From the NCBI GenBank assembly GCA_030019365.1, contig JASEFA010000001.1:586953-650952 (forward strand): DNA of 64,000 nucleotides, given 5' to 3'. The notes under the pieces are model-generated. The model was not told the DNA's origin and did not search any database. It was given only the letters and a program-made list of their open reading frames with translations. Shown piece after piece: positions 1 to 64,000 of this stretch. Each line of letters starts with the position of its first letter. The first letter of the stretch is position 1. This DNA is from Bacillota bacterium (lineage in GTDB: Bacteria > Bacillota > Sulfobacillia > JACIYH01). Both the position numbers and the translations under genes were made by a program.

Positions 1-1
1 C

Positions 2-1102
2 TCCCTGTACCTGGGCACCATGCTGGGAGGAAGCTTCGGCGCCGTTCTGCACTCGCTCGCGCCGGGACTGGCGGCCCACCCGCAGGCGTACGCCGTGGCA
101 GGGATGGGTGCGGTATTCGCCGCTGCCGCTCAGGCTCCCCTCACCGCCATCACCATCATCCTGGAGATCACCGGAGACTACGAGATGACGGCCGGGGTCA
201 TCGCTGCCTGCGCCATGAGCTACTTCGTCTACGGCTCCCTGGCCCGCGATTCCATGTACACGGTCAGGCTAAGCAGGAAGGGCATTGTCATCTTACGGGG
301 GACAGAGATCAGACCCACGGAGCGCATTGCCGTCAGTGGAGCTCAGCGCCAGTTCACCGGCGGTGTCCCCGCGTCCCGGGCCGTGGCCGAGGTGTACCGC
401 AGCATCTCCGCCCGTCGGCATCAGTCGGTGGTGGTTGTGGACGACCGGGGCGCCCTGGCGGGCATCGTGTCCGCCGAGGACCTGCGCAAAGCCATGATGG
501 CGGGACAGGCAGATCTCCCCGTGGGGGAGGTCAGTTCCCGCACCGTGGTCACCGTGTATCCGGACCAGAGCCTGGAGGATGCCATGCGGCTTTTCGCCGT
601 GTACGACTACCGCATGCTGCCGGTAGTCAGCCGAGATGATCCCCGACAGGTGGTAGGCATCCTGGGCCGCGATGACGTCCTGCGGGCCTACAACGCCCAC
701 ACCATGCACGGCCTGGAGACGTCCCGCAAGGTGCACCTCCTGCGCGACCTGGCCCGGGATCAGGGTGGCTTCCGGGAACTGGTCTTGCCGACATCGTCTC
801 CCGCGGCGGGCAAGTCCCTCGCCGAGCTGGACCTGCCCGCCCAGTGCCTGCTGGTGTCAGTCACCAGAGAGGGCACGGTGCTCATCCCCCACGGTCGCAC
901 CCGGCTGCAGGCGGGCGACCGGCTGCTGCTGTTCTGCAGTCCCTCCAGCACGCTGGAACAGGTAGAGGCATATCTGAGCCGCGGTACCGGCCCCGCGGCA
1001 GTCCACCATCGCGACCCGGGCTCCTCACCGGGCTCCTCCACCCGCAGCATCGCGGCTCCCCACCGGGGAGGCTCCGGCGCCGCAGCGTCGCCGCCCTCCT
1101 GA
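2..1102 (+). CDS. ClC-family chloride channel/antiporter with CBS pair and RCK_C domain (5' partial)
   Basis: This is the C-terminal part of a ClC chloride channel or H+/Cl- antiporter in the cytoplasmic membrane; the reading frame is open to the window edge, so the start is missing. The first ~95 residues are the last helices of the channel, with typical stretches MGAVFAAAAQAPLTAIT and ILEITGDYEM. Two CBS domains follow (about fragment residues 120-175 and 178-240), then a TrkA_C/RCK_C-like domain (about 262-332) and a Ser/Pro/Gly-rich tail of about 40 residues. In ClC proteins the CBS pair binds adenine nucleotides and tunes transport; RCK_C domains are better known from potassium and other ion transporters, so this combination suggests two ligand inputs. 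It converges with the methyltransferase gene downstream, with about 110 bases of featureless DNA between them. Confidence 0.85.
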   Translation, partial: SLYLGTMLGGSFGAVLHSLAPGLAAHPQAYAVAGMGAVFAAAAQAPLTAITIILEITGDYEMTAGVIAACAMSYFVYGSLARDSMYTVRLSRKGIVILRGTEIRPTERIAVSGAQRQFTGGVPASRAVAEVYRSISARRHQSVVVVDDRGALAGIVSAEDLRKAMMAGQADLPVGEVSSRTVVTVYPDQSLEDAMRLFAVYDYRMLPVVSRDDPRQVVGILGRDDVLRAYNAHTMHGLETSRKVHLLRDLARDQGGFRELVLPTSSPAAGKSLAELDLPAQCLLVSVTREGTVLIPHGRTRLQAGDRLLLFCSPSSTLEQVEAYLSRGTGPAAVHHRDPGSSPGSSTRSIAAPHRGGSGAAASPPS

Positions 1103-1210
1103 CCAGGAACGGTTCTCCCCTCGCAGCAAGCGCGCCCGGGGCAGGAGTCCGGGGCAGGGCGAAAGAAAACGCCACCCACCTGTTCTGGCTGGATCTCAGC
1201 ATGCGGGAAC

Positions 1211-2011
1211 TCAGTTGCCCGCCAGCCTGCCTTCCCGGTAGGCGCGCAGGTAGCAGCTACAGTACTCGTCCCGACCGAGCACCGCCTCCGCCGCCCGCAG
1301 GAGTCCCATCAGCCTGCCGTCCAGGGGATCCAGGATGACTGAGTCCAGACCGGCCGTCATGGCCGCCACCAGAAAAGCCCGGTTGAGCAGGCGCCGCTCC
1401 GGTAACGCGAAGGAAACATTGCTGAGGCCACAAATGGTGTGGATCCCCGGGTATTTCCGGCGCAGGATGGAGATCGCCTCCACCACCGCCACACCGGCGC
1501 AGGAATCGGTGCTCACCGGCCGCACCAGGGGATCCACGTATATGTCACCCGCGGGCACGCCCGCCTCCAGGAGGTCCTCCACCAGCCGGCTCCCCTTCTC
1601 CACCGCCTCCTCCGCCGAGGAAGGCATACCCGCTTCGTCCAGACAGAGCGCCACCACCCCACAGCCGAATCGCTTCACCAGAGGCAGCACCGCCCGGAAG
1701 CGCTCACGCTCGGCAGTGATCGAATTCAGCAGTGCCTTCCCCTGGTGCACCTCGAGCGCCACCGCCATGACCCCGGGATCCGGGCTGTCCAGGCACAGCG
1801 GCACCGGCACCGCTCCCTGGATGGTGGTAACCAGCCAGCGCAACGCCTCCGGCTCTTCGCCCAGCAGGGTCCCCGCGTTTACGTCGATGAAGTTGGCACC
1901 GGCCTCGTGCTGCCGCGCTGCCTCCCGGACGACGGCCCCGGCGTCCCGCCGGGCGACCAGGGCCGCGACCGGCTTTCTGCTGGTGTTGATCCTCTCCCCT
2001 ACGATGATCAT
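1211..2011 (-). CDS. pterin-binding methyltransferase (MtgA/AcsE-like methylcorrinoid:tetrahydrofolate methyltransferase)
   Basis: The 266-residue product is a single pterin-binding TIM barrel, the size of AcsE, MtgA and MtqA proteins. It opens with MIIVGERINTS and carries the family patterns GANFIDVNAG near residue 40 and LCLDSPDPGV near 72. Members move a methyl group between a corrinoid protein and tetrahydrofolate in the cytoplasm. Lying in the same minus-strand run as an MttB-type methyltransferase and a betaine transporter, it most likely takes methyl from the corrinoid protein encoded at 11.5 kb and makes methyl-THF. The start is ATG at 2011. It is the last gene of an operon that seems to begin at the mttB gene near 8.9 kb. 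Whether it prefers an acetogenic (AcsE) or catabolic (MtgA) role is inferred from context only. Confidence 0.82.
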   Translation of the reverse strand: MIIVGERINTSRKPVAALVARRDAGAVVREAARQHEAGANFIDVNAGTLLGEEPEALRWLVTTIQGAVPVPLCLDSPDPGVMAVALEVHQGKALLNSITAERERFRAVLPLVKRFGCGVVALCLDEAGMPSSAEEAVEKGSRLVEDLLEAGVPAGDIYVDPLVRPVSTDSCAGVAVVEAISILRRKYPGIHTICGLSNVSFALPERRLLNRAFLVAAMTAGLDSVILDPLDGRLMGLLRAAEAVLGRDEYCSCYLRAYREGRLAGN

Positions 2012-2017
2012 ACCCTG

Positions 2018-2710
2018 TCACCCCACGGGACCGGGCCGTACCCCACACCACTGCAGGAAATTGCCTATGATACTCTCTCCATGGGGGTGCGACCGGTCAG
2101 ACTTCTCTGGGTGGAACTGCACACCACCCAACGGCCGTCCGCAATGCTGTACCCCCTGCACGCGACAGGTCTCGCCCGTGAGCAGGACGCGGAAGCCGGC
2201 GGGAACTCTCTTCACTTCCCAGTAATGCTCCTGCCAGACCTCGAAGCAGTCGGGTAACCCGCGGTCGAGGGCGCCCCAGGGACCGGCCTCCCCGCGTACC
2301 CTGCCCGACGCCTCCGGCCCGAGTTGGTTCCCGCCGGCCGCCCTGTACACCTTGTTGAAGCCTTCCTCCCTGGCGCCCCGGTCCATGGGCCCGCACTCCC
2401 CGGAAAAGGCCATGGCCATGATCTGGTGACCGCCGCAGATCCCCAGTACGGGAACGGCAGATCGCCGCATGTATTCCATCTGCGGCCGCTGCCGTTCCAG
2501 GTCGAAGCTCGCGTAGTCGTCCGGGAAGCCGCACGAGATCATCCCCAGCACCCGGTGGCCGTGACGCTCCAACCATGCGGGAAGGGAGGCAAAATGGACC
2601 ACCTCGAACTCCACGGCAGCAATGCGGGCGCAGATCTGCCCCAGCCTTGCCCCCTCGCGGCGGCCCTTTTCGGGATCGCTCACGTGGTTGCTCACCACCA
2701 GAAGCACCAT
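2018..2710 (-). CDS. class I glutamine amidotransferase domain protein
   Basis: A stand-alone class I glutaminase domain of about 230 residues. The nucleophile elbow is GICGGHQ (about residue 90) and the His-Glu pair of the catalytic triad is in QFHPEKS near residue 205, so the triad looks complete. Such domains hydrolyse glutamine and pass ammonia to a partner, or hydrolyse gamma-glutamyl amides. No synthetase partner is encoded beside it, so its acceptor is unknown. I chose the ATG at 2710 because GGGGGG lies just upstream; a TTG at 2731 in the same frame would add seven residues and overlap the dehydrogenase stop. It sits between the iron alcohol dehydrogenase and the pterin methyltransferase genes with gaps of under 20 bases, so it is almost certainly co-transcribed with the betaine demethylation genes. 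Confidence 0.8.
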   Translation of the reverse strand: MVLLVVSNHVSDPEKGRREGARLGQICARIAAVEFEVVHFASLPAWLERHGHRVLGMISCGFPDDYASFDLERQRPQMEYMRRSAVPVLGICGGHQIMAMAFSGECGPMDRGAREEGFNKVYRAAGGNQLGPEASGRVRGEAGPWGALDRGLPDCFEVWQEHYWEVKRVPAGFRVLLTGETCRVQGVQHCGRPLGGVQFHPEKSDRSHPHGESIIGNFLQWCGVRPGPVG

Positions 2711-2727
2711 AGAGGTTTCCCCCCGGA

Positions 2728-3810
2728 TCAAGAGGCCAGAGCCGTTGAGACCAGGTCGGCCAGGTCCCCGGGCCCGAAGAGGCGCGGGTTGGTACGGGCG
2801 TTGACATTCCTGGCGGCACGCGCAAACAGGAGTTCCCTGTCCGCGGGCACCGGCAGGGGTACCCCGGTGCCCCAGCGGGCGGTATGCTGCCGGAACAGAT
2901 CCATTACCGATTCCACTTCCCTCTCGACCGCGGCCGCCTTTTCGGGCAAGGCACCGGAGTTGAACCGGAACACCGGGTAGAGGAACGTGCCCACCACCAG
3001 ACCGTGGGGGAGCCCGTCACACAGGCCTCCGTATACGTTCCCCAGTGCGTGGGCCAGCCCCAGCCCGGCATGGAGCATGGCCACCCCCGCCATCAGGCTC
3101 GCCTCCAGCATGGCCCGGCGGGAAGCCAGGCACTCCGGTTCCGCCAGCACCCGCGGCAGGTGTCCGGACACGATCTGAATCGCGGCCAGGGCCCAGGCAT
3201 CGGTGAGGGAGCTGGCTTCTGCGCTCAGATACGCCTCCACGGCGTGACTAAAGGCGTCCACCCCGGTGAACAGGGTGGTGCGCTCATCCAGGCTGACGGT
3301 GAGCCCGGCATCCAGCAACGCAGTAGCCGGCGTTACCCCCGTCTCCACGCTCAGCTTGGATCGGGTGACGGGATCGGTGACCACCGCCCAGGGAGACACC
3401 TCAGAACCGGTGCCGGCCGTTGTCGGTACGGCACAGGCCACGGTTATGCCGGCCTCACGCGCGATGGCCTTGGCGGCGTCCAGGGAAGAGCCCCCGCCGA
3501 TGGCGACCAGGGTGCCCAACTGCTCTTCACGGGCCCAGCGCGCTCCCTCGGCGACCAGGGCGAGGTGGGGTTCACGACCGACTCTGGCGAACACCACCAC
3601 CCGGTGGCCGGCTCCCCCCAGGGCCCGGCAGATAGCTTCCAGGGGCTGCCGGCACCAGGCACCCGAGTCGGCAATCACACCCACCCCGATCACCCCGCAG
3701 TCCGAGGAGCAATTCCGCCGGACGCGGGCAGGGGGCGGCACCAGGGCAGCAACATCCGAGAGGATGTCCTCTCCCACGATTACCCTGGTACCGAGCGCAA
3801 ACTGGTACAT
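2728..3810 (-). CDS. iron-containing alcohol dehydrogenase family protein
   Basis: About 360 residues of the Fe-ADH (group III alcohol dehydrogenase) family. The nucleotide-binding motif GGGSSLDAAKA is near residue 110, followed by the family stretch VPTTAGTGSEVS. The metal ligands can be seen: Asp in LLDAGL, His in DAFSHAVEAY, His in GLAHALG and His in GLPHGLV. The family oxidises or reduces alcohols and aldehydes with NAD(P)H; the substrate cannot be read from sequence. ATG codons at 3825 and 3810 are both possible; the second is preceded by GGGGGGGAGG and matches where most family members begin. It follows the betaine-binding lipoprotein gene by about 30 bases, so it may act on an aldehyde or alcohol arising from the imported compound (choline-like substrates would fit, but this is inference). 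Confidence 0.87.
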   Translation of the reverse strand: MYQFALGTRVIVGEDILSDVAALVPPPARVRRNCSSDCGVIGVGVIADSGAWCRQPLEAICRALGGAGHRVVVFARVGREPHLALVAEGARWAREEQLGTLVAIGGGSSLDAAKAIAREAGITVACAVPTTAGTGSEVSPWAVVTDPVTRSKLSVETGVTPATALLDAGLTVSLDERTTLFTGVDAFSHAVEAYLSAEASSLTDAWALAAIQIVSGHLPRVLAEPECLASRRAMLEASLMAGVAMLHAGLGLAHALGNVYGGLCDGLPHGLVVGTFLYPVFRFNSGALPEKAAAVEREVESVMDLFRQHTARWGTGVPLPVPADRELLFARAARNVNARTNPRLFGPGDLADLVSTALAS

Positions 3811-3840
3811 GCGCCTCCCCCCCATTCTGACACCCTCACC

Positions 3841-4773
3841 TCACCTGGTCAGTCCTTCGGCCGTGAGCCACTCCCTCGCCGCCTGGTCGGGCGTCTTGTG
3901 GTCCACGTCCACCGCATAGTTCAGGGCGATCATCGCCTCCGTCGTGAGCTTGGCCGCCACCGGGTTGAGGAGGTCGGCCAGCTCCGGGTACTTCTCCATT
4001 ACGGGCTTCCTCACTACCGGGGCGGGATTGTACACTGGGAAGAACTGCTTGTCGTCCTCCAGCGATACCAGGTTCAGGGCCTTGATACGCGCATCGGTGG
4101 CGAACCCCATGGCCACGTCCACCTGTTTCTCCGAGAGGGCCTTGTAGACCAGCCCCGGGTCCAGTTTAATCACCTTGTCGGGCGGGAACTTGAACCCGTA
4201 TAGTTTCTCCAGGGCGGGGTAACCGTCCGGGCGCGCAAAGAATTCGGCGTCGGTGGCGAAACGCACCTCGTTGGGGTGCTCGTTGACGTAAGCAGCCAGG
4301 TCAGACAGGGACTTCACGCCCAGCCGCTCGGCGTCGGGCTTGCGCATCATGAGCACATAGGTGTTGTTGAAGGGGGCCATGCCCAGCCAGACCAGGTTGT
4401 TCTTCTGGAGGTCTTCTTCCTTGACGACGCGGTAGCACTCCTGGGGGTCCGTGATGGGTTTCTCGTGCTTGAGCTGCACCAGCAGGCATGTCCCCGTATA
4501 CTCCCAGTAAACGTCAATGCCACCGTTGAGCAACGCGTTGCGGCAGATCATGGTGCCACCCAGCCCGCACTTATCGTTCACCTTGAATCCGGCATCTTCC
4601 AAGACCAGTTGGGTGACCTTGGCCAGGATGAGTTGCTCGGTGAACTCCTTGGACCCCACCGTCACGACCTTTTGGGGGGCGGGCTCGCCCGCGGGCTTTT
4701 CCGTTCCCCCACCGCATCCCGCCAGAACGAGCACGGCTGCAAGCATTGCAAACAGCAGCCAACGGCCTTTCAT
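3841..4773 (-). CDS. glycine betaine/quaternary amine ABC transporter substrate-binding lipoprotein (OpuCC/OsmF type)
   Basis: A lipoprotein of about 310 residues that captures the solute outside the cell for the neighbouring permeases. It starts with MKGRWLLF and a hydrophobic segment ending in the lipobox VLAGC, and the mature part begins with the OpuAC-type pattern VGSKEFTEQLILA and LGGTMICRNAL, DVYWEYTGT. The ATG at 4773 has GGAGAG upstream; the open frame extends 23 codons further but without a signal peptide start. Family members bind glycine betaine, carnitine, choline or proline betaine in an aromatic cage. Because the same operon encodes a methyltransferase of the MttB family, uptake here is probably for catabolism as well as, or instead of, osmoprotection. 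Confidence 0.9.
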   Translation of the reverse strand: MKGRWLLFAMLAAVLVLAGCGGGTEKPAGEPAPQKVVTVGSKEFTEQLILAKVTQLVLEDAGFKVNDKCGLGGTMICRNALLNGGIDVYWEYTGTCLLVQLKHEKPITDPQECYRVVKEEDLQKNNLVWLGMAPFNNTYVLMMRKPDAERLGVKSLSDLAAYVNEHPNEVRFATDAEFFARPDGYPALEKLYGFKFPPDKVIKLDPGLVYKALSEKQVDVAMGFATDARIKALNLVSLEDDKQFFPVYNPAPVVRKPVMEKYPELADLLNPVAAKLTTEAMIALNYAVDVDHKTPDQAAREWLTAEGLTR

Positions 4774-4901
4774 CTCCCCACTCTCCTTTCCGTGAAATCG
4801 CCCACCCTCTCGCCTCCGGGTCCTTCCTGCGCCTTGCTCCACCCCCTCCCCTCGCCCTTTTCACCCGGCCTCCGGGCCACCCGGGATCGGGAGCCCGCGG
4901 C

Positions 4902-5534
4902 TTACACGGCCGGGGCAGCCACTCTCTCCACCAGGCCCATGAGCGCGTCCAGCACAACCGCCAGTATGGCCGTGGGCACCGCACCGGCCAGCACCAGGGG
5001 AGTATCCATGAGGGCGATACCGGTGAAGATGAGGTCGCCCAGGCCGCCCCCTCCGATGAGGAAGGCCAGGGCGGCGGTGCCCACGTTGACCACCAGCGAC
5101 ACCCGGATACCCGCCAGGATCACGCGCATCGCCAGGGGTAGCTCGATCCGCAGCAGCACCTGCGCGGCAGTCATGCCCATGCCGCGGGCCGCCTCGATGA
5201 CGGCCGCCGGCACCTCCAGTATGCCGGTCATGGTGTTGCGCACCACGGGGAGGAGACCGTACAGGAACAGGGCGAACGCGGCCGGCCGGAACCCCAGACC
5301 CAGCAGCCCCATCGCCAGGCCGACCACCGCCAGGCTGGGTACCGACTGGCCGATGTTGACCACCCCCACCACGCTCTCGGCCACCCGCTGGAATCGAGGC
5401 CGCGTCAGGGTTACCCCCAGGGGCAGCCCGATGGCTATGGTGAAGGCGCCTGCTACCCCCACCAGGACGAGGTGCTGGCGGATCAGCTTCAGGAACTCGG
5501 CGGGGTTGGCTAGGATGTAGTCCACGAAGCCCAT
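4902..5534 (-). CDS. betaine ABC transporter permease (OpuB/OpuC type)
   Basis: A 210-residue integral membrane permease with about five to six hydrophobic segments. The EAA-type loop that contacts the ATPase reads EAARGMGMTAAQVLLRIELP (about residue 115), which is diagnostic for betaine/choline importers. The ATG at 5534 overlaps the stop codon of the ATPase gene in an ATGA arrangement, so the two are translationally coupled; the open frame upstream of it is only a shadow of the ATPase gene. It is one of two permease genes flanking the ATPase, as in opuC operons. About 130 bases separate it from the binding-protein gene downstream, in which I see only a purine-rich ribosome-binding site. Confidence 0.9.
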   Translation of the reverse strand: MGFVDYILANPAEFLKLIRQHLVLVGVAGAFTIAIGLPLGVTLTRPRFQRVAESVVGVVNIGQSVPSLAVVGLAMGLLGLGFRPAAFALFLYGLLPVVRNTMTGILEVPAAVIEAARGMGMTAAQVLLRIELPLAMRVILAGIRVSLVVNVGTAALAFLIGGGGLGDLIFTGIALMDTPLVLAGAVPTAILAVVLDALMGLVERVAAPAV

Positions 5535-6664
5535 CAGCCCGCCCCCTCTTCCCCCGAAGGAGCCTGCAGCACGTCCTGGACCAGGGCAAGTGAGATCACA
5601 CCGCGGAGGACGCCCCGCTCGTCCACCACGCCCAGGCTCCCCACCCCGTAGGTAAGCATCTCGGTGAGCGCGTCCGCCACGGTGGCCGCCGGGTAGACAG
5701 TGGTGGAGACCCGGCGGACCACCTCTCTCACCGTGGTCGCGCCCCGTTCCAGGTCGGCGTCCGAGGCATAGCCGGCCAGCCTGCCTCCGTCGTCCACCAC
5801 GTAGGCCCACGACCGGCCCGCCCGGCGCAGCCTCTCCACTGCCTCGCCGCAGCCGGAAGCCAGGCTCAACGCCCCCGGGTCCGCCTCCATGACCTCTCCC
5901 ACCCGGATGAGGTGTAGACGTTTCAACGCCCGGTCGGCACCCACGAAATCGGCCACGAATTCATCGGCGGGACAGGCCAGCAGGTCCCGGGGACCCGTGT
6001 GCTGTACCAACCGGCCCTCACGCATCACCGCGATGGTGTCGCCCACCTTCAGCCCCTCGTTGATGTCATGGGTGACGAACACCACCGTTTTGTGCAGCTT
6101 GCCCTGGATGTCGAGGAACTCGTTCTGCAGGCGCTCCCGGGTGATGGGGTCGATGGCCCCAAAAGGCTCATCCATGAGCAGGAGAGGGGGGTCGGCAGCC
6201 AGGGCCCGGGCCACACCCACCCGCTGCTTCTGCCCCCCACTCAGTTGGCGCGGGTACTTGGCCGAGAATTCGTCGGGGGCCAGCCCGACCAGCTCGAGGA
6301 GTTCGGCCGTCCGGTCCCTGATCCGTGGAGGGGACCATCTCAGTAGCCTGGGCACCACGGCCACGTTCTCGGCCACCGTCATGTGTGGGAAAAGACCGAT
6401 CTCCTGGATCACATAGCCGATGGTGCGTCGCAGGGCAACCGGGTCCACCTGGGTGACATCGCGGTCATCTATCAGGATGCGACCGCCCGAGGGCTCAATC
6501 AAACGGTTGATCATCTTGAGAGTGGTGGTCTTGCCGCAACCCGACGGTCCAACCAGGACACAGACCTGCCCTGCCCCCACCTCCAAGTCCAGCTCGTCCA
6601 CCGCCGGCCGGCCTTGCCCGGGGTATACCTTGGTCACGCCCTCCAGTCGGATCACGTGCGCCAC
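5534..6664 (-). CDS. betaine ABC transporter ATPase with C-terminal CBS domains (OpuCA type)
   Basis: A 376-residue cytoplasmic ATPase that powers betaine import. Walker A is GPSGCGKTT (about residue 39), the signature is LSGGQKQR and Walker B with its catalytic Glu is LLLMDEPFGAID. After the nucleotide-binding domain (to about residue 240) come two CBS domains (about 255-310 and 315-370). In OpuA-type transporters the CBS pair senses ionic strength and gates transport, so osmotic control remains possible. A GTG at 6664 preceded by GGAAGGAGAG is the likely start; another GTG three codons later is possible. The gene lies between the two permease genes and is coupled to the downstream one by an ATGA overlap. 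Confidence 0.93.
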   Translation of the reverse strand: MAHVIRLEGVTKVYPGQGRPAVDELDLEVGAGQVCVLVGPSGCGKTTTLKMINRLIEPSGGRILIDDRDVTQVDPVALRRTIGYVIQEIGLFPHMTVAENVAVVPRLLRWSPPRIRDRTAELLELVGLAPDEFSAKYPRQLSGGQKQRVGVARALAADPPLLLMDEPFGAIDPITRERLQNEFLDIQGKLHKTVVFVTHDINEGLKVGDTIAVMREGRLVQHTGPRDLLACPADEFVADFVGADRALKRLHLIRVGEVMEADPGALSLASGCGEAVERLRRAGRSWAYVVDDGGRLAGYASDADLERGATTVREVVRRVSTTVYPAATVADALTEMLTYGVGSLGVVDERGVLRGVISLALVQDVLQAPSGEEGAG

Positions 6665-6706
6665 CTCTCCTTCCCACCACCGGCCCGCGTGGGCCGGTAC
6701 CTGAGG

Positions 6707-7324
6707 TCAGCCGGACGCCGCCCGCCTTTCCACCCTCCCCAGCACCCAGTCGACGACGACGGCAAGGATCGCTACGAATATCACTCCGGCAATCACCATC
6801 TGGTCATTGGTGCGGGCGATGCCCCAGTAGATGTACCGCCCCAGACCACCGGCCCCTATGAAGGCGGCTATGGCGGCGATGCCGATGTTCATCACCACCG
6901 CCACCCGGACGCCGGTCAGGATGACCGGATAGGCAAGGGGTAGCTCGATGCGGCGCAGGACCTGCAGTGGGGTCATCCCCATCCCCCGGGCAGACTCCAG
7001 CACGGCGGGTTCGACCCCCTTGATCCCCGTATACGTGTTGCGCAGGATGGGCAGCTGACCGTAAAGCACCAGGGCAATGACGGCGGGGACCTTGCCGATG
7101 CCCACCACCGGCAGCAGCAGCCCCAGCATGGCCACGCTGGGGACAGTCATGATGATGCCCGCCAGGTAGAGGATGGGGCGGGCCAGCCATTCCCGCCGGC
7201 TGATCAGGATCCCCACCATCACGCCGGTGATCACCGCCAGCACCATGGCTACCACCACCAGGAGCAGGTGCTCCACGGTCAAAAAGGCCAACTCGCGCAA
7301 ATGCTGCCTCAAGAATGCGAGCAC
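6707..7324 (-). CDS. betaine ABC transporter permease (OpuB/OpuC type), second subunit
   Basis: About 205 residues, strongly hydrophobic, with the ATPase-contact loop ESARGMGMTPLQVLRRIELP near residue 112. It is clearly a paralogue of the permease at 4.9-5.5 kb; the two would form a heterodimeric channel. I place the start at the GTG at 7324, preceded by GGAAGGGGGTGAGG; a GTG at 7348 in the same frame is an alternative that adds eight Gly/Glu-rich residues. It follows the mttB gene by about 115 bases and precedes the ATPase gene by about 40, so the order methyltransferase-permease-ATPase-permease-binding protein forms one transcription unit. Confidence 0.9.
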   Translation of the reverse strand: MLAFLRQHLRELAFLTVEHLLLVVVAMVLAVITGVMVGILISRREWLARPILYLAGIIMTVPSVAMLGLLLPVVGIGKVPAVIALVLYGQLPILRNTYTGIKGVEPAVLESARGMGMTPLQVLRRIELPLAYPVILTGVRVAVVMNIGIAAIAAFIGAGGLGRYIYWGIARTNDQMVIAGVIFVAILAVVVDWVLGRVERRAASG

Positions 7325-7438
7325 TCCCTCACCCCCTTCCCCGCCCACGGTGCCGACCGCCCCCGTGCCGGTGCCAGACCCGGGATGGCTTACGGGCGCG
7401 GGGCGCGCTTCGGCGCCGCAGGGTCCGGCGGTCCCATG

Positions 7439-8899
7439 TCAGCCCGGCCCCCCCGGGCCCGCATCCCGGGCCGACAAGTAGGGGAATCGACCCAACGCCG
7501 CCGCCACCACCTCTTCGGCGAGGGGAGCGGGCGCATGGTCGCGCAGTATCTGGCGCACCGTCTCGCGCGCCTCCGACCGGATCTCCGCCCGGCCGCCCTC
7601 CTCCCATGTGGCTCTGGACTGTCGGTCGGCCAGCCTGGGCAGGAACAGCTCCTGGCGCAGGTGGAAAGTCGTGGAAGGATCCGTCAGATAGGTGCCCCCG
7701 GGGCCGACGCGGCCGATGGCCTCGAGGGCCAGCCGGGGCGGATCGACCTCGATACCCCGGACGGCACGGAGGGTCATGCCGATCAACTCGTCGTCGATGA
7801 CGTACTGCTCGTATGCGATGCTAAGCATGGACTCCAACATCCCGGCCGCGTGGTGGATGAGGTTGGCCCCGGCCAGCGCACTTTGAAGGAGCGAGAACCC
7901 CTTTTCGTACCCCGCCTGCAGGTCGGGCTCCTTGCTGTCGGTCAGACCCGCGGAGTTGTAGACGGGCACTCCCACGTGGTGGGCCAGTTGAGCGGCAGCC
8001 GCATTGAGCATACCGAACTCGATGCCCCCGCCCACGTAGTCACCGGTCAGCATGTTGCACAGCGAGGGTACGGCCCCGTAGATCGTGGGGGCACCCGGCT
8101 TGACCATCTGCACCAGGGTGATGCCCGCCAGTTGCTCGGCATGGAGTTGCACCAGCGTCCCGGCCAGCGTCACCGGCGAGGTGGAGCCGGCCATGGGCGC
8201 AGCGGAGAGGATGACGGGCAGGCCCATGCGCGCCACTTCCATCACCACCGCCGTCACATCGGTGGAGAAGCGGAGCGGACTGATCATCCACGAACACACG
8301 AATGACAGCACCGGTCTCCGCCTCAGCTCTTCCCAGCCGCCCGCCACCACCGCCCCCAGGTCCGCCACGGCCCGGGCGGACACCGCATCCCGGGCCGACC
8401 CGATGACGTGCTTCCCCGTATTCTGCAGGCAGACGTAGTACTTGACGACGTCAACGATTTCCTCCGGTACATCGGCCGGCTCCGCGGGGCGCAGGAAGAA
8501 GTGCACGTTGGGCAGGGCGTCGACCAGCCGCGCCAGGCGGGACAGGTCGTCCAGGACAACCGGCCGGGGTTCACCGGTCTCCAGGTCGAGGATGGTGAGC
8601 GCTGCCCCTCCGGTCCCCAGGTAGACACGCCGGTCCTCCAGTTCCAGATCCCAGGCGGGGTCCCGGGCGCCCAGCACCACCCGTCGCGGGGACGCCGCCA
8701 GGCAGTCCTCCACCAACCGGCCGGGGAGGCGCACCCGCGTCCCCTCCACGGCTGCACCCCGGTCTCGGAAGAGGTGGAGGGCTTCAGCCACGGGCACATC
8801 CACCCCAACCCGCTGCAATACGTCCAGGGCAGCACCGTGGATCAGCGCCACCTGATCCTCGCCCAGCGGTATGTAACGCCCTCCGGGAAGCCCCTTCAC
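7439..8899 (-). CDS. MttB-family (non-pyrrolysine) quaternary amine:corrinoid methyltransferase, paralogue 1
   Basis: About 486 residues of the trimethylamine methyltransferase (MttB) superfamily. There is no in-frame amber codon, so this is the non-pyrrolysine branch that contains MtgB (glycine betaine), MtpB (proline betaine) and MtcB (carnitine) enzymes. These TIM-barrel proteins remove one methyl from a quaternary amine and give it to Co(I) of a corrinoid protein. Recognisable family stretches are VYLGTGGAALTILDLETG near residue 95 and GMLNAAAAQLAHHVGVPVYN near 320. I chose the GTG at 8899, with AGGGGG eight bases upstream, because it aligns exactly with the ATG of the divergent paralogue; a TTG at 8923 would add eight residues. 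It heads the transporter operon; the substrate is probably whatever that transporter imports. Confidence 0.87.
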   Translation of the reverse strand: MKGLPGGRYIPLGEDQVALIHGAALDVLQRVGVDVPVAEALHLFRDRGAAVEGTRVRLPGRLVEDCLAASPRRVVLGARDPAWDLELEDRRVYLGTGGAALTILDLETGEPRPVVLDDLSRLARLVDALPNVHFFLRPAEPADVPEEIVDVVKYYVCLQNTGKHVIGSARDAVSARAVADLGAVVAGGWEELRRRPVLSFVCSWMISPLRFSTDVTAVVMEVARMGLPVILSAAPMAGSTSPVTLAGTLVQLHAEQLAGITLVQMVKPGAPTIYGAVPSLCNMLTGDYVGGGIEFGMLNAAAAQLAHHVGVPVYNSAGLTDSKEPDLQAGYEKGFSLLQSALAGANLIHHAAGMLESMLSIAYEQYVIDDELIGMTLRAVRGIEVDPPRLALEAIGRVGPGGTYLTDPSTTFHLRQELFLPRLADRQSRATWEEGGRAEIRSEARETVRQILRDHAPAPLAEEVVAAALGRFPYLSARDAGPGGPG

Positions 8900-8908
8900 C
8901 CCATCTGC

Positions 8909-8940
8909 CCCCTGTTTTCGCAAGGTGGAATCTTGATTCC
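8909..8940 (-). promoter_or_regulatory. operator-like conserved leader of mttB paralogue 1
   Basis: Reading the minus strand, a perfect inverted repeat GGAATC-AA-GATTCC (8927-8940) is followed directly by ACCTTGCGAAAACAGGGGG, which ends in the ribosome-binding site. The leader of the divergent paralogue has the same layout (GGAA-N6-TTCC-AC-N-TTGCG-R-AAACA) with the same 27-base distance to the start codon. A possible -35 (TTGACG) lies at about 8951-8956, so the repeat would overlap the -10 region. The likely binder is the IclR protein encoded next door; that is inference. Confidence 0.55.
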
Positions 8941-9042
8941 GTATCTGTATTCGACGTCAAGTCCGAAACTCCTGCTGGAGGGCCCGGCAGCACGAGGCTG
9001 CGCGGTTCAGCGCCCTCCCTGGGTGCGTGGGGCCTGTCCGGG

Positions 9043-9831
9043 TCAGGACGGGCGTCCGATACCAAACGTCTCTTCTACGTCGCGGACGGCCTCGCGGAGC
9101 TGCCGTACGATCTCCGGCAGGCGGTCGGCGGGGTATCTCCAGTCGGGCCCGGCCGCGCTGAGCGAAGCCACCGGCTCTCCACCAGGTCCCATGATGGGTA
9201 ACGCCACTCCTGCGGTCCCCCGGGTCACCTCACCCGAAGTCACGGCAAAGCCTGCTGCCCGGATCTCCTGCAACCGTGAGCGCACGGACTCCGCCCCCTC
9301 CACGGTGAGATCCCCCTCCTGCAGCGCCCGCGACATGACCTCCTCGACGGTGGAAGGATCCAGGAAGGCCAGGATCACCAGGCGCGACGATCCCCGGTAG
9401 AGGGGCAACCGCAACCCTATGGGTTCCGTGATACGGAGGTTCAGCGGACTTTCCGCCTTCTCCACGTGCACCCCTTCGCACCCGTCCCGTACGGTCAGGT
9501 AAATACTCTCCTCCAGTTCGCGCGCCAGGCGCTCCATGTGCGGGCGCGCCACCGCGCGGACATCCAGACTGCTCCACACCGTCATGCCCAGTTCCATGAG
9601 CCTCAAGCCCAGCCGGTACCGTTTGTCCGGCATTTGCGCCACAAAGCGGTGCTTCTTCAGCACCTGGAGAAGCCTGTGGGCGGTGGCAACCGGGACGCGG
9701 GTGCGCTGGGCCAGCTCCACCACACCCCACGCCTCCTGCCCGGGCCGGGGTGCCAGTTCCTCCAGTAGCTTGAGGGCCTTATCCAGCACCTGCACACCAC
9801 TCCGCTCCAACCCCCCATCCCACCTTCCCAT
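9043..9831 (-). CDS. IclR-family transcriptional regulator
   Basis: A 262-residue IclR-type regulator. The N-terminal winged helix (about residues 15-80) includes ELAQRTRVPVATAHRLLQVL and the wing DKRYRLGLRLMELG; the C-terminal GAF-like effector domain fills residues 95-255. IclR proteins repress or activate small-molecule catabolic operons as dimers or tetramers. Lying between two divergent methyltransferase operons, it is the obvious candidate regulator of both. The ATG at 9831 touches a perfect 15-base palindrome, hinting at autoregulation; a GTG at 9795 with GGAG upstream is an alternative start that would place the palindrome fully in the leader. Confidence 0.9.
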   Translation of the reverse strand: MGRWDGGLERSGVQVLDKALKLLEELAPRPGQEAWGVVELAQRTRVPVATAHRLLQVLKKHRFVAQMPDKRYRLGLRLMELGMTVWSSLDVRAVARPHMERLARELEESIYLTVRDGCEGVHVEKAESPLNLRITEPIGLRLPLYRGSSRLVILAFLDPSTVEEVMSRALQEGDLTVEGAESVRSRLQEIRAAGFAVTSGEVTRGTAGVALPIMGPGGEPVASLSAAGPDWRYPADRLPEIVRQLREAVRDVEETFGIGRPS

Positions 9832-9846
9832 TTTCGCTCAGCGAAA
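9832..9846. promoter_or_regulatory. palindromic operator candidate at the IclR gene start
   Basis: TTTCGCT-C-AGCGAAA is a perfect 7+1+7 inverted repeat immediately upstream of the IclR-family ATG. IclR proteins usually bind palindromes of 14-15 bases, and a site here would block transcription of its own gene. Its half-site AGCGAAA resembles the TTGCGRAAA part of the two mttB leaders. Confidence 0.5.
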
Positions 9847-9929
9847 TGAACATTCCGCCAACCCTCAAGTTCGCCACCCGCCAGACAGTCCCTGCAGGAA
9901 TTCGCCGGTGGGCGTAGAATCACCCGATA

Positions 9930-9965
9930 GTGGAACTCGAATTCCACGTTGCGGAAACAAGGAGG
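9930..9965 (+). promoter_or_regulatory. operator-like conserved leader of mttB paralogue 2
   Basis: The inverted repeat GTGGAA-CTCGAA-TTCCAC (9930-9947) is followed by GTTGCGGAAACAAGGAGG, which includes the ribosome-binding site of the gene at 9973. It matches the leader of the divergent paralogue in arrangement and in most bases, at an identical 27-base distance from the start codon. A weak -10 (TAGAAT, 9915-9920) lies just upstream, with no clear -35. Confidence 0.55.
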
Positions 9966-9972
9966 AGGACCC

Positions 9973-11424
9973 ATGCAAAGCGGCTGCCGAGGCGGACAGT
10001 ACCACCCCCTCTCTGACCATGCCCTGCAGGACATCCACGAGGGCGGCCTGCGCCTGCTCGAGGAAGTGGGGATCGAAGTCAACAACGAGCGTGCCCGGGC
10101 CGCTTTCGCCCGGGCCGGCGCCCGGGTAGAGGGTGCCACCCGCGTCGTGCGCATCCCCCGCCGGATGGTGGAAGAGGCCATCCGCTCCGCTCCCAAGAGC
10201 GTCACGCTATACGGCAGGGACGGCAGGGACGACCGGTACCATCTGATACTGGAAGAGAACCGGGTCTACCTGGGCACCGGGGGCACCGCGGTGAACGTGC
10301 TGGACCTGGAGGGGGTGCGCCGGCCCTCCACGCTGGAGGACGTGTGCCGGCTGGGCAGGCTGGTGGACGCCATGCCCAACGTCCATTTCTACATGCTCCC
10401 CGTTTACCCCCATGACCTGCCACCGGAAGACGTGGACGTGAACAGGTTCTACGCCGGACTTTCCAGCACTCCCAAGCACGTCACCGGCGGGGTGTATACC
10501 GTCGAAGGAGTGCGGCAGACCATCAGGATGGCCGAGATCATCGCCGGTGGTGCCGGGGAGCTCCGGCGGAAACCGATCATCTCTTTCGTCATCCTGGCCA
10601 TCAGTCCCCTGAAGATCGACGACCTTTATGGCGAGATGCTGCTGGAGATCGCCTCCGCAGGAGTGCCCGTCATCGTGCCCACCGAACCCCAGTGCGGCTC
10701 CACCGCACCGGTGACCCTGGCGGGCAACCTGGCCCTGTTCTGCGCGGAAACCCTCGCCCAGCTCACCCTGGTGCAACTGGTCAACCCGGGCAGCCCGGTG
10801 ATATGCGGATACGTGGGGACGGTGACCGACCCCCGCACCATGGGGTACTCGGCGGGCGCCGTGGAGATGGGGTTGCTGAATGCGGCGGCGGCGCAGCTCG
10901 CCCAGTACTGGCGCATCCCCTTTTACGGTACCGCGGGGATGACCGACGCCAAGGTCCCCGACGCCCAGTGCGGATACGAATCGGCCCTCACCACCCTGCT
11001 CGTAGCCATGGCCGGAGCCAACTACATCCACGACACCGCCGGCCTGTTGGATTTTGCCCTCACCATGAGCTACGAGAAGGTGATCATTGACAACGAGATC
11101 AACGGCATGGTGCTGCGCGCACTCCGGGGTATCACCGTCAATCCCGAGCACCTGGCCCTGGACGTGATCCGGGAGATGGGGCCGGGCGGAGAGTTCCTGG
11201 CCCAGGTGCATACCGTCAGGCACCTGCGCCAGGAACTGCACCTGCCCCGCCTCAGTGACCGCCAGCCCTACGACGACTGGGTGCGGGCGGGGGCCCGGGA
11301 CACCCGCAGGCGGGCGAACGAGACGGCCAGGAGCATCCTCGATGCGCCCCCCGGACGGGTCATCTCCGAGGAGGTCGAAAGGGAGCTTAAAAGGAATCTT
11401 CCCAACCTGAGGGCCGGCCACTAA
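9973..11424 (+). CDS. MttB-family (non-pyrrolysine) quaternary amine:corrinoid methyltransferase, paralogue 2
   Basis: A 483-residue MttB-superfamily methyltransferase, paralogous over its whole length to the gene at 7.4-8.9 kb and likewise without an amber codon. Shared landmarks are VYLGTGGTAVNVLDLEG (about residue 97), GSTAPVTLAGNLALFCAE (about 245) and GLLNAAAAQLAQYWRIPFYG (about 305). The ATG at 9973 has a strong AAGGAGGAGG site. The next gene, 76 bases on, encodes the cognate corrinoid protein, so this paralogue is probably the main demethylase, while paralogue 1 may use a second substrate or the next demethylation step with the same corrinoid protein. Substrate identity (glycine betaine, proline betaine, carnitine or other) cannot be settled from sequence. 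Confidence 0.9.
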   Translation: MQSGCRGGQYHPLSDHALQDIHEGGLRLLEEVGIEVNNERARAAFARAGARVEGATRVVRIPRRMVEEAIRSAPKSVTLYGRDGRDDRYHLILEENRVYLGTGGTAVNVLDLEGVRRPSTLEDVCRLGRLVDAMPNVHFYMLPVYPHDLPPEDVDVNRFYAGLSSTPKHVTGGVYTVEGVRQTIRMAEIIAGGAGELRRKPIISFVILAISPLKIDDLYGEMLLEIASAGVPVIVPTEPQCGSTAPVTLAGNLALFCAETLAQLTLVQLVNPGSPVICGYVGTVTDPRTMGYSAGAVEMGLLNAAAAQLAQYWRIPFYGTAGMTDAKVPDAQCGYESALTTLLVAMAGANYIHDTAGLLDFALTMSYEKVIIDNEINGMVLRALRGITVNPEHLALDVIREMGPGGEFLAQVHTVRHLRQELHLPRLSDRQPYDDWVRAGARDTRRRANETARSILDAPPGRVISEEVERELKRNLPNLRAGH

Positions 11425-11500
11425 CCGGACCACCGGGCATTTCGCGCGCGCTTTGTGCGATAGTCAACCCAGAAAGACCATATACAGGGAGGAATGTCAC

Positions 11501-12139
11501 ATGCTGGAGCTGATGAGGAAGCTCTCCCAGGCGGTGATCTCCGGGGACCTGGAAGGTGCGGCCGGCCTGGCAGAACAGCTGCTTGGGGACGGCGCCGCCC
11601 CGCAGGATATCATCGACAACGGGTTGATGCCGGGGATGGAATACGTGGGCGCGCAGTTCCGCAAGGGGGAGATGTTCATCCCGGAAGTGCTGCTCTCCGC
11701 CCGCGCCATGCAGAAGGCCATGGACGTGGTGAAGCCCCACCTGGTAAGCGGTAACCTCCCCAGTCAGGGGACCGTCGTCATCGGCACCGTACAGGGAGAC
11801 CTGCACGACATCGGCAAGAATCTGGTGCGCATGATGCTGGAGGCGGCCGGCTTCACCGTGGTCGACCTGGGCATCGACGTGCCCGCCGACCGGTTCCTGG
11901 AGGCGGTGAAGATCCACCGGCCCCAGGTCCTGGGGCTGTCCGCCCTGCTCACCACCACCATGCGTAACATGGCCGCCGTCATCGATACCCTGCGGGAAGC
12001 CGGCATCCGGCAAGCCGTCAAGATCATGGTGGGCGGCGCCCCCGTCACCTCCGATTTCGCCAGGACCATCGGCGCGGACGGGTACGCCCCCAATGCTGTG
12101 GCCGCTGTGGATCTGGCCAGGTCACTGGCCACCAGCTGA
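11501..12139 (+). CDS. corrinoid (B12-binding) methyl carrier protein, MtgC/MttC type
   Basis: A 212-residue two-domain corrinoid protein: an N-terminal helical cap (B12-binding_2, residues 1-85) and a Rossmann-like cobalamin domain with the base-off ligand motif DLHDIGKN near residue 103 and the later MVGGAPV loop. Such proteins carry methyl as methyl-Co(III) between the MttB-type enzyme and a THF methyltransferase. The start is the ATG at 11501 with GGGAGGA upstream. It lies directly after mttB paralogue 2. It is the only corrinoid protein in the window, so both MttB paralogues may charge it. No RamA-type reductive activator is encoded in the window, though accidental Co(II) formation normally requires one. 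Confidence 0.92.
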   Translation: MLELMRKLSQAVISGDLEGAAGLAEQLLGDGAAPQDIIDNGLMPGMEYVGAQFRKGEMFIPEVLLSARAMQKAMDVVKPHLVSGNLPSQGTVVIGTVQGDLHDIGKNLVRMMLEAAGFTVVDLGIDVPADRFLEAVKIHRPQVLGLSALLTTTMRNMAAVIDTLREAGIRQAVKIMVGGAPVTSDFARTIGADGYAPNAVAAVDLARSLATS

Positions 12140-12178
12140 CCCGGCCGGCCGCAAGGCGCGCGGATCGAGGTGCGCCCA

Positions 12179-14206
12179 ATGGGCGACCTGGTGCTGGGAA
12201 TCGACACCGGAGGGACGTTCACCGACGCCGTCCTGCTCGACCGGGAGCAGCAGCAGGTAGTCAGGTGGGCCAAGGCGCTGACTACCCACCGGGATCTGGC
12301 GGTGGGGATCGCAGATGCGGTAAGGCAGCTGGGCCTCGCTCCCGCGCAGGTCCTGGCCGGCATGATTTCCACCACCCTGGCCACCAACGCCGTGGTGGAA
12401 GGCCTGACGCGGCCGGTGGGCCTGGCGCTGATCGGCTACGACCGGGAGCTGCTGGAGCGCTTCGGGCTGGAGCGCAACATCTTCGCCACCCTGGTCACCC
12501 ATTTCCCCGGGGGCCACGACGTGTACGGGCGACCCCGCCCTGGCTTCGACCCCGAGGCCGTGGCAGCATGGGCGGAGCGCCATAAGCCGGAGGTGGAAGC
12601 ATACGCCGTCTCCGCGTACTTTAGCCCCCTCGACTCCCGTTGCGAGCAAGACGCCGCGGCAGCGATCCGTCGGATGGTGGCTGCGCCCGTTGTCCTGGGG
12701 AACGAGATGAGCACTACCCTGGGAGCGGTCAGGCGGGCCACCACAGCCAGCCTCAACGCTTCCCTGTTGCCCATCGCCCTGGAATTCATGAGCGCCCTCA
12801 GGGAGGTGCTGGACCCTCTCACCCGTGGCCCCCTGCTCTGCTGCCGGGGTGATGGCACCCTCATGCGCATCGAGACGGCCATGGCCCGCCCCATAGAGAC
12901 AGTGGCCTCAGGACCGGCGGCGTCAGCCGTGGGAGCCACGTTCCTGGCCCATCGTCCCACCGCCCTGGTGCTGGACGTGGGCGGCACCAGCAGCGACATA
13001 GCCCTGGTGGTGGACGGTGGCCCGCGAATCTCCCCGCAAGGGGCAACGGTGGGTGGGTATCCCACCGCCCTGCCCGCCGTCGCCATGCGGACGGTAGGCC
13101 TAGGAGGCGACAGCCGGGTAGGTCCCGCCCACCCCACTGGCGAACCGGGAGAGTCGCTCGCCATCGGACCGGAGAGGGTAACGCCGCTGGCACGGCTGGC
13201 CGCCCAATACCCGGGTATTCTGCCGCAATTGCACGCTGCTGCAACCCGGCCCCTGGGCCCGGACGACGTCCTGCTCCTCGACTACTGGTATCTGGTGCGT
13301 GACCCGGGGGACGAGGTGGGGCCTGACCCGGGGAACATGGTGGTGCCTGACCCGGGGAACGAGGCCGGGACGCTGACCGGGCCGGAAAGGGAACTGATCG
13401 GCGCCCTGTCGGCAGGGCCGCTCAACCTTCCGGCCCTGCTCGAGCGCCTCCGGGTGCCCCACCTGCGCCTGGTGCCCTGGCAGAGGCTGCTCCGCAAAGG
13501 AATCCTGGCCCGCGCCGGCCTCACCCCCACCGACGCCATGCACGTCACCGGGCAGTACGAACCGTGGGATGCCGAAGCCTCACGACTGGCCAGCCGCCTG
13601 CTGGCCGGTGCGCTCGGTCGAGGCCCCGGCGAGGTGCCCTGCCTCGTGTTCACCCTGGCGGCCCGCATCCTCGCCCGCGCCGTAGTGGCCTATCTGGCCC
13701 CGGCAGCCGACGAGCAGGCCACCCCCCACCCCGGGTGGCTCGTGGAGGCAGCCCTTAGGCCTGAACGGCGGGACACCTGGCCCCTCCTCCCCGAACTGCA
13801 CCTGGACGTGCCGCTGGTGGCGGTGGGCGGAGCCGGGCCGGTGCTGGTGCCCCTGGTGGCAGAGACCCTGCACACAGAATGCCTGATCCCGCCCCATCAC
13901 CCGGTAGCCAGTGCCACCGGGGCGGCGATGGCCAAACTGGTGGCGCGCTGCGAGGGACGCATCCACCCCGCGAGCCCGGCCGGCGGATCCCTGGTCAGTA
14001 TTGACGGCCAACACGCGACCTTCTTCGACGAAGAAAGAGCCTTTGCCCACGCCCGGGAAGCGGCTGCCCGCGCAGTCCGGGCCCTGGCGGCTCGGGAGGA
14101 CCTGCCGGAATCCGGGCCGGTGCAGGTATCCCTGATCCCCGAGGGGAGCGGATACCGCGTGGCGGCCGCCCTGGAAGCCTCCCTGGCCCAGCTCGGCGCC
14201 TGCTGA
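12179..14206 (+). CDS. hydantoinase A/oxoprolinase-family (ASKHA) protein
   Basis: About 675 residues related to the HyuA/ATP-dependent oxoprolinase family. The N-terminal ATPase signature is GIDTGGTFTDAVLLD, and a second phosphate-binding motif DVGGTSSDIALVVDGG is near residue 265, so the ASKHA nucleotide fold looks intact. Classical members hydrolyse hydantoins or 5-oxoproline with ATP and need a HyuB partner, which is absent here. Members are often seen beside corrinoid methyltransferase genes, where their role is unproven; they could hydrolyse a cyclic amide substrate, or use ATP like the ASKHA domain of corrinoid activators. The ATG at 12179 has GAGGTG upstream; a GTG at 12170 is also in frame. 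A 24-base tandem repeat inserts a DPGN-type linker near residue 375-400. Confidence 0.78.
   Translation: MGDLVLGIDTGGTFTDAVLLDREQQQVVRWAKALTTHRDLAVGIADAVRQLGLAPAQVLAGMISTTLATNAVVEGLTRPVGLALIGYDRELLERFGLERNIFATLVTHFPGGHDVYGRPRPGFDPEAVAAWAERHKPEVEAYAVSAYFSPLDSRCEQDAAAAIRRMVAAPVVLGNEMSTTLGAVRRATTASLNASLLPIALEFMSALREVLDPLTRGPLLCCRGDGTLMRIETAMARPIETVASGPAASAVGATFLAHRPTALVLDVGGTSSDIALVVDGGPRISPQGATVGGYPTALPAVAMRTVGLGGDSRVGPAHPTGEPGESLAIGPERVTPLARLAAQYPGILPQLHAAATRPLGPDDVLLLDYWYLVRDPGDEVGPDPGNMVVPDPGNEAGTLTGPERELIGALSAGPLNLPALLERLRVPHLRLVPWQRLLRKGILARAGLTPTDAMHVTGQYEPWDAEASRLASRLLAGALGRGPGEVPCLVFTLAARILARAVVAYLAPAADEQATPHPGWLVEAALRPERRDTWPLLPELHLDVPLVAVGGAGPVLVPLVAETLHTECLIPPHHPVASATGAAMAKLVARCEGRIHPASPAGGSLVSIDGQHATFFDEERAFAHAREAAARAVRALAAREDLPESGPVQVSLIPEGSGYRVAAALEASLAQLGAC
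13301..13372 (+). repeat. three tandem 24-base repeats inside the hydantoinase-like gene
   Basis: Units start at 13301, 13325 and 13349, each beginning GACCCGGGG and giving the residue pattern D-P-G-(D/N)-x-x-x-P. The unit length is a multiple of three, so the frame is kept. It encodes a flexible insertion not expected in the family and is probably a recent replication-slippage product. Confidence 0.85.
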
Positions 14207-14276
14207 GAAGACAGCCCCGCCCGGGCGCGGACAGCATCAGCCGACGAGGTGATAGCCCCGCAGGCCGCGCGGGGGA

Positions 14277-15332
14277 TCAGACAGAGAGGCGGCGGGCGAT
14301 GGCGGTGAAGGCCCGCCCGGCCTCGCTATCGGGCTCATAGATGGCCACGGGCCGGCCCAGGTCGGAACCGGCACGGATTTCCGCCGTCAGCGGGATCTCC
14401 CCCAGGAAAGGCACGCCCAGGTGCCGCGCCAGCTCCTCTCCCCCGCCGCGGCCGAACACGTAGCTGCGGCGGCCGCACCCCGGGCAGACGAAGCAGGACA
14501 TGTTCTCCACCACGCCCAGGATTTCCTGATCTGCCCGGCGGGCAAAGGCGCCCGCCCGGCTGGCCACCTGCACCGAGGCGGGCTGGGGAGTGGTCACCAG
14601 CACCAGGGCACTGCGGGGCAGCATCTGGGTCACCGACAGGGGGATGTCCCCCGTCCCCGGCGGCAGGTCGATGAAGAGGAACTCGGGATCACCCCACTCC
14701 ACGTCCTGCAGCATCTGCTGCAGCGCCCGGACGAGCAGGGGGCCCCGCCAGATGACGGGCTGGTCCTCGGGGAGGAAGAAGCCGATGGACATCACCTTCA
14801 TGCCGTGACTCTCCAAGGGAGCGATCTTGCCGTTCTCTGCCTGGGGGGTGCCGTTGATCCCCAGCAGGTGGGGAATGCTGAAGCCGTATATGTCCGCATC
14901 GAGCAGGCCCACCGCGCGCCCCGCGGCCGCCACCGCCGCGGCCAGATTGACGGTGACGGTGGACTTGCCCACCCCTCCCTTGCCGCTGCCCACGGCAATC
15001 ACCCGGGTGCGGGAGGCAGGGCTCATGATACCCGTGGGCCGGGCCATGTCATGCCGGAGCCGCTCGGCCAGGGCCTCTCGCTCCGCGTCGGTCATGGCCG
15101 ACAGGTCGACTTCCACCTCCTCCACCCCGGGAAGACGGCCGACCTCGGCCACCACATCGCCCCGGATCTTGTTGCGCAGGGGGCATCCCGGCACGGTGAG
15201 AGCCACCCCCACCCGCACCCTTCCTCCCTCGATGTGGACTCCCTTCACCATGCCCAGCTCGGTGAGACTGCGCCCCAACTCGGGGTCCATCACCCGGCCC
15301 AGGGCTTCCAGCACCTGCTCCCGTGAGACCAT
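14277..15332 (-). CDS. mrp: Mrp/NBP35-family Fe-S cluster carrier ATPase
   Basis: A 351-residue protein with an N-terminal MIP18/DUF59 domain (residues 1-90) and a deviant-Walker P-loop ATPase domain. The P-loop is GSGKGGVGKST near residue 115, and a CPGC pair near residue 283 is the expected bridging Fe-S cluster site; GDPEFLFIDLPPGTGD is also typical. Mrp/ApbC proteins bind and hand over [4Fe-4S] clusters in the cytoplasm, which matters in a genome with this many Fe-S proteins. The ATG at 15332 has AAGGAGAG upstream. A palindrome at 15350-15364 sits just upstream. It converges with the hydantoinase-like gene; the ~70 bases between contain a GC-rich hairpin without a T tract. Confidence 0.94.
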   Translation of the reverse strand: MVSREQVLEALGRVMDPELGRSLTELGMVKGVHIEGGRVRVGVALTVPGCPLRNKIRGDVVAEVGRLPGVEEVEVDLSAMTDAEREALAERLRHDMARPTGIMSPASRTRVIAVGSGKGGVGKSTVTVNLAAAVAAAGRAVGLLDADIYGFSIPHLLGINGTPQAENGKIAPLESHGMKVMSIGFFLPEDQPVIWRGPLLVRALQQMLQDVEWGDPEFLFIDLPPGTGDIPLSVTQMLPRSALVLVTTPQPASVQVASRAGAFARRADQEILGVVENMSCFVCPGCGRRSYVFGRGGGEELARHLGVPFLGEIPLTAEIRAGSDLGRPVAIYEPDSEAGRAFTAIARRLSV

Positions 15333-15349
15333 CTGCCACTCTCCTTAGA

Positions 15350-15364
15350 ATACCCGCAGGGTAT
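15350..15364. promoter_or_regulatory. perfect palindrome upstream of mrp (CsoR-family-like operator)
   Basis: ATACCC-GCA-GGGTAT (plus strand) lies 17 bases before the mrp ATG and directly precedes its ribosome-binding site. The shape resembles operators of the CsoR/RcnR/CstR family (ATACCC...GGGTAT), whose members sense metals or sulfur species. No such regulator gene is in the window. The rest of the 15333-15595 gap shows nothing else I can support. Confidence 0.4.
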
Positions 15365-15595
15365 ATTTCAGCACGTACCAGACGCCCGCAAACCGCCCCA
15401 CGACGCCTCTTCCCCCACGCCTCCCCGCCCAGAGTTCGCTAGAAACTGGCTGACAGCCTGACGCCAGAAAGTAGCGGACGGGGTCGAAGTTGGGCCATCC
15501 GACAACAGGATAGTAACATCTCCGGGGCCATGCGTCAGCAGGTCGGGCACGGGGTGGTGGCGAAGCCTGATACCGCGCATGAGAGGGGTGGTAAT

Positions 15596-16459
15596 GTGCT
15601 GAAGACGAACAGGGAGCGGCTGGTGATGATATCGGTCCTGGGCGAGGTATCCAGCCCGGGAGGCGCCCAGCCCCCGCACCGGGTGGGGTACGACGGGGTG
15701 GCCCGGGTGCTGCCGGGGACTGGCGGCATCAGTTACAACGTGAGGGTGGGTGACCCCGCCTTCGGTTGGGCGGGCGACCACGTGGAGCCCGGCGTCAGCA
15801 CCAAGACCAAGGACGAAGCCCCCAACCACGGCTACAATACCCTGTGCTGCGTGGGCAACGACGCTTACGTGGTCTCCGGCGATGCCAAGGGGGCCCGGGG
15901 TGTGGTGACGGGGAAGCACGGGGGCATAGAGCACGTGCTCATCGACTTCCCGCCCGACGTGCTCGAGAAGCTGGTGATCGGCGACAAGATCCAGGTGCGG
16001 GCCTGGGGACAGGGCCTGGAAATCGAGGGTTACCCCGACGTGAGGTGCATGAGCCTGGACCCGCGCCTGCTGGAGAAGATGGGCATCCAGGAGAAAGACG
16101 GCGTGCTGGAGGTGCCGGTGGCCGGAATCGTACCCCCCGAGTTCATGGGGAGCGGGCTGGGATCGGCGGCCGCCGAGCGGGGCGACTACGACATCACCTC
16201 CATGGAGAAGGAGGGGCTGCGCGAGTTGGGGCTGGACCGGCTCCGCCTGGGGGACATCGTGGCCATCCGGGACGCCTCTTCGTATTACGGGCGCAGCTAC
16301 CGCCGGGGAGCGATCATCATCGGCGTGGTCGTCCACAGTGACTCCTACACGTCCGGCCACGGGCCCGGGGTCACGTCCCTAATGACCTCTCTCACGGGGA
16401 GGATCCGGCCGGTGCAGGTGGAGCGGGCCAACATCGCCGAATACCTCGGCCTGCGTTGA
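15596..16459 (+). CDS. DUF4438 family protein
   Basis: About 287 residues matching the uncharacterised DUF4438 family, known mostly from thermophilic bacteria. Characteristic stretches are VLPGTGGISYNVRVGD and AFGWAGDHVEPGVS in the first third, GVVTGKHGGIEHV in the middle and HGPGVTSLMTS near the end. No catalytic motif that I recognise and no signal peptide or membrane segment are present, so the product is probably cytoplasmic. I chose the GTG at 15596 with GAGAGGGG upstream; the frame is open further upstream to 15530 but the added residues look non-homologous. It is transcribed alone, divergent from mrp and convergent with the beta-CASP gene. Function unknown. Confidence 0.78.
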   Translation: MLKTNRERLVMISVLGEVSSPGGAQPPHRVGYDGVARVLPGTGGISYNVRVGDPAFGWAGDHVEPGVSTKTKDEAPNHGYNTLCCVGNDAYVVSGDAKGARGVVTGKHGGIEHVLIDFPPDVLEKLVIGDKIQVRAWGQGLEIEGYPDVRCMSLDPRLLEKMGIQEKDGVLEVPVAGIVPPEFMGSGLGSAAAERGDYDITSMEKEGLRELGLDRLRLGDIVAIRDASSYYGRSYRRGAIIIGVVVHSDSYTSGHGPGVTSLMTSLTGRIRPVQVERANIAEYLGLR

Positions 16460-16573
16460 CACCGCCGGTCACGGACGGCGCAGCCCGCCCCAGTTAGCGG
16501 ACGGCGCGGCAGAGCGCCCGCCACCCGCCCCAGACGGCGACGGCGCGGGCGCCAGGAGACACGCTGCGGGGGA

Positions 16574-18172
16574 TTACAGCGTGAGGGTGGAGCCGGGGGT
16601 GGGGATGAATACCCGGGTGAGGTGGCCCAGGCAGTCCCGGAAGAAGGCAGGGTCCTCCGTGTGCAGGGGCACCAGGCACCCGGGACCGATGGTCTCGACC
16701 AGTTCCACCAGGCCGGGCCCGTGGATGTGCCCGCTGGCATGCCAGCCGGGATCGCGGCCCTGACCGGCGCGGTCGCCCGGATCACCGAGCATGCGCAGCC
16801 CGAAGTGGGAAATCCAGTTGCGGAGGCGGTCCAGGTCCAGGTGCATTTCCTCGTTGAACGCCTCCGTGGATGAGTAAATGTACGTGCCCCGGCGGGGGGC
16901 GATGTCCACCAGCTCGCTCAGGTCCCAGTAGGAGAATGCGCATACGTACTCGCCCGGAGCAGCGGCCACTTCCCGCGCGGAAACGACCCTCTCCGGGCAG
17001 GAAGCCAGGTAGCGCTCCATCAGGATGCGCTCCCATACCGGCCTTTGCACCTTGGCCTCGACGTAGACGGCCAGGGAGAGCTCTGCATAGGGATCGGGGG
17101 CGTCCGCCTCTCCGGCAGCGTGCAGGGCTTCCAGGAGGTAGGCGTCGCGGGTGGTGATGACCAGACGCCGCCCTGCCTCGCGGGCAGCGGCCAGGAAAGA
17201 GAGCAGCCGCTCCACGTGGCGGGGTCCGAAGTCGGCGATCACCAGCCCTTCGGCCCCGCCCACCGCTTCGCAGGCTCTCTCCCGCACCTCGTCCTCGGGC
17301 ACCGAGGTCCGGGTGCGGGGATGGGTGCCCTCGCACAGGAGCAGGACGGGGTCCAGGCGGGCGGCTTCCTCCGCGAACGCCCGGGTGAGGTGGCCGCGGG
17401 AGCCATGCAGGCGCAGGTCACCCGTGTACACCACCCACCCTGCCGGCGTTTGGACGCCAAAGGCCCCCGCCCCCGGGATGGAATGGTCCACCGGCCACCA
17501 GCGCACGCGCATCCCCGCCACCGGGGTTTCGCCCCCCGTCACCACCTGGAGGGGGTCTCCCTGCAGCTCGCGGGAGGCGGGCGCCCGCATCCAGAACTCG
17601 GCCGCTGCCTGCGGCCGCGCGGACGCCGTGCCCGGGGAGAACACGGCAAAGGGGCGCAGCCGGGCGGGAACTTTACGGTAATCGGCCGCCCGGAGCAGGC
17701 CCTCTTTTTCCTCCCGGGGGGTGAGGTAGGCCACCTCCCGCTCCATGGTGCCGGGGACGGTGTCCTGCACGGCCTTCGCAATGACGGCCGACGCCAGGCC
17801 GGTGTACACGGGGATGCTGCTTTCCAGGAACGATATGTACCCGCTATGGTCCAGGTGAGCGTGGCTGAGGAGCACCCCGGCCACCTCCACCCGGCGGCAA
17901 CCCGGTAGCACCTCCACCCGGCTCCACCACTGGCGCCCCGGCTGATCCAGGTCGCGCCGGTACAACCCCCGTAGCGGGGGCAGGAGGCCCAGTTCCAGCA
18001 GGTCACCGATGCCTGCGGAACCGCGCGGGCGCAGGAACTCGTCGAAGAAGGCGCGCTCCGCCCCAAAGTTGACCCCGAAGTCGAGGAGGAGGCTTCCCGA
18101 GTCCGCCTCCAGCAGGACTTTGGTGCCCCCGATGCATCCCACGCCATCAAGGAAAGTGAGCTTAACCGCCAT
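16574..18172 (-). CDS. metallo-beta-lactamase/beta-CASP-fold hydrolase (RNase J-like)
   Basis: About 532 residues. The metal-binding motif is LSHAHLDHSGY (about residue 100), with a second motif WPVDHSIPGAG (about 230) and the Asp ligand in VVYTGDLRLHG. The C-terminal part has the beta-CASP-type SGH (in WHASGHIHG) and a final His in LVPLHTED, as in RNase J and CPSF-like nucleases. This supports an RNA- or DNA-processing hydrolase, but the protein is diverged from true RNase J and lacks its usual C-terminal domain, so the substrate is open. The ATG at 18172 is preceded by GGGGCGGGACCGGGG; the frame extends 25 codons further upstream without conservation. It follows a second metallo-beta-lactamase-fold gene with about 60 bases between. 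Confidence 0.75.
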   Translation of the reverse strand: MAVKLTFLDGVGCIGGTKVLLEADSGSLLLDFGVNFGAERAFFDEFLRPRGSAGIGDLLELGLLPPLRGLYRRDLDQPGRQWWSRVEVLPGCRRVEVAGVLLSHAHLDHSGYISFLESSIPVYTGLASAVIAKAVQDTVPGTMEREVAYLTPREEKEGLLRAADYRKVPARLRPFAVFSPGTASARPQAAAEFWMRAPASRELQGDPLQVVTGGETPVAGMRVRWWPVDHSIPGAGAFGVQTPAGWVVYTGDLRLHGSRGHLTRAFAEEAARLDPVLLLCEGTHPRTRTSVPEDEVRERACEAVGGAEGLVIADFGPRHVERLLSFLAAAREAGRRLVITTRDAYLLEALHAAGEADAPDPYAELSLAVYVEAKVQRPVWERILMERYLASCPERVVSAREVAAAPGEYVCAFSYWDLSELVDIAPRRGTYIYSSTEAFNEEMHLDLDRLRNWISHFGLRMLGDPGDRAGQGRDPGWHASGHIHGPGLVELVETIGPGCLVPLHTEDPAFFRDCLGHLTRVFIPTPGSTLTL

Positions 18173-18230
18173 CCCCGGTCCCGCCCCCTGCCCCGCCGCC
18201 AGTCCGTTGCTCGCCTGCGCCGGTGGCCGC

Positions 18231-19271
18231 TTACGCCGCCGCCCCACTCGGGCGATACATCATGACGCCACCTTCCATGGTATGCCCGACCATTCCCTCT
18301 TCTTCCAGCAGGTCCAGGTACCCCACCGTCTCGGAGAGTCCCAAGAAGAGCTGGTCTCTCTCCAAGTCGGGAAAGAGGGAAAGACACAGCCCGTATACCG
18401 TGGCCGGGCCCGCCCCCAGCAGGTCCAGGATCCGGTCGCGGCGGACCCGGTACAACCCGAGGCGCTCGCACACCAGGGCACGGTGGTCGGAGACGGGGTC
18501 GCCGTGCCCGGGCAGTACCAGACGGACGGGCAGGGCCCGGAGGCGTACCAGGGTCCTCAGGTACTCGGGCAGGCTGGGCCGGCGTTCCCCCGACCAGGAG
18601 TCCACCGGCTCCACGAGAGCGTTGGAGGATATATGGCCGAGGAGGGTGTCCCCCGAGAAGAGGAGCCCATCCCCGGGCCGCACCAGCGATAGCGCAGAAG
18701 AGGCATGCCCGGGGGTGTGGTGAACCACCAGGCGGTCGTCGCCCGCCTCCACCCGGTCACCCTCGCGGAGGAACCGGTGCACGGTGATCCCACGGGGGTA
18801 CTGCCGCAGCCCCAGGCCCTCTCGCTCGAGAGACCGAAGCACCTCGGCCGGGACGCCTGCATGCTGCAGGAACCTCAGGTAGAAGGCCACCCGCGCTTCC
18901 AACAAGACCGGGTCGCCCGACATCCACAGCAGGGCCCGGGGGTGGGCAGCCACCTCCCAGCCCACGTCCCCCTGCAGCAGAGCCAACCCGCCGTAGTGGT
19001 CGGGATGGGCATGAGTGACGATCACGCGGCGCACGTCGATCGGCTTCACGCCCGCCGCGGCCAACCCGGAAAGCAGCGCCTCCACCCCCGCGCGGGTAGC
19101 GGGGCCGGCGTCCACCAGGGTGGGTTCTGCACCCATGAGAAGATAGGCATTCACGGGGCCCACTGCATAGGGCGTGGGCAGGACCAGCCGCTTCACGTCA
19201 GCCGGCAGGTGGGCAGCGCATGGTGCCCGCGCGGGGGGAGGGTGCCGTGGCCGGGGCGGATCACAGGACAA
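18231..19271 (-). CDS. metallo-beta-lactamase-fold hydrolase with C-terminal helical domain
   Basis: About 346 residues from the upstream TTG at 19271. The glyoxalase II/LACTB2-like metal site is THAHPDHYGG (about residue 87), followed by HTPGHASSALSL, FSGDTLLGH and LPGHGDP. The last ~90 residues form a helical, winged-helix-like tail with DLLEEEGMVGH, as in LACTB2-type hydrolases. Substrates in this group include thioesters and RNA; none is implied by the context. A GTG at 19196 is an alternative start that would remove a Pro/Arg-rich leader of 25 residues. The gene follows recO by only six bases, so it belongs to the era-recO operon. Confidence 0.78.
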   Translation of the reverse strand: MSCDPPRPRHPPPARAPCAAHLPADVKRLVLPTPYAVGPVNAYLLMGAEPTLVDAGPATRAGVEALLSGLAAAGVKPIDVRRVIVTHAHPDHYGGLALLQGDVGWEVAAHPRALLWMSGDPVLLEARVAFYLRFLQHAGVPAEVLRSLEREGLGLRQYPRGITVHRFLREGDRVEAGDDRLVVHHTPGHASSALSLVRPGDGLLFSGDTLLGHISSNALVEPVDSWSGERRPSLPEYLRTLVRLRALPVRLVLPGHGDPVSDHRALVCERLGLYRVRRDRILDLLGAGPATVYGLCLSLFPDLERDQLFLGLSETVGYLDLLEEEGMVGHTMEGGVMMYRPSGAAA

Positions 19272-19277
19272 TGGGGC

Positions 19278-20042
19278 TCACCGCCTTCCTACCTGCGCGT
19301 ACCAGAAGTCCCAGGCCCGGGGACGCGCCTCCAGCCTCGCCTCCAGGCAGGACACCACCACGGACCGTACCTCGTCCATGGTGGCGGTGCTCACCGCGAG
19401 CCGCGATGCCGCCCGGGGAGAGCAACCCGCCAGGTGCAGGAGCACCCGCCGGGAAGCCTCCGACAGGCGCAGGGTGCGATTCCCGCGCTGGCAGCGGGAA
19501 CACACCAGCCCCCCTCCCGTGGCATCGAAGAACTGCTCTCCGGAACCGGGGGCTTCACCGCAGTGGACGCAGCGCGTCAGCCGGGGGGCATACCCGGCCA
19601 GGGCCAGGAGCCCCAGGACGAAGGCATATGCCACCCCCTCCAGGGAGCGGCCCGCTTCCCCCACCGTCTCGTCCAGGGCGGCCAGGCTCCCGCGCAGGAG
19701 GGCAAAGAGGGAAGGGGCGGGATCGCGCTCCTGGGTGAAGGAATCCACCAGCTCGGCCAGCAGGCTGGCCGCCGCCAGCCCGAGCAGGTGGGAACGCAGG
19801 CGCGGTAACGACTGCAGCAGCTGGCCCTGGGTCACCACATCCAGATGCTTTCCTCGCCAGAGCAGCAGGCGGGCACAGGCGAAGGGCTGCACGGCCGCCG
19901 CCAGCCGGCTCCCGGGACGGCGGGCACCCTTCGCCACCGCCGCCAGCTTACCTTCTTCCAGGGAATAAGCAGTAACCAGGCGGTCGGCTTCGCCCAGGTC
20001 GCGGCTGCGCAGGATGATGGCTTCTACGTGATACAGAGCCAT
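19278..20042 (-). CDS. recO: DNA repair protein RecO
   Basis: 254 residues, normal length for RecO. The N-terminal OB fold begins MALYHVEAIILRSRDLGEAD; the C-terminal half carries the zinc-binding cysteines CVHC (about residue 157) and CSRC (about 181). RecO loads RecA on single-stranded DNA with RecR and RecF and anneals complementary strands. It follows era, as in many Bacillota; the two are separated by about 70 bases. The ATG at 20042 is the natural start. Confidence 0.93.
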   Translation of the reverse strand: MALYHVEAIILRSRDLGEADRLVTAYSLEEGKLAAVAKGARRPGSRLAAAVQPFACARLLLWRGKHLDVVTQGQLLQSLPRLRSHLLGLAAASLLAELVDSFTQERDPAPSLFALLRGSLAALDETVGEAGRSLEGVAYAFVLGLLALAGYAPRLTRCVHCGEAPGSGEQFFDATGGGLVCSRCQRGNRTLRLSEASRRVLLHLAGCSPRAASRLAVSTATMDEVRSVVVSCLEARLEARPRAWDFWYAQVGRR

Positions 20043-20114
20043 GACTGGTTTGGACCTGCCGGGCCGGCGCGTGCCCAGCTCGCCCTCGGCGACGGGGCCT
20101 GCACGGGGGATCCC

Positions 20115-20999
20115 CTACTTGAGCCTGTAGCCCAGTTGCTGGAGGGTGACAGGATCGTCCCGCCAGTCGCGCCTGACCTTGATCCAGAGATCGAGGTATA
20201 TCTTCTTCCCGAAGTACTCCTCCAGCTCCTGCCGGGCCCTGGTGCCGGCTGTCTTCAGCACGCGGGCGTTCTGCCCCACCAGGATACCGCGCTGGCCGGC
20301 CCGCTCGCAGAAAAGGTACGCCCTGATGTAGAACATCCCGTTGGGCCGGGTGGTCATCTCCTCCACCACCACGGCCACGCCGTAGGGCACCTCCTGGCGC
20401 ACCAACTCCAGCACCTTTTCCCGGATGATCTCCGCCACGTAGAAATGGTCGGGCTGATCGGTGGCCACTTCTTCGGGATAGTAGCGGGGGCCGGGAGGAA
20501 GGCACTCGCAGACGGCCTGGCGGAGCAGATCCAGATTGGTACCCGACAGGGCGGAAATGGCCACGGCGTGCCGGAAGGCGTATAGCTGACCGTACGCCTC
20601 CAAGGCCGCCTGAGCTTTCTCCGGGCTCACCAGGTCGACCTTGTTCACCGCCAGCACGGCGGCCACCCCCCTGCGCGGGAAACTGGCCACCAGCGCCCTC
20701 TCACCGGGGCCGGGACGATCCGCGCCGTCCACCACCAGCAACACCACGTCCACATCTGCTACCGTACCGCGGGCGATCCTCACCATGTACTGGTCCAGCT
20801 CGCAGCGGGGCTCCATCATGCCCGGGGTATCCAGCAGAACCATCTGATAGCCGGGTCCGTTGAGCACGCCCAGGATGCGGTTGCGCGTGGTCTGGGGTCT
20901 CCCCGAGACAATGGCCACCTTCCGCCCTACCAGGGCGTTCACCAGGGTGGACTTTCCCACGTTGGGGCGACCCACCACGCCCACGAATCCCGATCGCAT
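20115..20999 (-). CDS. era: GTPase Era
   Basis: 294 residues with an N-terminal GTPase domain and C-terminal KH domain. G1 is GRPNVGKST near residue 10, G3 is DTPGMM and G4 is NKVD; the KH domain (about 205-280) contains GQNARVLK and ends in WIKVRRDWRDD. Era binds the 3' end of 16S rRNA and helps mature the 30S subunit. The ATG at 20999 is one base from the stop of the preceding DUF3048 gene, so the genes are co-transcribed. In Bacillus dgkA and cdd lie between ybeY and era; here their place is taken by DUF502 and DUF3048 genes. Confidence 0.96.
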   Translation of the reverse strand: MRSGFVGVVGRPNVGKSTLVNALVGRKVAIVSGRPQTTRNRILGVLNGPGYQMVLLDTPGMMEPRCELDQYMVRIARGTVADVDVVLLVVDGADRPGPGERALVASFPRRGVAAVLAVNKVDLVSPEKAQAALEAYGQLYAFRHAVAISALSGTNLDLLRQAVCECLPPGPRYYPEEVATDQPDHFYVAEIIREKVLELVRQEVPYGVAVVVEEMTTRPNGMFYIRAYLFCERAGQRGILVGQNARVLKTAGTRARQELEEYFGKKIYLDLWIKVRRDWRDDPVTLQQLGYRLK

Positions 21000-21000
21000 G

Positions 21001-22065
21001 CTACTTGATTTCCACCTTCGTCCCCACGGGAACCACCAGGACCCAGGTGGGACCCGGTGCCAGTTCCAGGGGGCGGCCCTTGTCGTCGCGATACACCGCG
21101 GGGGACTTGCGGCTCTGCTTGCGCCAGGTACCCTCCCGGTACCTGCCTGCGCTGAATACCATGACCCGTCCCCGCCCGGTCATCCTGGCTTCCATATGAA
21201 GCAGTTTGTCCCCGGGGGTCTGCCGCATGTCGACGAACTGGATGACCACGTTGCGCGCCCAGAGGACGTCCCCCTCGGCGTCGCGATGAAGCTGGTCAGC
21301 TATGGACCGCAGCCACCTGTCCGTGTCCTTCTCGTAGGCGTAGGTTACCCGGTACCCCTGCCATCCCGCCGGATACCACACCGTAACCAGAACGGCTTCC
21401 TTCCCCGCGGCCTCCTCTCCCGAGCCGCGGAAAGGGAAGGGTGAGGGGAAGGGCCCCTCCTTTTCCAGGCCCCGCTTATCTATCACTGAGCGAAAGAGCT
21501 GCCCCGAGGTGTAGGTGGCATGGGGCGGCTTGCGCTCAGACGGTGGTACCCGCCAGTACGCCTCCCCGCCCCCGTATATCTCGTCCAGGTGGGGAATCCC
21601 CAAGGCCTTCAGGTCGGCGAAGCCCTGCTCGCTCGCCCCCGAATGCCCCAGCACGGCGTCCAGCGGGGCCACCAGGTCCAGGAAGTAGGGGCGGGTGCTC
21701 CTCACGGGACCTATCTTCACCGGGTCCCCGTGCAGGTAGAAGGCCAGGAAGCGGGTAATGCCCCCCTCTGCCAGCACCTCGTACACCAGGCAGGCCTCCC
21801 CCAGCCCCGACTGGGGCCGGGCCTGGGGAGCGTTGTCTATCATCACGGCAAAGGGGCGGCGGTGTATCAGGTTCTCGGGCACCGGCTCCCCGCACAGAGG
21901 ACAGGGTTTCCTGGGCACCTCCGGGGCCGGTGGCGCAGGCGGACCCTGCTGCCCGGGCGGCGATTCCGGACCCTGAGCGGGCTGCGGAGGCCCTCCCCCC
22001 CGGGCACAGCTGCAGGCCAGAGCCATGAGCATCAGGGCCACCAGGCCCCTCTCTATGTACCGCAT
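21001..22065 (-). CDS. DUF3048 (YerB-like) lipoprotein
   Basis: 354 residues. An N-terminal hydrophobic segment ends in LACSC, probably a lipobox, and is followed by a Pro/Gln/Gly-rich spacer and a CPLC pair (about residue 55). The DUF3048 domain proper starts around PFAVMIDNAPQARPQSGL and includes GPVRSTRPYFLDL and GHSGASEQG. YerB-like proteins are surface-attached and uncharacterised in mechanism. The ATG at 22065 lies nine bases after the stop of the DUF502 gene, within the ybeY-to-recO operon. Function not known. Confidence 0.82.
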   Translation of the reverse strand: MRYIERGLVALMLMALACSCARGGGPPQPAQGPESPPGQQGPPAPPAPEVPRKPCPLCGEPVPENLIHRRPFAVMIDNAPQARPQSGLGEACLVYEVLAEGGITRFLAFYLHGDPVKIGPVRSTRPYFLDLVAPLDAVLGHSGASEQGFADLKALGIPHLDEIYGGGEAYWRVPPSERKPPHATYTSGQLFRSVIDKRGLEKEGPFPSPFPFRGSGEEAAGKEAVLVTVWYPAGWQGYRVTYAYEKDTDRWLRSIADQLHRDAEGDVLWARNVVIQFVDMRQTPGDKLLHMEARMTGRGRVMVFSAGRYREGTWRKQSRKSPAVYRDDKGRPLELAPGPTWVLVVPVGTKVEIK

Positions 22066-22074
22066 CGCTTCGCA

Positions 22075-22677
22075 TCACTCCCTCCGGCGGCGCAGATCGG
22101 CCGCCCCCGCCGATATCACCAGGCGCATTCCCTCCTGCGGGGTGAGGTCGAGAAAAACCACGCGGGAGCGGGGGAGCACCGCCACCCACCCGGAAGTGGG
22201 GTTGGGGGTAGTGGGGATGAACACGCATACGCTCTCCTCCCCCAACCGTGCCGAAGCCTCGGGCAACCCCGCCCCGGTGACGAACCCCACCGAGTACACG
22301 CCCTGGCGGGGGTATTCGACCAGGGCCACCCGTCCCTGGGCCATGTGCTGCCCGGAGAAGGCATCCACCACCGCCTTCACGGTACCGTACACCTCGCGCA
22401 CCACCGGCACCCGCAGGAAGGCGGCCTCCAGGCGGCGGAAGAGCCACCTGCCCGCATACACCCGCGCCAGCCACCCCACCAACATGACGAACAACACCCC
22501 GAAAACGATGCCGAGCCCGGGTATGTACCTGTTGAGGAGCCTCACCACCAGGGGACCCAGGAGTCCGTCCCCCCACTCGAACAGCCACCTGAGGGCCAGT
22601 ACGGTGAGGACCACGGGCACCAGCACCACCAGCCCGCTCAGGAAAACGTTACGCAGGCGCACACCCAACCTGGTCAC
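22075..22677 (-). CDS. DUF502 membrane protein
   Basis: 200 residues. Two hydrophobic segments (about 10-32 and 52-72) are followed by a conserved soluble part with VPVVREVYGTVKAVVDAF and FVTGAGLPEA, FIPTTPNPTSGW, which are typical of the DUF502 family. The protein should sit in the cytoplasmic membrane; no function has been established that I can name. The likely start is the GTG at 22677. It lies between ybeY and the DUF3048 gene, and the 80 bases upstream hold no recognisable feature. Confidence 0.82.
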   Translation of the reverse strand: MTRLGVRLRNVFLSGLVVLVPVVLTVLALRWLFEWGDGLLGPLVVRLLNRYIPGLGIVFGVLFVMLVGWLARVYAGRWLFRRLEAAFLRVPVVREVYGTVKAVVDAFSGQHMAQGRVALVEYPRQGVYSVGFVTGAGLPEASARLGEESVCVFIPTTPNPTSGWVAVLPRSRVVFLDLTPQEGMRLVISAGAADLRRRRE

Positions 22678-22759
22678 CGCCTTCGCACCTGCTGCCAGGG
22701 CGGGCCGCCCGGTCGTGCGGTTCGCGCCGGGCCGGCCGCCCCCGCCGGTTGCCCACCTC

Positions 22760-23209
22760 TCACCCTGGGGGCCGGGTGCCGCCAGGTGACAGCCCCCCGG
22801 CCGCGATCTCTTGCGCGGCTGCCATCATGCGCTGCCAGCCCGCCGGGGTGTCGTCCTCCCACCCCAGAAGGTGAAGAGTCCCGTGGACGGCCAGAAGTAG
22901 CAGTTCTTCCTTCAGGTTACCATCCCTTTCCTCGGCCTGACGGCGGGCGGTATCCACCGAAACCACCACTTCGCCCCACGCTCCCGGCCCTTCACCCAGG
23001 GGAAAGGCCATCACATCGGTGGGCCGGTCGCGGCCCAGGAAACGGCGGTTGACCTCCCGCATCTGCTCGTCACTCACCAGGGCCACGCTCACCGTCCCCG
23101 GCCTTCCCGCTTTCTCCAGCGTGGTCTTCACCGCCTGCCTCAGGAGCCGGATGGTACCCGGGGGAAGCTTCACCCCGGGATCGCGGCTCACCGCCACCCT
23201 TGTCCTCAT
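22760..23209 (-). CDS. ybeY: endoribonuclease YbeY (rRNA maturation factor)
   Basis: 149 residues. The zinc-site region reads HGTLHLLGWED (residues 109-119). The first two ligands His109 and His113 are present, but the third position, His in the usual HGxLHLxGYDH pattern, is Asp119 here. YbeY is a single-strand endoribonuclease needed for 16S rRNA 3' processing and ribosome quality control. The ATG at 23209 has GGAGAGG six bases upstream, which makes the start firm and means the first 140 bases overlap the 3' end of the upstream pgpH gene in another frame. The Asp substitution should keep metal binding possible but is worth testing. Confidence 0.92.
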   Translation of the reverse strand: MRTRVAVSRDPGVKLPPGTIRLLRQAVKTTLEKAGRPGTVSVALVSDEQMREVNRRFLGRDRPTDVMAFPLGEGPGAWGEVVVSVDTARRQAEERDGNLKEELLLLAVHGTLHLLGWEDDTPAGWQRMMAAAQEIAAGGLSPGGTRPPG

Positions 23210-25241
23210 CGCCCTCTCCTTTCCCCTCGGGGTACTCGATGCGGGGGTGATATATCCCGCTCAGGACACGCACGAATGCCGCCGCCACCCGGTCCAGGTC
23301 CCGCAGGGTAAGGGGAGCCTGGTCGAGCTGGCGATCCTGCAGGCGTTCTCTGATTATCTTGCGCACTACCCCCCCGATGCCGGCGGGAGAGGGCTCGGGA
23401 AGGGCCCGTACCGCAGCTTCCGCCGCGTCGGCGAGCATGACGATGGCGGTCTCCCGCGACTGGGGACGGGGTCCCTGGTGCCGGAACCCCTGTTCCTCCA
23501 CTGGACCGCCGTTTTCGGCGGCCCGGGTGTAAAAGTAAGAGACCAGGGAATCGCCGTGGTGCTCGGCGATGAAGGTCACCACGCTGGGCGGCAACCGATA
23601 CTCCCGGGCCAGCTCCAGGCCGTCCTTCACGTGGGCGGTAACCACCACCGCAGAGAGAGCCGGTGACATCTTGTCGTGGGGGTTCTCCTGGCCCATCTGG
23701 TTTTCAATGAAGAAGTAGGGGCGCCGGATCTTGCCCACGTCGTGGTAGTACGCTCCCACCCGGGCCAGCAGACCATCCGCGCCGATGGCTTCCGCCCCCG
23801 CATCGGCCAGGTTGGCCACCATGATGGAGTGGTGGTACGTCCCCGGGGCCTCCACCAGGAGCCGGCGCAAGAGGGGGTGATTGGGGTTGGACAGTTCCAG
23901 CAGCTTGATCGGGGTCACCACCCCGAAGGCGGTTTCCAGGAAAGGCAAGAGACCCACCGCCAGGATACCGGCAATGGGTCCGCTCAGGAAAGAAAAGGCG
24001 TACACCTGCCAGAGGGAAAGGCTGTCCTGAGCCAGCCCCCCGACCAGGCTGAGGGCCACGGCCCCCCCGAGCTGACCCATCCCGGCCAGGAACCCCGCCC
24101 GCAGGAAATCCGTGCGCTGGGTGATCCGGCCTATCGCATATGCCCCCGCCAGGGCACCCAGGAAATTGGTCACCGCATACTCGGCGTGCAGGCCGTTCAG
24201 GGCGGCAACTCCCAGGGAAAGGACGGGGGCAGCCACCACCGCCACTTCCTGCCTGACCAGCACGGCCAGGAGGAGCGATGCCGTGGCCACGGGGGTGAGG
24301 TGGCCGGATGCCCCCCGCACCAGGTGGCCCAGCACGAGGGCCACTGAGGTCACCAGGCCGGTGAGCACCAGGAGATACTCGGCCTGCCATACCTGGGGGA
24401 CAAACACGCGCAGGTACAGGGCGAGGGCGCCTATGAGCAGCAGGGCCAGCACCACGGCACCGGCCCCCAGCAGCCAGTTTCCACCCCCCTGCATGAGCCC
24501 CAGGTCCCGCAGCAGGACCAGGTGGGCGGCGGTAACCACCTCTCCCTTGCTCAGGATCACGTCGCCGCGCTGCACGTAGACCGGTCGCACCTGTTCGCGG
24601 GCCTGCTGGCGCCTGGCCTCGGTATCCTTGGCGTTGAACACCAGGTTCGGCCGCACCCTGGCGGCCGCCACGTCGGCGGCGAAGTTCTTGAGGTCGCGCG
24701 GTTGTCGCAACGCCTCTACCCGCTGCCTGACCTGCTGGCGCGCCGCGTCCAGGTTTTCCTCGCGCACCCCCACCTGCATTACAGCCGTCAGGGTGTCCCG
24801 GGCCCAGGCTTCCAGAGTGTCCAGTTGGACGGGGTCTGCGGCAAGGGCAGCCAGCACCGCAGCCTGATCGGATACCCCCAGTTCCCCGGCGAGGAGATGC
24901 GCCTTCTCCTGGGGGTTCCCGGGCTGGGCGGCCACCTCTCGCACCCGGGCAAAGGCGTCGGCCACCGCGCGCTCCGCCTCCCCGGTGGCACGGGGATCCA
25001 GGTCGAAGACGTCGGGAACGCCGGCGGCGGCCTCCTGTCGCAGCTGCTCCGTGCGCACCCGATCCACCACCTGGCGGGGCGCCCGGATGGTCTCGGGGGC
25101 CCTCTGCCCCTCCTGCAGGTTGAGGGCGCGGGGGACCAGGTCGACGTAGAACACCGCCGACCACAGCAGGAGGAAGAGCAAGCCCCAGCCCGCCCTGCGC
25201 CAGGAAGGCCCCGACACTTTCCGCCAGCGGGAGGTGGTCAA
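23070..25241 (-). CDS. pgpH: 7TM-HD cyclic di-AMP phosphodiesterase (PgpH/YqfF family)
   Basis: 723 residues. An N-terminal membrane helix (about 18-36) is followed by an extracytoplasmic 7TMR-HDED domain, about seven membrane helices (about 255-460) and a C-terminal HD phosphohydrolase with YHHSIMVANLADAG and AYYHDVGKIRRP. PgpH homologues hydrolyse c-di-AMP and thereby control potassium and osmotic balance. The TTG at 25241 is preceded by GGAGG and follows the phoH stop directly. The last ~46 residues, a Gly/Glu-rich tail, are encoded in DNA shared with ybeY in another frame, so this C-terminus probably reflects overlap rather than function. Confidence 0.94.
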   Translation of the reverse strand: MTTSRWRKVSGPSWRRAGWGLLFLLLWSAVFYVDLVPRALNLQEGQRAPETIRAPRQVVDRVRTEQLRQEAAAGVPDVFDLDPRATGEAERAVADAFARVREVAAQPGNPQEKAHLLAGELGVSDQAAVLAALAADPVQLDTLEAWARDTLTAVMQVGVREENLDAARQQVRQRVEALRQPRDLKNFAADVAAARVRPNLVFNAKDTEARRQQAREQVRPVYVQRGDVILSKGEVVTAAHLVLLRDLGLMQGGGNWLLGAGAVVLALLLIGALALYLRVFVPQVWQAEYLLVLTGLVTSVALVLGHLVRGASGHLTPVATASLLLAVLVRQEVAVVAAPVLSLGVAALNGLHAEYAVTNFLGALAGAYAIGRITQRTDFLRAGFLAGMGQLGGAVALSLVGGLAQDSLSLWQVYAFSFLSGPIAGILAVGLLPFLETAFGVVTPIKLLELSNPNHPLLRRLLVEAPGTYHHSIMVANLADAGAEAIGADGLLARVGAYYHDVGKIRRPYFFIENQMGQENPHDKMSPALSAVVVTAHVKDGLELAREYRLPPSVVTFIAEHHGDSLVSYFYTRAAENGGPVEEQGFRHQGPRPQSRETAIVMLADAAEAAVRALPEPSPAGIGGVVRKIIRERLQDRQLDQAPLTLRDLDRVAAAFVRVLSGIYHPRIEYPEGKGEGDEDKGGGEPRSRGEASPGYHPAPEAGGEDHAGESGKAGDGERGPGE

Positions 25242-25244
25242 TGC

Positions 25245-26222
25245 CTACCCTCCTTCTTTTTCCCTGTCCCAGCGCTCATAGGCCTTGATTATTCTGGTGA
25301 CCAACTCGTGTCTCACCACGTCCTCTTCCGTCAGGTAGACGAAGGCGATGCCTTCCACGTCGGCCAGCACCCGCCGCGCTTCTTCCAGCCCGGAAACCTG
25401 TCCCCGGGGGAGATCGACTTGCGTTATGTCGCCGGTGATCACCGCCCGGGAGCCCAGACCCAGCCTGGTAAGGAACATCTTCATCTGCTCGGGGGTCGTG
25501 TTCTGGGCCTCATCCAGGATGATGAAGGAATCGTCCAGAGTACGCCCCCGCATATAGGCCAGAGGGGCCACCTCGATCACATTCCGCCCGAGCAGCCGTT
25601 CGTAGGCCTCCACCCCCAGGATGTCAAACAGGGCATCGTACAGGGGCCGCAGGTACGGGTTCACCTTCTCCTCCAGCCCGCCGGGCAGGAATCCCAGCTT
25701 TTCGCCCGCCTCCACCGCGGGCCGGGTGAGGACGATACGGTTGTACTCCCTGGATTTGAACGCGGCCACCGCCAGCGCCACCGCCAGGTAGGTTTTGCCC
25801 GTTCCGGCCGGGCCGATGCCGAAGGTGATGCCGTGGCTGCGGATGGCATCCACGTAATTCTTCTGGCCCGAGGACTTGGGACGGATGGCCTTGCCCCGGT
25901 ACGTGGTGATCACCGTGTCCGCGCGCAGGGCGGCCAGAGCCTCCTCGTTCCCCTCCCGGGCCAGCCTGATGGCATATGCCACGTCGTGGTTGTCCAGGCT
26001 GCCCTCCCTGGCCAGCGGCAGCAGGCTGTGCAGCAGCCGGGAAACCCGCGCCACTTCCCGATCGGACCCGGTTACCACCACCTCGCTCCCCCGGCTCTGC
26101 AGCCTGACGTCGAACTGCTCTTCAATGGCGCGCAGGTGAGCATCGTTGTGGCCGAAAAGCAGGAACGCCTCCTGGGCATCGTTAAGGCGCAGGCGCTCAC
26201 AGGCGACCCTGGTCGTATCCAA
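25245..26222 (-). CDS. phoH: PhoH-family ATPase/RNA helicase-like protein
   Basis: 325 residues. An N-terminal KH-like segment (to about 100) precedes a P-loop ATPase with Walker A GPAGTGKTYLA (about residue 137) and Walker B FIILDEAQNTT. PhoH/YbeZ proteins are predicted ATP-dependent RNA-acting enzymes and physically or genetically partner YbeY. The start is probably the TTG at 26222. Neighbours yqfD upstream and pgpH, ybeY downstream match the Bacillus order, so the cluster is ancestral. Confidence 0.95.
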   Translation of the reverse strand: MDTTRVACERLRLNDAQEAFLLFGHNDAHLRAIEEQFDVRLQSRGSEVVVTGSDREVARVSRLLHSLLPLAREGSLDNHDVAYAIRLAREGNEEALAALRADTVITTYRGKAIRPKSSGQKNYVDAIRSHGITFGIGPAGTGKTYLAVALAVAAFKSREYNRIVLTRPAVEAGEKLGFLPGGLEEKVNPYLRPLYDALFDILGVEAYERLLGRNVIEVAPLAYMRGRTLDDSFIILDEAQNTTPEQMKMFLTRLGLGSRAVITGDITQVDLPRGQVSGLEEARRVLADVEGIAFVYLTEEDVVRHELVTRIIKAYERWDREKEGG

Positions 26223-26246
26223 TACCTGTTAACTCCCTCCCCAACC

Positions 26247-27428
26247 TCACCGGGGCACTACCCGGCCGATCTCCTCGATGGCCAGCACCGTCACATGAGC
26301 AGTTGCACCCTCTTCTCCTTCCTGCACTTCCGCCTCGATAGACTCCCGCTCGGCAGCGGCCGGGACCTGCATCAGCACCTGCCCCAGAGCCCGCTCCCGG
26401 GCCACCCGGGCAGCCTCCCCGCGCGCGCGCACGAAGGTCACCGGTTCCGTCTCGTGACAGGTTGTCCTGATAACTTCGACGAGAGGTTTTCCATTCCTCC
26501 CCCACACCGCCGCCTGGGTGCGGGAAGTCTCATACGAATCGAAAGGGACCTTCCCCTTCCATACTATCTCCTTCCCGCCCACGAAGACAACCCATTGCTG
26601 CCAGACGCGACCGGTGGGGCGGCTCACCACCTCCCGGCACGGGACCCATACCGAGGCGTGGTATGCCACCCGGGCCAGGCACACACCTTTGGCCGCCACC
26701 AGGCGCGGAGGGCCGGTTTCCTTTTCGCTCACCCTTCTACCCGGGATGAGCCCCGAGATGAGCACCTGCCCCGCGACCACCCTCTGACCAACCTGTACCT
26801 GGGCCACGCCCATCAGGGGAAGGAAATACACCAGCTCCCCGTCCTTTCCGGCCATCACATCGGCAGGGCCCGCCCGGGGAGGGGGTGGAGGCGGCAGTTC
26901 CCGTTCGCCCACCTCCAGGCGGGCCAGCGTCCCGTTGAAGGTGAGCCGCGCCCAGGAGACGTACGGCAGGGCCCGCGCCACCTGTTCCTCCAGGGCCGCC
27001 CCGTCCACAGTCATGCGGAGGGTGCCAGGGCGCAACCCGGAAGCGTGGGCCAGGGTGAGGATCTCTTCCCGATGTCCGGGCGAGGCCCCGCTCACCTCCA
27101 CGAACAGGACCAGGGCATTGACCAATCCCAACAGCAACACGGCCAGGAGGCCGCCGGCAACCAGTCCCGGCCTGTGCGCCACCTTCTTTCCCAGAAAGGG
27201 CAGGCCCCCCCGGGCTTCCACGTGCAACCGGCAGCGGGATCGCCGGGCGAGCTTCCGGGTCCGGCGGAACTGGCCCGCCGCCATCAGCGCCCGGATGCAG
27301 TCGCCACCGTCGCGCAACTGCCAGAGGAGGATGCCGTGGCGGGCGGCCAGGTTTACGAAGCGTTCCGGCGCTGCCCCCCGGATGCTGACCCGCACGAATC
27401 CCGCCAGCCACAAAAGGAAGAACCTCAT
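26247..27428 (-). CDS. yqfD: sporulation protein YqfD
   Basis: 393 residues of the YqfD family. The N-terminal part (1-90) has the family opening FFLLWLAGFVRVSIRGAAPERF; one membrane helix lies at about 90-110, followed by an outward beta-rich region. YqfD is made in the mother cell in endospore formers and is needed for efficient sporulation; its biochemical role is unclear. The ATG at 27428 is 13 bases after the yqfC stop. A Pro-rich stretch at about 180 is unusual but low in complexity. Its presence is a good marker that the organism can form endospores or descends from one that could. Confidence 0.92.
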   Translation of the reverse strand: MRFFLLWLAGFVRVSIRGAAPERFVNLAARHGILLWQLRDGGDCIRALMAAGQFRRTRKLARRSRCRLHVEARGGLPFLGKKVAHRPGLVAGGLLAVLLLGLVNALVLFVEVSGASPGHREEILTLAHASGLRPGTLRMTVDGAALEEQVARALPYVSWARLTFNGTLARLEVGERELPPPPPPRAGPADVMAGKDGELVYFLPLMGVAQVQVGQRVVAGQVLISGLIPGRRVSEKETGPPRLVAAKGVCLARVAYHASVWVPCREVVSRPTGRVWQQWVVFVGGKEIVWKGKVPFDSYETSRTQAAVWGRNGKPLVEVIRTTCHETEPVTFVRARGEAARVARERALGQVLMQVPAAAERESIEAEVQEGEEGATAHVTVLAIEEIGRVVPR

Positions 27429-27441
27429 GGCCGGCCCCCGG

Positions 27442-27720
27442 TCAGGAGAATCGCAGGCACCGGATGCGACCGGTCACGGCCATTTCCTCGCGCCCGATGC
27501 GGACGATGGTCAGGTCGTCACCTTCAACCGCCACCTGGCCCTCGCCCACCCCCACCACCAGGCGGTCGGATCCGAACTCCACCACACCCCGGTGGTTCTC
27601 GACGCTGAGGTGAAGGTTCCCGATCAGCACCAGGCGGGGGGCGTGAAACACCACCTCCCGCGGCAGTTCCAGGATCTCCACCACCCGGTCCCCCAGGCGT
27701 CCCCGCCGCCGTTCCGGCAA
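27442..27720 (-). CDS. yqfC: sporulation protein YqfC (YabP/YqfC family)
   Basis: 92 residues, matching the short beta-rich YabP/YqfC family: LELPREVVFHAPRLVLIGN and the final GRIRCLRF are typical. It is a mother-cell sporulation protein encoded in front of yqfD. The start is the TTG at 27720 with GGGGAAG upstream. A sigma-E-like -10 lies 19 bases upstream, which fits its known mother-cell regulation in Bacillus. Confidence 0.9.
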   Translation of the reverse strand: MPERRRGRLGDRVVEILELPREVVFHAPRLVLIGNLHLSVENHRGVVEFGSDRLVVGVGEGQVAVEGDDLTIVRIGREEMAVTGRIRCLRFS

Positions 27721-27738
27721 ACCACTTCCCCGCCACTA

Positions 27739-27746
27739 AGTGTATG
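27739..27746 (-). promoter_or_regulatory. sigma-E-type -10 element upstream of yqfC
   Basis: The minus strand reads CATACACT, a full match to the sigma-E -10 consensus CATACAMT, 19 bases before the yqfC start. No good -35 is visible at the expected 14-15 base spacing, where the DNA is very GC-rich. The rest of the 147-base gap to the FapA-like gene shows nothing else. Confidence 0.35.
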
Positions 27747-27867
27747 CACACCCGCCCCAGCCACGCCCGGAGCCCGACCTTCCCCCGCAGGCCACGCCCC
27801 GGGGCGTTCTCCCGGCCGCCCCACCACGGATCGAAGCTTTCTCCCCTGCCGCGCCCCGCCGGGCTCC

Positions 27868-29592
27868 TTACCAGAAGAACTCCAGCTCCCCCTCGGCGTT
27901 CAGGCGCAGGCCCACCTTCGCCTCATTCTTGAGAAAACGGTGCACGCGGTCCCCCACCTGCACCAGGCTGTCTTCGGCCGCCCGGCCCAGCTTCACCTGC
28001 CCGGAGGCGGGCACCCGCACGCGCGCGGGGACGCGGGGCGCGCCCAGCTCACCCACCCACACCTCCCGTCCGGCCTGGATCTCCCCTCCCCGGAAGGCCT
28101 TTTCCACCCGTACGGAACCTCCCGCCACCAGGCAGCTGGTGTGGCACCCGTCCCCGGTGACCAGGATATCCCCCGTGGCCTGCAGGGTCGAGTTCACGGC
28201 GTAGCCGCACTTCAGGAGGGCGGCCCCCTGGCTGGTCCCTTCCAGCTCCATCTGCCTTTCCTGCAGGGAACAGAAGAGCCGTCCTATCAGCGCGGGTTCG
28301 GACAGGGAGAGGGGGGCAACGAGGAGCTTCCTCAGGGCCTTAATTGCCCCCAACAGCTCCGCCTCACGTTCCCGGGCAGGAACCTCTCCGCACGCCCGTA
28401 CCAGCTGCTCCGTATGGGTCCCCAGCTGGGGGAAGCGGGTTTCCAGCAGCAGGCGCAGGGCAGGGCCCGGGGGCACCTCGCCAGCCTCCTGCAGCTCCGT
28501 GAAGGCCGCGAGCAGCTGCCCCAGTTCGTCCACCACCGGGCCGAGAAGCGGAAGCAGGACCGACAGCCAGCCCGGACGCTGGCCTGCCACCACGGTGCTG
28601 GAGATTATCCCCCGGCCCACCTTCACGCCGGCGCTGCCCAACACGGTGGCCCCCACGGCGCTGCCCCCGATCTCCACCGTGCCCAGGCCCATCACCTCCA
28701 TCCCCTCCAGGACGCTGCCCCCTACCTTCACGTCTCCCTTGAAGTGCACGTGCCCGGTGGAAAGGTCCACATCGCGGGGATGAGTGAGCTCGGATACCAC
28801 GTACACCTGCACGCGGTCCCCCTTGCGTGCCGACATGGGCCGGCCGCGGGACGCGGCCCGCACCTCCTGAGCGTCTGGGCTCAACTCGGCGCCCCGACCG
28901 GCCAGGAGAACCAGATCGCGCGGTTGCCGCGGGGGCACCTTCTCCCCCCGTACAGTCACACCGGCTTCTCCCGGCACCGGGGGGTGGCGGCGGGCCAGGA
29001 GGTCGCCGGGAGAAACCGAGGTGAACGTGAAGCGCAGCCGCAAGTCGGCTGTCTCTTCCCCGTAAGAGACCGGCACCTTTTCTTCCAGGCAAAAGAAATG
29101 CTCTATGCGGGCGTCCTGCGGGGATACCGGGGGCCTGCCGCGCGCCACCACCAGCCGCCCATCCCCCTTCAGCCGCCCCGCGCGATCCACCGCCTGCTCG
29201 TCTATCCCGTGAACCACTCCGGCGTGGGCCAGAGCCGCTCGCAGCTCGCCTGCAGTGACGGGCGAAGAGACCGTCACCTCTTCATTTACCTGAAGCTGCA
29301 GGCGGGGGGAAGGAGGGAGATCCCGCAACCGGCGCCGCACGGTCACCGCCGGAGAAACCACCAGGACCGCTTCCATCCCGTCCGGGGTGACCTCCAGGCG
29401 CCAGGTCCCCGCCCGCTCGTCGTCCCGCAGCCGTACTTCCACCCGGTCGGTCGCCTTTACTTCGACCGGTCCGGTCTCCGGTCGCTCATTGACCAGCAGT
29501 TGCACCCCCGGACCCGGGGACACCAGCGGGTATGGCCCCTGGTCCGGATGCTCCACCTGAAGCTGACCCTTCTCTACCCAGGCCCTGGTCAC
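27868..29592 (-). CDS. FapA/DUF342-family polymer-forming protein
   Basis: 574 residues of the DUF342/FapA family. The N-terminal half has the family motif GxD-like GVVHGIDEQAV and the repeat-bearing central part (residues about 290-360) is a right-handed beta-solenoid rich in V-G-G-S and G-S-A-V-G-A steps, followed by a coiled-coil-like helical insert (about 365-440) and a return to beta strands. Members are called flagellar assembly protein A from one study but occur in many non-flagellated Bacillota. No flagellar gene is nearby; the neighbours are rpsU and yqfC, so a sporulation or envelope role is equally possible. The GTG at 29592 is preceded by AAGGGGGG. Confidence 0.8.
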   Translation of the reverse strand: MTRAWVEKGQLQVEHPDQGPYPLVSPGPGVQLLVNERPETGPVEVKATDRVEVRLRDDERAGTWRLEVTPDGMEAVLVVSPAVTVRRRLRDLPPSPRLQLQVNEEVTVSSPVTAGELRAALAHAGVVHGIDEQAVDRAGRLKGDGRLVVARGRPPVSPQDARIEHFFCLEEKVPVSYGEETADLRLRFTFTSVSPGDLLARRHPPVPGEAGVTVRGEKVPPRQPRDLVLLAGRGAELSPDAQEVRAASRGRPMSARKGDRVQVYVVSELTHPRDVDLSTGHVHFKGDVKVGGSVLEGMEVMGLGTVEIGGSAVGATVLGSAGVKVGRGIISSTVVAGQRPGWLSVLLPLLGPVVDELGQLLAAFTELQEAGEVPPGPALRLLLETRFPQLGTHTEQLVRACGEVPAREREAELLGAIKALRKLLVAPLSLSEPALIGRLFCSLQERQMELEGTSQGAALLKCGYAVNSTLQATGDILVTGDGCHTSCLVAGGSVRVEKAFRGGEIQAGREVWVGELGAPRVPARVRVPASGQVKLGRAAEDSLVQVGDRVHRFLKNEAKVGLRLNAEGELEFFW

Positions 29593-29614
29593 GGTCCCCC
29601 CTTAAAGTTATCGA

Positions 29615-29635
29615 CCGGACCGTATGCCGGTCCGG
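29615..29635 (-). terminator. hairpin between rpsU and the FapA-like gene
   Basis: CCGGACCG-TATGC-CGGTCCGG forms an 8-base-pair perfect stem about 50 bases after the rpsU stop. The following minus-strand bases (TCGATAACTTT) are only weakly T-rich, so it may be an inefficient terminator or an mRNA-stability hairpin. Confidence 0.4.
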
Positions 29636-29684
29636 CCGTCGTGGTCCTCCGTCGTCGCCTTCTGTCGCCCGGGGGGCCTGCCTT

Positions 29685-29861
29685 TCAGCGGTGCTTCCTG
29701 CGCTGAGCCGCCTTGGACTTCTTCTTGCGCCTCACACTGGGCTTTTCGTAATGCTCACGCCGCTTGATTTCCGCGAGGATTCCGGTCTTCTGGCACTCAC
29801 GCTTGAAACGGCGCAAGGCGCTGTCGAGGGATTCGTCCTTCCCGACGCGTATTTCGGTCAT
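29685..29861 (-). CDS. rpsU: 30S ribosomal protein S21
   Basis: 58 residues starting [19 protein letters not shown], the hallmark of S21, with the basic C-terminal tail [16 protein letters not shown]21 binds near the 3' end of 16S rRNA and the anti-Shine-Dalgarno helix. I took the ATG at 29861 because family members begin here; an ATG two codons upstream (29867) is also possible, and GGGGAGGAGGG lies just before both. A consensus sigma-A promoter is 64 bases upstream. The rpsU position between mtaB and the yqf genes is as in Bacillus. Confidence 0.96.
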
Positions 29862-29924
29862 GTCCATCCCTCCTCCCCGTGGAATCTCCCGCGGGGAGCA
29901 ATCGCCACCCGCGCCAACACCGCC

Positions 29925-29953
29925 ATTGTATGGCACCCGCGAGGGCCTGTCAA
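29925..29953 (-). promoter_or_regulatory. sigma-A promoter of rpsU
   Basis: On the minus strand TTGACA (29953-29948), a 17-base spacer and TACAAT (29930-29925) make a near-perfect vegetative promoter. It lies in the gap after ddl and would drive rpsU and perhaps the FapA-like gene. Confidence 0.85.
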
Positions 29954-30004
29954 TCAGCCCCGGAGAACGCGATTGAGGCCGATCGTGCGGCGCACGAGCG
30001 GGGG

Positions 30005-31150
30005 TCACCCTCCCTCGGGAGCGTAACTGGTGAGGCGGCGGCCCATCTCCCGGTGACGGTCCCGGGCCAGCTCGATGAGCCGGTCTAGCAGGCGGGAGTA
30101 GGACAGGCCGGTGGCCTCCCAGAGCTTGGGATACATGCTCACCGCCGTGAAGCCGGGAATGGTGTTGATCTCGTTCACCAGCACCTGCCCGGTATCCTGG
30201 TCCCAGAAGAAGTCGACCCGGGCCAGGCCGGCACAGTCGATGGCGCGGAAGGCGTGGATGGCCAGGTCCTGCACCTGGCGGGAGACCTCCTCGGGCACCG
30301 GGGCGGGGATAACCAGCCGGGTACGGGGATCCAGGTACTTGGAGGCATAGTCGTAAAACTCCCGCGCCGGGACGATCTCTCCCACCACGGACGCCAGGGG
30401 CTCGTCGTTGCCCAGGACACTGCACTCCAGCTCGCGGCAGCGCACCCCCTTCTCCACCACCAGCTTGCGGTCATAGCGGGCGGCGTTGTCCATGGCCCTG
30501 AGCAACTGCTCCCGGGTCAGGCACCTCTCGACCCCTACCGACGAACCCAGGTTGGCCGGCTTGACAAAGCAGGGATAGCCCAGCGCCACCTCCAGCTCGA
30601 GAGCGGCATCGTCCCGGGCCCCTTCCCAGCGGCTGCGCAGCACCACGCGAAAGGGGGTGACGGGGAGCCCGTGGGCCGAGAACACCACCTTCATCAGGGC
30701 CTTGTCCATCCCCAGGGATGAGGCCAGTACCCCTGCTCCCACGTAGGGGATGCCAGCCAGCTCCAGCAACCCCTGCACCGTGCCGTCTTCGCCATAGGGC
30801 CCGTGGAGCACGGGGAATACCACGTCCACCTTCTGGGTGAGGAAGTCCAGCCTCTCCACCACCGTACCCGCTCCCCGCGCCGGTATGGCAAACAGCGAGG
30901 GCTGCTGGGGATCACCGGCCAGCACCACTACCGGCGCCCGCGCCAGGGCTTCGGCCAGCATCACAGGGTTAACCTGTCCCGGCAGAGGGGGCAACAGATG
31001 CCAGCGACCCTGCTTGTCTATACCCACCAGAACCCGGTCGTACTTCTCCCTGTCCAGGGCTGAGATCACCGACGCCGCCGACATCAGCGAAACCTCGTGC
31101 TCACCGGAGCGTCCCCCGAAGAGGACGCCCACGCGCAGCTTCTCCCCCAC
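30005..31150 (-). CDS. ddl: D-alanine--D-alanine ligase
   Basis: 381 residues of the ATP-grasp ligase that makes the D-Ala-D-Ala dipeptide for peptidoglycan. Landmarks are [16 protein letters not shown] at the N-terminus, [17 protein letters not shown] (about 115), the lid region [11 protein letters not shown] and the metal site [11 protein letters not shown] near residue 335. The YDYxxKY lid is the D-alanine type. The start is GTG at 31150. In Bacillus no ddl lies at this position, so it was inserted between mtaB and rpsU. It is about 20 bases downstream of mtaB and probably shares its transcript. Confidence 0.95.
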
Positions 31151-31170
31151 CGTCCCACCCCCGCCTCAAC

Positions 31171-32562
31171 CTATTCGTCTTGTCGGGCCTCGACCACGCC
31201 CTCGGGACAGGGCGTGGTCCCACCCGGCACCAGCACCCGCGTCAGCTCCCCCCAGGCCTCGTCGGCGCCGGCACCGGTGACGCGCACCCCTACCAGGCAA
31301 CCTTCCAGGCCCGGCCCGCCCGGAAAGCGAACCCGCACGTAGTTCCGCGTGAGGCCCGACACAAAGCCCTCCTGCTCCCGCTCCGCCAGCACCTCCACCA
31401 CCCGGCCCACCAGTCCCAGCGCGAAAGACCGGGCCAGGCCAGCGCCCACCTCCCGCAAGATGCGGGCCCTCTCCTCCTTTACCTTCTCGGGCACCCGCTC
31501 CGGCATCTGGGCGGCCGCCGTTCCCGGGCGGGGAGAGTACGGGAACACGTGCAGGCGCATGAAGGCGACCTTCTCCACCACCCGCACCGTGGCCGCGAAG
31601 TCATCGTCCGTCTCGCCCGGAAACCCCACCATCACGTCCGTAGACAGGGCCAGCTCCGGCACCTTCTCCCGCGCCCTTCGTACCAGGTCCAGGTACCATG
31701 CCGCCGAGTAGGAACGTCCCATGGCCGCGAGCACCCGGTCTGACCCGCTTTGCAGGGGCAGGTGCAGGTGGGGGCAGATGACCGGGTAAGCGGCCATGGC
31801 ACCGAGGAAGCGGCCGGTGACGTCCACCGGTTCCAGGGAGCTCACCCGCAGCCTCCTCAGCCCCTCGATCGCCGCCATCTCTTCCACCAGCCAGGCCAGA
31901 CCATCAACCATACCCAGGTCGCGACCGTAGGCACCCAGCTGGATGCCGGTGAGGACGATCTCGTGGAAGCCGGCCGTCACCAGGCGGTGGGCTTCCCGCA
32001 GGGCAGCCTGAGGGTCCCGGCTGCAGGCCGGCCCCCGGGCCGCGGGTACGGCGCAGTATGTACAGCGCATGTCACACCCTTCCTGCACCTTGAGGACCGC
32101 CCGCGTCCGGCCCTGCGCCTCCACCGGTATCTCCTCGTATCCGTCCCGGCTTCCGTGCGCCTCCTCCGCCAGGGGTCTCACCTCGACCAGTTTCCTTTCT
32201 CCCCGCAGGGCCCGTTCCACCAGAGAGACGATCTCACCCCGCCCCCGCGTTCCCACCACCACGTCGGCCCCGGTGGCGGTCAGGGCCTCCGCCCCGCTCA
32301 CCTGGGGATAGCACCCGCATACCACCACCACGGCGTCCGGGTTGCGGCGGCGGGCCTGCCGCACCGCCTGGCGGGACTGGGCCTCACTACGCGCCGTCAC
32401 CGTGCAGGTATTGACCACGTACACGTCGGCAGGTTGCCGGTAATCCACCACCTCCCAGCCTGCCCGCCGGAACAGCCCGGCCATGGCCTCGGTGTCATAC
32501 CGGTTCACCTTACAACCCAGGGTGTAGAAAGCTACCTTGTTGCGCGGCCGCGCCCCTGTCAA
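31171..32562 (-). CDS. mtaB: tRNA (N6-threonylcarbamoyladenosine37-C2)-methylthiotransferase MtaB
   Basis: 463 residues of the radical-SAM methylthiotransferase family (B. subtilis YqeV). The N-terminal domain has [14 protein letters not shown] with its first cluster Cys, and further Cys in NTCTV and CGCYP; the radical-SAM motif is [12 protein letters not shown] (CxxxCxxC). A C-terminal TRAM domain ends the protein. The enzyme adds a methylthio group to t6A37 of tRNAs reading ANN codons and uses two [4Fe-4S] clusters. The TTG at 32562 overlaps the rsmE stop, so the genes are coupled. Order dnaJ-rsmE-mtaB is as in Bacillus, except that prmA is missing. Confidence 0.94.
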
Positions 32563-33407
32563 GACGGCGCGCCCCTTCCTTCTCCGGCACGGGCGCGGCC
32601 CAGTTCGCCCCTCGACGCCAGCACCAGGGTGAGGGCGGCCAGCGTCGCCGTCTCCGAGCGCAGGATGCGGGTGCCGAGGCTGACCGACCTGCCCCCCAGC
32701 GCCCGCACCCGGGCCACCTCCTCACGGGTGAGACCTCCTTCGGGTCCCATTACCAGTATGATTTCCCTTTCCGCGCCCGCCAGGAGCTCGGACAGACCCA
32801 CCCCGCGCTCTTCTTCCCACAGGACTATCAGCAGGGCTCGCGGCAGCAGTCCCCGGGCACACTCCAGGGCGGTCGCCAGTTCCTGGGGAGGGAAGATGGC
32901 AGGCACCCGGGTGCGCAGGGACTGCTCGGCGGCCTCGCGGGCGATCTTCTCCCACCGCTCCAGCCTCCCCGGTGACCCGGAGGGACGCACCACCGTGCGG
33001 GCGGTTACCACAGGAAGGATGTAGCTGACCCCCAGTTCGGTGGCCTTCTGCACCACCAGGTCCGTGCGGTCTCCCTTGAGCAGGGCCTGCAGTACGGCGA
33101 CGGTTACCGCGGGCTCGGCGAACCGGTTCACCGGTCCCATCACCCGGCCCCGGCTCCCAACGGGGCTCACTTCCTCCAGCCTCACCGCCAGTTCCTGTCC
33201 TTCCACCACCACCCCCACAACCTGGCCCCGGGCCAGCCGGAGGATACGCGCCAGCTGCCGGGAGACCTCGGGCGGGAACAGCACCTCGTCCGCGTGGATG
33301 GCCCTGGCCTCCAGGGCGAAGCGCGCCCGCGGGGACAAGGCCACCCGCCCGGCAAATCTGGAGCCTCCGCGGCCCTCCGCACCGGCGGGGGCGCTCAACT
33401 GTTCCAC
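32559..33407 (-). CDS. rsmE: 16S rRNA m3U1498 methyltransferase RsmE
   Basis: 282 residues, SPOUT-class methyltransferase. The family signature at the knot is [13 protein letters not shown] followed by [12 protein letters not shown] near the C-terminus. RsmE methylates N3 of U1498 in 16S rRNA using S-adenosylmethionine. The GTG at 33407 overlaps the end of dnaJ. The first ~35 residues are longer than usual and Gly/Arg-rich, so a later start cannot be excluded. Confidence 0.94.
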
Positions 33408-34504
33408 GCCTCCTTCACCCGGCCCCAGAGCCCTTTGTCCTTCCCCTTCACACCCTCGCCGCGCATGGCGGCAAGTTCACGCAACAGCTCTTTCTCCCGC
33501 GGACTCAGACCGGTGGGCGTGCGCACGTCCAGATGCACGTGCAGGTCTCCCCTTCCCGCCCCACGCAGGCGGGGCATGCCCAGGCCGCGCAGGCGGACCA
33601 CCGCGCCGGGCTGAGTGCCCTCCAGAACCTTCGCCTGCGCGGAGCCATCGAGGGTGGGGACATCGAGGACGGCGCCCAGAGCAGCCTGGATGAAACTGAT
33701 GGCCACCTCGCAATGGAGGTCATCGCCCTCCCGGCGGAAGAGGCGATGCGGCCGCACGTGGATGTCCACGTAAAGGTCGCCCGGCGGGCCACCCCGGGTC
33801 CCCGGCTCCCCCTCTTCCGGCAGGCGCAGCCGCAGGCCGCTGTCCGCTCCCGCCGGTACCTTCACCGTGATGTGACGCACCCGCCTGACCCGGCCCAGCC
33901 CCCCGCAATCGGGACAGGGGTCGGTCACCACCGTCCCCTCCCCTCCGCAGGCCGGGCAGGTACGGACCGAGACAAAGCGGCCGAAGAGGCTGTCCGATAC
34001 CGTCTCCACCTGCCCGGTGCCCCGGCAGCGGGAGCACGTCACCGGAGGGCTGCCCGGCCGGGCACCCGTCCCATCGCAAATGGGACAGCGTTCCACCCGG
34101 GGCACTTCCAGCTCCCTTTCCACCCCCGCAAAGGCCTCTTCCAGAGCGATGTCCAGGTCCAGGCGCAGGTCCGCACCCCGCTTGGGCTCCCGCGCTCGTG
34201 CCCCCCGCGGTCGCCCCGTTCCGAAGAACATGTCGAAGAGATCCTGGATGCCCGCGAAGGGGCTGCCCGCGTCACCGGGAGCACCGGCGTCACCGTAAGC
34301 ATCGTAGCGGGCGCGCTTCTCCGGGTCGGAAAGGACCGCGTATGCTTCGTTTATCTCCTTGAACTTCTCCTCGGCGCCGGGATCGCCGGGATTGGCATCC
34401 GGGTGGTACCGGCGGGCCAGCCGGCGGAAGGCCTTCTTGATTTCGTCCAGGCTGGCCTCCCGGTTCACGCCGAGGATCTGGTAGTAGTCCCGCTTGTCGG
34501 GCAA
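33395..34504 (-). CDS. dnaJ: chaperone protein DnaJ
   Basis: 369 residues of a full type I DnaJ. The J domain (1-70) has HPD at 34-36; a short Gly/Phe region follows; the zinc region carries all four CxxCxGxG motifs ([32 protein letters not shown]); the rest is the substrate-binding domain. DnaJ normally stimulates DnaK ATPase and delivers unfolded clients. The TTG at 34504 has AGGGAGG eight bases upstream. Unusually, no full dnaK or grpE precedes it: the gene upstream encodes only a DnaK subdomain and the one before that an archaeal-type chaperonin. An intact HPD implies a full DnaK exists elsewhere in the genome. Confidence 0.96.
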
Positions 34505-34507
34505 CGG

Positions 34508-34789
34508 CTAGTCCTCCCTGGGTCCCTCTCCCATCATGAGTTCCAGAAACTGGTGTTGGGTGATGACCACATCCAGGTGAAGGGGCCCTTCGCTGCCCCT
34601 CACCAGAAAGGGAAGCGAGACGTTGTACGCGGCCGAGCGCGCCAGCTGGCGACGAGCCTGTCTCGCCGCCCGCAGGACCTTCTCCCAGGCCACCGGATCG
34701 TGGCTCGGGTCCACCCCGGTGCGTTCCCGGAACACGGTGGTCAGGTAATGAGCCAGCTTGAGCACCACAGGGTCATCGCCGGCTTCCAC
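34508..34789 (-). CDS. stand-alone DnaK nucleotide-binding-domain subdomain IIB-like protein (mini-DnaK)
   Basis: 93 residues that align end to end with one piece of DnaK. GDDPVVLKLAHYLTTVF matches the GGxDFDxRLxxYLxxEF start of subdomain IIB, RAARQARRQLA matches its long helix (EAAEKAKIELS), and VSLPFLVRGSEGPLHLDV matches the VNLPYITxDxxGPKH segment; the match ends near FLELM, where IIB ends. Walker-like phosphate loops, the linker and the substrate domain of Hsp70 are absent, so it cannot be an ATPase. In DnaK, IIB is the lobe that GrpE grips. It has its own GTG start with GGAG upstream, a four-base gap to dnaJ and a 15-base gap from the chaperonin gene, and no frameshift or stop, so it looks expressed. 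It may be a relic or an adaptor; I favour a retained function because the frame is intact. Confidence 0.8.
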   Translation of the reverse strand: MEAGDDPVVLKLAHYLTTVFRERTGVDPSHDPVAWEKVLRAARQARRQLARSAAYNVSLPFLVRGSEGPLHLDVVITQHQFLELMMGEGPRED

Positions 34790-34804
34790 AACCCACCACT
34801 CCAG

Positions 34805-36400
34805 TCAGAAGTCCATCTCGCCCTCGGGGGAACCGCCCGACTCTTCACCGCCGGGCTGGGCGGATCCTCCCTCATCCTTCTTCTTTATGATGGTATCGAT
34901 GCGCAGGATAGCTTCGGCGATCTCTCCCGCCGCCCGCAGGGCGTAAGTCTTTACGGGGGTGGGGTCCACCACCCCCACCTCCAGCATGTCCACCACTTCG
35001 CCGGCGTCGCAGTCGATGGCCAGCGAGTCAGAGATCCGTTCCACCTGAGCAGCCATCACGTCGCCCACCTTCTCCAGGGGGTTGAAGCCGGCGTTGGCCA
35101 CGATCTGGGATAGCGGCTTCTTGAGGGCCTCGGCCACACAGTCCACGCCGTAGGCCGCCATCCCCCGCACGCTGGAGCGCACCTTCTCGACTTCCCGGGA
35201 GACCGCCAGTTCGATGGCCCCGCCTCCGGGAACCACCCCGCCCCGCACCGCCGCCTGCACGGCGGACGTGGCGTCCTTGGCGATACGCTCCCGCTCGCCC
35301 ACCACTTCCTGGGTGGCCGCGCCCACCAGGATGGTGGCCATGGGCTTACCCTTACCACCCAGGACACGCACGTGCTCGAGTTTCTCGTCCTCGAAAGCCC
35401 GGTCGGCCGCACCCAGGTACTTCTCCAGTTCCGGCGGATCCTTGCGCAGGGCGGTGCGCTTGACGGCCCGGGCCCCGGCGTGCTCGGCCACCTGCCGCAG
35501 CTCCCGGGAAGAAACCCGCTGCAGGACCATCACCCCGGCGTCGGTGAGCATCTCTTCCGCCGCCTCATCCACGCCCCGATCCACCACCACCAGGTTGACG
35601 CCCAGGGAAATGAGCTTGCGCACATTGGCCCGGAACTCTTCCTGGAGCTGGAGGTAGCGCCCGAAACCGGCTTCCGTCCCCAGGGCCTCCTCCTCGATCT
35701 CTTCGGGCTCGAGGGCGTCGTCCACCACCAGCACCCGGACAGGGGCCACTTCCTCGGGCATCTCCCTGTTGGTACGCTGTTTGTCCACGATCACGCCCAT
35801 GAACACTTCGTTTTCGGCCCCGGCCCTGGCCACCACCGTGTCGGAGAGCTTGAAGGAACGATCGAGGAGCTTTTCTCTGCCCACCAGCGAGGCCGCCTTC
35901 ACCGCCAGATCGGCAATATCCTCCTGCTCCCGGCCGGAGACATACGCCACCCGCCGCAGGATGGGATCGTCCACCCCGTTGACCGGGCGGGACCGGGTCT
36001 CCACCTCTTCGATGGCCTTGCGGATGCCCAGCCTTACCCCCTCGATGATGCGCGTCACCGGTACCCCCCTCACCGCCTGGTTCACCCCCTCGGTGAGCAG
36101 GGCTCCGGCCATGATGGTGGCGGTGGTGGTCCCATCGCCCACTTCCTGCTCCTGGGCGCGGGCCACGTTGATGACCATCCGGGCGGCGGGGTGATTGACG
36201 TCCATCTTGGTGAGGATGGTGACGCCGTCGTTGGTGATGGTCACGTCTCCGAACCGGTCAACCAGCAGTGTATTGAGGCCCTTAGGACCGATGGTGCCTT
36301 CCACCGCGGAGGCAATTGCGCGGACCGCGTTGGCATTGGTCAGTAGGGCCGCCAGCTTTTCGTCGATCTCGGCACCGGACGCCACCTGCTTGAGCGCCAT
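34805..36400 (-). CDS. group III (archaeal-type, thermosome-like) chaperonin
   Basis: 531 residues of the thermosome/CCT fold rather than GroEL. The ATP site motifs are GPKG (38-41), NDG (57-59) and GDGTTTATIMAGALL (from 88); VVPGGGAIELAVSREVE is near residue 390. The C-terminal tail is Gly/Ser/Glu-rich and lacks the GGM repeat of GroEL. Group III chaperonins are known in some Bacillota such as Carboxydothermus; they carry a built-in lid and need no GroES, and refold proteins in a closed double ring. The ATG at 36400 has GGGAGG eight bases upstream. It follows hrcA by 59 bases under a CIRCE-bearing promoter, so it is expected to be heat-inducible. No groES/groEL is in the window. Confidence 0.93.
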   Translation of the reverse strand: MALKQVASGAEIDEKLAALLTNANAVRAIASAVEGTIGPKGLNTLLVDRFGDVTITNDGVTILTKMDVNHPAARMVINVARAQEQEVGDGTTTATIMAGALLTEGVNQAVRGVPVTRIIEGVRLGIRKAIEEVETRSRPVNGVDDPILRRVAYVSGREQEDIADLAVKAASLVGREKLLDRSFKLSDTVVARAGAENEVFMGVIVDKQRTNREMPEEVAPVRVLVVDDALEPEEIEEEALGTEAGFGRYLQLQEEFRANVRKLISLGVNLVVVDRGVDEAAEEMLTDAGVMVLQRVSSRELRQVAEHAGARAVKRTALRKDPPELEKYLGAADRAFEDEKLEHVRVLGGKGKPMATILVGAATQEVVGERERIAKDATSAVQAAVRGGVVPGGGAIELAVSREVEKVRSSVRGMAAYGVDCVAEALKKPLSQIVANAGFNPLEKVGDVMAAQVERISDSLAIDCDAGEVVDMLEVGVVDPTPVKTYALRAAGEIAEAILRIDTIIKKKDEGGSAQPGGEESGGSPEGEMDF

Positions 36401-36459
36401 CAAGAAACCTCCCTGCACAAAAAAAATACCGGGGCGAAAGCATCGGGCCGTTGACCCCC

Positions 36460-37494
36460 TTACACCAGGGCCCACCTCCCCAGCAGATCGGTGAGCAGTT
36501 GCTCGAACTCCGCCACCGCGCCCACCGCCCGGCCGTAATCCATGCGCTTGGGTCCGATCACCGCCAGGCGCCCCAGAGACATGCCGGCCCGGTAAGGCGC
36601 CAGCACCAGACTCAGGTCGCGGACTTCGCCCAGAGGATTCTCCTCGCCGATGCTGACCAGCACCCGCGACTCCGCCCGTTCGCCTCCGGCTACGAGCAGG
36701 TACTTGACCAGGACTTCCTGCTCGAGGACGGAGATCACCGCCCGCAGCCGCTGGCGGTCGTGGAACTCGGGCTGGCCGAGCAACGCCCCCAGGCCCACCA
36801 GGTACATGCGCTCACCGGAGTGCTCGCCCGCCGAGGCCACCAGGATCTCCAGCACCTGCTCGAGAACCTGCCGGTACCGCGCCAGCTCCGCCTCCAGTTC
36901 CCGCAGGACGCTCTGGGAGAGCGCCTGCACTGCCAGACCGCGCAGCGCCCGCGTGAGCACCTGGGCGACATACTCCAGCTCCGCCCGGGTGAGGTCCACC
37001 GGCACTTCCACCATCCCGGACTCCAGGAGCCCCAGGTCAGCAACGGCCACCAGCAGAGCCCGCCCCGGTCCGACCGGCACCAGGTCCAGGCTCCGGAACA
37101 CCATCTGACCGGCGTGGGGGCCCATCAGGATGGCCAGAGAGCTGGTGGCCTCGCTGAGCAGGCCGGCCACCTGGTGCAGTACTGCCTCCATGGCGCGGGT
37201 GCGCCCCTCGCACAGGTCGCGGACGCGCACCACCACGGACGCGGGCAGGGGCTTCACCTCCATCAGCTCGTCAACGTAGAAGCGGTACCCCCGGTCGGAC
37301 GGGATGCGCCCCGCCGAGGCATGGGGCTGCTCCACGTATCCCAACTCTTCCAGATCCGCCATCTCGTTGCGGATGGTGGCCGCGCTCACCCCCAGCCCGT
37401 ACTTGCGAGCGATGGTGCGCGATCCCACCGGCTCGGCCGTGGCCACGTAGTCCTCCACTATGGCCTGCAGTATCCTGCGCTTGCGCTCGTCCAC
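36460..37494 (-). CDS. hrcA: heat-inducible transcription repressor HrcA
   Basis: 344 residues. The N-terminal winged helix (1-75) contains ERKRRILQAIVEDYVATAEP and GVSAATIRNEMADLEELGY; the remainder is the GAF-like HrcA core. HrcA binds CIRCE and represses heat-shock operons, and its folding by a chaperonin (GroEL in Bacillus) keeps it active. Here the chaperonin in the same operon is of group III, so that one may be its folding sensor. The GTG at 37494 is preceded by AAGGTGA. It is the first gene of the operon and is autoregulated through the CIRCE just upstream. Confidence 0.96.
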   Translation of the reverse strand: MDERKRRILQAIVEDYVATAEPVGSRTIARKYGLGVSAATIRNEMADLEELGYVEQPHASAGRIPSDRGYRFYVDELMEVKPLPASVVVRVRDLCEGRTRAMEAVLHQVAGLLSEATSSLAILMGPHAGQMVFRSLDLVPVGPGRALLVAVADLGLLESGMVEVPVDLTRAELEYVAQVLTRALRGLAVQALSQSVLRELEAELARYRQVLEQVLEILVASAGEHSGERMYLVGLGALLGQPEFHDRQRLRAVISVLEQEVLVKYLLVAGGERAESRVLVSIGEENPLGEVRDLSLVLAPYRAGMSLGRLAVIGPKRMDYGRAVGAVAEFEQLLTDLLGRWALV

Positions 37495-37503
37495 CGTCTC
37501 ACC

Positions 37504-37530
37504 TTAGCACTCCATACAGGCGAGTGCTAA
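37504..37530. promoter_or_regulatory. CIRCE element (HrcA operator)
   Basis: TTAGCACTC, a 9-base spacer and GAGTGCTAA form a perfect copy of the CIRCE inverted repeat, 9 bases before the hrcA start and directly downstream of its -10. HrcA binding here would repress hrcA, the chaperonin, the mini-DnaK and dnaJ. Confidence 0.98.
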
Positions 37531-37541
37531 AACCCATCAAG

Positions 37542-37571
37542 ACAATAGCATCCACCCCCCGCAGTTGTCAA
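37542..37571 (-). promoter_or_regulatory. sigma-A promoter of the hrcA-chaperonin-dnaJ operon
   Basis: On the minus strand TTGACA (37571-37566), an 18-base spacer and TATTGT (37547-37542). The CIRCE begins 11 bases after the -10, so HrcA would block initiation. The remaining ~110 bases to the neighbouring gene contain only GC-rich hairpin-prone DNA. Confidence 0.8.
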
Positions 37572-37680
37572 CGCTGCGAACACCGGTGCGACCAGATCAT
37601 TGCAGCAGTCTGCCGGTCCTCTTCCCCCGCCTCCGCCAGATGGCGGTGCGGGGGGACCCTGCCGGACCCCCCCACCCAAG

Positions 37681-38430
37681 TCACACGGGCGTGAGCTGTA
37701 TTTCTCCCCAGGCCGCCATCCGGGAGTCTTTGACGAGAACCACGCCCACCAGGCCGGGCAGCCCCCGGGCCTGCTCCAGGGCGGCGGACAGATCGGCCAC
37801 CTCGCGCACGAGGTTGCCCAGCCAGGTGGCACCCGCGTCGGCGAGGGCGCCTGACGCGGCCACCGCCACCGCGGCATCCGCACACCCCAGGCTGAGGGAG
37901 TGCCCCCAGCGTCCAGCCGAGGTGCACACCGCCATCGGGCCGCCGTCGCCGGGGATGAGCAGCCCGACCCGCAGGGAAAAGGGCGAGGTTCCGGCCAGGA
38001 TGGCCACCCGCCGGGGTTTCCGGCTGCACAGGAAGATGTCGCCACCGTTCTCCACCATGACCTCGTGCACGTGGGGAAGGAGGTCGCGCGCCACCGCTTC
38101 GGCCACGGCCCCGGCCACGGCGGCCATGGGGCCCACCCCCACGTGAGCAGCCGCTTGGGCCATCTCCCGTACTATGGCGGGAGCGTCCCCGGCGACCGCC
38201 ACCGGCTCCAGGGAAGTAAGGAAAGAGCTGTCCCTGGCGATGTACGACTCCACGTCTCTACGCACCCGGCGCACCAGATCCCGAGCCCGGTCCGGGAGGC
38301 CGGGAGACCAGCTCTCCCGGTCCACCGCCACCCAGAGGTCGCTCTCCCCTTCCATCACCTGAAAACAGGCCAGGTCCGGACTGCCCATGACGTGCCGGTA
38401 AAACCTCTCCTCCACCTGCACTGCGGTCAC
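37681..38430 (-). CDS. UPF0280/COG2122 (ApbE-like fold) protein, homocysteine synthesis accessory
   Basis: About 249 residues of the UPF0280 family, which has an ApbE-like fold. Typical stretches are VGPMAAVAGAVAEAVARDLL (about 115), EVMVENGGDIFL (about 140) and GHSLSLGCADAAVAVA (about 185). In methanogens COG2122 proteins have been linked to sulfide use for homocysteine. The GTG at 38430 overlaps the stop of the COG1900 gene (GTGA), so both are translated together from a SAM-riboswitch-controlled mRNA. That context supports a role in sulfur mobilisation or homocysteine formation rather than flavin transfer. The last gene of this short operon. Confidence 0.8.
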   Translation of the reverse strand: MTAVQVEERFYRHVMGSPDLACFQVMEGESDLWVAVDRESWSPGLPDRARDLVRRVRRDVESYIARDSSFLTSLEPVAVAGDAPAIVREMAQAAAHVGVGPMAAVAGAVAEAVARDLLPHVHEVMVENGGDIFLCSRKPRRVAILAGTSPFSLRVGLLIPGDGGPMAVCTSAGRWGHSLSLGCADAAVAVAASGALADAGATWLGNLVREVADLSAALEQARGLPGLVGVVLVKDSRMAAWGEIQLTPV

Positions 38431-39938
38431 CCCCCAAGCGCTCCCACCGGACAGGCATCGAGACAGAGGCCGCACCCCGTACAGCGATCCGGCTGCCAGC
38501 CCAGTTCCCCGGTGTCCCGGTGCAGGTACAGCGCTTCCGGCAGGCACACGGCCGTGCAGGCCCCGCAGGCCACACAGGACTCCATCCGGGGAAGGGGAGC
38601 GGCAGCGGAGTTGCCTGCCGCGGAGACGCTCACGGCCGCATAGTTGCGCTCAGGGCTGGAGTTGCCCGCGGCGGCTAACGTGCTGCCAAGGGTGGAGTTG
38701 CCGAGGGCGGTGGGGTTGCCCGCGCCGAGGGCAGGGGCCTCCTCCCTGCATGCCGCCACTTCGCCGGCAGCAGGCTCGGGCCCGGCGTCCCTTTCGGCCA
38801 GGGTGCGGAGGGAATCGCGCCAGGGAAGCGGGGCCGCGGGCTCGGCCAGCAGGAAATGGCCCCCCGCCACCCATTCCTTGAGGATGGCCGCGATTTCCCG
38901 CGCTCTGCGCAGGCTGGATATCGGTGCGGCGGGCACCGGGTGACCGTTGACGGGGACGCGCCCGGAGCGCAGCTGGGCGTAACTCACCTCTGCCACCACA
39001 GGACGGTCGCGGTGCGGATGGCCGTAATCGAGGACCACTGTGTGGATGTCCTCGTCGCTCACCCCCACCTGCCGGGCCAGTTCCTCGTCCAGGATGGGGA
39101 TGGCAATGCCCACCCCCACGAACAGGGTCACACCGTAGCGGGTGAAGGTGGCAGCGCGCAGGAAGCGGGGATCCATCCCCCGCAGGTCCCCGGCCAGGGC
39201 CAGGGTGGCAGCCGGCCCCACCGGTATTCCACCCCGGCGGCGCCGGGCAGGGAAATGCTGAGTTCCCTCCCAGGCCACATACCCAATGCCGCCACCCAGG
39301 AACACGCGGGTGCCGATCCCCACCGTACGCAGGTCGGGATCGTTGAGCAGGGGGCTGAGCTGGCCGGCGCTGCAGTACGTCACGTTGCCGAAGCGGGGCA
39401 GTAGCTTGCCCATGTACGTATAGATGATCCGGTCCGAACCGTTGGTGGCAGCCGCGTAGTTCTGGTAGCAGTTGCGTGGGTTGAACAGGTAGGCCTGGTT
39501 CAGGTCATCGAGACGGACGCGCGTCCGGATGGACCGCCGCGGGTAGCAGTCGGTGCCGTAGCTCTCAGCCTCCAGGAGGACGGGCCTCCCCGCCACCAGG
39601 TCCTCGATGACGTGGGCACCCCCGTAGGCCATACCCTGGCTGCGGCCCAGCTCGGTAGCCCCCAGGTAGGCGTCCACCGCCGCCACCCCGGCGTGGGCGG
39701 GCACATCGTTCAGCCGTACCGACTGCATCTTGATGGGGGGTTCGCTGTGGCCGAAGTTGAGGAAAGCCCCCGAGGAACACATGGGGGCGAAGGTGGCGGT
39801 AGTCACCACATCCACCTCCTCCGCCACCCGGCGGGGGCCCTTCTCCCGCACCAGGGGGATCACCTCTTCGGCGGTGACCACCACCGCCTTTCCCTCCCGG
39901 ATGCGCTGGTTGATCTCGGCGAACGTCTTGGGCACCAC
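38427..39938 (-). CDS. COG1900/DUF39 homocysteine biosynthesis protein fused to a 2x[4Fe-4S] ferredoxin
   Basis: 503 residues. Residues 1-370 are the DUF39/COG1900 domain, with TTATFAPMCSSGAFLNFGH (two candidate reactive Cys region) and GTRVFLGGGIGYVAWEGTQH. An Ala/Gly/Asn/Ser-rich linker (about 395-450) leads to a ferredoxin domain with CVACGACTAVC and CTGCGLCLDACP, two [4Fe-4S] sites. In methanogenic archaea COG1900 plus a separate NIL-ferredoxin protein convert aspartate semialdehyde and sulfide to homocysteine; here both functions seem fused. The GTG at 39938 has GGAGGAGG five bases upstream. Transcription passes a SAM-I riboswitch and terminator, which fits a methionine-pathway gene. Confidence 0.87.
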   Translation of the reverse strand: MVPKTFAEINQRIREGKAVVVTAEEVIPLVREKGPRRVAEEVDVVTTATFAPMCSSGAFLNFGHSEPPIKMQSVRLNDVPAHAGVAAVDAYLGATELGRSQGMAYGGAHVIEDLVAGRPVLLEAESYGTDCYPRRSIRTRVRLDDLNQAYLFNPRNCYQNYAAATNGSDRIIYTYMGKLLPRFGNVTYCSAGQLSPLLNDPDLRTVGIGTRVFLGGGIGYVAWEGTQHFPARRRRGGIPVGPAATLALAGDLRGMDPRFLRAATFTRYGVTLFVGVGIAIPILDEELARQVGVSDEDIHTVVLDYGHPHRDRPVVAEVSYAQLRSGRVPVNGHPVPAAPISSLRRAREIAAILKEWVAGGHFLLAEPAAPLPWRDSLRTLAERDAGPEPAAGEVAACREEAPALGAGNPTALGNSTLGSTLAAAGNSSPERNYAAVSVSAAGNSAAAPLPRMESCVACGACTAVCLPEALYLHRDTGELGWQPDRCTGCGLCLDACPVGALGG

Positions 39939-39980
39939 GGATACCTCCTCCCGGACGGGGGACTCCCGGGAGTTCCGGAG

Positions 39981-40013
39981 AACGAAAAACGCCTCTCCGA
40001 GAGGAAGAGGCGT
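39981..40013 (-). terminator. intrinsic terminator of the SAM riboswitch expression platform
   Basis: On the minus strand ACGCCTCT, a 9-base loop and AGAGGCGT are followed by TTTTT. It lies between the aptamer and the COG1900 ribosome-binding site, as expected for an S-box that stops transcription when SAM is plentiful. Confidence 0.9.
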
Positions 40014-40025
40014 CCAGCACCGGAC

Positions 40026-40167
40026 CTCTCATCTCTCGGAACCATGGGGTTCCGCAGGAGTTGGCACCGCCATCACGCTGGCGAGCCTTCACCGTCGCCG
40101 GCTTCAGCCCCGTGACCGGTTGCCGGGCTTCATCGGGCCAGTCCCTCCGCCGCTCTGGATAAGAGTC
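40026..40167 (-). ncRNA. SAM-I (S-box) riboswitch aptamer
   Basis: The minus strand shows the S-box core in order: CTCTTATCCAGAG, GGCGGAGGGACTGGCCC, GATGAAGCCCGGCAACC, GGTGCCAACTCCTGCGG and closing GATGAGAG, which pairs with the 5' CTCTTATC to form P1. P3 is longer than usual. SAM binding stabilises P1 and allows the terminator at 39981-40013 to form, so the COG1900-COG2122 operon is off when SAM is high and on when methionine is short. Confidence 0.97.
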
Positions 40168-40193
40168 CCCCGACCTTATTGTGTTTGGCGCTC

Positions 40194-40222
40194 ACTATAG
40201 CACGCGCGCCCGCTGCTGTCAA
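40194..40222 (-). promoter_or_regulatory. sigma-A promoter of the SAM-riboswitch operon
   Basis: On the minus strand TTGACA (40222-40217), a 17-base spacer and TATAGT (40199-40194). Transcription would begin near 40187, about 20 bases before the S-box P1 stem. Confidence 0.9.
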
Positions 40223-40267
40223 TGCATCAACCCAGGCCCCCAGGTCATCGGTCTGGGTCACCCTGGG

Positions 40268-40840
40268 TCAGCGCCCCCGGGCTGTACTCCGGGCGCGCAC
40301 GGATGACGCCGCGACAACCGCCACCGCAGCCAGAGCAACCGCGGCGGCGGCAACCGGCACCCTTCTCGCCCACGCCACCCCCTCCACGGCCGCCCATAGC
40401 CAGAAGGCGGCCCACACGGCATCGCACAGCAGGGTGCCGGCGGCCACCCCCAGCGGGGAGTGGCGCAGGGCACCGGCGGCCCAGAGTACCTGGGGATACC
40501 CACCCGTCCAGCGCGCCGCCGTGAGAACCCACCAGAAGTGGCGACGGACGCGTGCGTACCACGAGGGCGAGCCAGCATCCTGCCGCACCGGAATCATGCG
40601 CCCCGCCACCCGCAGGACCCATCCCTCGCCCAGCCGGGCCAGGGCATACCCGGTCAGGTTCCCCGCCCAGCTGGCCCCCAGGCACAGGGCAAAGCCCTCA
40701 ACCGGGCCCAGCCGCCCTGCCAGCACCAGGTCGCCCAGAATGCCGAAGGCCACCGCCAGGGGAACCGGGAACCCGACTCCCTGGGCAAAAAACGCCAGGA
40801 GCGGTGCCCATGGTGCCCGATCCCCCAGGACCTCCATCAT
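40268..40840 (-). CDS. DedA/VTT-domain-like membrane protein
   Basis: 190 residues with four to five hydrophobic segments (about 12-32, 45-65, 100-125, 130-150, 158-178). The order and the GASWAGNLTGYALARLGEGW loop resemble DedA/SNARE-associated (VTT) proteins, which flip or scramble lipids, although the classic FxR and GxxxG motifs are weak. The ATG at 40840 overlaps the stop of the DUF362 gene, so it is translated with it. A diverged DedA homologue is the best guess; it could also be an unrelated small membrane protein. Confidence 0.55.
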   Translation of the reverse strand: MMEVLGDRAPWAPLLAFFAQGVGFPVPLAVAFGILGDLVLAGRLGPVEGFALCLGASWAGNLTGYALARLGEGWVLRVAGRMIPVRQDAGSPSWYARVRRHFWWVLTAARWTGGYPQVLWAAGALRHSPLGVAAGTLLCDAVWAAFWLWAAVEGVAWARRVPVAAAAVALAAVAVVAASSVRARSTARGR

Positions 40841-42057
40841 GCCCGGCCGCCCAGCAGAGCGTCTTTAACCCAGGCGTTGTGGGGAGGGCACCCCTGCACC
40901 CATGCCCCCAGGTGGGCGCACCTCGCCGCGCAGTTCCCCACCAGCACCAGGCCGGACCACCCCTCCCAACGCCGAGCCTCCCGGCCGGTGAGTTCGCCCG
41001 GCCCCGCCGCCCCATCCGCCCCGACAGGGGGCAGCACACCGTTCGGCAACGGCCCCGCCACCACCACCCTGCCGCTCAAGACCTCCGCGCAACCCTCTTC
41101 CTTGATCTCGGCTACCACCGAGAGCACGGTGTGATGACACCCCGTGCAGGTCTCGGGCGCGAACACCACCCGGAAGTCCGGGATATCCAGGAGGACGTCC
41201 TCCTCCGCCCGCAGAAACCGCCTTCGCAGCAGGGCGGGGTCCTCTCCCGCCACCCGGATGGAGGCAAGGTCGTCGCATCCCAGGCCACGGTCCGCCGCCC
41301 GCCGGGGAAGCGGCAGCTCTCCCGGTTGGAAACCCATGATCCACCCGGCTACCGTATCGACGGCCACCGGGTCCGCCCCCGCCAGCACCACCCCCAGGGG
41401 GACGGGCCGGCCGAACACCGGTCCCAGTCCCTCCTGGCCCACGGTGCCATCCACCACCGCGTACAGGGGAGGGAGTACGGTGATGAGGTCGCAGATCCCC
41501 TCCACCACGCCCACGGTGTGCAGGCGCTTCTTGTCGCGGTCGGCGAGCAGTCCCTTCAGGTTTTTCAGGGCCAGGCTGGCCCCCAGCTGGTCGTGGGTCT
41601 TCAGCACCGGCACGCTCACGATCACGTCTGCCTCCGCCACCTGGCGGTAGGTGACCAGGCGCTTCACTACCAGGCCGCCGGGCACCTCCACTTCCACCTC
41701 TTCGCCTGCCTTGAGGTCGATCACCTGGTACCCGGCGTCCCGCAGGGAGTGGTACCCGCACACGGCCATCACGTCCCCAGTGCATGCCCCCACGGCGGCC
41801 GAGTCGGCGATGACCGGGTCTCCCCCCAGCTCCCGCACCAGGTCCGCCACCGTCCGGGTCACCTCCGCCCAGGTCACCGCCCCGTTGCGGGGATGGGGAG
41901 GCACCGCCACCAGGTTGGGCTTCACCAGCACGCGCGCACCCGGCTTCACCAGCCGCTCGATGCCCCCGGCGGCCTCCACCGCCCGCGCCACCCCGATATC
42001 GTCTTCCCCCACCCGCACCAGGCCCACCCGGGCACCGGCTGGCGACCCGCCGGCCAT
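40837..42057 (-). CDS. DUF362 domain protein
   Basis: About 406 residues. The DUF362 domain spans about residues 35-290, with VLVKPNLVA near 45, VPVLKTHDQLGASLALKNLKG (split here as the VPVLKTH and ALKNLKG motifs) near 155-170, and DPVAVDTVAGWIMGF near 240. A C-terminal part (about 320-400) holds Cys residues CTGCHH and ARCAHLGAWVQGCPPH that may bind a metal or cluster. DUF362 proteins are iron-sulfur-associated and of unknown chemistry. The ATG at 42057 has GGGGGGAG seven bases upstream; 19 more codons are open before it. Divergent from ldh. Confidence 0.82.
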   Translation of the reverse strand: MAGGSPAGARVGLVRVGEDDIGVARAVEAAGGIERLVKPGARVLVKPNLVAVPPHPRNGAVTWAEVTRTVADLVRELGGDPVIADSAAVGACTGDVMAVCGYHSLRDAGYQVIDLKAGEEVEVEVPGGLVVKRLVTYRQVAEADVIVSVPVLKTHDQLGASLALKNLKGLLADRDKKRLHTVGVVEGICDLITVLPPLYAVVDGTVGQEGLGPVFGRPVPLGVVLAGADPVAVDTVAGWIMGFQPGELPLPRRAADRGLGCDDLASIRVAGEDPALLRRRFLRAEEDVLLDIPDFRVVFAPETCTGCHHTVLSVVAEIKEEGCAEVLSGRVVVAGPLPNGVLPPVGADGAAGPGELTGREARRWEGWSGLVLVGNCAARCAHLGAWVQGCPPHNAWVKDALLGGRA

Positions 42058-42134
42058 GACAGACTCCCCCCGCCTAGCCTGTTCTGGGACAGCCCCGGGC
42101 TTTCCTCCCTGCATGGAACGGGTGCGGGCCGGAC

Positions 42135-43136
42135 ATGATGGATGCGGTGGTCGGTATGAAATCTCATTACGGACCCAAGCTGGCCGTGGTGGGCTCGGGG
42201 TACGTGGGGTCTGCCGCAGCCTACACCATCATGCTGTCGGGCCTGGCGCGCGAGCTGGTCCTGGTCGATAAGGACAGGGCAAAGGCGGAAGGACACGCTT
42301 TGGACCTGCTGCACGGGAGCCCTCTGACCGCACCCGTGTCCGTAAGGGCGGGGGATTACGAAGATTGCCGGGGATCGGACATCATCCTGTTCTGTGCGGG
42401 GAGTGCGCAGAAACCGGGACAGAGCCGCCTCCAGCTCGTGCAGGTGAACCTCGAGGCGCTGCGTGACACCATCCCCGCCATCGCCCGCCTGTGTCCCCAG
42501 GCCCTGCTGGTAATGGTCTCCAACCCCGTCGACGTGCTCACACAGGCGGCCCTGCATCTGACCCGGTGGCCACCCGAACGGGTAATCGGGTCGGGCACGG
42601 TGCTGGACAGCGCTCGCTTCCGCCAGGCCCTGGGCCACCACTTCGGGGTAGATCCCCGTAACGTCCATGCCTACGTGGTGGGGGAACACGGTGATAGCGA
42701 AGTGCCCCTGTGGAGCCGCGCCACGGTGGCAGGCCTAACGGTGCCCGAGTTCGAAACGCTCACCAGCAGGCCCGTTGGCGATCCCGGCGCCTTCTTCTCC
42801 AGGGTACGGGAGGCAGCCGGAGAGGTGATCTCGCGTAAGGGCGCGACCTACTACGCCATAGCGGTGGTACTGCGGCGCATCCTGCAGGCGATCCTCAACG
42901 ACCAGCGCTCGGTCCTGACCGTTTCCGGCCTGGTGGAAGGTGCGTACGGCATCACCGGAGTCTGCCTCAGCCTTCCCACCATAGTAGGCAGGCGGGGCAG
43001 GGAAAAGGTGCTGGCCCCTCCCCTGGCCGAACAGGAGCTGGAGGCGCTGTCCCGATCCGCCCGCGTGCTGGCCGGCTTCTCGCACCTTGCCGCCGGGGTC
43101 GATCCGGCCGCGAGAGAGAGCAGGGACCCGGCCTGA
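42135..43136 (+). CDS. ldh: L-lactate dehydrogenase
   Basis: 333 residues of the LDH/MDH family. The NAD site is VVGSGYVGSAAAY near residue 20, with Asp in LVLVDKD. Substrate specificity points to lactate: the loop reads AQKPGQSR, with Gln where malate dehydrogenases have Arg. The active-site His is in GEHGDSEVPLW. LDH reduces pyruvate to L-lactate with NADH in the cytoplasm and often responds to fructose-1,6-bisphosphate. ATG codons at 42135, 42138 and 42156 are all possible; I chose the first. It is transcribed alone, divergent from the DUF362 gene with 77 bases between. Confidence 0.92.
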   Translation: MMDAVVGMKSHYGPKLAVVGSGYVGSAAAYTIMLSGLARELVLVDKDRAKAEGHALDLLHGSPLTAPVSVRAGDYEDCRGSDIILFCAGSAQKPGQSRLQLVQVNLEALRDTIPAIARLCPQALLVMVSNPVDVLTQAALHLTRWPPERVIGSGTVLDSARFRQALGHHFGVDPRNVHAYVVGEHGDSEVPLWSRATVAGLTVPEFETLTSRPVGDPGAFFSRVREAAGEVISRKGATYYAIAVVLRRILQAILNDQRSVLTVSGLVEGAYGITGVCLSLPTIVGRRGREKVLAPPLAEQELEALSRSARVLAGFSHLAAGVDPAARESRDPA

Positions 43137-43288
43137 CCGCAGCCAAATGCTTCAGTAGCAACCGTAATCCCACAGTTGACTGACACGCGACGTGAAATCC
43201 GGTGACCGGGCCGGAACCCCACCGCATCCACTACGGTTTGCCGCGCCTGCCGGGGGCAGCCCTGCCCAGGCCCCGGCTTTTCGGCCGC

Positions 43289-43485
43289 CTGGAGAACGCC
43301 CTGGCCCATCCCCTCACCCTGGTGGTGGCGGGAAGCCGCTACGGCGTCCCGCTCGCCCTCCAGGTCGCCAGCTATGTCTATGTCCTCCAGAACGGCCGTG
43401 TCGTACGCCAGGGCCCGGCGCCGAAATCGCGGCGGACGACCGCCTCGGCCTCTACTACCTGGGGGGCAACACCCACAGCGCGTGA
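43289..43485 (+). pseudogene. decayed 3' fragment of a LivF-type ABC ATPase gene
   Basis: The frame starting at 43202 gives HPLTLVVA and VASYVYVLQNGRVVRQGP, which match the end of branched-chain amino acid ATPases (compare AYVLETGRLALEG in the intact livF at 53 kb). The match then jumps to the next frame at about 43415 as GAEIAADDRLGLYYLGG, the typical LivF C-terminus. No Walker motifs remain upstream. This is a truncated and frameshifted remnant in a 650-base region between ldh and the CBS gene that holds no intact gene. Confidence 0.65.
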
Positions 43486-43513
43486 CACGAAAGACCGAAG
43501 GATGGAGCCTGGG

Positions 43514-43728
43514 CTACCCGGCACTCTCGCCCGAACGATGGTCCAAACGGGGCATCCTTTCCAGGACAAACGCACGAATGGCCTCCGCCGTCTCCAGAGC
43601 CTCTTCCACATCGGAGCGCTCGGGCCAGAACTCCGCATCGTAGCTGATGTCCTTGTCCACGGGCAGGTCGGCAAGCGCCAGGCGATCAGTCCATCATCAA
43701 GCGCATGTCCCACTGCCGTCCGCGACAT
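43514..43728 (-). pseudogene. frameshifted small ORF resembling a HEPN-domain protein
   Basis: A strong ribosome-binding site (GGAGAGGAGGG) precedes an ATG at 43728, but the sense continues in another frame: LPVDKDISYDAEFWPE, then DVEEALETAEAIRAFVLERM, ending at a TAG at 43514. The helix pattern of the last part resembles the C-terminus of HEPN proteins of nucleotidyltransferase-HEPN modules. The frame change near the start suggests a broken toxin-type gene; no nucleotidyltransferase partner remains. The similarity is weak. Confidence 0.35.
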
Positions 43729-43786
43729 GCCACGCCCTCCTCTCCCCTATCGTATCATGCAGAGGGCCGCTGGCAAGAGCAGCCGG

Positions 43787-44428
43787 CTACTGGCTGTCGC
43801 GCGTGTCCACCACCCGGTAGCCCGCGTCGCGGATGGCATCCACCGCCGCGCGGGCGCGCTCACCGGCCAGGCGCATGATGATCTCCGCCTCACCTTCGTG
43901 GGGCGGGAAGGAAGCCACGCTCAGGATGTTGACACCGTGATCGCGGCAGATGCCGGTGACGGCCGCCAGCATGCCCACCCGGTCCGGGAGCGTCAGGGTG
44001 ACGCGCAGGCCGGGCTGCCGCAGGCCCATCAGATCCAGGAAGGCCTCGAATATGTCGGTCTCGGTGATGATGCCCACCGGCCGGCCGTCTTCCACCACGG
44101 GCAGGCCCCCCACCCGGTGCTGCCGCATGAGAAGAGCAGCCTCTTCCAGGGTAGCATCCGGGGACACGGTGACCACCTTGCGGGTCATCGCCTGTTCCAC
44201 GGGCAGGCGAGCGATCAGGTAGTTGAGCTCCCAGATGCTGAGACTGGTGGCCGGAGAAGGGGAAACCCGGAAGAGGTCCAGCAGGGTGACTATCCCCACC
44301 AGCTCCCCGTCCTTGACCACGGGGAGCCGCCGGATATGCCTCTGCTCCATCATGCGCAGGGCTTCCGGAACCGGCGTGGAAGGCGACACCGTCACCAGGT
44401 CCTTCGACATACGGTCACGCACCAGCAC
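43787..44428 (-). CDS. CBS-pair/ACT domain regulatory protein (AcuB-like)
   Basis: About 213 residues: two CBS domains (about 4-58 and 78-135; RLPVVKDGELVGIVTLLDL and GGLPVVEDGRPVGIITETD) and an ACT domain (about 140-208; PDRVGMLAAVTGICRDHGVNI). Such AcuB-like proteins bind nucleotides and amino acids and regulate metabolism; the exact partner is unknown. I chose the GTG at 44428 with GAGGGGG eight bases upstream; the frame is open 38 codons further. It is transcribed alone, divergent from dnaE. Confidence 0.85.
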   Translation of the reverse strand: MLVRDRMSKDLVTVSPSTPVPEALRMMEQRHIRRLPVVKDGELVGIVTLLDLFRVSPSPATSLSIWELNYLIARLPVEQAMTRKVVTVSPDATLEEAALLMRQHRVGGLPVVEDGRPVGIITETDIFEAFLDLMGLRQPGLRVTLTLPDRVGMLAAVTGICRDHGVNILSVASFPPHEGEAEIIMRLAGERARAAVDAIRDAGYRVVDTRDSQ

Positions 44429-44542
44429 GGCACAAACCCCCTCGCGCGGGGCCGCTGCGGCCCGCGGTATCGCAGGAATGTTTCGCCACCGCCCTGGTTT
44501 TACCTTCAAGGTAGGGATTCTACGGGTCCAGGTCGACCCCAT

Positions 44543-44571
44543 AGCGTACCACGTGTTCCCGTGCGGGACAA
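44543..44571 (-). promoter_or_regulatory. possible sigma-A promoter of the CBS-ACT gene
   Basis: On the minus strand TTGTCC (44571-44566), a 17-base spacer and TACGCT (44548-44543). The spacing is right and five of six -35 positions fit roughly, but the -10 is weak. Confidence 0.3.
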
Positions 44572-44592
44572 AAGCGGGGAAAACTAGGAGCG

Positions 44593-47500
44593 ATGTTCAC
44601 GCACCTGCACGTTCACAGCCATTTCAGCTTTTTCGACTCCCCCACGGCGCCGGCGGCTCTGGTGAAAAAGGCAGCGACGCTGGGGATGCCCGCCCTCGCC
44701 CTCACCGACCACGGCGTCCTGCACGGGGTGCCCTCGTTCGTGGCCGCCTGTCGGCGCCACGGCGTACGGCCCGTGGCAGGAGTACAACTTGCGTTTTGCC
44801 CTGGTGATAAGGGCGGCGCGACAGTGGCTGCGCGCGCAGGGACCGGCCGGGACGGAGCACCCTTCGAACTCGTGCTGCTGTGCCACGATCAGACGGGGTA
44901 CCACAACCTCTGCCGGCTTAGCAGCGCCGCTCAGGCCATGACCTGGGGCTGCAGGCCCCAACCCCTGTCGGTACTGCAGGAGCAGGCGGGGGGCCTGGTA
45001 TGTCTGAGCGGTTCGGTACGGGGACCGCTGGCGGGGCTGCTCGCGGTCGGCGAGCGGAAACGGGCGGCGGACCTGGCCGGCCTGCTGCGCGAGCTGTTTT
45101 GCGGGGCATTCTTCATCGAAGTGCCGGCCACCGGCGCCGTGGCCCAGCCGGTGCTCGCCGGCCTGGTCGATCTGGCCCGGGAACTGGCCGTACCGCTCGC
45201 CGCTACGGCCGACGTCCACTACGCGGAGCCCCGCGAGGCGACCGTGCGGCGGCTTCTTCTCGCCGGCCAGAGATCATCTCGCCCCGGCCAGCCACACGAC
45301 GCGGCGCCAGCGAGCCTCCGCAAGCCAGGCGGCCGGGAATCGGTCGGGCCTGCTGATCGAGACGGCCCAAGGGAAGATAGCCCGCAGCAGGGAGATGGGC
45401 CCCGGGAAAGCGGTGACCTCTGGCTGTGCTCCGAAAGGGAGATCCGACGGAGACTGGCCTTCCTGCCCCGCGCCGTCGCAGAGGAAGCGCTGGCCAACAC
45501 GGTAGCCATCGCGGAGGAATGTCACTGGGACCTGGAGCCGCTCGCAGGCGCTGAAGGCGGCGGGCTGCCGGACCCCGCCTGCCCGGCCCACTCTGCCGAT
45601 GACCTGCGGCGCCTGGTGGATGAGGGGCGACGCTCTCGCTATCCCACGGGGGAACCCTCCGAGGTGGCGCCACGCCTGGAGCGGGAACTGGAGGTCACCA
45701 TCGGGCGGGGGCTGGCCGACTACTTCCTGCTGGCGCACCGGGTGGCGTCCTGGTGCCACCGGGAGGGGATTCCGGTGGGCCCGGGCCGTGGCTCGGCGGC
45801 GGGCAGCCTGGTCTGCTACTGCCTGGGCATCACCGACGTGGACCCCCTGGAAGAAGGGCTAATGTTCGAGCGCTTCCTGAATCCGGAGAGGCCGGACCTG
45901 CCCGACATCGACATGGACGTGTGCCAGCGCCGACGCCCGGAGGTGATCGCCATGCTCACCGGGCAGGCGGGAGCCGTGGGAGTGGTCACGTTCACCACGC
46001 TGGGGGCGAGGTCAGCCCTGCGCCTGGCAGGGCGGGCCCTGGGCCTTCCCCCCGACCGCATCGGCGCCCTCACCGCCGCCTTCCCCGGCGAGCGCGGCCC
46101 CGGGGCGCTGGCCCACGCCCTGGCCTCGGTACCCGAGCTGCGGGCCATCCCCCGTGACCGGGAACCCTTCCGTACCCTGTTCGGGGCGGCAGCGCTGCTG
46201 GAAGGTATCCCGGTGGGGCGCTCCCGCCACCCCTCGGGGGTGGTGGTCATCCCGCCCGGCCAGCGAGAGGAGCTGCCCCTGTACCGGGCCCCCGACGGCC
46301 AGCCCGTGAGCCAGTATGACGCCGAATCCCTGGAAATGCTGGGGGTGCCCAAGCTGGACGTGCTGGGCCTGCGGCACCTCACGGTGGCGGGTGATACGGA
46401 GCGCATGGTGCGCCAGGCGGAGCCGGCCTTCTCGGTGGATCGTCTCGATCCTGACGACCCCATCACCTGGGACCTGATCGGTGCGGCGGAGACGGTGGGA
46501 TGCTTCCAATTGGAGAGCGAAGGGATGCGTCACCTGCTGGAACGGATGCAGCCCCGTTCCCTGCCGGACCTGGCCACCGCCATCGCCTCGTACAAGCCCG
46601 GACCCCTGCGGGCGCGCAGCCGGCGGGCCGCCCACAGGCGGGCCGGGGACACCGGCGCAGGGGACAGCGCACGGGCTGCCGGAGCGCCAGGCGGGGCCTC
46701 ACCGGCCGCCGCAGGCAGGGGCGGACCGCCCACCGAGGTGAGCGGGCCGCCTCCCCTCCTGCAGGACATCCTGGCCCCCACGCGGGGCATCCTGGTCTAC
46801 CAGGAGCAGGTGATGGAAGCGGGCCAGCGCCTGGCCGGCATGACTGCGGGAAAGGCAGATCTCATGCGGCGCTTGCTGGAGAAGGGGCAGCGCCTGCGCC
46901 CCGCCCTGCTCCGGGAATGGGAAGCCCGGTTCGTGAGCGGCGCGCGCGAGCGGGGCATACCCGAAGCCGAAGCAAGAGACGCCTTCCACTGGCTGAGCAG
47001 GGCGGCCGGGTATACCTTCAACCGGGCCCACGCCACCTGCTACGCCCGCCTGGCCTACCAGGCCGCCTACCTCAAGGCCCACCATCCAGCACCGTACCTG
47101 GCCGCCCTCCTCTCCAACCCCGGCGGGTACTACCCGCCCGACCTCTACCTGTACGAGGCACGGCGCCTGGGGATCGCCGTGCTGCCCGCCCACCCCAATC
47201 ACAGCGGCGCCTTCTGGCGGGCGGAAAAAGGGGCCATACGGGCCGGGCTCCTCTCCCTGCCCGGCGTGGGCCTGCACGCCGCCCTCGCCTGCCTGCGGGA
47301 ACGGGCGAGGGGCGGCGATTTCCGTTCCCCCCAGGACCTGACCCTCCGCCTGCGGGGCAAAGTACCCCGGGCGGCCCTCTCTGCGCTGCTTCTGGCACGC
47401 GAAGAGGCCGAAAGGCCCGGCGCAGGCCGGACCGAATGTGCGCGGCCCGACGAACAACCGGCCCGCGCAGATGATCAAGAAGTGATACTCGAGGGCCGGG

Positions 47501-47745
47501 TGGTGCAGGGGCAACGCGTTCCGGCACCGGGGGGCGGTTACCGCCTGGTACTCCTGCTGGACACCGGGCGCGAGATGGTGCACGTACACGTACCCGCCCG
47601 GGTATACGAGCGGGACGCCCTGGCCCTGGACCCCCGTCACCTCACCGTACGGGGGCGGCTGGACCGCCGGGGTGGTCACCTGCGCCTCCTGGCGTCGGCC
47701 CTGGGGAGTCCGGCTTTTAGCATCGGTCGCGGGGGAGAAAGCTAG
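44593..47745 (+). CDS. dnaE: DNA polymerase III alpha subunit, short DnaE2/ImuC-like form
   Basis: 1050 residues. The PHP domain starts FTHLHVHSHFSFFDSP with TDHG near residue 38. The catalytic aspartates are visible in PDIDMD (437-442) and PKLDVLGL (Asp589). A helix-hairpin-helix (LLSLPGVGLHAAL, about 895) and an OB fold (about 960-1040) follow; the C-terminal tau-binding domain of replicative DnaE is missing. The length and the downstream repair genes suggest the damage-tolerance type (DnaE2/ImuC), although no imuA or imuB is nearby. Two low-complexity inserts (about residues 235-275 and 675-715) replace parts usually conserved, including the region after SYKPGPL. The ATG at 44593 follows AGGAG. 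It is the first gene of a three-gene cluster. Confidence 0.88.
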   Translation: MFTHLHVHSHFSFFDSPTAPAALVKKAATLGMPALALTDHGVLHGVPSFVAACRRHGVRPVAGVQLAFCPGDKGGATVAARAGTGRDGAPFELVLLCHDQTGYHNLCRLSSAAQAMTWGCRPQPLSVLQEQAGGLVCLSGSVRGPLAGLLAVGERKRAADLAGLLRELFCGAFFIEVPATGAVAQPVLAGLVDLARELAVPLAATADVHYAEPREATVRRLLLAGQRSSRPGQPHDAAPASLRKPGGRESVGPADRDGPREDSPQQGDGPRESGDLWLCSEREIRRRLAFLPRAVAEEALANTVAIAEECHWDLEPLAGAEGGGLPDPACPAHSADDLRRLVDEGRRSRYPTGEPSEVAPRLERELEVTIGRGLADYFLLAHRVASWCHREGIPVGPGRGSAAGSLVCYCLGITDVDPLEEGLMFERFLNPERPDLPDIDMDVCQRRRPEVIAMLTGQAGAVGVVTFTTLGARSALRLAGRALGLPPDRIGALTAAFPGERGPGALAHALASVPELRAIPRDREPFRTLFGAAALLEGIPVGRSRHPSGVVVIPPGQREELPLYRAPDGQPVSQYDAESLEMLGVPKLDVLGLRHLTVAGDTERMVRQAEPAFSVDRLDPDDPITWDLIGAAETVGCFQLESEGMRHLLERMQPRSLPDLATAIASYKPGPLRARSRRAAHRRAGDTGAGDSARAAGAPGGASPAAAGRGGPPTEVSGPPPLLQDILAPTRGILVYQEQVMEAGQRLAGMTAGKADLMRRLLEKGQRLRPALLREWEARFVSGARERGIPEAEARDAFHWLSRAAGYTFNRAHATCYARLAYQAAYLKAHHPAPYLAALLSNPGGYYPPDLYLYEARRLGIAVLPAHPNHSGAFWRAEKGAIRAGLLSLPGVGLHAALACLRERARGGDFRSPQDLTLRLRGKVPRAALSALLLAREEAERPGAGRTECARPDEQPARADDQEVILEGRVVQGQRVPAPGGGYRLVLLLDTGREMVHVHVPARVYERDALALDPRHLTVRGRLDRRGGHLRLLASALGSPAFSIGRGGES

Positions 47746-47753
47746 GCGGGGTG

Positions 47754-48665
47754 ATGGCGACGATCGTCGTGGGAACGGGGGGCTACTCGTACGAGGACTG
47801 GCGGGGTGTGTTCTACCCCAAGGACCTCCCCAAGAACCGCATGCTCGAGTTCTACAGCCGGGAATTCGACTTCGTGGAACTGAACACGACGTACTACCGC
47901 CAGCCCAGCCGTCCCATGCTGAGGAATATGGTCCAGATGACCCCGCCGCGGTTCTCCTTTGCCGTGAAGGCGTACCGGGGCATCACCCACGAGAGGGAAC
48001 GGCCGCGCCATGAGTTGCGCGCCATGCTGGACGCCCTCGAACCGCTGCGCCAGGAAGGACGCCTGGGGTGCGCCCTGCTGCAGTTCCCCACCAGCTTCCG
48101 CTACAACGGCGAGAATGTGGCGCTGCTGCGGGACCTGGGCCAGGACCTCAGGGGGACGCCGGCCGTGGTGGAGTTCCGCCACCAGGAATGGCTGCGGGAA
48201 GACGTGTTTCACCTCCTGGAGGAGAGCCGACTGGGGTTCACCTGCGTGGATGAGCCGGCCTTCCGCACCCTGGTGCCCCCGGCCGTGCGGGCGACCGCCG
48301 ACGTGGCCTACGTGCGCTTCCACGGGCGCAACTATCAGAAATGGTGGCGGCACGAGGATCCCTCCGAACGCTATGACTATCTCTACACCCGGGAGGAACT
48401 GGCCGAGTGGGTGCCCCGCATCCGCCTCCTGGAGCGGCAGGCGGGTAAGGTGTTCGTGAGCATGAACAACCACCGGCGCGGGCAGGCGGTCATCAACGGT
48501 CGCACGATCAAGGAGTTGCTGGAGCTTACCTGGCCCACTCCCCTGGTCACGGCGGAGACGGTGCTGGAATCCCACTCCCCCGCTCTGGCCGGCCCGGCGG
48601 AGAGGAGGGGCAGTGCATCGGCGTCGGCGGCAGGTGGGGCCGCAGGAGGAGGTGCCCGCGGGTGA
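47754..48665 (+). CDS. DUF72 (YecE-like) family protein
   Basis: About 303 residues of DUF72, a TIM-barrel family. Typical stretches are VGTGGYSYEDWRGVFYP at the start, FVELNTTYYRQPS (about 40), FSFAVKAYRGITHERE and VSMNNHRRGQAVING near the end. No enzymatic activity is firmly established; members are often encoded beside DNA repair or Fe-S genes. ATG at 47754 with a GTG one codon upstream. An Ala/Gly-rich tail overlaps the start of the glycosylase gene (GTGA), so the two are translationally coupled. Confidence 0.88.
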   Translation: MATIVVGTGGYSYEDWRGVFYPKDLPKNRMLEFYSREFDFVELNTTYYRQPSRPMLRNMVQMTPPRFSFAVKAYRGITHERERPRHELRAMLDALEPLRQEGRLGCALLQFPTSFRYNGENVALLRDLGQDLRGTPAVVEFRHQEWLREDVFHLLEESRLGFTCVDEPAFRTLVPPAVRATADVAYVRFHGRNYQKWWRHEDPSERYDYLYTREELAEWVPRIRLLERQAGKVFVSMNNHRRGQAVINGRTIKELLELTWPTPLVTAETVLESHSPALAGPAERRGSASASAAGGAAGGGARG

Positions 48666-49306
48666 GGCCGGTGCATCTCCCGACCGCAGTCCCCGGAGAG
48701 ACGAGGGCGGAGCGGGAGCAGCGTCCCGCGGGGCTGGCGGAGCGGGAGGGGCGCCTCGCAGTGCTGGCGGAAGAGGCACGGCGGTGCCACCTGTGCCCCC
48801 TGGGCGATTCACGCCGGCTGGCTGTGCCGGGCGAGGGTCCTGCCGATGCCGCTCTGGTGCTGGTGGGAGAAGCTCCCGGCGAAAAGGAGGACGAGGCCGG
48901 CCGTCCCTATGTGGGCAATGCCGGTCGCCTGCTCGGTCACCTGCTGGGGGAAGCCGGGCTCGACCGCGGGGAGACGTTCATCACCGGGGCTGTCAAGTGC
49001 CGCCCACCGGGCAACCGCACTCCCCGCGCATCGGAAATCGAGGTGTGCGCGCAGCACTACCTGCGGCCTCAAGTCGAGATCATACGTCCCCGCATCGTAT
49101 GCCCCCAGGGGACCGCCGCCGTCCGGGCCGTGCTGGGACCGGGGGTCAGGCTGGCCGCGGTGCGCGGGCGCCCCCTCCAGCGGGAAGGGCACACGGTGTT
49201 CGTCACCCACCACCCCGCCGCCGTCTTCTACCGCGAGGAGCTCAAGAACACCCTGGAGCAGGACATGGCGGCCCTGGCCCGCCTGCTGCGGGGCGGCGGT
49301 CCGTAG
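48662..49306 (+). CDS. udg: family 4 uracil-DNA glycosylase
   Basis: 214 residues with the UDG family 4 pattern: GEAPGEKEDEAGRPYVGNAG (69-88) and THHPAAVFY near residue 180. Four Cys ligands for a [4Fe-4S] cluster are at 42, 45, 113 and 129. The enzyme excises uracil from DNA, important in GC-rich and thermophilic genomes where cytosine deaminates often. The GTG at 48662 overlaps the DUF72 stop. Together with the DnaE2-like polymerase it forms a repair cluster. The first 35 residues are Arg/Glu-rich and not conserved. Confidence 0.93.
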   Translation: MRPVHLPTAVPGETRAEREQRPAGLAEREGRLAVLAEEARRCHLCPLGDSRRLAVPGEGPADAALVLVGEAPGEKEDEAGRPYVGNAGRLLGHLLGEAGLDRGETFITGAVKCRPPGNRTPRASEIEVCAQHYLRPQVEIIRPRIVCPQGTAAVRAVLGPGVRLAAVRGRPLQREGHTVFVTHHPAAVFYREELKNTLEQDMAALARLLRGGGP

Positions 49307-49345
49307 AGAAATCTGAACGGAGCACGCCCTCTGACAGCACTGCGA

Positions 49346-50758
49346 TCACCGGGGGGCAACCATCCTGAGCCCGCCGTGCGGGCCGCGCATGGCCTCCACC
49401 AGAGGACGACCGCCCACCATCACCATCTCCACCCGGCCCGGGTCGTCCCGGCGGAGCAGCACCAGGTCGGCCACGCGCCCGCGTTCCAGGTAACCGCGGT
49501 CGGGGGCCAGGCTGGGGACGGCGTCGGCTACCCACCCCGTAACCATGGCCACCGCTTCTGCGAGTGGACGTAACCCCCGGCCGAGCACCTCGGCCAGAGC
49601 CACCACCTGGGGGTCGAAAAGACCGCCCCCGTAGTCGGTGGATATGAGGTCGGCCGCCCCCCGGGCCACCAGCTCCAGCAGAGGTTGCGGACCGGGGGTG
49701 GTATGACGCGCCCCGAAGGCGTCGAAGGTGGCCACGTCCACCAGGACTCCCGCCGCCCGCAGGCGCAGCGCCAGGTCCACCGCCTCGTCCGGAAGGAGCG
49801 AGTCATGATTGCAGTGGGCGGCGATCAGCCGCCCTCCATGGCGGACGAGCTCCAGTACCACCGCCCGGGAAGGGGCAGCGGTGTGCAGGATGACGGGGAC
49901 CCCCAGCCGCGCTCCCACTTCCACCGCCTCCCGCATCCCGTCCAGGGCCGCCTGAAACGAGGGCAGCACGCTCTCCTCCACCAGCCGCCTGGCCCCCTGC
50001 GGGGAGAGCACATCGGCCAGGCCCAGTTCGCCCAGGACATCGCGCACGGCTGCCTCCCTGTACGCCCGGGGATCGATGTGGCGCCCCAGCACCGCCGTCT
50101 TCAGCGCCCGCGCCCCCGCCGGTGATATCTCCCGCCCCGTACGCTCTCGCACGGCCCGCGGTATGTACAGGTACTCCTGCCCGCCCCCGCCCAGGGTGTG
50201 ACCGCCGCCGATTTCCCCCAGGCACACCGCCCCCGCCTCCAGCATCCTCTCGGCGGTCATGCGGCGGTGGCGCGGGGAAAGGCCCCGTCCGTCGGCCCGC
50301 AGGGCGGCTCTGAGGTTGAGGGGGGTATGGGAAGTGGCCGTCTTCAGGTTCACGGGGGCGAGGGAGCGGGCCGCCTCCACCTCCTCGGGCAGGGCGAAAC
50401 CGTCCAGGTTGAGTACGGTGGTGGTGCCCGCCTGCAGGTGACGGAGCAGGTTGCAGCGCACCTCGCCTTCGGCCAGGGCCTCCGCCCCGCTGGCGAAAAG
50501 GGGTCCCAGCGTGCAGCCATGGGCATGGTGGTTGATCAGACCGGGGAGCACGTAGCATCGGCGCGCATCGATCACCTCACCGTCCACCGGCGCACCCCCC
50601 GCTCCGGAACGCGCCGGCACCGGCTGCCCGGAGACCGCCCCCGCACCTGCAGGCAGTATGTCGGCGACGAGGGCACCCTCGACCACCACGGTGGCACCCT
50701 CCAGCACGGTGCCCCCGTCGCCGGTCACCACCGTGCCCCCGGCGATGAAGAACCTCAT
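49346..50758 (-). CDS. amidohydrolase family protein
   Basis: 470 residues of the metal-dependent amidohydrolase superfamily (TIM barrel). The first metal motif is GLINHHAHGC (about residue 77); later ligands are probable His in VILHTAAPS and AAHCNHDS and Asp in ISTDYGGG. The N-terminal beta domain begins MRFFIAGGTVVTGDGG. Substrates could be imidazolones, hydantoins, guanine-like bases or N-acyl amino acids. The ATG at 50758 overlaps the stop of the opine dehydrogenase-like gene, so the two act together; in this context a role in opening or deacylating an opine-like compound is plausible but inferred. Last gene of the catabolic run. Confidence 0.87.
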   Translation of the reverse strand: MRFFIAGGTVVTGDGGTVLEGATVVVEGALVADILPAGAGAVSGQPVPARSGAGGAPVDGEVIDARRCYVLPGLINHHAHGCTLGPLFASGAEALAEGEVRCNLLRHLQAGTTTVLNLDGFALPEEVEAARSLAPVNLKTATSHTPLNLRAALRADGRGLSPRHRRMTAERMLEAGAVCLGEIGGGHTLGGGGQEYLYIPRAVRERTGREISPAGARALKTAVLGRHIDPRAYREAAVRDVLGELGLADVLSPQGARRLVEESVLPSFQAALDGMREAVEVGARLGVPVILHTAAPSRAVVLELVRHGGRLIAAHCNHDSLLPDEAVDLALRLRAAGVLVDVATFDAFGARHTTPGPQPLLELVARGAADLISTDYGGGLFDPQVVALAEVLGRGLRPLAEAVAMVTGWVADAVPSLAPDRGYLERGRVADLVLLRRDDPGRVEMVMVGGRPLVEAMRGPHGGLRMVAPR

Positions 50759-51870
50759 ACGCCCGTCTCCTCGACCATCTCCAGGAGTCGCGCCGGCGGG
50801 ACATCTCCCAGGCCCAGCGCACTTAAGGTGCGGGCGTCCCGCCGCAGGTCCCGTCCGGCGATGACGCCCGCCAGGTGGATGACGGCCGTGGCGGTCGGGG
50901 TCGCGACGCCGAGCCCGGCCCCCAGGTGTTCAAGGGGGACCAGGCCGTAGGGCACGTCCTCGGTGACGTAGCGGTGCTCGAAGGACTCGGGGGCCCGGCT
51001 CCAGCTATAGATGGGGTTATTCACGTTGGTCTGGCAGATGTTGTCTCCGAAGGTACCCTGGTGCGCGTACCAGGCCAGGTCCTGCTCGTAGAGGGAGCGC
51101 ATGCGGGAAAGACCCAGGGTCCGCCCCACCGTCAGGCGCTCAGCATCCAGGGCCTCGATCACCCTGCCCACCGCGGGGGTCATCCCCTCCTTGTAGAAGA
51201 GGAAGTGCCCGCCCGTGCGCTCGATGTGGGCCGCATTCAGGATCATGACGGGGAGGTGGGTGGGCGCGTTGGGGTTGCTGAGACTGGTCTCCAGGACGTT
51301 CTGGGCGGACTCCAGGGTGGGGTAAGCCTGCCGCAGGACGGCCAGGACCTCCCCGGTGCGCGTGGCGGGCAGGGCCGCCACCCGCAGGGAGCGCTTGTAG
51401 CCGCGGATCCAGATGGTGGCGGGACCCTTCTTCCGGCAGGCATAGATGAGCGATTCCGCCTCGGCCAGCGTCACCCGGCCGGGGTTCCGGCCCTCCCTCT
51501 TCCAGGTGAGGGCGAACTCCAGGACACCGCCGAAGTTCCCGGGCGCCACCAGGACCACCTGCCCCGGCCGCACGACCGGTGCAGTCACCTCGGCGAAGCG
51601 GCGGTGGGCGAAGGAGGGCACGATCGCCAGCACCACGTCGGCCCCCGTCACCGCCTCTCCGATATCCGTGGTGACGGTGTCCAGGCACGCAAACCCTTCC
51701 CGCAGGCCGGTGCTGGGCAGCACCTCGGCCTGGATGCCCCCCGCCTCCGCGACCGGTCCAATCGTATGGGCGAACTCGGGCAGCTCAAAGAGCCGCACCC
51801 GGAATCCCCGCAGGGCCAGGTCGGCCGCCGCCGCCAGACCCCCGTGCCCGCCCCCCAGTACAGCGAACAC
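50755..51870 (-). CDS. octopine/nopaline dehydrogenase-family protein
   Basis: About 371 residues. The NAD(P) site is MFAVLGGGHGGLAAAADLAL at the start; the C-terminal catalytic domain has LETSLSNPNAPTHLPVM and the conserved NVNNPIYSW region. Family members join or cleave an amino acid and an alpha-keto acid through a secondary amine (opines). I chose the GTG at 51870 with GGCGGGGG upstream; the frame is open to 52335 but that part overlaps the next gene and is not conserved. Between a cyclodeaminase-like and an amidohydrolase gene it fits breakdown of an opine, with the dehydrogenase producing an amino acid and keto acid. Confidence 0.87.
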   Translation of the reverse strand: MFAVLGGGHGGLAAAADLALRGFRVRLFELPEFAHTIGPVAEAGGIQAEVLPSTGLREGFACLDTVTTDIGEAVTGADVVLAIVPSFAHRRFAEVTAPVVRPGQVVLVAPGNFGGVLEFALTWKREGRNPGRVTLAEAESLIYACRKKGPATIWIRGYKRSLRVAALPATRTGEVLAVLRQAYPTLESAQNVLETSLSNPNAPTHLPVMILNAAHIERTGGHFLFYKEGMTPAVGRVIEALDAERLTVGRTLGLSRMRSLYEQDLAWYAHQGTFGDNICQTNVNNPIYSWSRAPESFEHRYVTEDVPYGLVPLEHLGAGLGVATPTATAVIHLAGVIAGRDLRRDARTLSALGLGDVPPARLLEMVEETGV

Positions 51871-52045
51871 GGGTCCCCCGCCCTGGGTGCCGAAGGCGCT
51901 CACCCCCGGCCATACTTTTCCCGTCCCGCCCGCTTCAGATAAGCCGCACCTGCGGGGCGTGACCGTGACATCGGTCCTGTCGGCGTGGCCACCTGAGTCC
52001 CACGCACGTGCCCGACCCCGGACGGCCGCACGCGAGGGGCAACCG

Positions 52046-53044
52046 TTACATGAGACGTACCCGCGTACCCAGCCCCAGTTCGGTGGCGCCGCGGTAGGCA
52101 GCGGCGGCGGCCGCCGCGTCCAGTACCGCCAGGCCCACGGCCTTGTACACCGTGATCTCGTCGGGGCGCTCGCGGCCCGGCTTCCTGCCCCGCACGATTT
52201 CTCCCACCTCGGCGAGGATGCGGTCGCGGCTGATGGCACCCCGTTGCACCGGTATGATGATGTCCCCCGCCTCGGCCAGCACCGCCTCCCGCGAGTCCAC
52301 CACCAGCTTATCCGCCCGCAGCACCGTGGTCTCATCGATCTCCCGCATGGCGGGTGTGAAAGAGCCGATGGCGCTCACGTGGGCGCCGGGCGCCAGGGCC
52401 TCCCCGGGGAAGACCGGCGTCGAAGACGTAGTGGCCGTGATCACCACCTGCGCCCCCTGCACCGCCTCCCGGGGCTCGCCCGGGAAGGTCCACCTCACCC
52501 CCGGGAGGTCCGCGCTCAGGTCGCCGGCCAGGGCCTGGGCCCGCCCGGGCACGGGGTCGAAGACGCGTACCTCTTCGAGGGGACGCACGGCTGCCAGGGC
52601 CAGCACCTGCGTGCGACCCTGCACCCCGGCGCCGAACAGGGCCGCCACCCGGGCTCCGGCGGGGGCCAGGTGGCGGGCAGCCGCCCCCGCGGCCGCTCCC
52701 GTGCGCAGGGCGGTGAGGTATCCCCCTTCCAGCAGGGCCATAGGCGCACCGGTGGTGGCGTCGAGCAGCACCACCATGCCCATGATGGTGGGCAGTCCCC
52801 GCTCCGGGTTACGCGGGTACACGGAAACCACCTTGAGGGCGGTGCTGCCCGCTGCCGGCAGGTGAGCGGGCATGAACACGCTCACCCCTTCGTACTGGGG
52901 CACCGGTATCTGGGTGCGCAGGGGGACCACGGCCTCGCCGGCCGAATATTCCGCATACGCCTCCTCGCAGGCGGAAATGGCCCGCTTCATGGGCAGGGCC
53001 CGCCTGACGTCCTCGGCCGTAAGGACCAACAACTCCTGCGTCAC
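52046..53044 (-). CDS. ornithine cyclodeaminase/mu-crystallin family protein
   Basis: About 332 residues. The substrate domain has FMPAHLPAAGSTALKVVSVY with a Lys expected to bind the carboxylate; the NAD(P) domain carries ALFGAGVQGRTQVLAL near residue 135 and VITATTSSTPVF. Members are ornithine cyclodeaminase, alanine dehydrogenase or ketimine reductases; the true substrate is uncertain. The GTG at 53044 has GGAGGTG upstream. In opine catabolic operons an ocd gene commonly follows the oxidase; the same association is seen here. It is about 115 bases downstream of livF, and 175 empty bases separate it from the dehydrogenase gene. Confidence 0.87.
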   Translation of the reverse strand: MTQELLVLTAEDVRRALPMKRAISACEEAYAEYSAGEAVVPLRTQIPVPQYEGVSVFMPAHLPAAGSTALKVVSVYPRNPERGLPTIMGMVVLLDATTGAPMALLEGGYLTALRTGAAAGAAARHLAPAGARVAALFGAGVQGRTQVLALAAVRPLEEVRVFDPVPGRAQALAGDLSADLPGVRWTFPGEPREAVQGAQVVITATTSSTPVFPGEALAPGAHVSAIGSFTPAMREIDETTVLRADKLVVDSREAVLAEAGDIIIPVQRGAISRDRILAEVGEIVRGRKPGRERPDEITVYKAVGLAVLDAAAAAAAYRGATELGLGTRVRLM

Positions 53045-53158
53045 GGGCAAACACCTCCAGTGCAACTCCGGGTGGTGGGGCGTACCCGGGTGACCCGCAG
53101 CGGCCAGGTCTGGCCCCATGGGATCTCCAACCCGCGGGCAAGGGGTCGTGCGAAGGGG

Positions 53159-53890
53159 CTAGCGCTCGCCCAGGTAAGCCTTGCGGACCCGGGGGTCCTG
53201 CCGCAACTCCTCAGCCGTACCTTCCAGGGCCAACCTGCCCGTCTCGAGCACGTAGGCGCGGTGGGCCAGGCGGAGGGCCGCCCGCACGTTCTGTTCTACC
53301 AGCAGGATGGTAACCCCCTGCTCGTTGATCTCGCGGATGGTCTGAAAGATGGCCCGCACCAGGAGGGGCGCCAGCCCCAGCGAGGGCTCATCCATGAGCA
53401 GGAGACGCGGCGAGGACATGAGGGCGCGACCGATGGCCAGCATCTGCTGCTCTCCCCCGGAAAGGGTCCCCGCCAGCTGGCGGCGGCGCTCCGCCAGGCG
53501 GGGGAAGAGGGAGAACACGCGCTCCTTGCTGCGGGTCACGCCGTCCCTGTCTCCCCGCCTGGTATAGGCGCCCAGGTTGAGGTTCTCCTCCACGGTGAGG
53601 GTGCTGAAGACCTTGCGCCCCTCCGGGGCGTGGGAAACCCCGCGGGCCACGATGGTGTGGACGGGTACGTTGCGCAGCGAACGCCCCTGCCAGCGGATGT
53701 CCCCCTGCCGGGGCCGGATCAGCCCGGAAATGGCACGCAGGGTGGTGGACTTTCCCGCCCCGTTGGCCCCGAGCAGGGCCACGATTTCGCCCGGCTGCAC
53801 CGTGAAGCTGATCCCCTTGAGGGCGTGCACCTGACCGTAGTAGACATGGAGGCTCTCCACTTCCAGAATACCGTCAACCATGGAGCCCAT
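53159..53890 (-). CDS. livF: branched-chain-type amino acid ABC transporter ATPase LivF
   Basis: About 243 residues. Walker A GANGAGKST, signature LSGGEQQ and Walker B LLLMDEPSLGLAP are all present; the short C-terminus ends VRKAYLGER, typical of LivF. It pairs with LivG to drive import through LivH-LivM. The ATG at 53890 has GGAAGGAAG upstream and overlaps livG by 17 bases; an ATG at 53881 is also possible. The substrate of this HAAT-type transporter need not be branched-chain amino acids; the operon suggests an opine or N-methyl amino acid. Confidence 0.94.
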   Translation of the reverse strand: MGSMVDGILEVESLHVYYGQVHALKGISFTVQPGEIVALLGANGAGKSTTLRAISGLIRPRQGDIRWQGRSLRNVPVHTIVARGVSHAPEGRKVFSTLTVEENLNLGAYTRRGDRDGVTRSKERVFSLFPRLAERRRQLAGTLSGGEQQMLAIGRALMSSPRLLLMDEPSLGLAPLLVRAIFQTIREINEQGVTILLVEQNVRAALRLAHRAYVLETGRLALEGTAEELRQDPRVRKAYLGER

Positions 53891-54644
53891 CTTCTTCCTT
53901 CCCCAGGTATGCCTCAATCACGCGGGGGTTGCCCTGCACCTGCGCAGGGGTACCCTCCGCGATCTTCTCTCCGTTGTCCAGCACCACGATGCGGTCGCAG
54001 ATGCCCATCACCACCGTCATGTCGTGCTCGATCAGGAAGACGGTGATGTCGCTCTCCCGGATCTGCACCACCGAGTCCATCAGCTCGCGCGTCTCCTGGT
54101 CGTTCAGACCCCCGGCCGGCTCGTCCAGCACCAGCAACCGGGGGCGGGTGGCCAGGGCCCGCGCGATCTCCAGCCGCCGCTGCAGCCCGTAGGGGAGGTT
54201 GCGGGCCAGCTCCTCGGCCAGGTGGGACAACCCCATGAACTCCAGCCGGGCTTCGGCCTCCTCCAGGATGGCGCGCTCCTCCCGGTGGTGCCGGCGCGTG
54301 CGGGCGAGGGCATCCCACACCCCCGCCTGGGTGCGGCAGAACTGGCCCGCCATCACGTTCTCCATGACCGTCAGGTTGGGGAACAGCCTGATGGTCTGGA
54401 AGGTGCGGGCAATGCCCAGGGCGGTGATGTCGTGGGGACGCAGCCCCACCAGATCGCGTCCCTCCAGCCTGATGCTCCCCTCGTCGGGACGATAGATGCC
54501 GGTGATCATGTTGAAAACGGTGGTCTTGCCCGCTCCGTTGGGCCCGATCATGCCCAGGATCTCGCCCGGCCGCACCTCGAAGGAAAGGCGGCTCACCGCC
54601 AGCAACCCCCCGAACCGCTTGGTCAACGAGCTCACTTCCAGCAT
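53874..54644 (-). CDS. livG: branched-chain-type amino acid ABC transporter ATPase LivG
   Basis: 256 residues. Walker A is GPNGAGKTT (about 34), the Q-loop stretch [19 protein letters not shown] is typical of LivG, and Walker B is [13 protein letters not shown]; the signature [15 protein letters not shown] shows the LivG-type variant. The ATG at 54644 overlaps livM by 13 bases and livF follows with overlap, so the order livJ-H-M-G-F is compact and coupled. Confidence 0.95.
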
Positions 54645-55633
54645 CCAGCACCACCCACCCGATCCTGCTGTCGCACACCCTCACCATCCGGGGCAGGCCC
54701 GCTCACCTGGCGCCGCCAGTGGGCGCTGGGCCACAACCCCTGGGGGCGGAAGATCATCATGAGCACCATGGCCAGGCCGAACACCAGCATGCGGGCGCGG
54801 GCGAACTCCCGGAAGAGTTCGGGGAGGGCCGCCATGCCCACGGAGGCAACGATCACACCGGGTACCGAGCCGGTCCCTCCCAGCACCACGATGCAGAACA
54901 TGACACAGGATTCCCAGAAGTTGAAACCCTCGGGGGCAACCAGGGTCATCTTGGTGGCATAGATGTTACCGGCCAGGCCGGCACCCGCCGCCCCCAGCAC
55001 GAAGGCCAGCAGCTTCAGGAAGGCGGTATCGATACCCATGGCCTCTGCGGCGGTCTCGTCCTCTCTGATGCAGGTCCACCCCCGCCCGATACGGGACCTC
55101 TCCAGGCGGCCCATCCCCCACACGAAGAGCACGATGAAGAACAGGATGAAGTAATAGTACTGGTCGACCGAACGCACGGTGAAGAGGCCCAGATCGGGGC
55201 GGGGCACCCCGATGATCCCGTTCACCCCCCCGGTGAGGCCGCCCGGGTTATTGATGAGCGCGATGCGCATGATCTCCCCGAACCCGATGGTCACCACGCA
55301 CAGGTAGTCCCCCCGCAGGTGGATGATGGGCCGGGAGATGACGTAGGCGAAGGCAGCCGCCGCCAGGGCGGAGACGGGCATGAGCAGAAGGGAGGGGATG
55401 CCGAAGCGGGTGGACAGGATGGCCGTGGTGTACGCGCCCACGGCATAGAAGGCGGCGTGCCCCAGGTTAAACAGCCCGGCGTACCCCACGATGATGGTGA
55501 GACTGAGGCCCAGCAGCATGTATATCCCGCAGAAGTTCATGACGTCCACCCAGTAGTCGTTCACCAGCCAGGGGTAAGCCAGAGCTGCCGCCACAGCCAG
55601 TCCCAGCCAGAACCCGGGAGGCAACTTGCGCAA
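54632..55633 (-). CDS. livM: branched-chain-type amino acid ABC transporter permease LivM
   Basis: About 333 residues with eight or so membrane helices. Family stretches are [21 protein letters not shown] (given here in part: [12 protein letters not shown]), [14 protein letters not shown] and [11 protein letters not shown], the last contacting the ATPase. The first codon is probably TTG at 55633, with GAGGGGGG eight bases upstream, since no ATG or GTG lies between it and the livH stop. The C-terminal 30 residues are soluble and overlap the livG start. Confidence 0.92.
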
Positions 55634-55647
55634 AAGTACCGCCCCCC

Positions 55648-56553
55648 TCACAGCTTTTCCACTACCCGCTCGCCCAGCAGACCGGTGGGCCGCAGCACCA
55701 GGATGGCGATGAGGAGCAGGAAGGCAAAGGCATCCTTCCAGGCCGATGAGATGTACCCGGCGGCCAGGGTCTCGAACAGCCCCAGGATCATGCCGCCCAC
55801 CATGGCGCCCGGGATGTTCCCGATACCGCCCAGGATGGCGGCCGTGAAGGCCTTCAGCCCGTAAATCCACCCCATGGTGAAATACACCTGGCGGTAGTAC
55901 AGGCCGATCATGATGCCCGATGCCGCCCCCAGGGCCGGCCCGATGAGGAAAACCACCATGATGATGCGGTTGATGTCTATACCCATGAGACGGGCGGTAG
56001 CGTGGTCCAGAGACGTGGCCCTGATGGCCGCCCCCACCGTGGTGCGCTGGATGAAGAGATAGAGTACGCCCATTAGAATGAGGGAAAGCACCAGCATGGC
56101 CACGCGCAGGACGGGTATGCTCATGCCCGCCACGGCCCAGCGCACCGCGGGCACCAGGCCTTCGGGGAAGACCTGGTAGTTGGCCCCGTACGCCAGCATG
56201 ACCGCGTTCTGGATCACCACCGCCGCCCCCAGGGCCGACACCACCGGGGCCAGGCGCCCGGCACCGCGCAGGGGGCGGTACGCTGTCCGCTCGATGAGCA
56301 CCCCCGCCAGACTGACCAGTCCCATGGACACCAGGAAGATGGTGGGGAGCACCACCCACGGGCTCGCCACCCCGGCCGCCCGGCAACTCACCGCTGCCGT
56401 CATGGCCAGGTAGGCACCGAGCATGAAGAGGTCGCCGTGGGCGAAGTTGATCAGCTTCAGCACGCCATACACCATGGTGTAGCCCAGCGCCACCAGGGCG
56501 TAGCCGGAGCCCACGGTGAGGCCGTTGAGCACCTGCTGCACAAACTGTTCCAT
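55648..56553 (-). CDS. livH: branched-chain-type amino acid ABC transporter permease LivH
   Basis: About 301 residues, with the LivH start MEQFVQQVLNGLTVGSGYAL and family motifs VLKLINFAHGDLFMLGAY and AILGGIGNIPGAMVGG. It forms the membrane channel with LivM. The ATG at 56553 is preceded by GGGGGAAG; the open frame runs 13 codons further but without conservation. A 12-base-pair hairpin lies between its start and the livJ stop, directly over the ribosome-binding region, which could reduce its translation relative to the binding protein. Confidence 0.94.
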   Translation of the reverse strand: MEQFVQQVLNGLTVGSGYALVALGYTMVYGVLKLINFAHGDLFMLGAYLAMTAAVSCRAAGVASPWVVLPTIFLVSMGLVSLAGVLIERTAYRPLRGAGRLAPVVSALGAAVVIQNAVMLAYGANYQVFPEGLVPAVRWAVAGMSIPVLRVAMLVLSLILMGVLYLFIQRTTVGAAIRATSLDHATARLMGIDINRIIMVVFLIGPALGAASGIMIGLYYRQVYFTMGWIYGLKAFTAAILGGIGNIPGAMVGGMILGLFETLAAGYISSAWKDAFAFLLLIAILVLRPTGLLGERVVEKL

Positions 56554-56558
56554 GCTTC

Positions 56559-56583
56559 CCCCTGCCCCGCAGCGGGGCAGGGG
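56559..56583. promoter_or_regulatory. long GC-rich hairpin between livJ and livH
   Basis: CCCCTGCCCCGC-A-GCGGGGCAGGGG is a perfect 12-base-pair inverted repeat with a single central base, between the binding-protein stop and the livH start. No T tract follows. In operons of binding-protein transporters such hairpins stabilise the upstream mRNA so that more binding protein is made; it may also mask the livH ribosome-binding site (GGGGGAAG just downstream on the mRNA). Confidence 0.7.
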
Positions 56584-56613
56584 ACGGGGCAACCCGCCCC
56601 CTGCCCCCCGGAC

Positions 56614-57768
56614 TTACTTACCGTACGGGACGAACTCGCCCTTTTCGTTCACCACGTATGCCTTGTGGATGGTGCCCTTGCGGTCACCCCGCTCATCGAA
56701 CCCGAGGATGGGTCCGGTGATGCCGGGGAAGTCCTTCAGTTGGGTGTGCAGGTACTCGGCCATCTTGCCCGGGTCATCGGAGTTGCTCTGCTTGATCGCC
56801 TCCACGATCAGCCGGAAGGCGTCCGCGGCCATGAGGTGCCAGATGCTGCCCGGGGACTCCCCGTACTTGGCCTTGTAATCTTGCAGGAACTTCTTGGCCT
56901 CCGGATACTCCAGATCCGTGGGCAGGGGTTCTGTGGTGACGATGGTGCCCCTGGCGTACTCCACGCCCGCCAGCTTCACGAACTCGGGGTTGTTCACCGC
57001 GTTACCAGCCACGAACCGGGCCTTCAGCCCCACGTCGGCGGCCTGGCGCACCAGGAGGGCCGCCTCGGGGAAGTAACCCGTGTAGTACCACGCCTCGGGT
57101 ACCGCCTTCTTCAGGCGGGTGAGGATGGCGCTGTAGTCCCTCTCCTTGGGTGTAAGGGCGTCGAAGAACACCACCGTAGCTCCGGCGTCCTCCAGGTACT
57201 TCTTCGTCCACTCGGCCAGTCCCTTGGCGTAGGTGGTGTTGTCGTGGACCACGCCCACCTTCTTGCACCCGAGCGTCTCCACGATGAACTTCGCGGCGAA
57301 GAGTCCCTGGCGGTCGTCCAGGAAGCAGGTGCGGAAGAAGCGCTTGTACCCGTGCTCGGACAGCTTGGTGGCCGTGGAAGACGGGGTGATCTGCACGATG
57401 CCCTTGTCGTCGTACAGCCCCTGGGACGCCTCCGTGAGGGTGGACGCATAGCTGCCCACCACCGCAATGACTCCGCTGTTGATGAGCTTCTGGGCGGCCA
57501 GGGCCGCTTCCTTGGCGTCGCTCTTGTCATCGGCGGGGATGACCTCGATCTTACGGCCGTCGAGCAGACCACCGGCGTTGTTGATCTGCTCGGCCAGCAT
57601 GTTGACACCATTCAGCATCCCCTGGCCCTCGTAAGCCCAGTCGCCGGTGAGTGGGACCTGTACTCCGATCTTGATGGCGGGTTTCTCCTTCGCCTGGGGT
57701 TTCTGGGCACAGGCACCGAGCGAAACGGCCAGGGCGATTACCAGCGCAACGGCCAGTACCTTCTTCAC
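56614..57768 (-). CDS. branched-chain-type amino acid ABC transporter binding lipoprotein (LivJ/LivK type)
   Basis: 384 residues. A signal peptide ends in the lipobox SLGAC (Cys20); the mature protein is a periplasmic-binding-type I fold beginning IKIGVQVPLTGDWAYEGQG, with VVGSYASTLTEASQG and AWYYTGYFPEAALLVRQA. Proteins of this type bind leucine, amides, aromatic acids or other amino-acid-like ligands. The GTG at 57768 has GGAGGGGAG upstream. It follows an FAD-dependent dehydrogenase gene by about 220 bases, a gap with a hairpin at the dehydrogenase stop and no strong promoter that I can see. Confidence 0.94.
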   Translation of the reverse strand: MKKVLAVALVIALAVSLGACAQKPQAKEKPAIKIGVQVPLTGDWAYEGQGMLNGVNMLAEQINNAGGLLDGRKIEVIPADDKSDAKEAALAAQKLINSGVIAVVGSYASTLTEASQGLYDDKGIVQITPSSTATKLSEHGYKRFFRTCFLDDRQGLFAAKFIVETLGCKKVGVVHDNTTYAKGLAEWTKKYLEDAGATVVFFDALTPKERDYSAILTRLKKAVPEAWYYTGYFPEAALLVRQAADVGLKARFVAGNAVNNPEFVKLAGVEYARGTIVTTEPLPTDLEYPEAKKFLQDYKAKYGESPGSIWHLMAADAFRLIVEAIKQSNSDDPGKMAEYLHTQLKDFPGITGPILGFDERGDRKGTIHKAYVVNEKGEFVPYGK

Positions 57769-57970
57769 TGTGCTCCCCTCCTTCGGTCTTCAGTTGCCTC
57801 CGGCCTCATTCCCCTTGTATGTGCCCTCTTGTGCTTGCCCCCGTGCCCGCGCTCTCCGGCCGGGCACCGTGCGGGCCCCGTCTCACCTCCTTCGCACTCC
57901 AGCGGGCTCCAGCGGGCCACCCGTCACGGTGGCCGCCGCCGGCTCCCACCATCCGCCACTTGCCTCTCAC

Positions 57971-58004
57971 GCCGGCCTGCGCCGGGGCCTATACGCAGGC
58001 CGGC
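57971..58004 (-). other. hairpin enclosing the stop codon of the first FAD oxidoreductase gene
   Basis: GCCGGCCTGCG (57971-57981) and CGCAGGCCGGC (57994-58004) form a perfect 11-base-pair stem whose 12-base loop holds the TAG stop. No T tract follows on the minus strand, so it is more likely a transcript-end or processing hairpin than a classic terminator. Confidence 0.45.
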
Positions 58005-59152
58005 TCCGGGACCAGTTCGCCGGCGACAAAACGCCCCGGGCGAAAAGGACTCACGTCGACCAGGGGGGCCCGGCCCAGGATGAGCTGGGCCAGGATGAGA
58101 GCGATGCTGGGCGCGAACTGCAACCCGTGGCCGCTCCAGCCCAGGTCCAGCCACAGCCCCTCCAGGGGGGCAGGTCCCACGATGGCCTGGGAGTCCGGGG
58201 TGATGTCGTACAGTCCCGCCCACTGCCGCACCACCCGCACCCCGGCCAGGGCGGGCAGGTGACGCACGATGCGGGCGGCCATCTCCTCCAGGAAGCGCCA
58301 GCTAGATCCCTGCCCATAGCCCTTGGGCTCCAAGGGGCTGCCGATCCCCATGAGCAGGCTGCCGTGGGGGGTCTGCTTGAAGTAACTGCCGTCCTCGAAG
58401 CACAGCACCATGGGGTCGAGGAGATGGGCCACCGGCTCGGTGACCAGGATCTGGTGACGCTCGCCGTACACGGGTACGTCCAGGCCCGCCGCCCGCGCCA
58501 GTTCGGCGCCTTCCGCCCCCGCGCAGATCACCACCACCGGGGCGTCCACCCGTCCGGCCGCCGTATACACCCCCCGTACCCCGGACTCACCGGGCACGAT
58601 GGCGTGAACCGGACAAGAGCAATGGATGTGAGCACCCAGCCGTTGCGCGGCGCGGGCGTATGCCCAGGTGAGCTGGAAGGGGTTGACGTGGCCATCCCGG
58701 GCGCAGAAGCTGGCGCCCAGCACCCCGTCCAGGTTCAGGGCGGGCGCCACCCGGGCCACCTCATCGGGTGTGAGGATCTCCGACGGGATACCCAGGCTGC
58801 GCTGCAGGGACACGTTGCGCCCAAACTGCTCCAGTTGACCGGGCGTGTACGCCAGCAAGAGGTACCCACCCTGGGTGAACTCCAGGTCGTATGGGCACTC
58901 CAGTTCTTCCACCAGGCCTTCCAGCAGGCGGATGTTCCAGATGGCCAGGCGGCAGTTGATCTCGGTACCGAACTGGTGGCGCACCCCGGCGGCGGACCGC
59001 CCGGTGGCACCGCCCGCCAGGTAGCCCTGCTCGAACAGAAAGACCCTCAGGCCGCCCAGGCGGCAGAGGTGGTAGGCGACGGCACACCCGTGCACCCCGC
59101 CTCCCACGATCACCACATCGGCCGTGCGCCCGACCTGCCCCCCCACGCTCAC
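57989..59152 (-). CDS. FAD-dependent amine oxidoreductase (DAO family), subunit/paralogue 1
   Basis: 387 residues of the D-amino acid oxidase/sarcosine oxidase-beta/HcnC family. The FAD-binding motif is VVIVGGGVHGCAVAYHL (about 13) and the end has the GWSGHGLQFAPSI segment that contacts FAD. RQWAGLYDITPDSQAIVGP is also typical. Such subunits oxidise secondary amines (sarcosine, proline, opines, dimethylglycine). It is clearly paralogous to the next gene upstream (59.3-60.4 kb). The GTG at 59152 is the likely start. With the Fe-S and FAD/NAD subunits encoded upstream it should form a membrane-independent dehydrogenase rather than an oxygen-using oxidase, which is inferred. Confidence 0.88.
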   Translation of the reverse strand: MSVGGQVGRTADVVIVGGGVHGCAVAYHLCRLGGLRVFLFEQGYLAGGATGRSAAGVRHQFGTEINCRLAIWNIRLLEGLVEELECPYDLEFTQGGYLLLAYTPGQLEQFGRNVSLQRSLGIPSEILTPDEVARVAPALNLDGVLGASFCARDGHVNPFQLTWAYARAAQRLGAHIHCSCPVHAIVPGESGVRGVYTAAGRVDAPVVVICAGAEGAELARAAGLDVPVYGERHQILVTEPVAHLLDPMVLCFEDGSYFKQTPHGSLLMGIGSPLEPKGYGQGSSWRFLEEMAARIVRHLPALAGVRVVRQWAGLYDITPDSQAIVGPAPLEGLWLDLGWSGHGLQFAPSIALILAQLILGRAPLVDVSPFRPGRFVAGELVPEPACV

Positions 59153-59256
59153 ACCCCGCGCTCGCCGCGCTCCTTGCTAGCGTTGTGCCTTCGTCTCAGC
59201 AGGGACGCTCCGCCGCCTGCCCCCGGTGGCCCCTCCCGGGCCGCCCGGGGGAACGT

Positions 59257-60402
59257 TCACACCACAGAAGGCTCGAGGATCAGGTCACCGCGGGCGAACC
59301 GGTCCGGCCCCAGCCGGCCGATGGGGAGATCCGGTTCCTCACCCGCAATGACCTGTGCCAGCAGCTTCCCCGTCATGGGCGCCAGCATGAAACCGTGGCC
59401 CGAGAATCCCACCGAATAGTAGCAGCCCTCCACCTCCGGTGCCGGCCCCAGGATGGGCTGGGCATCCGGCGTCATGTCGTACGACCCCGCCCACTGCCGC
59501 ACCACCCGCAGCTGGGCAAGGGGTGGCAACATCTTCGTGACGATGGCCGCCATTTCCTCCAGAAAGCGCCAGGTGGCTCCGCAGTCCAGGTTGCGGGGCT
59601 CGTGGGGATCACCCAGCCCCATGATGAAACTCCCATGCGGCGTCTGCTGGCAGTACAGGCCGTGGCAAAACGAGATCACCATGGGCCCCTGCACCGGCCC
59701 CACCGGCTCCGTCACCAGGATCTGATGCCGCTGCGCATAGGTGGGAATGTGCAGGCCTGCCATCTCCGCCACCCGGTCCGACCAGGGCCCGGCCGTGTTC
59801 ACCACCACCGGTGTCGAGACGTCACCCCGGCTGGTGCGCACCCCCACCACCCGGCCGCCTTCCACCCGAACACCGGTCACCCGGGTGAAGGTCCATACCT
59901 CCGCACCCAGCCGCACCGCCGCCTGCGCATATGCCTCCACCGCCCGGAAGGGGTTGATGTGCCCGTCCTCGGGGCAGAAGGTGGCGCCCACCACCCCCTC
60001 GAGGCTGAGATAGGGGACGATCTCCCGCGCCCCCTCCGGGCTCAGCACCTCCACCGGTACCCCCAGGGAACGCTGCAGGGCCACGTTGCGCAGGAACTGA
60101 TCCCACTGCCTCTCGTGGTACGCCAGGATGAGGTACCCGCGCTGCTTGAACTCGATCCCCCGGGGATACTCCAGTTCCTCCTCCATGCGCTCGAACATCT
60201 TGATGCTCGCCCGCGCCAGGAGCACGTTCATCTCCGTGCCCCACTGCTGCCTCACACCGGCCGCGCACCGCCCCGTCGACCCCGAGGCCAGGTACTCCTG
60301 CTCCACCAGAAGAGGCTTCAGACCCCGGGACGCCAGCTGGTAGGCCACCGCCACCCCCTGGATGCCGCCACCCACCACCACCGCATCCGCCGTCCTACCC
60401 AT
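59257..60402 (-). CDS. FAD-dependent amine oxidoreductase (DAO family), subunit/paralogue 2
   Basis: 381 residues, same family and layout as the gene downstream: AVVVGGGIQGVAVAYQLASRG at the FAD site (shown in part: VVGGGIQGVAVAY), RQWAGSYDMTPDAQPILGP and VGFSGHGFMLAPM near the end. The two paralogues may form two catalytic subunits of one complex, or serve two steps such as successive N-dealkylations. The ATG at 60402 overlaps the stop of the BFD-like gene, so this paralogue is coupled to the electron-transfer subunits. 104 bases without features separate it from paralogue 1. Confidence 0.89.
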   Translation of the reverse strand: MGRTADAVVVGGGIQGVAVAYQLASRGLKPLLVEQEYLASGSTGRCAAGVRQQWGTEMNVLLARASIKMFERMEEELEYPRGIEFKQRGYLILAYHERQWDQFLRNVALQRSLGVPVEVLSPEGAREIVPYLSLEGVVGATFCPEDGHINPFRAVEAYAQAAVRLGAEVWTFTRVTGVRVEGGRVVGVRTSRGDVSTPVVVNTAGPWSDRVAEMAGLHIPTYAQRHQILVTEPVGPVQGPMVISFCHGLYCQQTPHGSFIMGLGDPHEPRNLDCGATWRFLEEMAAIVTKMLPPLAQLRVVRQWAGSYDMTPDAQPILGPAPEVEGCYYSVGFSGHGFMLAPMTGKLLAQVIAGEEPDLPIGRLGPDRFARGDLILEPSVV

Positions 60403-60703
60403 GCCGCTCGCCCCCGGCGCGGACGATGACGCCCAGCTTGACAGGCCGGGTGGGGGGACGGAAGGTGGGCAGGGAAAGCTCCTCCACCGGCACCCCGGTC
60501 AGGCGCGACACTTCCTGCAGGATGAGGTGCCGGCAGGTGCGACCCTGGCAGAGCCCCATCCCCGCCCGCGTCAGCCGCTTGATCTCATCCAGGGTGTGTA
60601 CGCCCTCGCCAATCAGACGGCGGATCTCCTGCAGGGTCACGTCCTCACATCGGCAGATCACCACCCGGTCCTCGCCACCGGCCGTCGCCTGTCCACCGGG
60701 CAT
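60395..60703 (-). CDS. BFD-like [2Fe-2S] electron-transfer protein
   Basis: About 102 residues. The Cys pattern is CRCEDVT ... GMGLCQGRTC (C-x-C and C-x4-C), the [2Fe-2S] arrangement of bacterioferritin-associated ferredoxin-like domains. In octopine and hydrogen-cyanide synthase-type enzymes this domain is fused to the FAD/NAD subunit; here it is separate. I chose the ATG at 60703 with AGGGAG upstream; a GTG at 60739 would add 12 residues and overlap the ferredoxin gene. It probably passes electrons between the DAO subunits and the FAD/NAD subunit. Confidence 0.85.
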   Translation of the reverse strand: MPGGQATAGGEDRVVICRCEDVTLQEIRRLIGEGVHTLDEIKRLTRAGMGLCQGRTCRHLILQEVSRLTGVPVEELSLPTFRPPTRPVKLGVIVRAGGERHG

Positions 60704-60722
60704 CCCAACCCGCTCCCTGGCC

Positions 60723-61322
60723 TCACTCACCCTGCTCACCCCCGGCCACGGTAACGTTCCTCACCACGTGGGCCAGGTCCCGCTCCACCTCAATCCACAC
60801 CACCGGCGTGCCCATCTTTTCCCGCTGCTTGTGCACCCGCACCACGCGCGCCTCCCCCACCCGCGTCCCCTCCCGGTCCAGTGCCCCCACCAGCTGCCCC
60901 ACCTCGGGCAGGGGCAGGAACTCGTAGGGTAGCTTGATGAGGGAAGTAGTGTCCGTATAAGCCTCATGGACCACGAATATGGCCAGGCCCGGACAGGCGG
61001 CCACGCACAGCCCGCAGCCGTTGCACCGCTCCCAATCCACTTCGGGCAGGTCGTTGATGTCCCCGAAGGGCTTCACCGCCCCCCGCTGGCACGACCAGCA
61101 GCAGGGGTCGCACGGGATGCGCTCAAAGCACTCGAATACGGCCACCGGACCCCGGCGCCTCACCTCCTCGGGAGGCATCACCTGCGCCAGGTCCTCCACC
61201 GCAGGCAATCCCGTCTTCCTCAACTGCCGGGTCACCGGGCCCGCCCCCACCGCCCCCGCCGCGGGCGTATCACCCCGGCCCCCCGCCTTCACCGCCCCCG
61301 CCGCGGATGCATCATCCCGCAC
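60723..61322 (-). CDS. 4Fe-4S ferredoxin-type electron-transfer subunit
   Basis: About 199 residues. A Cys cluster IPCDPCCWSCQRG (about residue 85) is followed by a classical [4Fe-4S] motif CNGCGLCVAACPG (about 112). The C-terminal ~70 residues form a beta-rich domain. The first 45 residues are Ala/Gly-rich and repetitive. The GTG at 61322 has GGAGGTGG nine bases upstream and overlaps the FAD/NAD gene by 11 bases. Similar proteins accompany archaeal multi-subunit proline and amine dehydrogenases, where they hand electrons to a low-potential acceptor; the same is likely here. Confidence 0.8.
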   Translation of the reverse strand: MRDDASAAGAVKAGGRGDTPAAGAVGAGPVTRQLRKTGLPAVEDLAQVMPPEEVRRRGPVAVFECFERIPCDPCCWSCQRGAVKPFGDINDLPEVDWERCNGCGLCVAACPGLAIFVVHEAYTDTTSLIKLPYEFLPLPEVGQLVGALDREGTRVGEARVVRVHKQREKMGTPVVWIEVERDLAHVVRNVTVAGGEQGE

Positions 61323-62415
61323 GGCGTGCCACCTCCTCCAGGCGGGCCAGGCCTTTGCGGATCTTCTCCCCGGGAGGACCCGCCCGCAGGGCCTCGAGTT
61401 GGGCACGGGCCTCACCGGCCAGTTCCCGGTAGTGGGGACACGAGCCCAGGGAAGCAGCCGCGGCCAGCCCGGCCATGCGCCCCGTCACCATGGCCGAGGA
61501 GGCCTCCTCCACCCCCGCGGCATCTCCCGCCACGAATATCCCCGGCACCGAGGTCTGCTGGTGCTCGTCGTGCCAGGGTACGTGACCGCCCAGCTCGGGT
61601 ACGTAGGCCATGCGGCAGCCCGCCTGCCACAGGAGCTCCGCCAGCGGCGAGAGCCCCACCGCCAGGCAGAGGACGTCGGCCTCGAAGTGGCGCTCGCTAC
61701 CGGGAATGCCCTGCCATCTCTCGTCCACCCGCCACACGGTCACACCCTCAAGCTCCCGCTCGCCATGTGCCTCCTTCACCGAGTGGGAGGTCAGGATGGG
61801 GACACCTAGCCGCCTGATCTTGGAGGCGTGCACGGCGTAGCCACCGATCACGGGCGCCGCCTCCACCACCGCCGCCACCTCCACTCTCGCCTGCCGCAGC
61901 TGGTAGGAGATGATGAGCCCGATGTTCCCCGCCCCCACCATCACGGCACGCCGGCCGGGCATCACCCCGTGCACGTTCATCAAGGTCTGCACCGCCCCCG
62001 CCCCGTACACGCCGGGCAGGTCGTTGCCGGGGAAGGCCAGCGGCTTCTCCGACGCCCCCGCGCACACCACCAGGCGGCGGGGACGGGCCTTCAGGTACTC
62101 CGACTCGCCGTCCACGGTGCGCTCCATGGTCAGCACCCCGTCCGGGTAGTAGCCCAGCACCTGGGTGTCGAGCAGGAGCTCAACCCCGAGGTGGGTGCGC
62201 ACCTTCTCCCCCAGCAGTCGGGCGATCTCGATCCCCCGCACCCCCGCGTGCTCCCCCCGGGAACCGAAGAACTTGTGGGTCTGCTTCACCAATTGGCCGC
62301 CCGGCTCCGAAAAGAAATCCACCAGCAGTACCTTCACCCCGCAGTCGGCCGCCGCCAGGGCCGCCGACATCCCCGCCGGGCCGGCACCCACCACCATCAC
62401 CTGGGGGTTAAGCAC
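61312..62415 (-). CDS. FAD/NAD(P)-binding oxidoreductase subunit (HcnB/OoxA/SoxA-like)
   Basis: About 367 residues. Two Rossmann motifs are present, VVGAGPAGMSAALAAADCG at the start and MVGAGNIGLIISYQLRQA near residue 160; the stretch between includes PGVYGAGAVQTLMNVHG, known from HcnB/opine oxidase A subunits. GIFVAGDAAGVEEASSAM is near the C-terminus. Homologues usually carry the BFD domain at the C-terminus; here it is a separate gene. I chose the GTG at 62415 with GGGTGAGGG upstream; another GTG at 62424 is possible. It overlaps the [2Fe-2S] gene by eight bases. Confidence 0.88.
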   Translation of the reverse strand: MLNPQVMVVGAGPAGMSAALAAADCGVKVLLVDFFSEPGGQLVKQTHKFFGSRGEHAGVRGIEIARLLGEKVRTHLGVELLLDTQVLGYYPDGVLTMERTVDGESEYLKARPRRLVVCAGASEKPLAFPGNDLPGVYGAGAVQTLMNVHGVMPGRRAVMVGAGNIGLIISYQLRQARVEVAAVVEAAPVIGGYAVHASKIRRLGVPILTSHSVKEAHGERELEGVTVWRVDERWQGIPGSERHFEADVLCLAVGLSPLAELLWQAGCRMAYVPELGGHVPWHDEHQQTSVPGIFVAGDAAGVEEASSAMVTGRMAGLAAAASLGSCPHYRELAGEARAQLEALRAGPPGEKIRKGLARLEEVARRAG

Positions 62416-62776
62416 CGCCCTCACCCCCCCGGCCGCCCGCCCGGAGGACGCCCCGCTTTGCGGCCACAGCGCCCAGCAGGTCACCCTTGCCCACCTGCCG
62501 CTCCACGTGCATGCCCTCCCGCAGCTTCTCCACGCACACCCGCACGTTGGGCACCCCGTCCACCACCATCAGGCAGGACGAGCAGTTCCCCACCGCGCAG
62601 AAGAAACCCCGCGGCCGCCCCAGCACCGGGCTCTCCCGCAGCACGCGGATGCCCGCCGCATGAAGCGCCGCCGCGATGGGCTCACCCTCGTAACCCTCCA
62701 GGGGCCGGCCCTCGAAAAAGAAGGTCACCTTCCTGCGCGCAGGGAAGGTCAGAATGGGATGTTCCCCGATGCGCAC
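62408..62776 (-). CDS. [2Fe-2S]-binding subunit (HcnA/opine oxidase small-subunit-like)
   Basis: 122 residues. A ferredoxin-type [2Fe-2S] site is formed by C-x4-C-x2-C-x12-C in FFCAVGNCSSC and VRVC (about residues 61-82). This matches HcnA and the N-terminal domain of heterotetrameric sarcosine oxidase alpha. The C-terminal 20 residues are Gly-rich and overlap the next gene. The GTG at 62776 has GGGAGGCGG upstream. It is the first enzyme gene of the operon, 17 bases after the regulator stop. Confidence 0.87.
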   Translation of the reverse strand: MRIGEHPILTFPARRKVTFFFEGRPLEGYEGEPIAAALHAAGIRVLRESPVLGRPRGFFCAVGNCSSCLMVVDGVPNVRVCVEKLREGMHVERQVGKGDLLGAVAAKRGVLRAGGRGGEGGA

Positions 62777-62792
62777 CAGTACCGCCTCCCGG

Positions 62793-63482
62793 CTACAAAT
62801 CCTCCAACACCCGCCGCAACCGCTCCAGGTGTTCCGCCATGCGCCGGGCTGCTTCCGGGCCGTCGCGGGCTCTGAGCGCCTCGAAAACGTGGCAGTGCTG
62901 GTGGCACATGGTGCGCCACTCTTCCCGGGGAAGGTGCATCTGCTGCCGGTGCTCCCGCAGGATGCCCACCAGCACCCGCACCAGCTCCCAGATCACCAGG
63001 TTCCCGGTGGCACGGGCCACCGCCACGTGGAAGTCCAGGTCCCGGTCCATCTGCTCACCCAGGTCGAACTGGGTACGGAAGAACTCGTCGATCACCCGCC
63101 CGATGTGCTCGATCCCCTCGTCTCCACCCCGCTCCGCCGCCAGTTGAGCCGCCCTCACCTCGATGATCTGTCTGGCCTCGCAGATGTCCAGCAGCACCGC
63201 CCTTTCCAGCCTGACGAAGCCCGCCTCCAGATCGAACAGGTTCTGGCCATCCAGCTGCTTGAGGAACCTGCCTCCCCCCGGGCGCGATTCGATGATCCCG
63301 CGGGCCTCCAGCACCCGGAATGCTTCCCGCAGGATGCCGCGGCTGACCCCCATCTGCCGCTCCAGTTCCCGTTCCGAGGGAAAGCGTTGCCCCGGCCCGA
63401 TCTGGCCGCTCCTGATGTGCTCGACCAGCTGGCCCACCACATCCTGGTATAGACGATACCGGCTGACCTTCTGGAACGACAC
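62793..63482 (-). CDS. GntR/FadR-family (FCD domain) transcriptional regulator
   Basis: 229 residues. The winged helix (about 10-75) has GPGQRFPSERELERQMGVSR and the FCD effector domain (about 90-220) keeps probable metal-binding residues Asp and His (in DLDFHVAVARATGN and HCHVFEAL). FadR-type regulators sense acids such as organic or amino acids. The GTG at 63482 has GGGAG nine bases upstream. It heads a run of minus-strand genes, so it is likely to regulate its own operon; a perfect palindrome at 63554-63568 is a candidate site. Confidence 0.92.
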   Translation of the reverse strand: MSFQKVSRYRLYQDVVGQLVEHIRSGQIGPGQRFPSERELERQMGVSRGILREAFRVLEARGIIESRPGGGRFLKQLDGQNLFDLEAGFVRLERAVLLDICEARQIIEVRAAQLAAERGGDEGIEHIGRVIDEFFRTQFDLGEQMDRDLDFHVAVARATGNLVIWELVRVLVGILREHRQQMHLPREEWRTMCHQHCHVFEALRARDGPEAARRMAEHLERLRRVLEDL

Positions 63483-63553
63483 CCGCGCGCTCCCTATTCA
63501 GGGCTGCATGGACACTGGGCAGCCCAGTTGCCCTCCGGTGTATTCGACGCCTG

Positions 63554-63568
63554 GCAGGAAAGTCCTGC
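63554..63568. promoter_or_regulatory. palindromic operator candidate upstream of the GntR/FadR gene
   Basis: GCAGGA-AAG-TCCTGC is a perfect 6+3+6 inverted repeat 72 bases before the regulator start. It could be the autoregulatory site of this FadR-type protein or serve the divergent gene at 63740. No convincing -35/-10 pair is visible around it. The rest of the 63483-63739 gap shows nothing firm. Confidence 0.35.
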
Positions 63569-63739
63569 ACCTGACAAACGGTTCCGGTCATAATGGCTGC
63601 CATGGAAGGTAACCGGAGTCGCGGGTGCCGGGCACGAAGGGGTTCTACCCCCGCGTGGGGAATCCGCACCCTGGGACCCGACGCGGACCGTGCCGGCGCA
63701 GCGGGGAAAATAGAGAGGGCCGGGAAGGGGGCTGCGCGC

Positions 63740-64000
63740 ATGGCCACCGTGGTGGCGGCTTTTCCATCCGAGGACAAGGCTCGCTTCGCCCGCCAGGAAC
63801 TGGTACAGGCCGGGCTTCCTGCCGGCAAGGTCCAGATGGTAGGGCCCCAGAGCTTCATAGACACCCGGGCCGCCCTGGCGGAACCCGAGCAGAACATCGT
63901 GACCGGGCGGGCCGGGCAGGATAACCCGGCCCTGGAAGCCGCCGCCCGGGCGGGAGACATCCTGGAGTCTGCCCGCGCGGGGGGCGACCTGCCTGCCGTA
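63740..64000 (+). CDS. small general-stress-protein-like (YflT-type) ORF, 3' partial
   Basis: The frame opens with ATG at 63740, preceded by GGAAGGGGG, and remains open for 87 codons to the window edge. The start MATVVAAFPSEDKARFARQEL has the beta-strand/helix pattern of YflT-like general stress proteins (hydrophobic strand, then a helix with acidic Ser-Glu-Asp cap and the GLPAGKVQMV turn). A later Gly/Ala/Glu-rich part may be an extension. The similarity is short, and the identity is tentative. It is divergent from the GntR/FadR gene. Confidence 0.6.
   Translation, partial: MATVVAAFPSEDKARFARQELVQAGLPAGKVQMVGPQSFIDTRAALAEPEQNIVTGRAGQDNPALEAAARAGDILESARAGGDLPAV

Follow-up and report, generated by a model that had tools for sequence, protein, structure and literature searches.

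The window, i.e., the whole stretch of 64,000 nucleotides of a Bacillota genome that was analyzed here, carries on its minus strand an operon composed of hrcA, the group III chaperonin gene cpn3, a very short gene that we call mini-DnaK (or "mini"), dnaJ, and then an rsmE-type and an mtaB-type gene (Table 1). A CIRCE operator located 9 nt upstream of hrcA places this operon in the HrcA/CIRCE regulon. Only 0.01 CIRCE elements with up to three mismatches would be expected by chance, and an exact CIRCE also precedes hrcA in most of the related group III chaperonin loci that we fetched. The chaperonin is about 54–75% identical to those of bacterial loci outside the genus, compared to 30–36% for archaeal thermosomes. 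Its likely start is the ATG at 36400, and the frame is also open from a GTG at 36475.

Table 1. Positions of the genes and signals of the mini-DnaK operon within the window.
Feature	Position	Strand	Evidence
CIRCE operator (HrcA-binding inverted repeat)	37504..37530	.	perfect 9-9-9, 0 mismatches
hrcA (heat-shock repressor), heading the operon	36460..37494	-	Pfam HrcA, E=3e-51
cpn3, group III (archaeal-type) chaperonin	34805..36400	-	Pfam Cpn60_TCP1, E=6e-111
GGAG ribosome-binding site of the mini gene	34799..34802	-	9 nt before GTG; read from sequence
mini-DnaK gene, 93-aa free-standing Hsp70 subdomain IIB	34508..34789	-	ORF; Pfam HSP70; AF2 and Foldseek; dN/dS
dnaJ	33395..34504	-	Pfam DnaJ, DnaJ_C, DnaJ_CXXCXGXG; NCBIfam TIGR02349 above cut-off
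rsmE-type rRNA methyltransferase, downstream	32559..33407	-	Pfam Methyltrans_RNA
mtaB/miaB-type methylthiotransferase, downstream	31171..32562	-	Pfam UPF0004 and Radical_SAM

The mini open reading frame runs from a GTG start at 34789 to a TAG stop at 34508–34510. A preliminary description of this locus had regarded its frame, start codon, ribosome-binding site, and spacing to dnaJ as intact, and all of them hold: the gap of 15 nt between the TGA of cpn3 and the GTG contains the GGAG motif followed by 9 nt, and only 3 nt separate the TAG from the TTG start of dnaJ. The GC content at the three codon positions (0.74/0.41/0.79) is in line with that of the neighboring genes. A gene in antisense or in another frame was considered and dropped, because the 526-aa plus-strand open reading frame that overlaps the mini gave no match in a Pfam search.

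The only Pfam match of the mini residues is HSP70 (PF00012; E=9.5e-8, above the curated cut-off), which aligns residues 11–85 to positions 229–302 of the 599-position profile, and NCBIfam DnaK models cover the same stretch. The homology to Hsp70 extends to the wider family, with PF00012 matching 11 of the 12 aligned mini members. Searching PDB chains with phmmer likewise led to DnaK (7e-10, with residues 233–305 of the E. coli protein aligned), and an HMM of DnaK subdomain IIB scored the mini at 48.9 bits compared to 7.4 bits for the best of 2000 shuffles of its residues, which rules out a chance resemblance. No other part of the nucleotide-binding domain is present, i.e., the phosphate loops are missing, and the open reading frame ends where IIB ends, without a substrate-binding domain, just as had been noted before. 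The AlphaFold model of the window mini (pLDDT 85, pTM 0.75) has the element order of IIB, helix-helix-strand-strand-helix, and Foldseek superimposed it on the IIB of many DnaK structures with 0.7–0.9 Å over 79 columns. The most divergent mini (L134), which had been outside the first alignment, is predicted to adopt the same fold (pLDDT 85.7); both models were built on alignments of the mini family itself, and the predicted IIB fold is thus retained among minis that share only 25–41% identity. Pfam, phmmer, HMM, and fold all agree, and we regard it as confirmed that positions 34508–34789 hold a conserved gene for DnaK subdomain IIB only, located between a chaperonin and dnaJ.

The same small gene occurs beside group III chaperonins elsewhere, as the preliminary description had proposed to check. 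A search of 154 genomes of the class, which like the other genomes compared here are mostly metagenome assemblies, found a short-frame IIB gene in at least 13 genomes from seven family groups. All 13 of these minis lie directly downstream of cpn3, usually with dnaJ coming next, and in several families the start of the mini overlaps or abuts the cpn3 stop (e.g., TGATG). In one genome (G045, L115), dnaJ is found 1.4 kb away from the mini and cpn3 is still adjacent. The chaperonin gene itself is present in 44 of the 154 genomes, and none of the matches listed in the 110 genomes lacking it is a mini. This co-occurrence has P=2e-8 if genomes are taken as independent, a value that is overstated since they share ancestry and since the mini descends from a cpn3 operon. 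Across the phylum (398 genomes), the window mini was the only short-frame match among the best matches listed. Many cpn3 genomes have no mini and join cpn3 directly to dnaJ, including L155, a close relative of the carriers L045 and L159.

Within the genus, sibling species carry the mini at 84% and 76% identity, and a pairwise codon model gave dN/dS values of 0.087, 0.099, and 0.125 with likelihood ratios against neutrality of 42–52. These values are far from 1 and resemble those of the downstream rsmE and mtaB genes (0.08–0.13), with hrcA, cpn3, and dnaJ at 0.02–0.05. Purifying selection clearly acts on the mini, which is a genuine gene and not a pseudogene.

Which parts of IIB have been kept was read from the residues (E. 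coli DnaK numbering, i.e., window residue plus 224 according to an ungapped match to 1DKG). The adenine-contacting residues E267, K270, and S274 (PMC2940730) are largely gone, being kept in 2, 0, and 0 of the 13 minis, respectively. On the cleft face, Q260 and R261 are found in no mini and E264 in a single one (the window mini has an arginine there); F285 is kept in seven minis and replaced by cysteine in six. In Mycobacterium tuberculosis, the counterparts of E264 and Y/F285 are E236 and Y257, and a double mutant of these two residues showed them to be needed for the binding of GrpE and for mycobacterial growth (PMC10803776). R261, E264, and E267 also map to a modeled ClpB contact in F. novicida (PMC7182274), where the shift of -2 to E. 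coli numbering is our own conversion except for two pairs given in that paper. With E267, K270, and S274 as well as Q260, R261, and E264 replaced, the mini has, judging from its sequence, lost the side of IIB that contacts the nucleotide and much of the side that contacts GrpE and ClpB. Residues of the beta-hairpin and of the alpha8-alpha9 loop are preserved: A258, P284, and H295 are found in all 13 minis and G249, D251, D255, P293, and L296 in 12 each. Other features lie outside what is the rule in DnaK, namely D297 and V281 (12/13 each) and a tryptophan or phenylalanine at 259 and an arginine at 275 (9/13 each). Several of the retained residues may be purely structural. The open reading frame had also been said to start with the GGxDFD motif, but this opening of IIB in DnaK (GG[DE]DFD) is not conserved: D233 is found in none of the 13 minis, which begin just past the motif.

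Another fragment of Hsp70 is present in the window genome, in the form of a 224-bp block that covers just the IIB of a second dnaK (G000:C10:8827-9050, equivalent to L048:5028-5251, minus strand). It shares 92% identity with the IIB-coding segment of the second full-length dnaK in the sibling genome G002 (L200:3866-4089), has unrelated flanks, and lies inside a truncated larE-like open reading frame (AKYGRLKSILSSISGAVVAFSGGVDST). This block keeps E267, K270, and S274, and a stand-alone copy is absent from the siblings. We rejected it as a paralogous mini, since it matches a piece of a sibling's second dnaK and lies within what looks like a broken larE gene, and it looks like recombination debris or an assembly chimera. 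The mini is unlike this block in how well it is conserved, in its residues, and in its genomic setting. The existence of such a IIB-sized piece in the same genome weakens the earlier argument that random decay would seldom spare precisely one subdomain, and it is conservation rather than neat boundaries that sets the mini apart from gene debris. The same C10 region also holds a dispersed short repeat of about 60 bp (L048:4743-4805, query 1296-1358) that is found at several sites in three sibling genomes with 83–90% identity.

Related operons come in three states, cpn3-grpE-dnaK-dnaJ, cpn3-mini-dnaJ, and cpn3-dnaJ without anything in between (the direct state). Among 57 named bacterial cpn3 loci, 27 have grpE-dnaK-dnaJ after the chaperonin gene (e.g., Desulforamulus, Desulfofundulus, Desulforudis, Ammonifex, and Aneurinibacillus), nine have a mini, 17 have dnaJ alone, and four reach the end of the contig. 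In every genome with a mini or in the direct state that we examined, a full-length dnaK lies at another site, in most cases next to hspR: the two genes adjoin in 16 of the 18 such genomes whose dnaK region was fetched (L049, L198-L217), with grpE following dnaK wherever the contig reaches. The order dnaK-grpE is also seen in G074 and G054, where hspR was not detected. The window genome itself has a separate hspR-dnaK-grpE-dnaJ operon with a long Clp-like open reading frame (L049, G000:C7). In three genomes of the class with dnaK in the HrcA operon (G013, G020, and G036), that gene is the only dnaK match. Two further arrangements were observed on the side. In one family (f36; L097 of G149, L101 of G150, L135, and L137), cpn3 and dnaJ lie about 0.9 kb apart, and the interval is occupied by a larger and different open reading frame of about 290–320 codons in place of the mini. 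The 96%-complete genome G014 encodes a group III chaperonin that is divergent (49% identity; G014:C45:5608-7170); the mini/DnaK IIB profile found no match there at E<=1e-5, and DnaK is possibly missing from this genome or highly diverged.

These three states, together with the full-length dnaK genes that mostly lie beside hspR, suggest that the mini is probably the remnant of an HrcA-operon dnaK that was displaced by an HspR-type dnaK. The source of its IIB would be an ancestral hrcA-cpn3-grpE-dnaK-dnaJ operon. An hspR-dnaK-grpE operon elsewhere in the genome would have taken over general Hsp70 work, and grpE and the remainder of dnaK would then have been lost from the HrcA operon, with IIB alone being retained in some lineages. 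In line with such an origin, 11 of the 13 minis score nearer to HrcA-operon than to HspR-operon DnaK, a small tendency (mean difference about 4 bits) that is to be read as a lean rather than as proof. In a IIB tree with 90 columns and long branches, the minis group to one side of a branch that lacks firm support (8/68), and the three operon states are scattered over a cpn3 tree; both trees would be compatible with one gain and many losses or with repeated reduction.

With regard to function, we tentatively propose, at slightly less than even chances, that the mini is a free IIB from the HrcA-operon DnaK that serves the group III chaperonin made alongside it as a small docking protein, i.e., as a co-chaperone or adaptor. 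Among the possible partners, this chaperonin is the strongest candidate because the mini was found only together with cpn3 and directly after it, as would be expected of such a co-chaperone, and because papers on group III chaperonins already suspect a DnaK partner from the operon (PMC5635000, PMC5220055). The docking function is what we infer from gene position, and the history of displacement is likewise inferred. The mini would dock via its beta-hairpin (LP..GP.HLD), its alpha8-alpha9 loop (G.DLR.D..A), W/F259, R275, and D297, and would perhaps keep substrates, DnaJ, or the resident DnaK close to the apical domains of the chaperonin. Its position after cpn3 may reflect inheritance from the ancestral operon rather than function, and the group III chaperonin does not need the mini, as the many cpn3 operons without one, e.g., L155, make clear. 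More generally, a single Hsp70 subdomain that no longer binds nucleotide might serve as a dedicated co-chaperone or docking module that preserves a former contact between DnaK and the chaperonin, an idea to which we would give somewhat less than an even chance.

The preliminary description had named a decoy for GrpE first among several possible roles. As such a decoy or regulator, a free IIB would bind GrpE and thereby slow or buffer nucleotide exchange on full-length DnaK during heat shock. IIB is indeed the part of Hsp70 that is touched by all nucleotide exchange factors (PMC2940730, PMC4753570), carriers of the mini encode a full-length DnaK as well as, if the contig extends far enough, GrpE, and the beta-hairpin is kept. 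However, the replacement of the cleft-face residues E264, Q260, and R261 and the cysteine that often takes the place of F285 disfavor this explanation as first choice and, together with the loss of the adenine contacts, point instead to a protein that would assist the group III chaperonin independently of nucleotide. Moreover, subdomains IB and IA, which form the GrpE interface together with IIB, are missing from the mini, and its gene adjoins cpn3 and not grpE, so that we consider a GrpE decoy improbable. It also appears unlikely, though less so, that the target of the mini is DnaJ, HrcA, or the resident DnaK rather than the chaperonin, e.g., with the mini as a regulator of the HrcA heat-shock switch or of J-domain delivery. 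The mini shares its operon, which is headed by CIRCE and hrcA, with dnaJ, and dnaJ follows after 3 nt in the window and at a short distance in most carriers. J-domains, however, bind subdomain IIA and the linker of DnaK and not IIB, operons in the direct state have hrcA and dnaJ without any mini, and in G045 cpn3 is still next to the mini whereas dnaJ is not.

Two explanations would do without a function of the protein. The mini could be a spacer whose product does little and whose frame is retained for translational coupling between cpn3 and dnaJ, as the stop/start overlaps with cpn3 and the very short gap to dnaJ in several loci might suggest. This seems very unlikely to us, because selection acts on the amino acids and not on the frame alone (dN/dS about 0.1), because the fold persists despite low identity, and because operons in the direct state join cpn3 and dnaJ without a spacer. 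A neutral relic of a deleted dnaK, which the preliminary description had also considered, would explain why the mini occupies the grpE-dnaK site of relatives and is absent from many lineages. It has hardly any chance of being correct: purifying selection is strong, the mini is present in at least seven families, its fold is conserved, and its substitutions follow a coherent pattern. The dN/dS test within the genus refutes it, and the actual relic in the window genome, the C10 block, looks different from the mini. Altogether, the preliminary interpretation stands with regard to a free-standing and selected IIB tied to a chaperonin gene, and none of the outcomes that it had named as refuting it, i.e., missing conservation, a dN/dS close to 1, or a fold other than IIB, was observed. 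The GrpE decoy is not supported as its leading idea, and its argument from decay is weak.

Gene order has led earlier authors to ask whether and how Hsp70 hands clients over to group III chaperonins. A naturally occurring fragment of Hsp70, about 90 residues long, that lacks the nucleotide contacts and is encoded beside the chaperonin makes this question directly testable, and binding of the mini to the chaperonin would reveal which surface of Hsp70 touches it. The mini would further exemplify a single Hsp70 subdomain as a selected gene of its own and would clearly illustrate how a chaperone operon, once displaced, can leave one functional module behind. A search of open-access texts found no description of a IIB-only gene, and an earlier mention elsewhere is possible.

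Compared to known systems, the mini is like the IIB of DnaK/Hsp70 in fold and sequence (about 26–32% identity in structural alignments) but lacks subdomains IA, IB, and IIA, the phosphate loops, and the substrate domain and has E267, K270, and S274 replaced. Stch/HSPA13 is a shortened Hsp70 that consists only of the nucleotide-binding domain and thus, like the mini, a piece of Hsp70 made as a separate protein, but it keeps this whole domain, whereas the mini is one subdomain without the nucleotide residues. Docking of an Hsp70 nucleotide-binding domain on a group II chaperonin has reportedly been described by Cuellar and colleagues in 2008 (as cited in PMC5635000) for the complex of CCT with Hsc70, which sets a precedent for such contacts but, unlike the mini, is eukaryotic and involves the whole domain. 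Group III chaperonins in a bacterial Hsp70 operon of the Carboxydothermus type have reportedly been described by Techtmann and Robb in 2010 (as cited in PMC5635000). That operon has the same kind of chaperonin and the same frame from hrcA to dnaJ as the window, but it has dnaK and, in the accessible parts of the papers describing it, goes without mention of a IIB-only gene (PMC5635000, PMC5220055), whereas the operon in the window has lost grpE as well as all of dnaK except a single subdomain.
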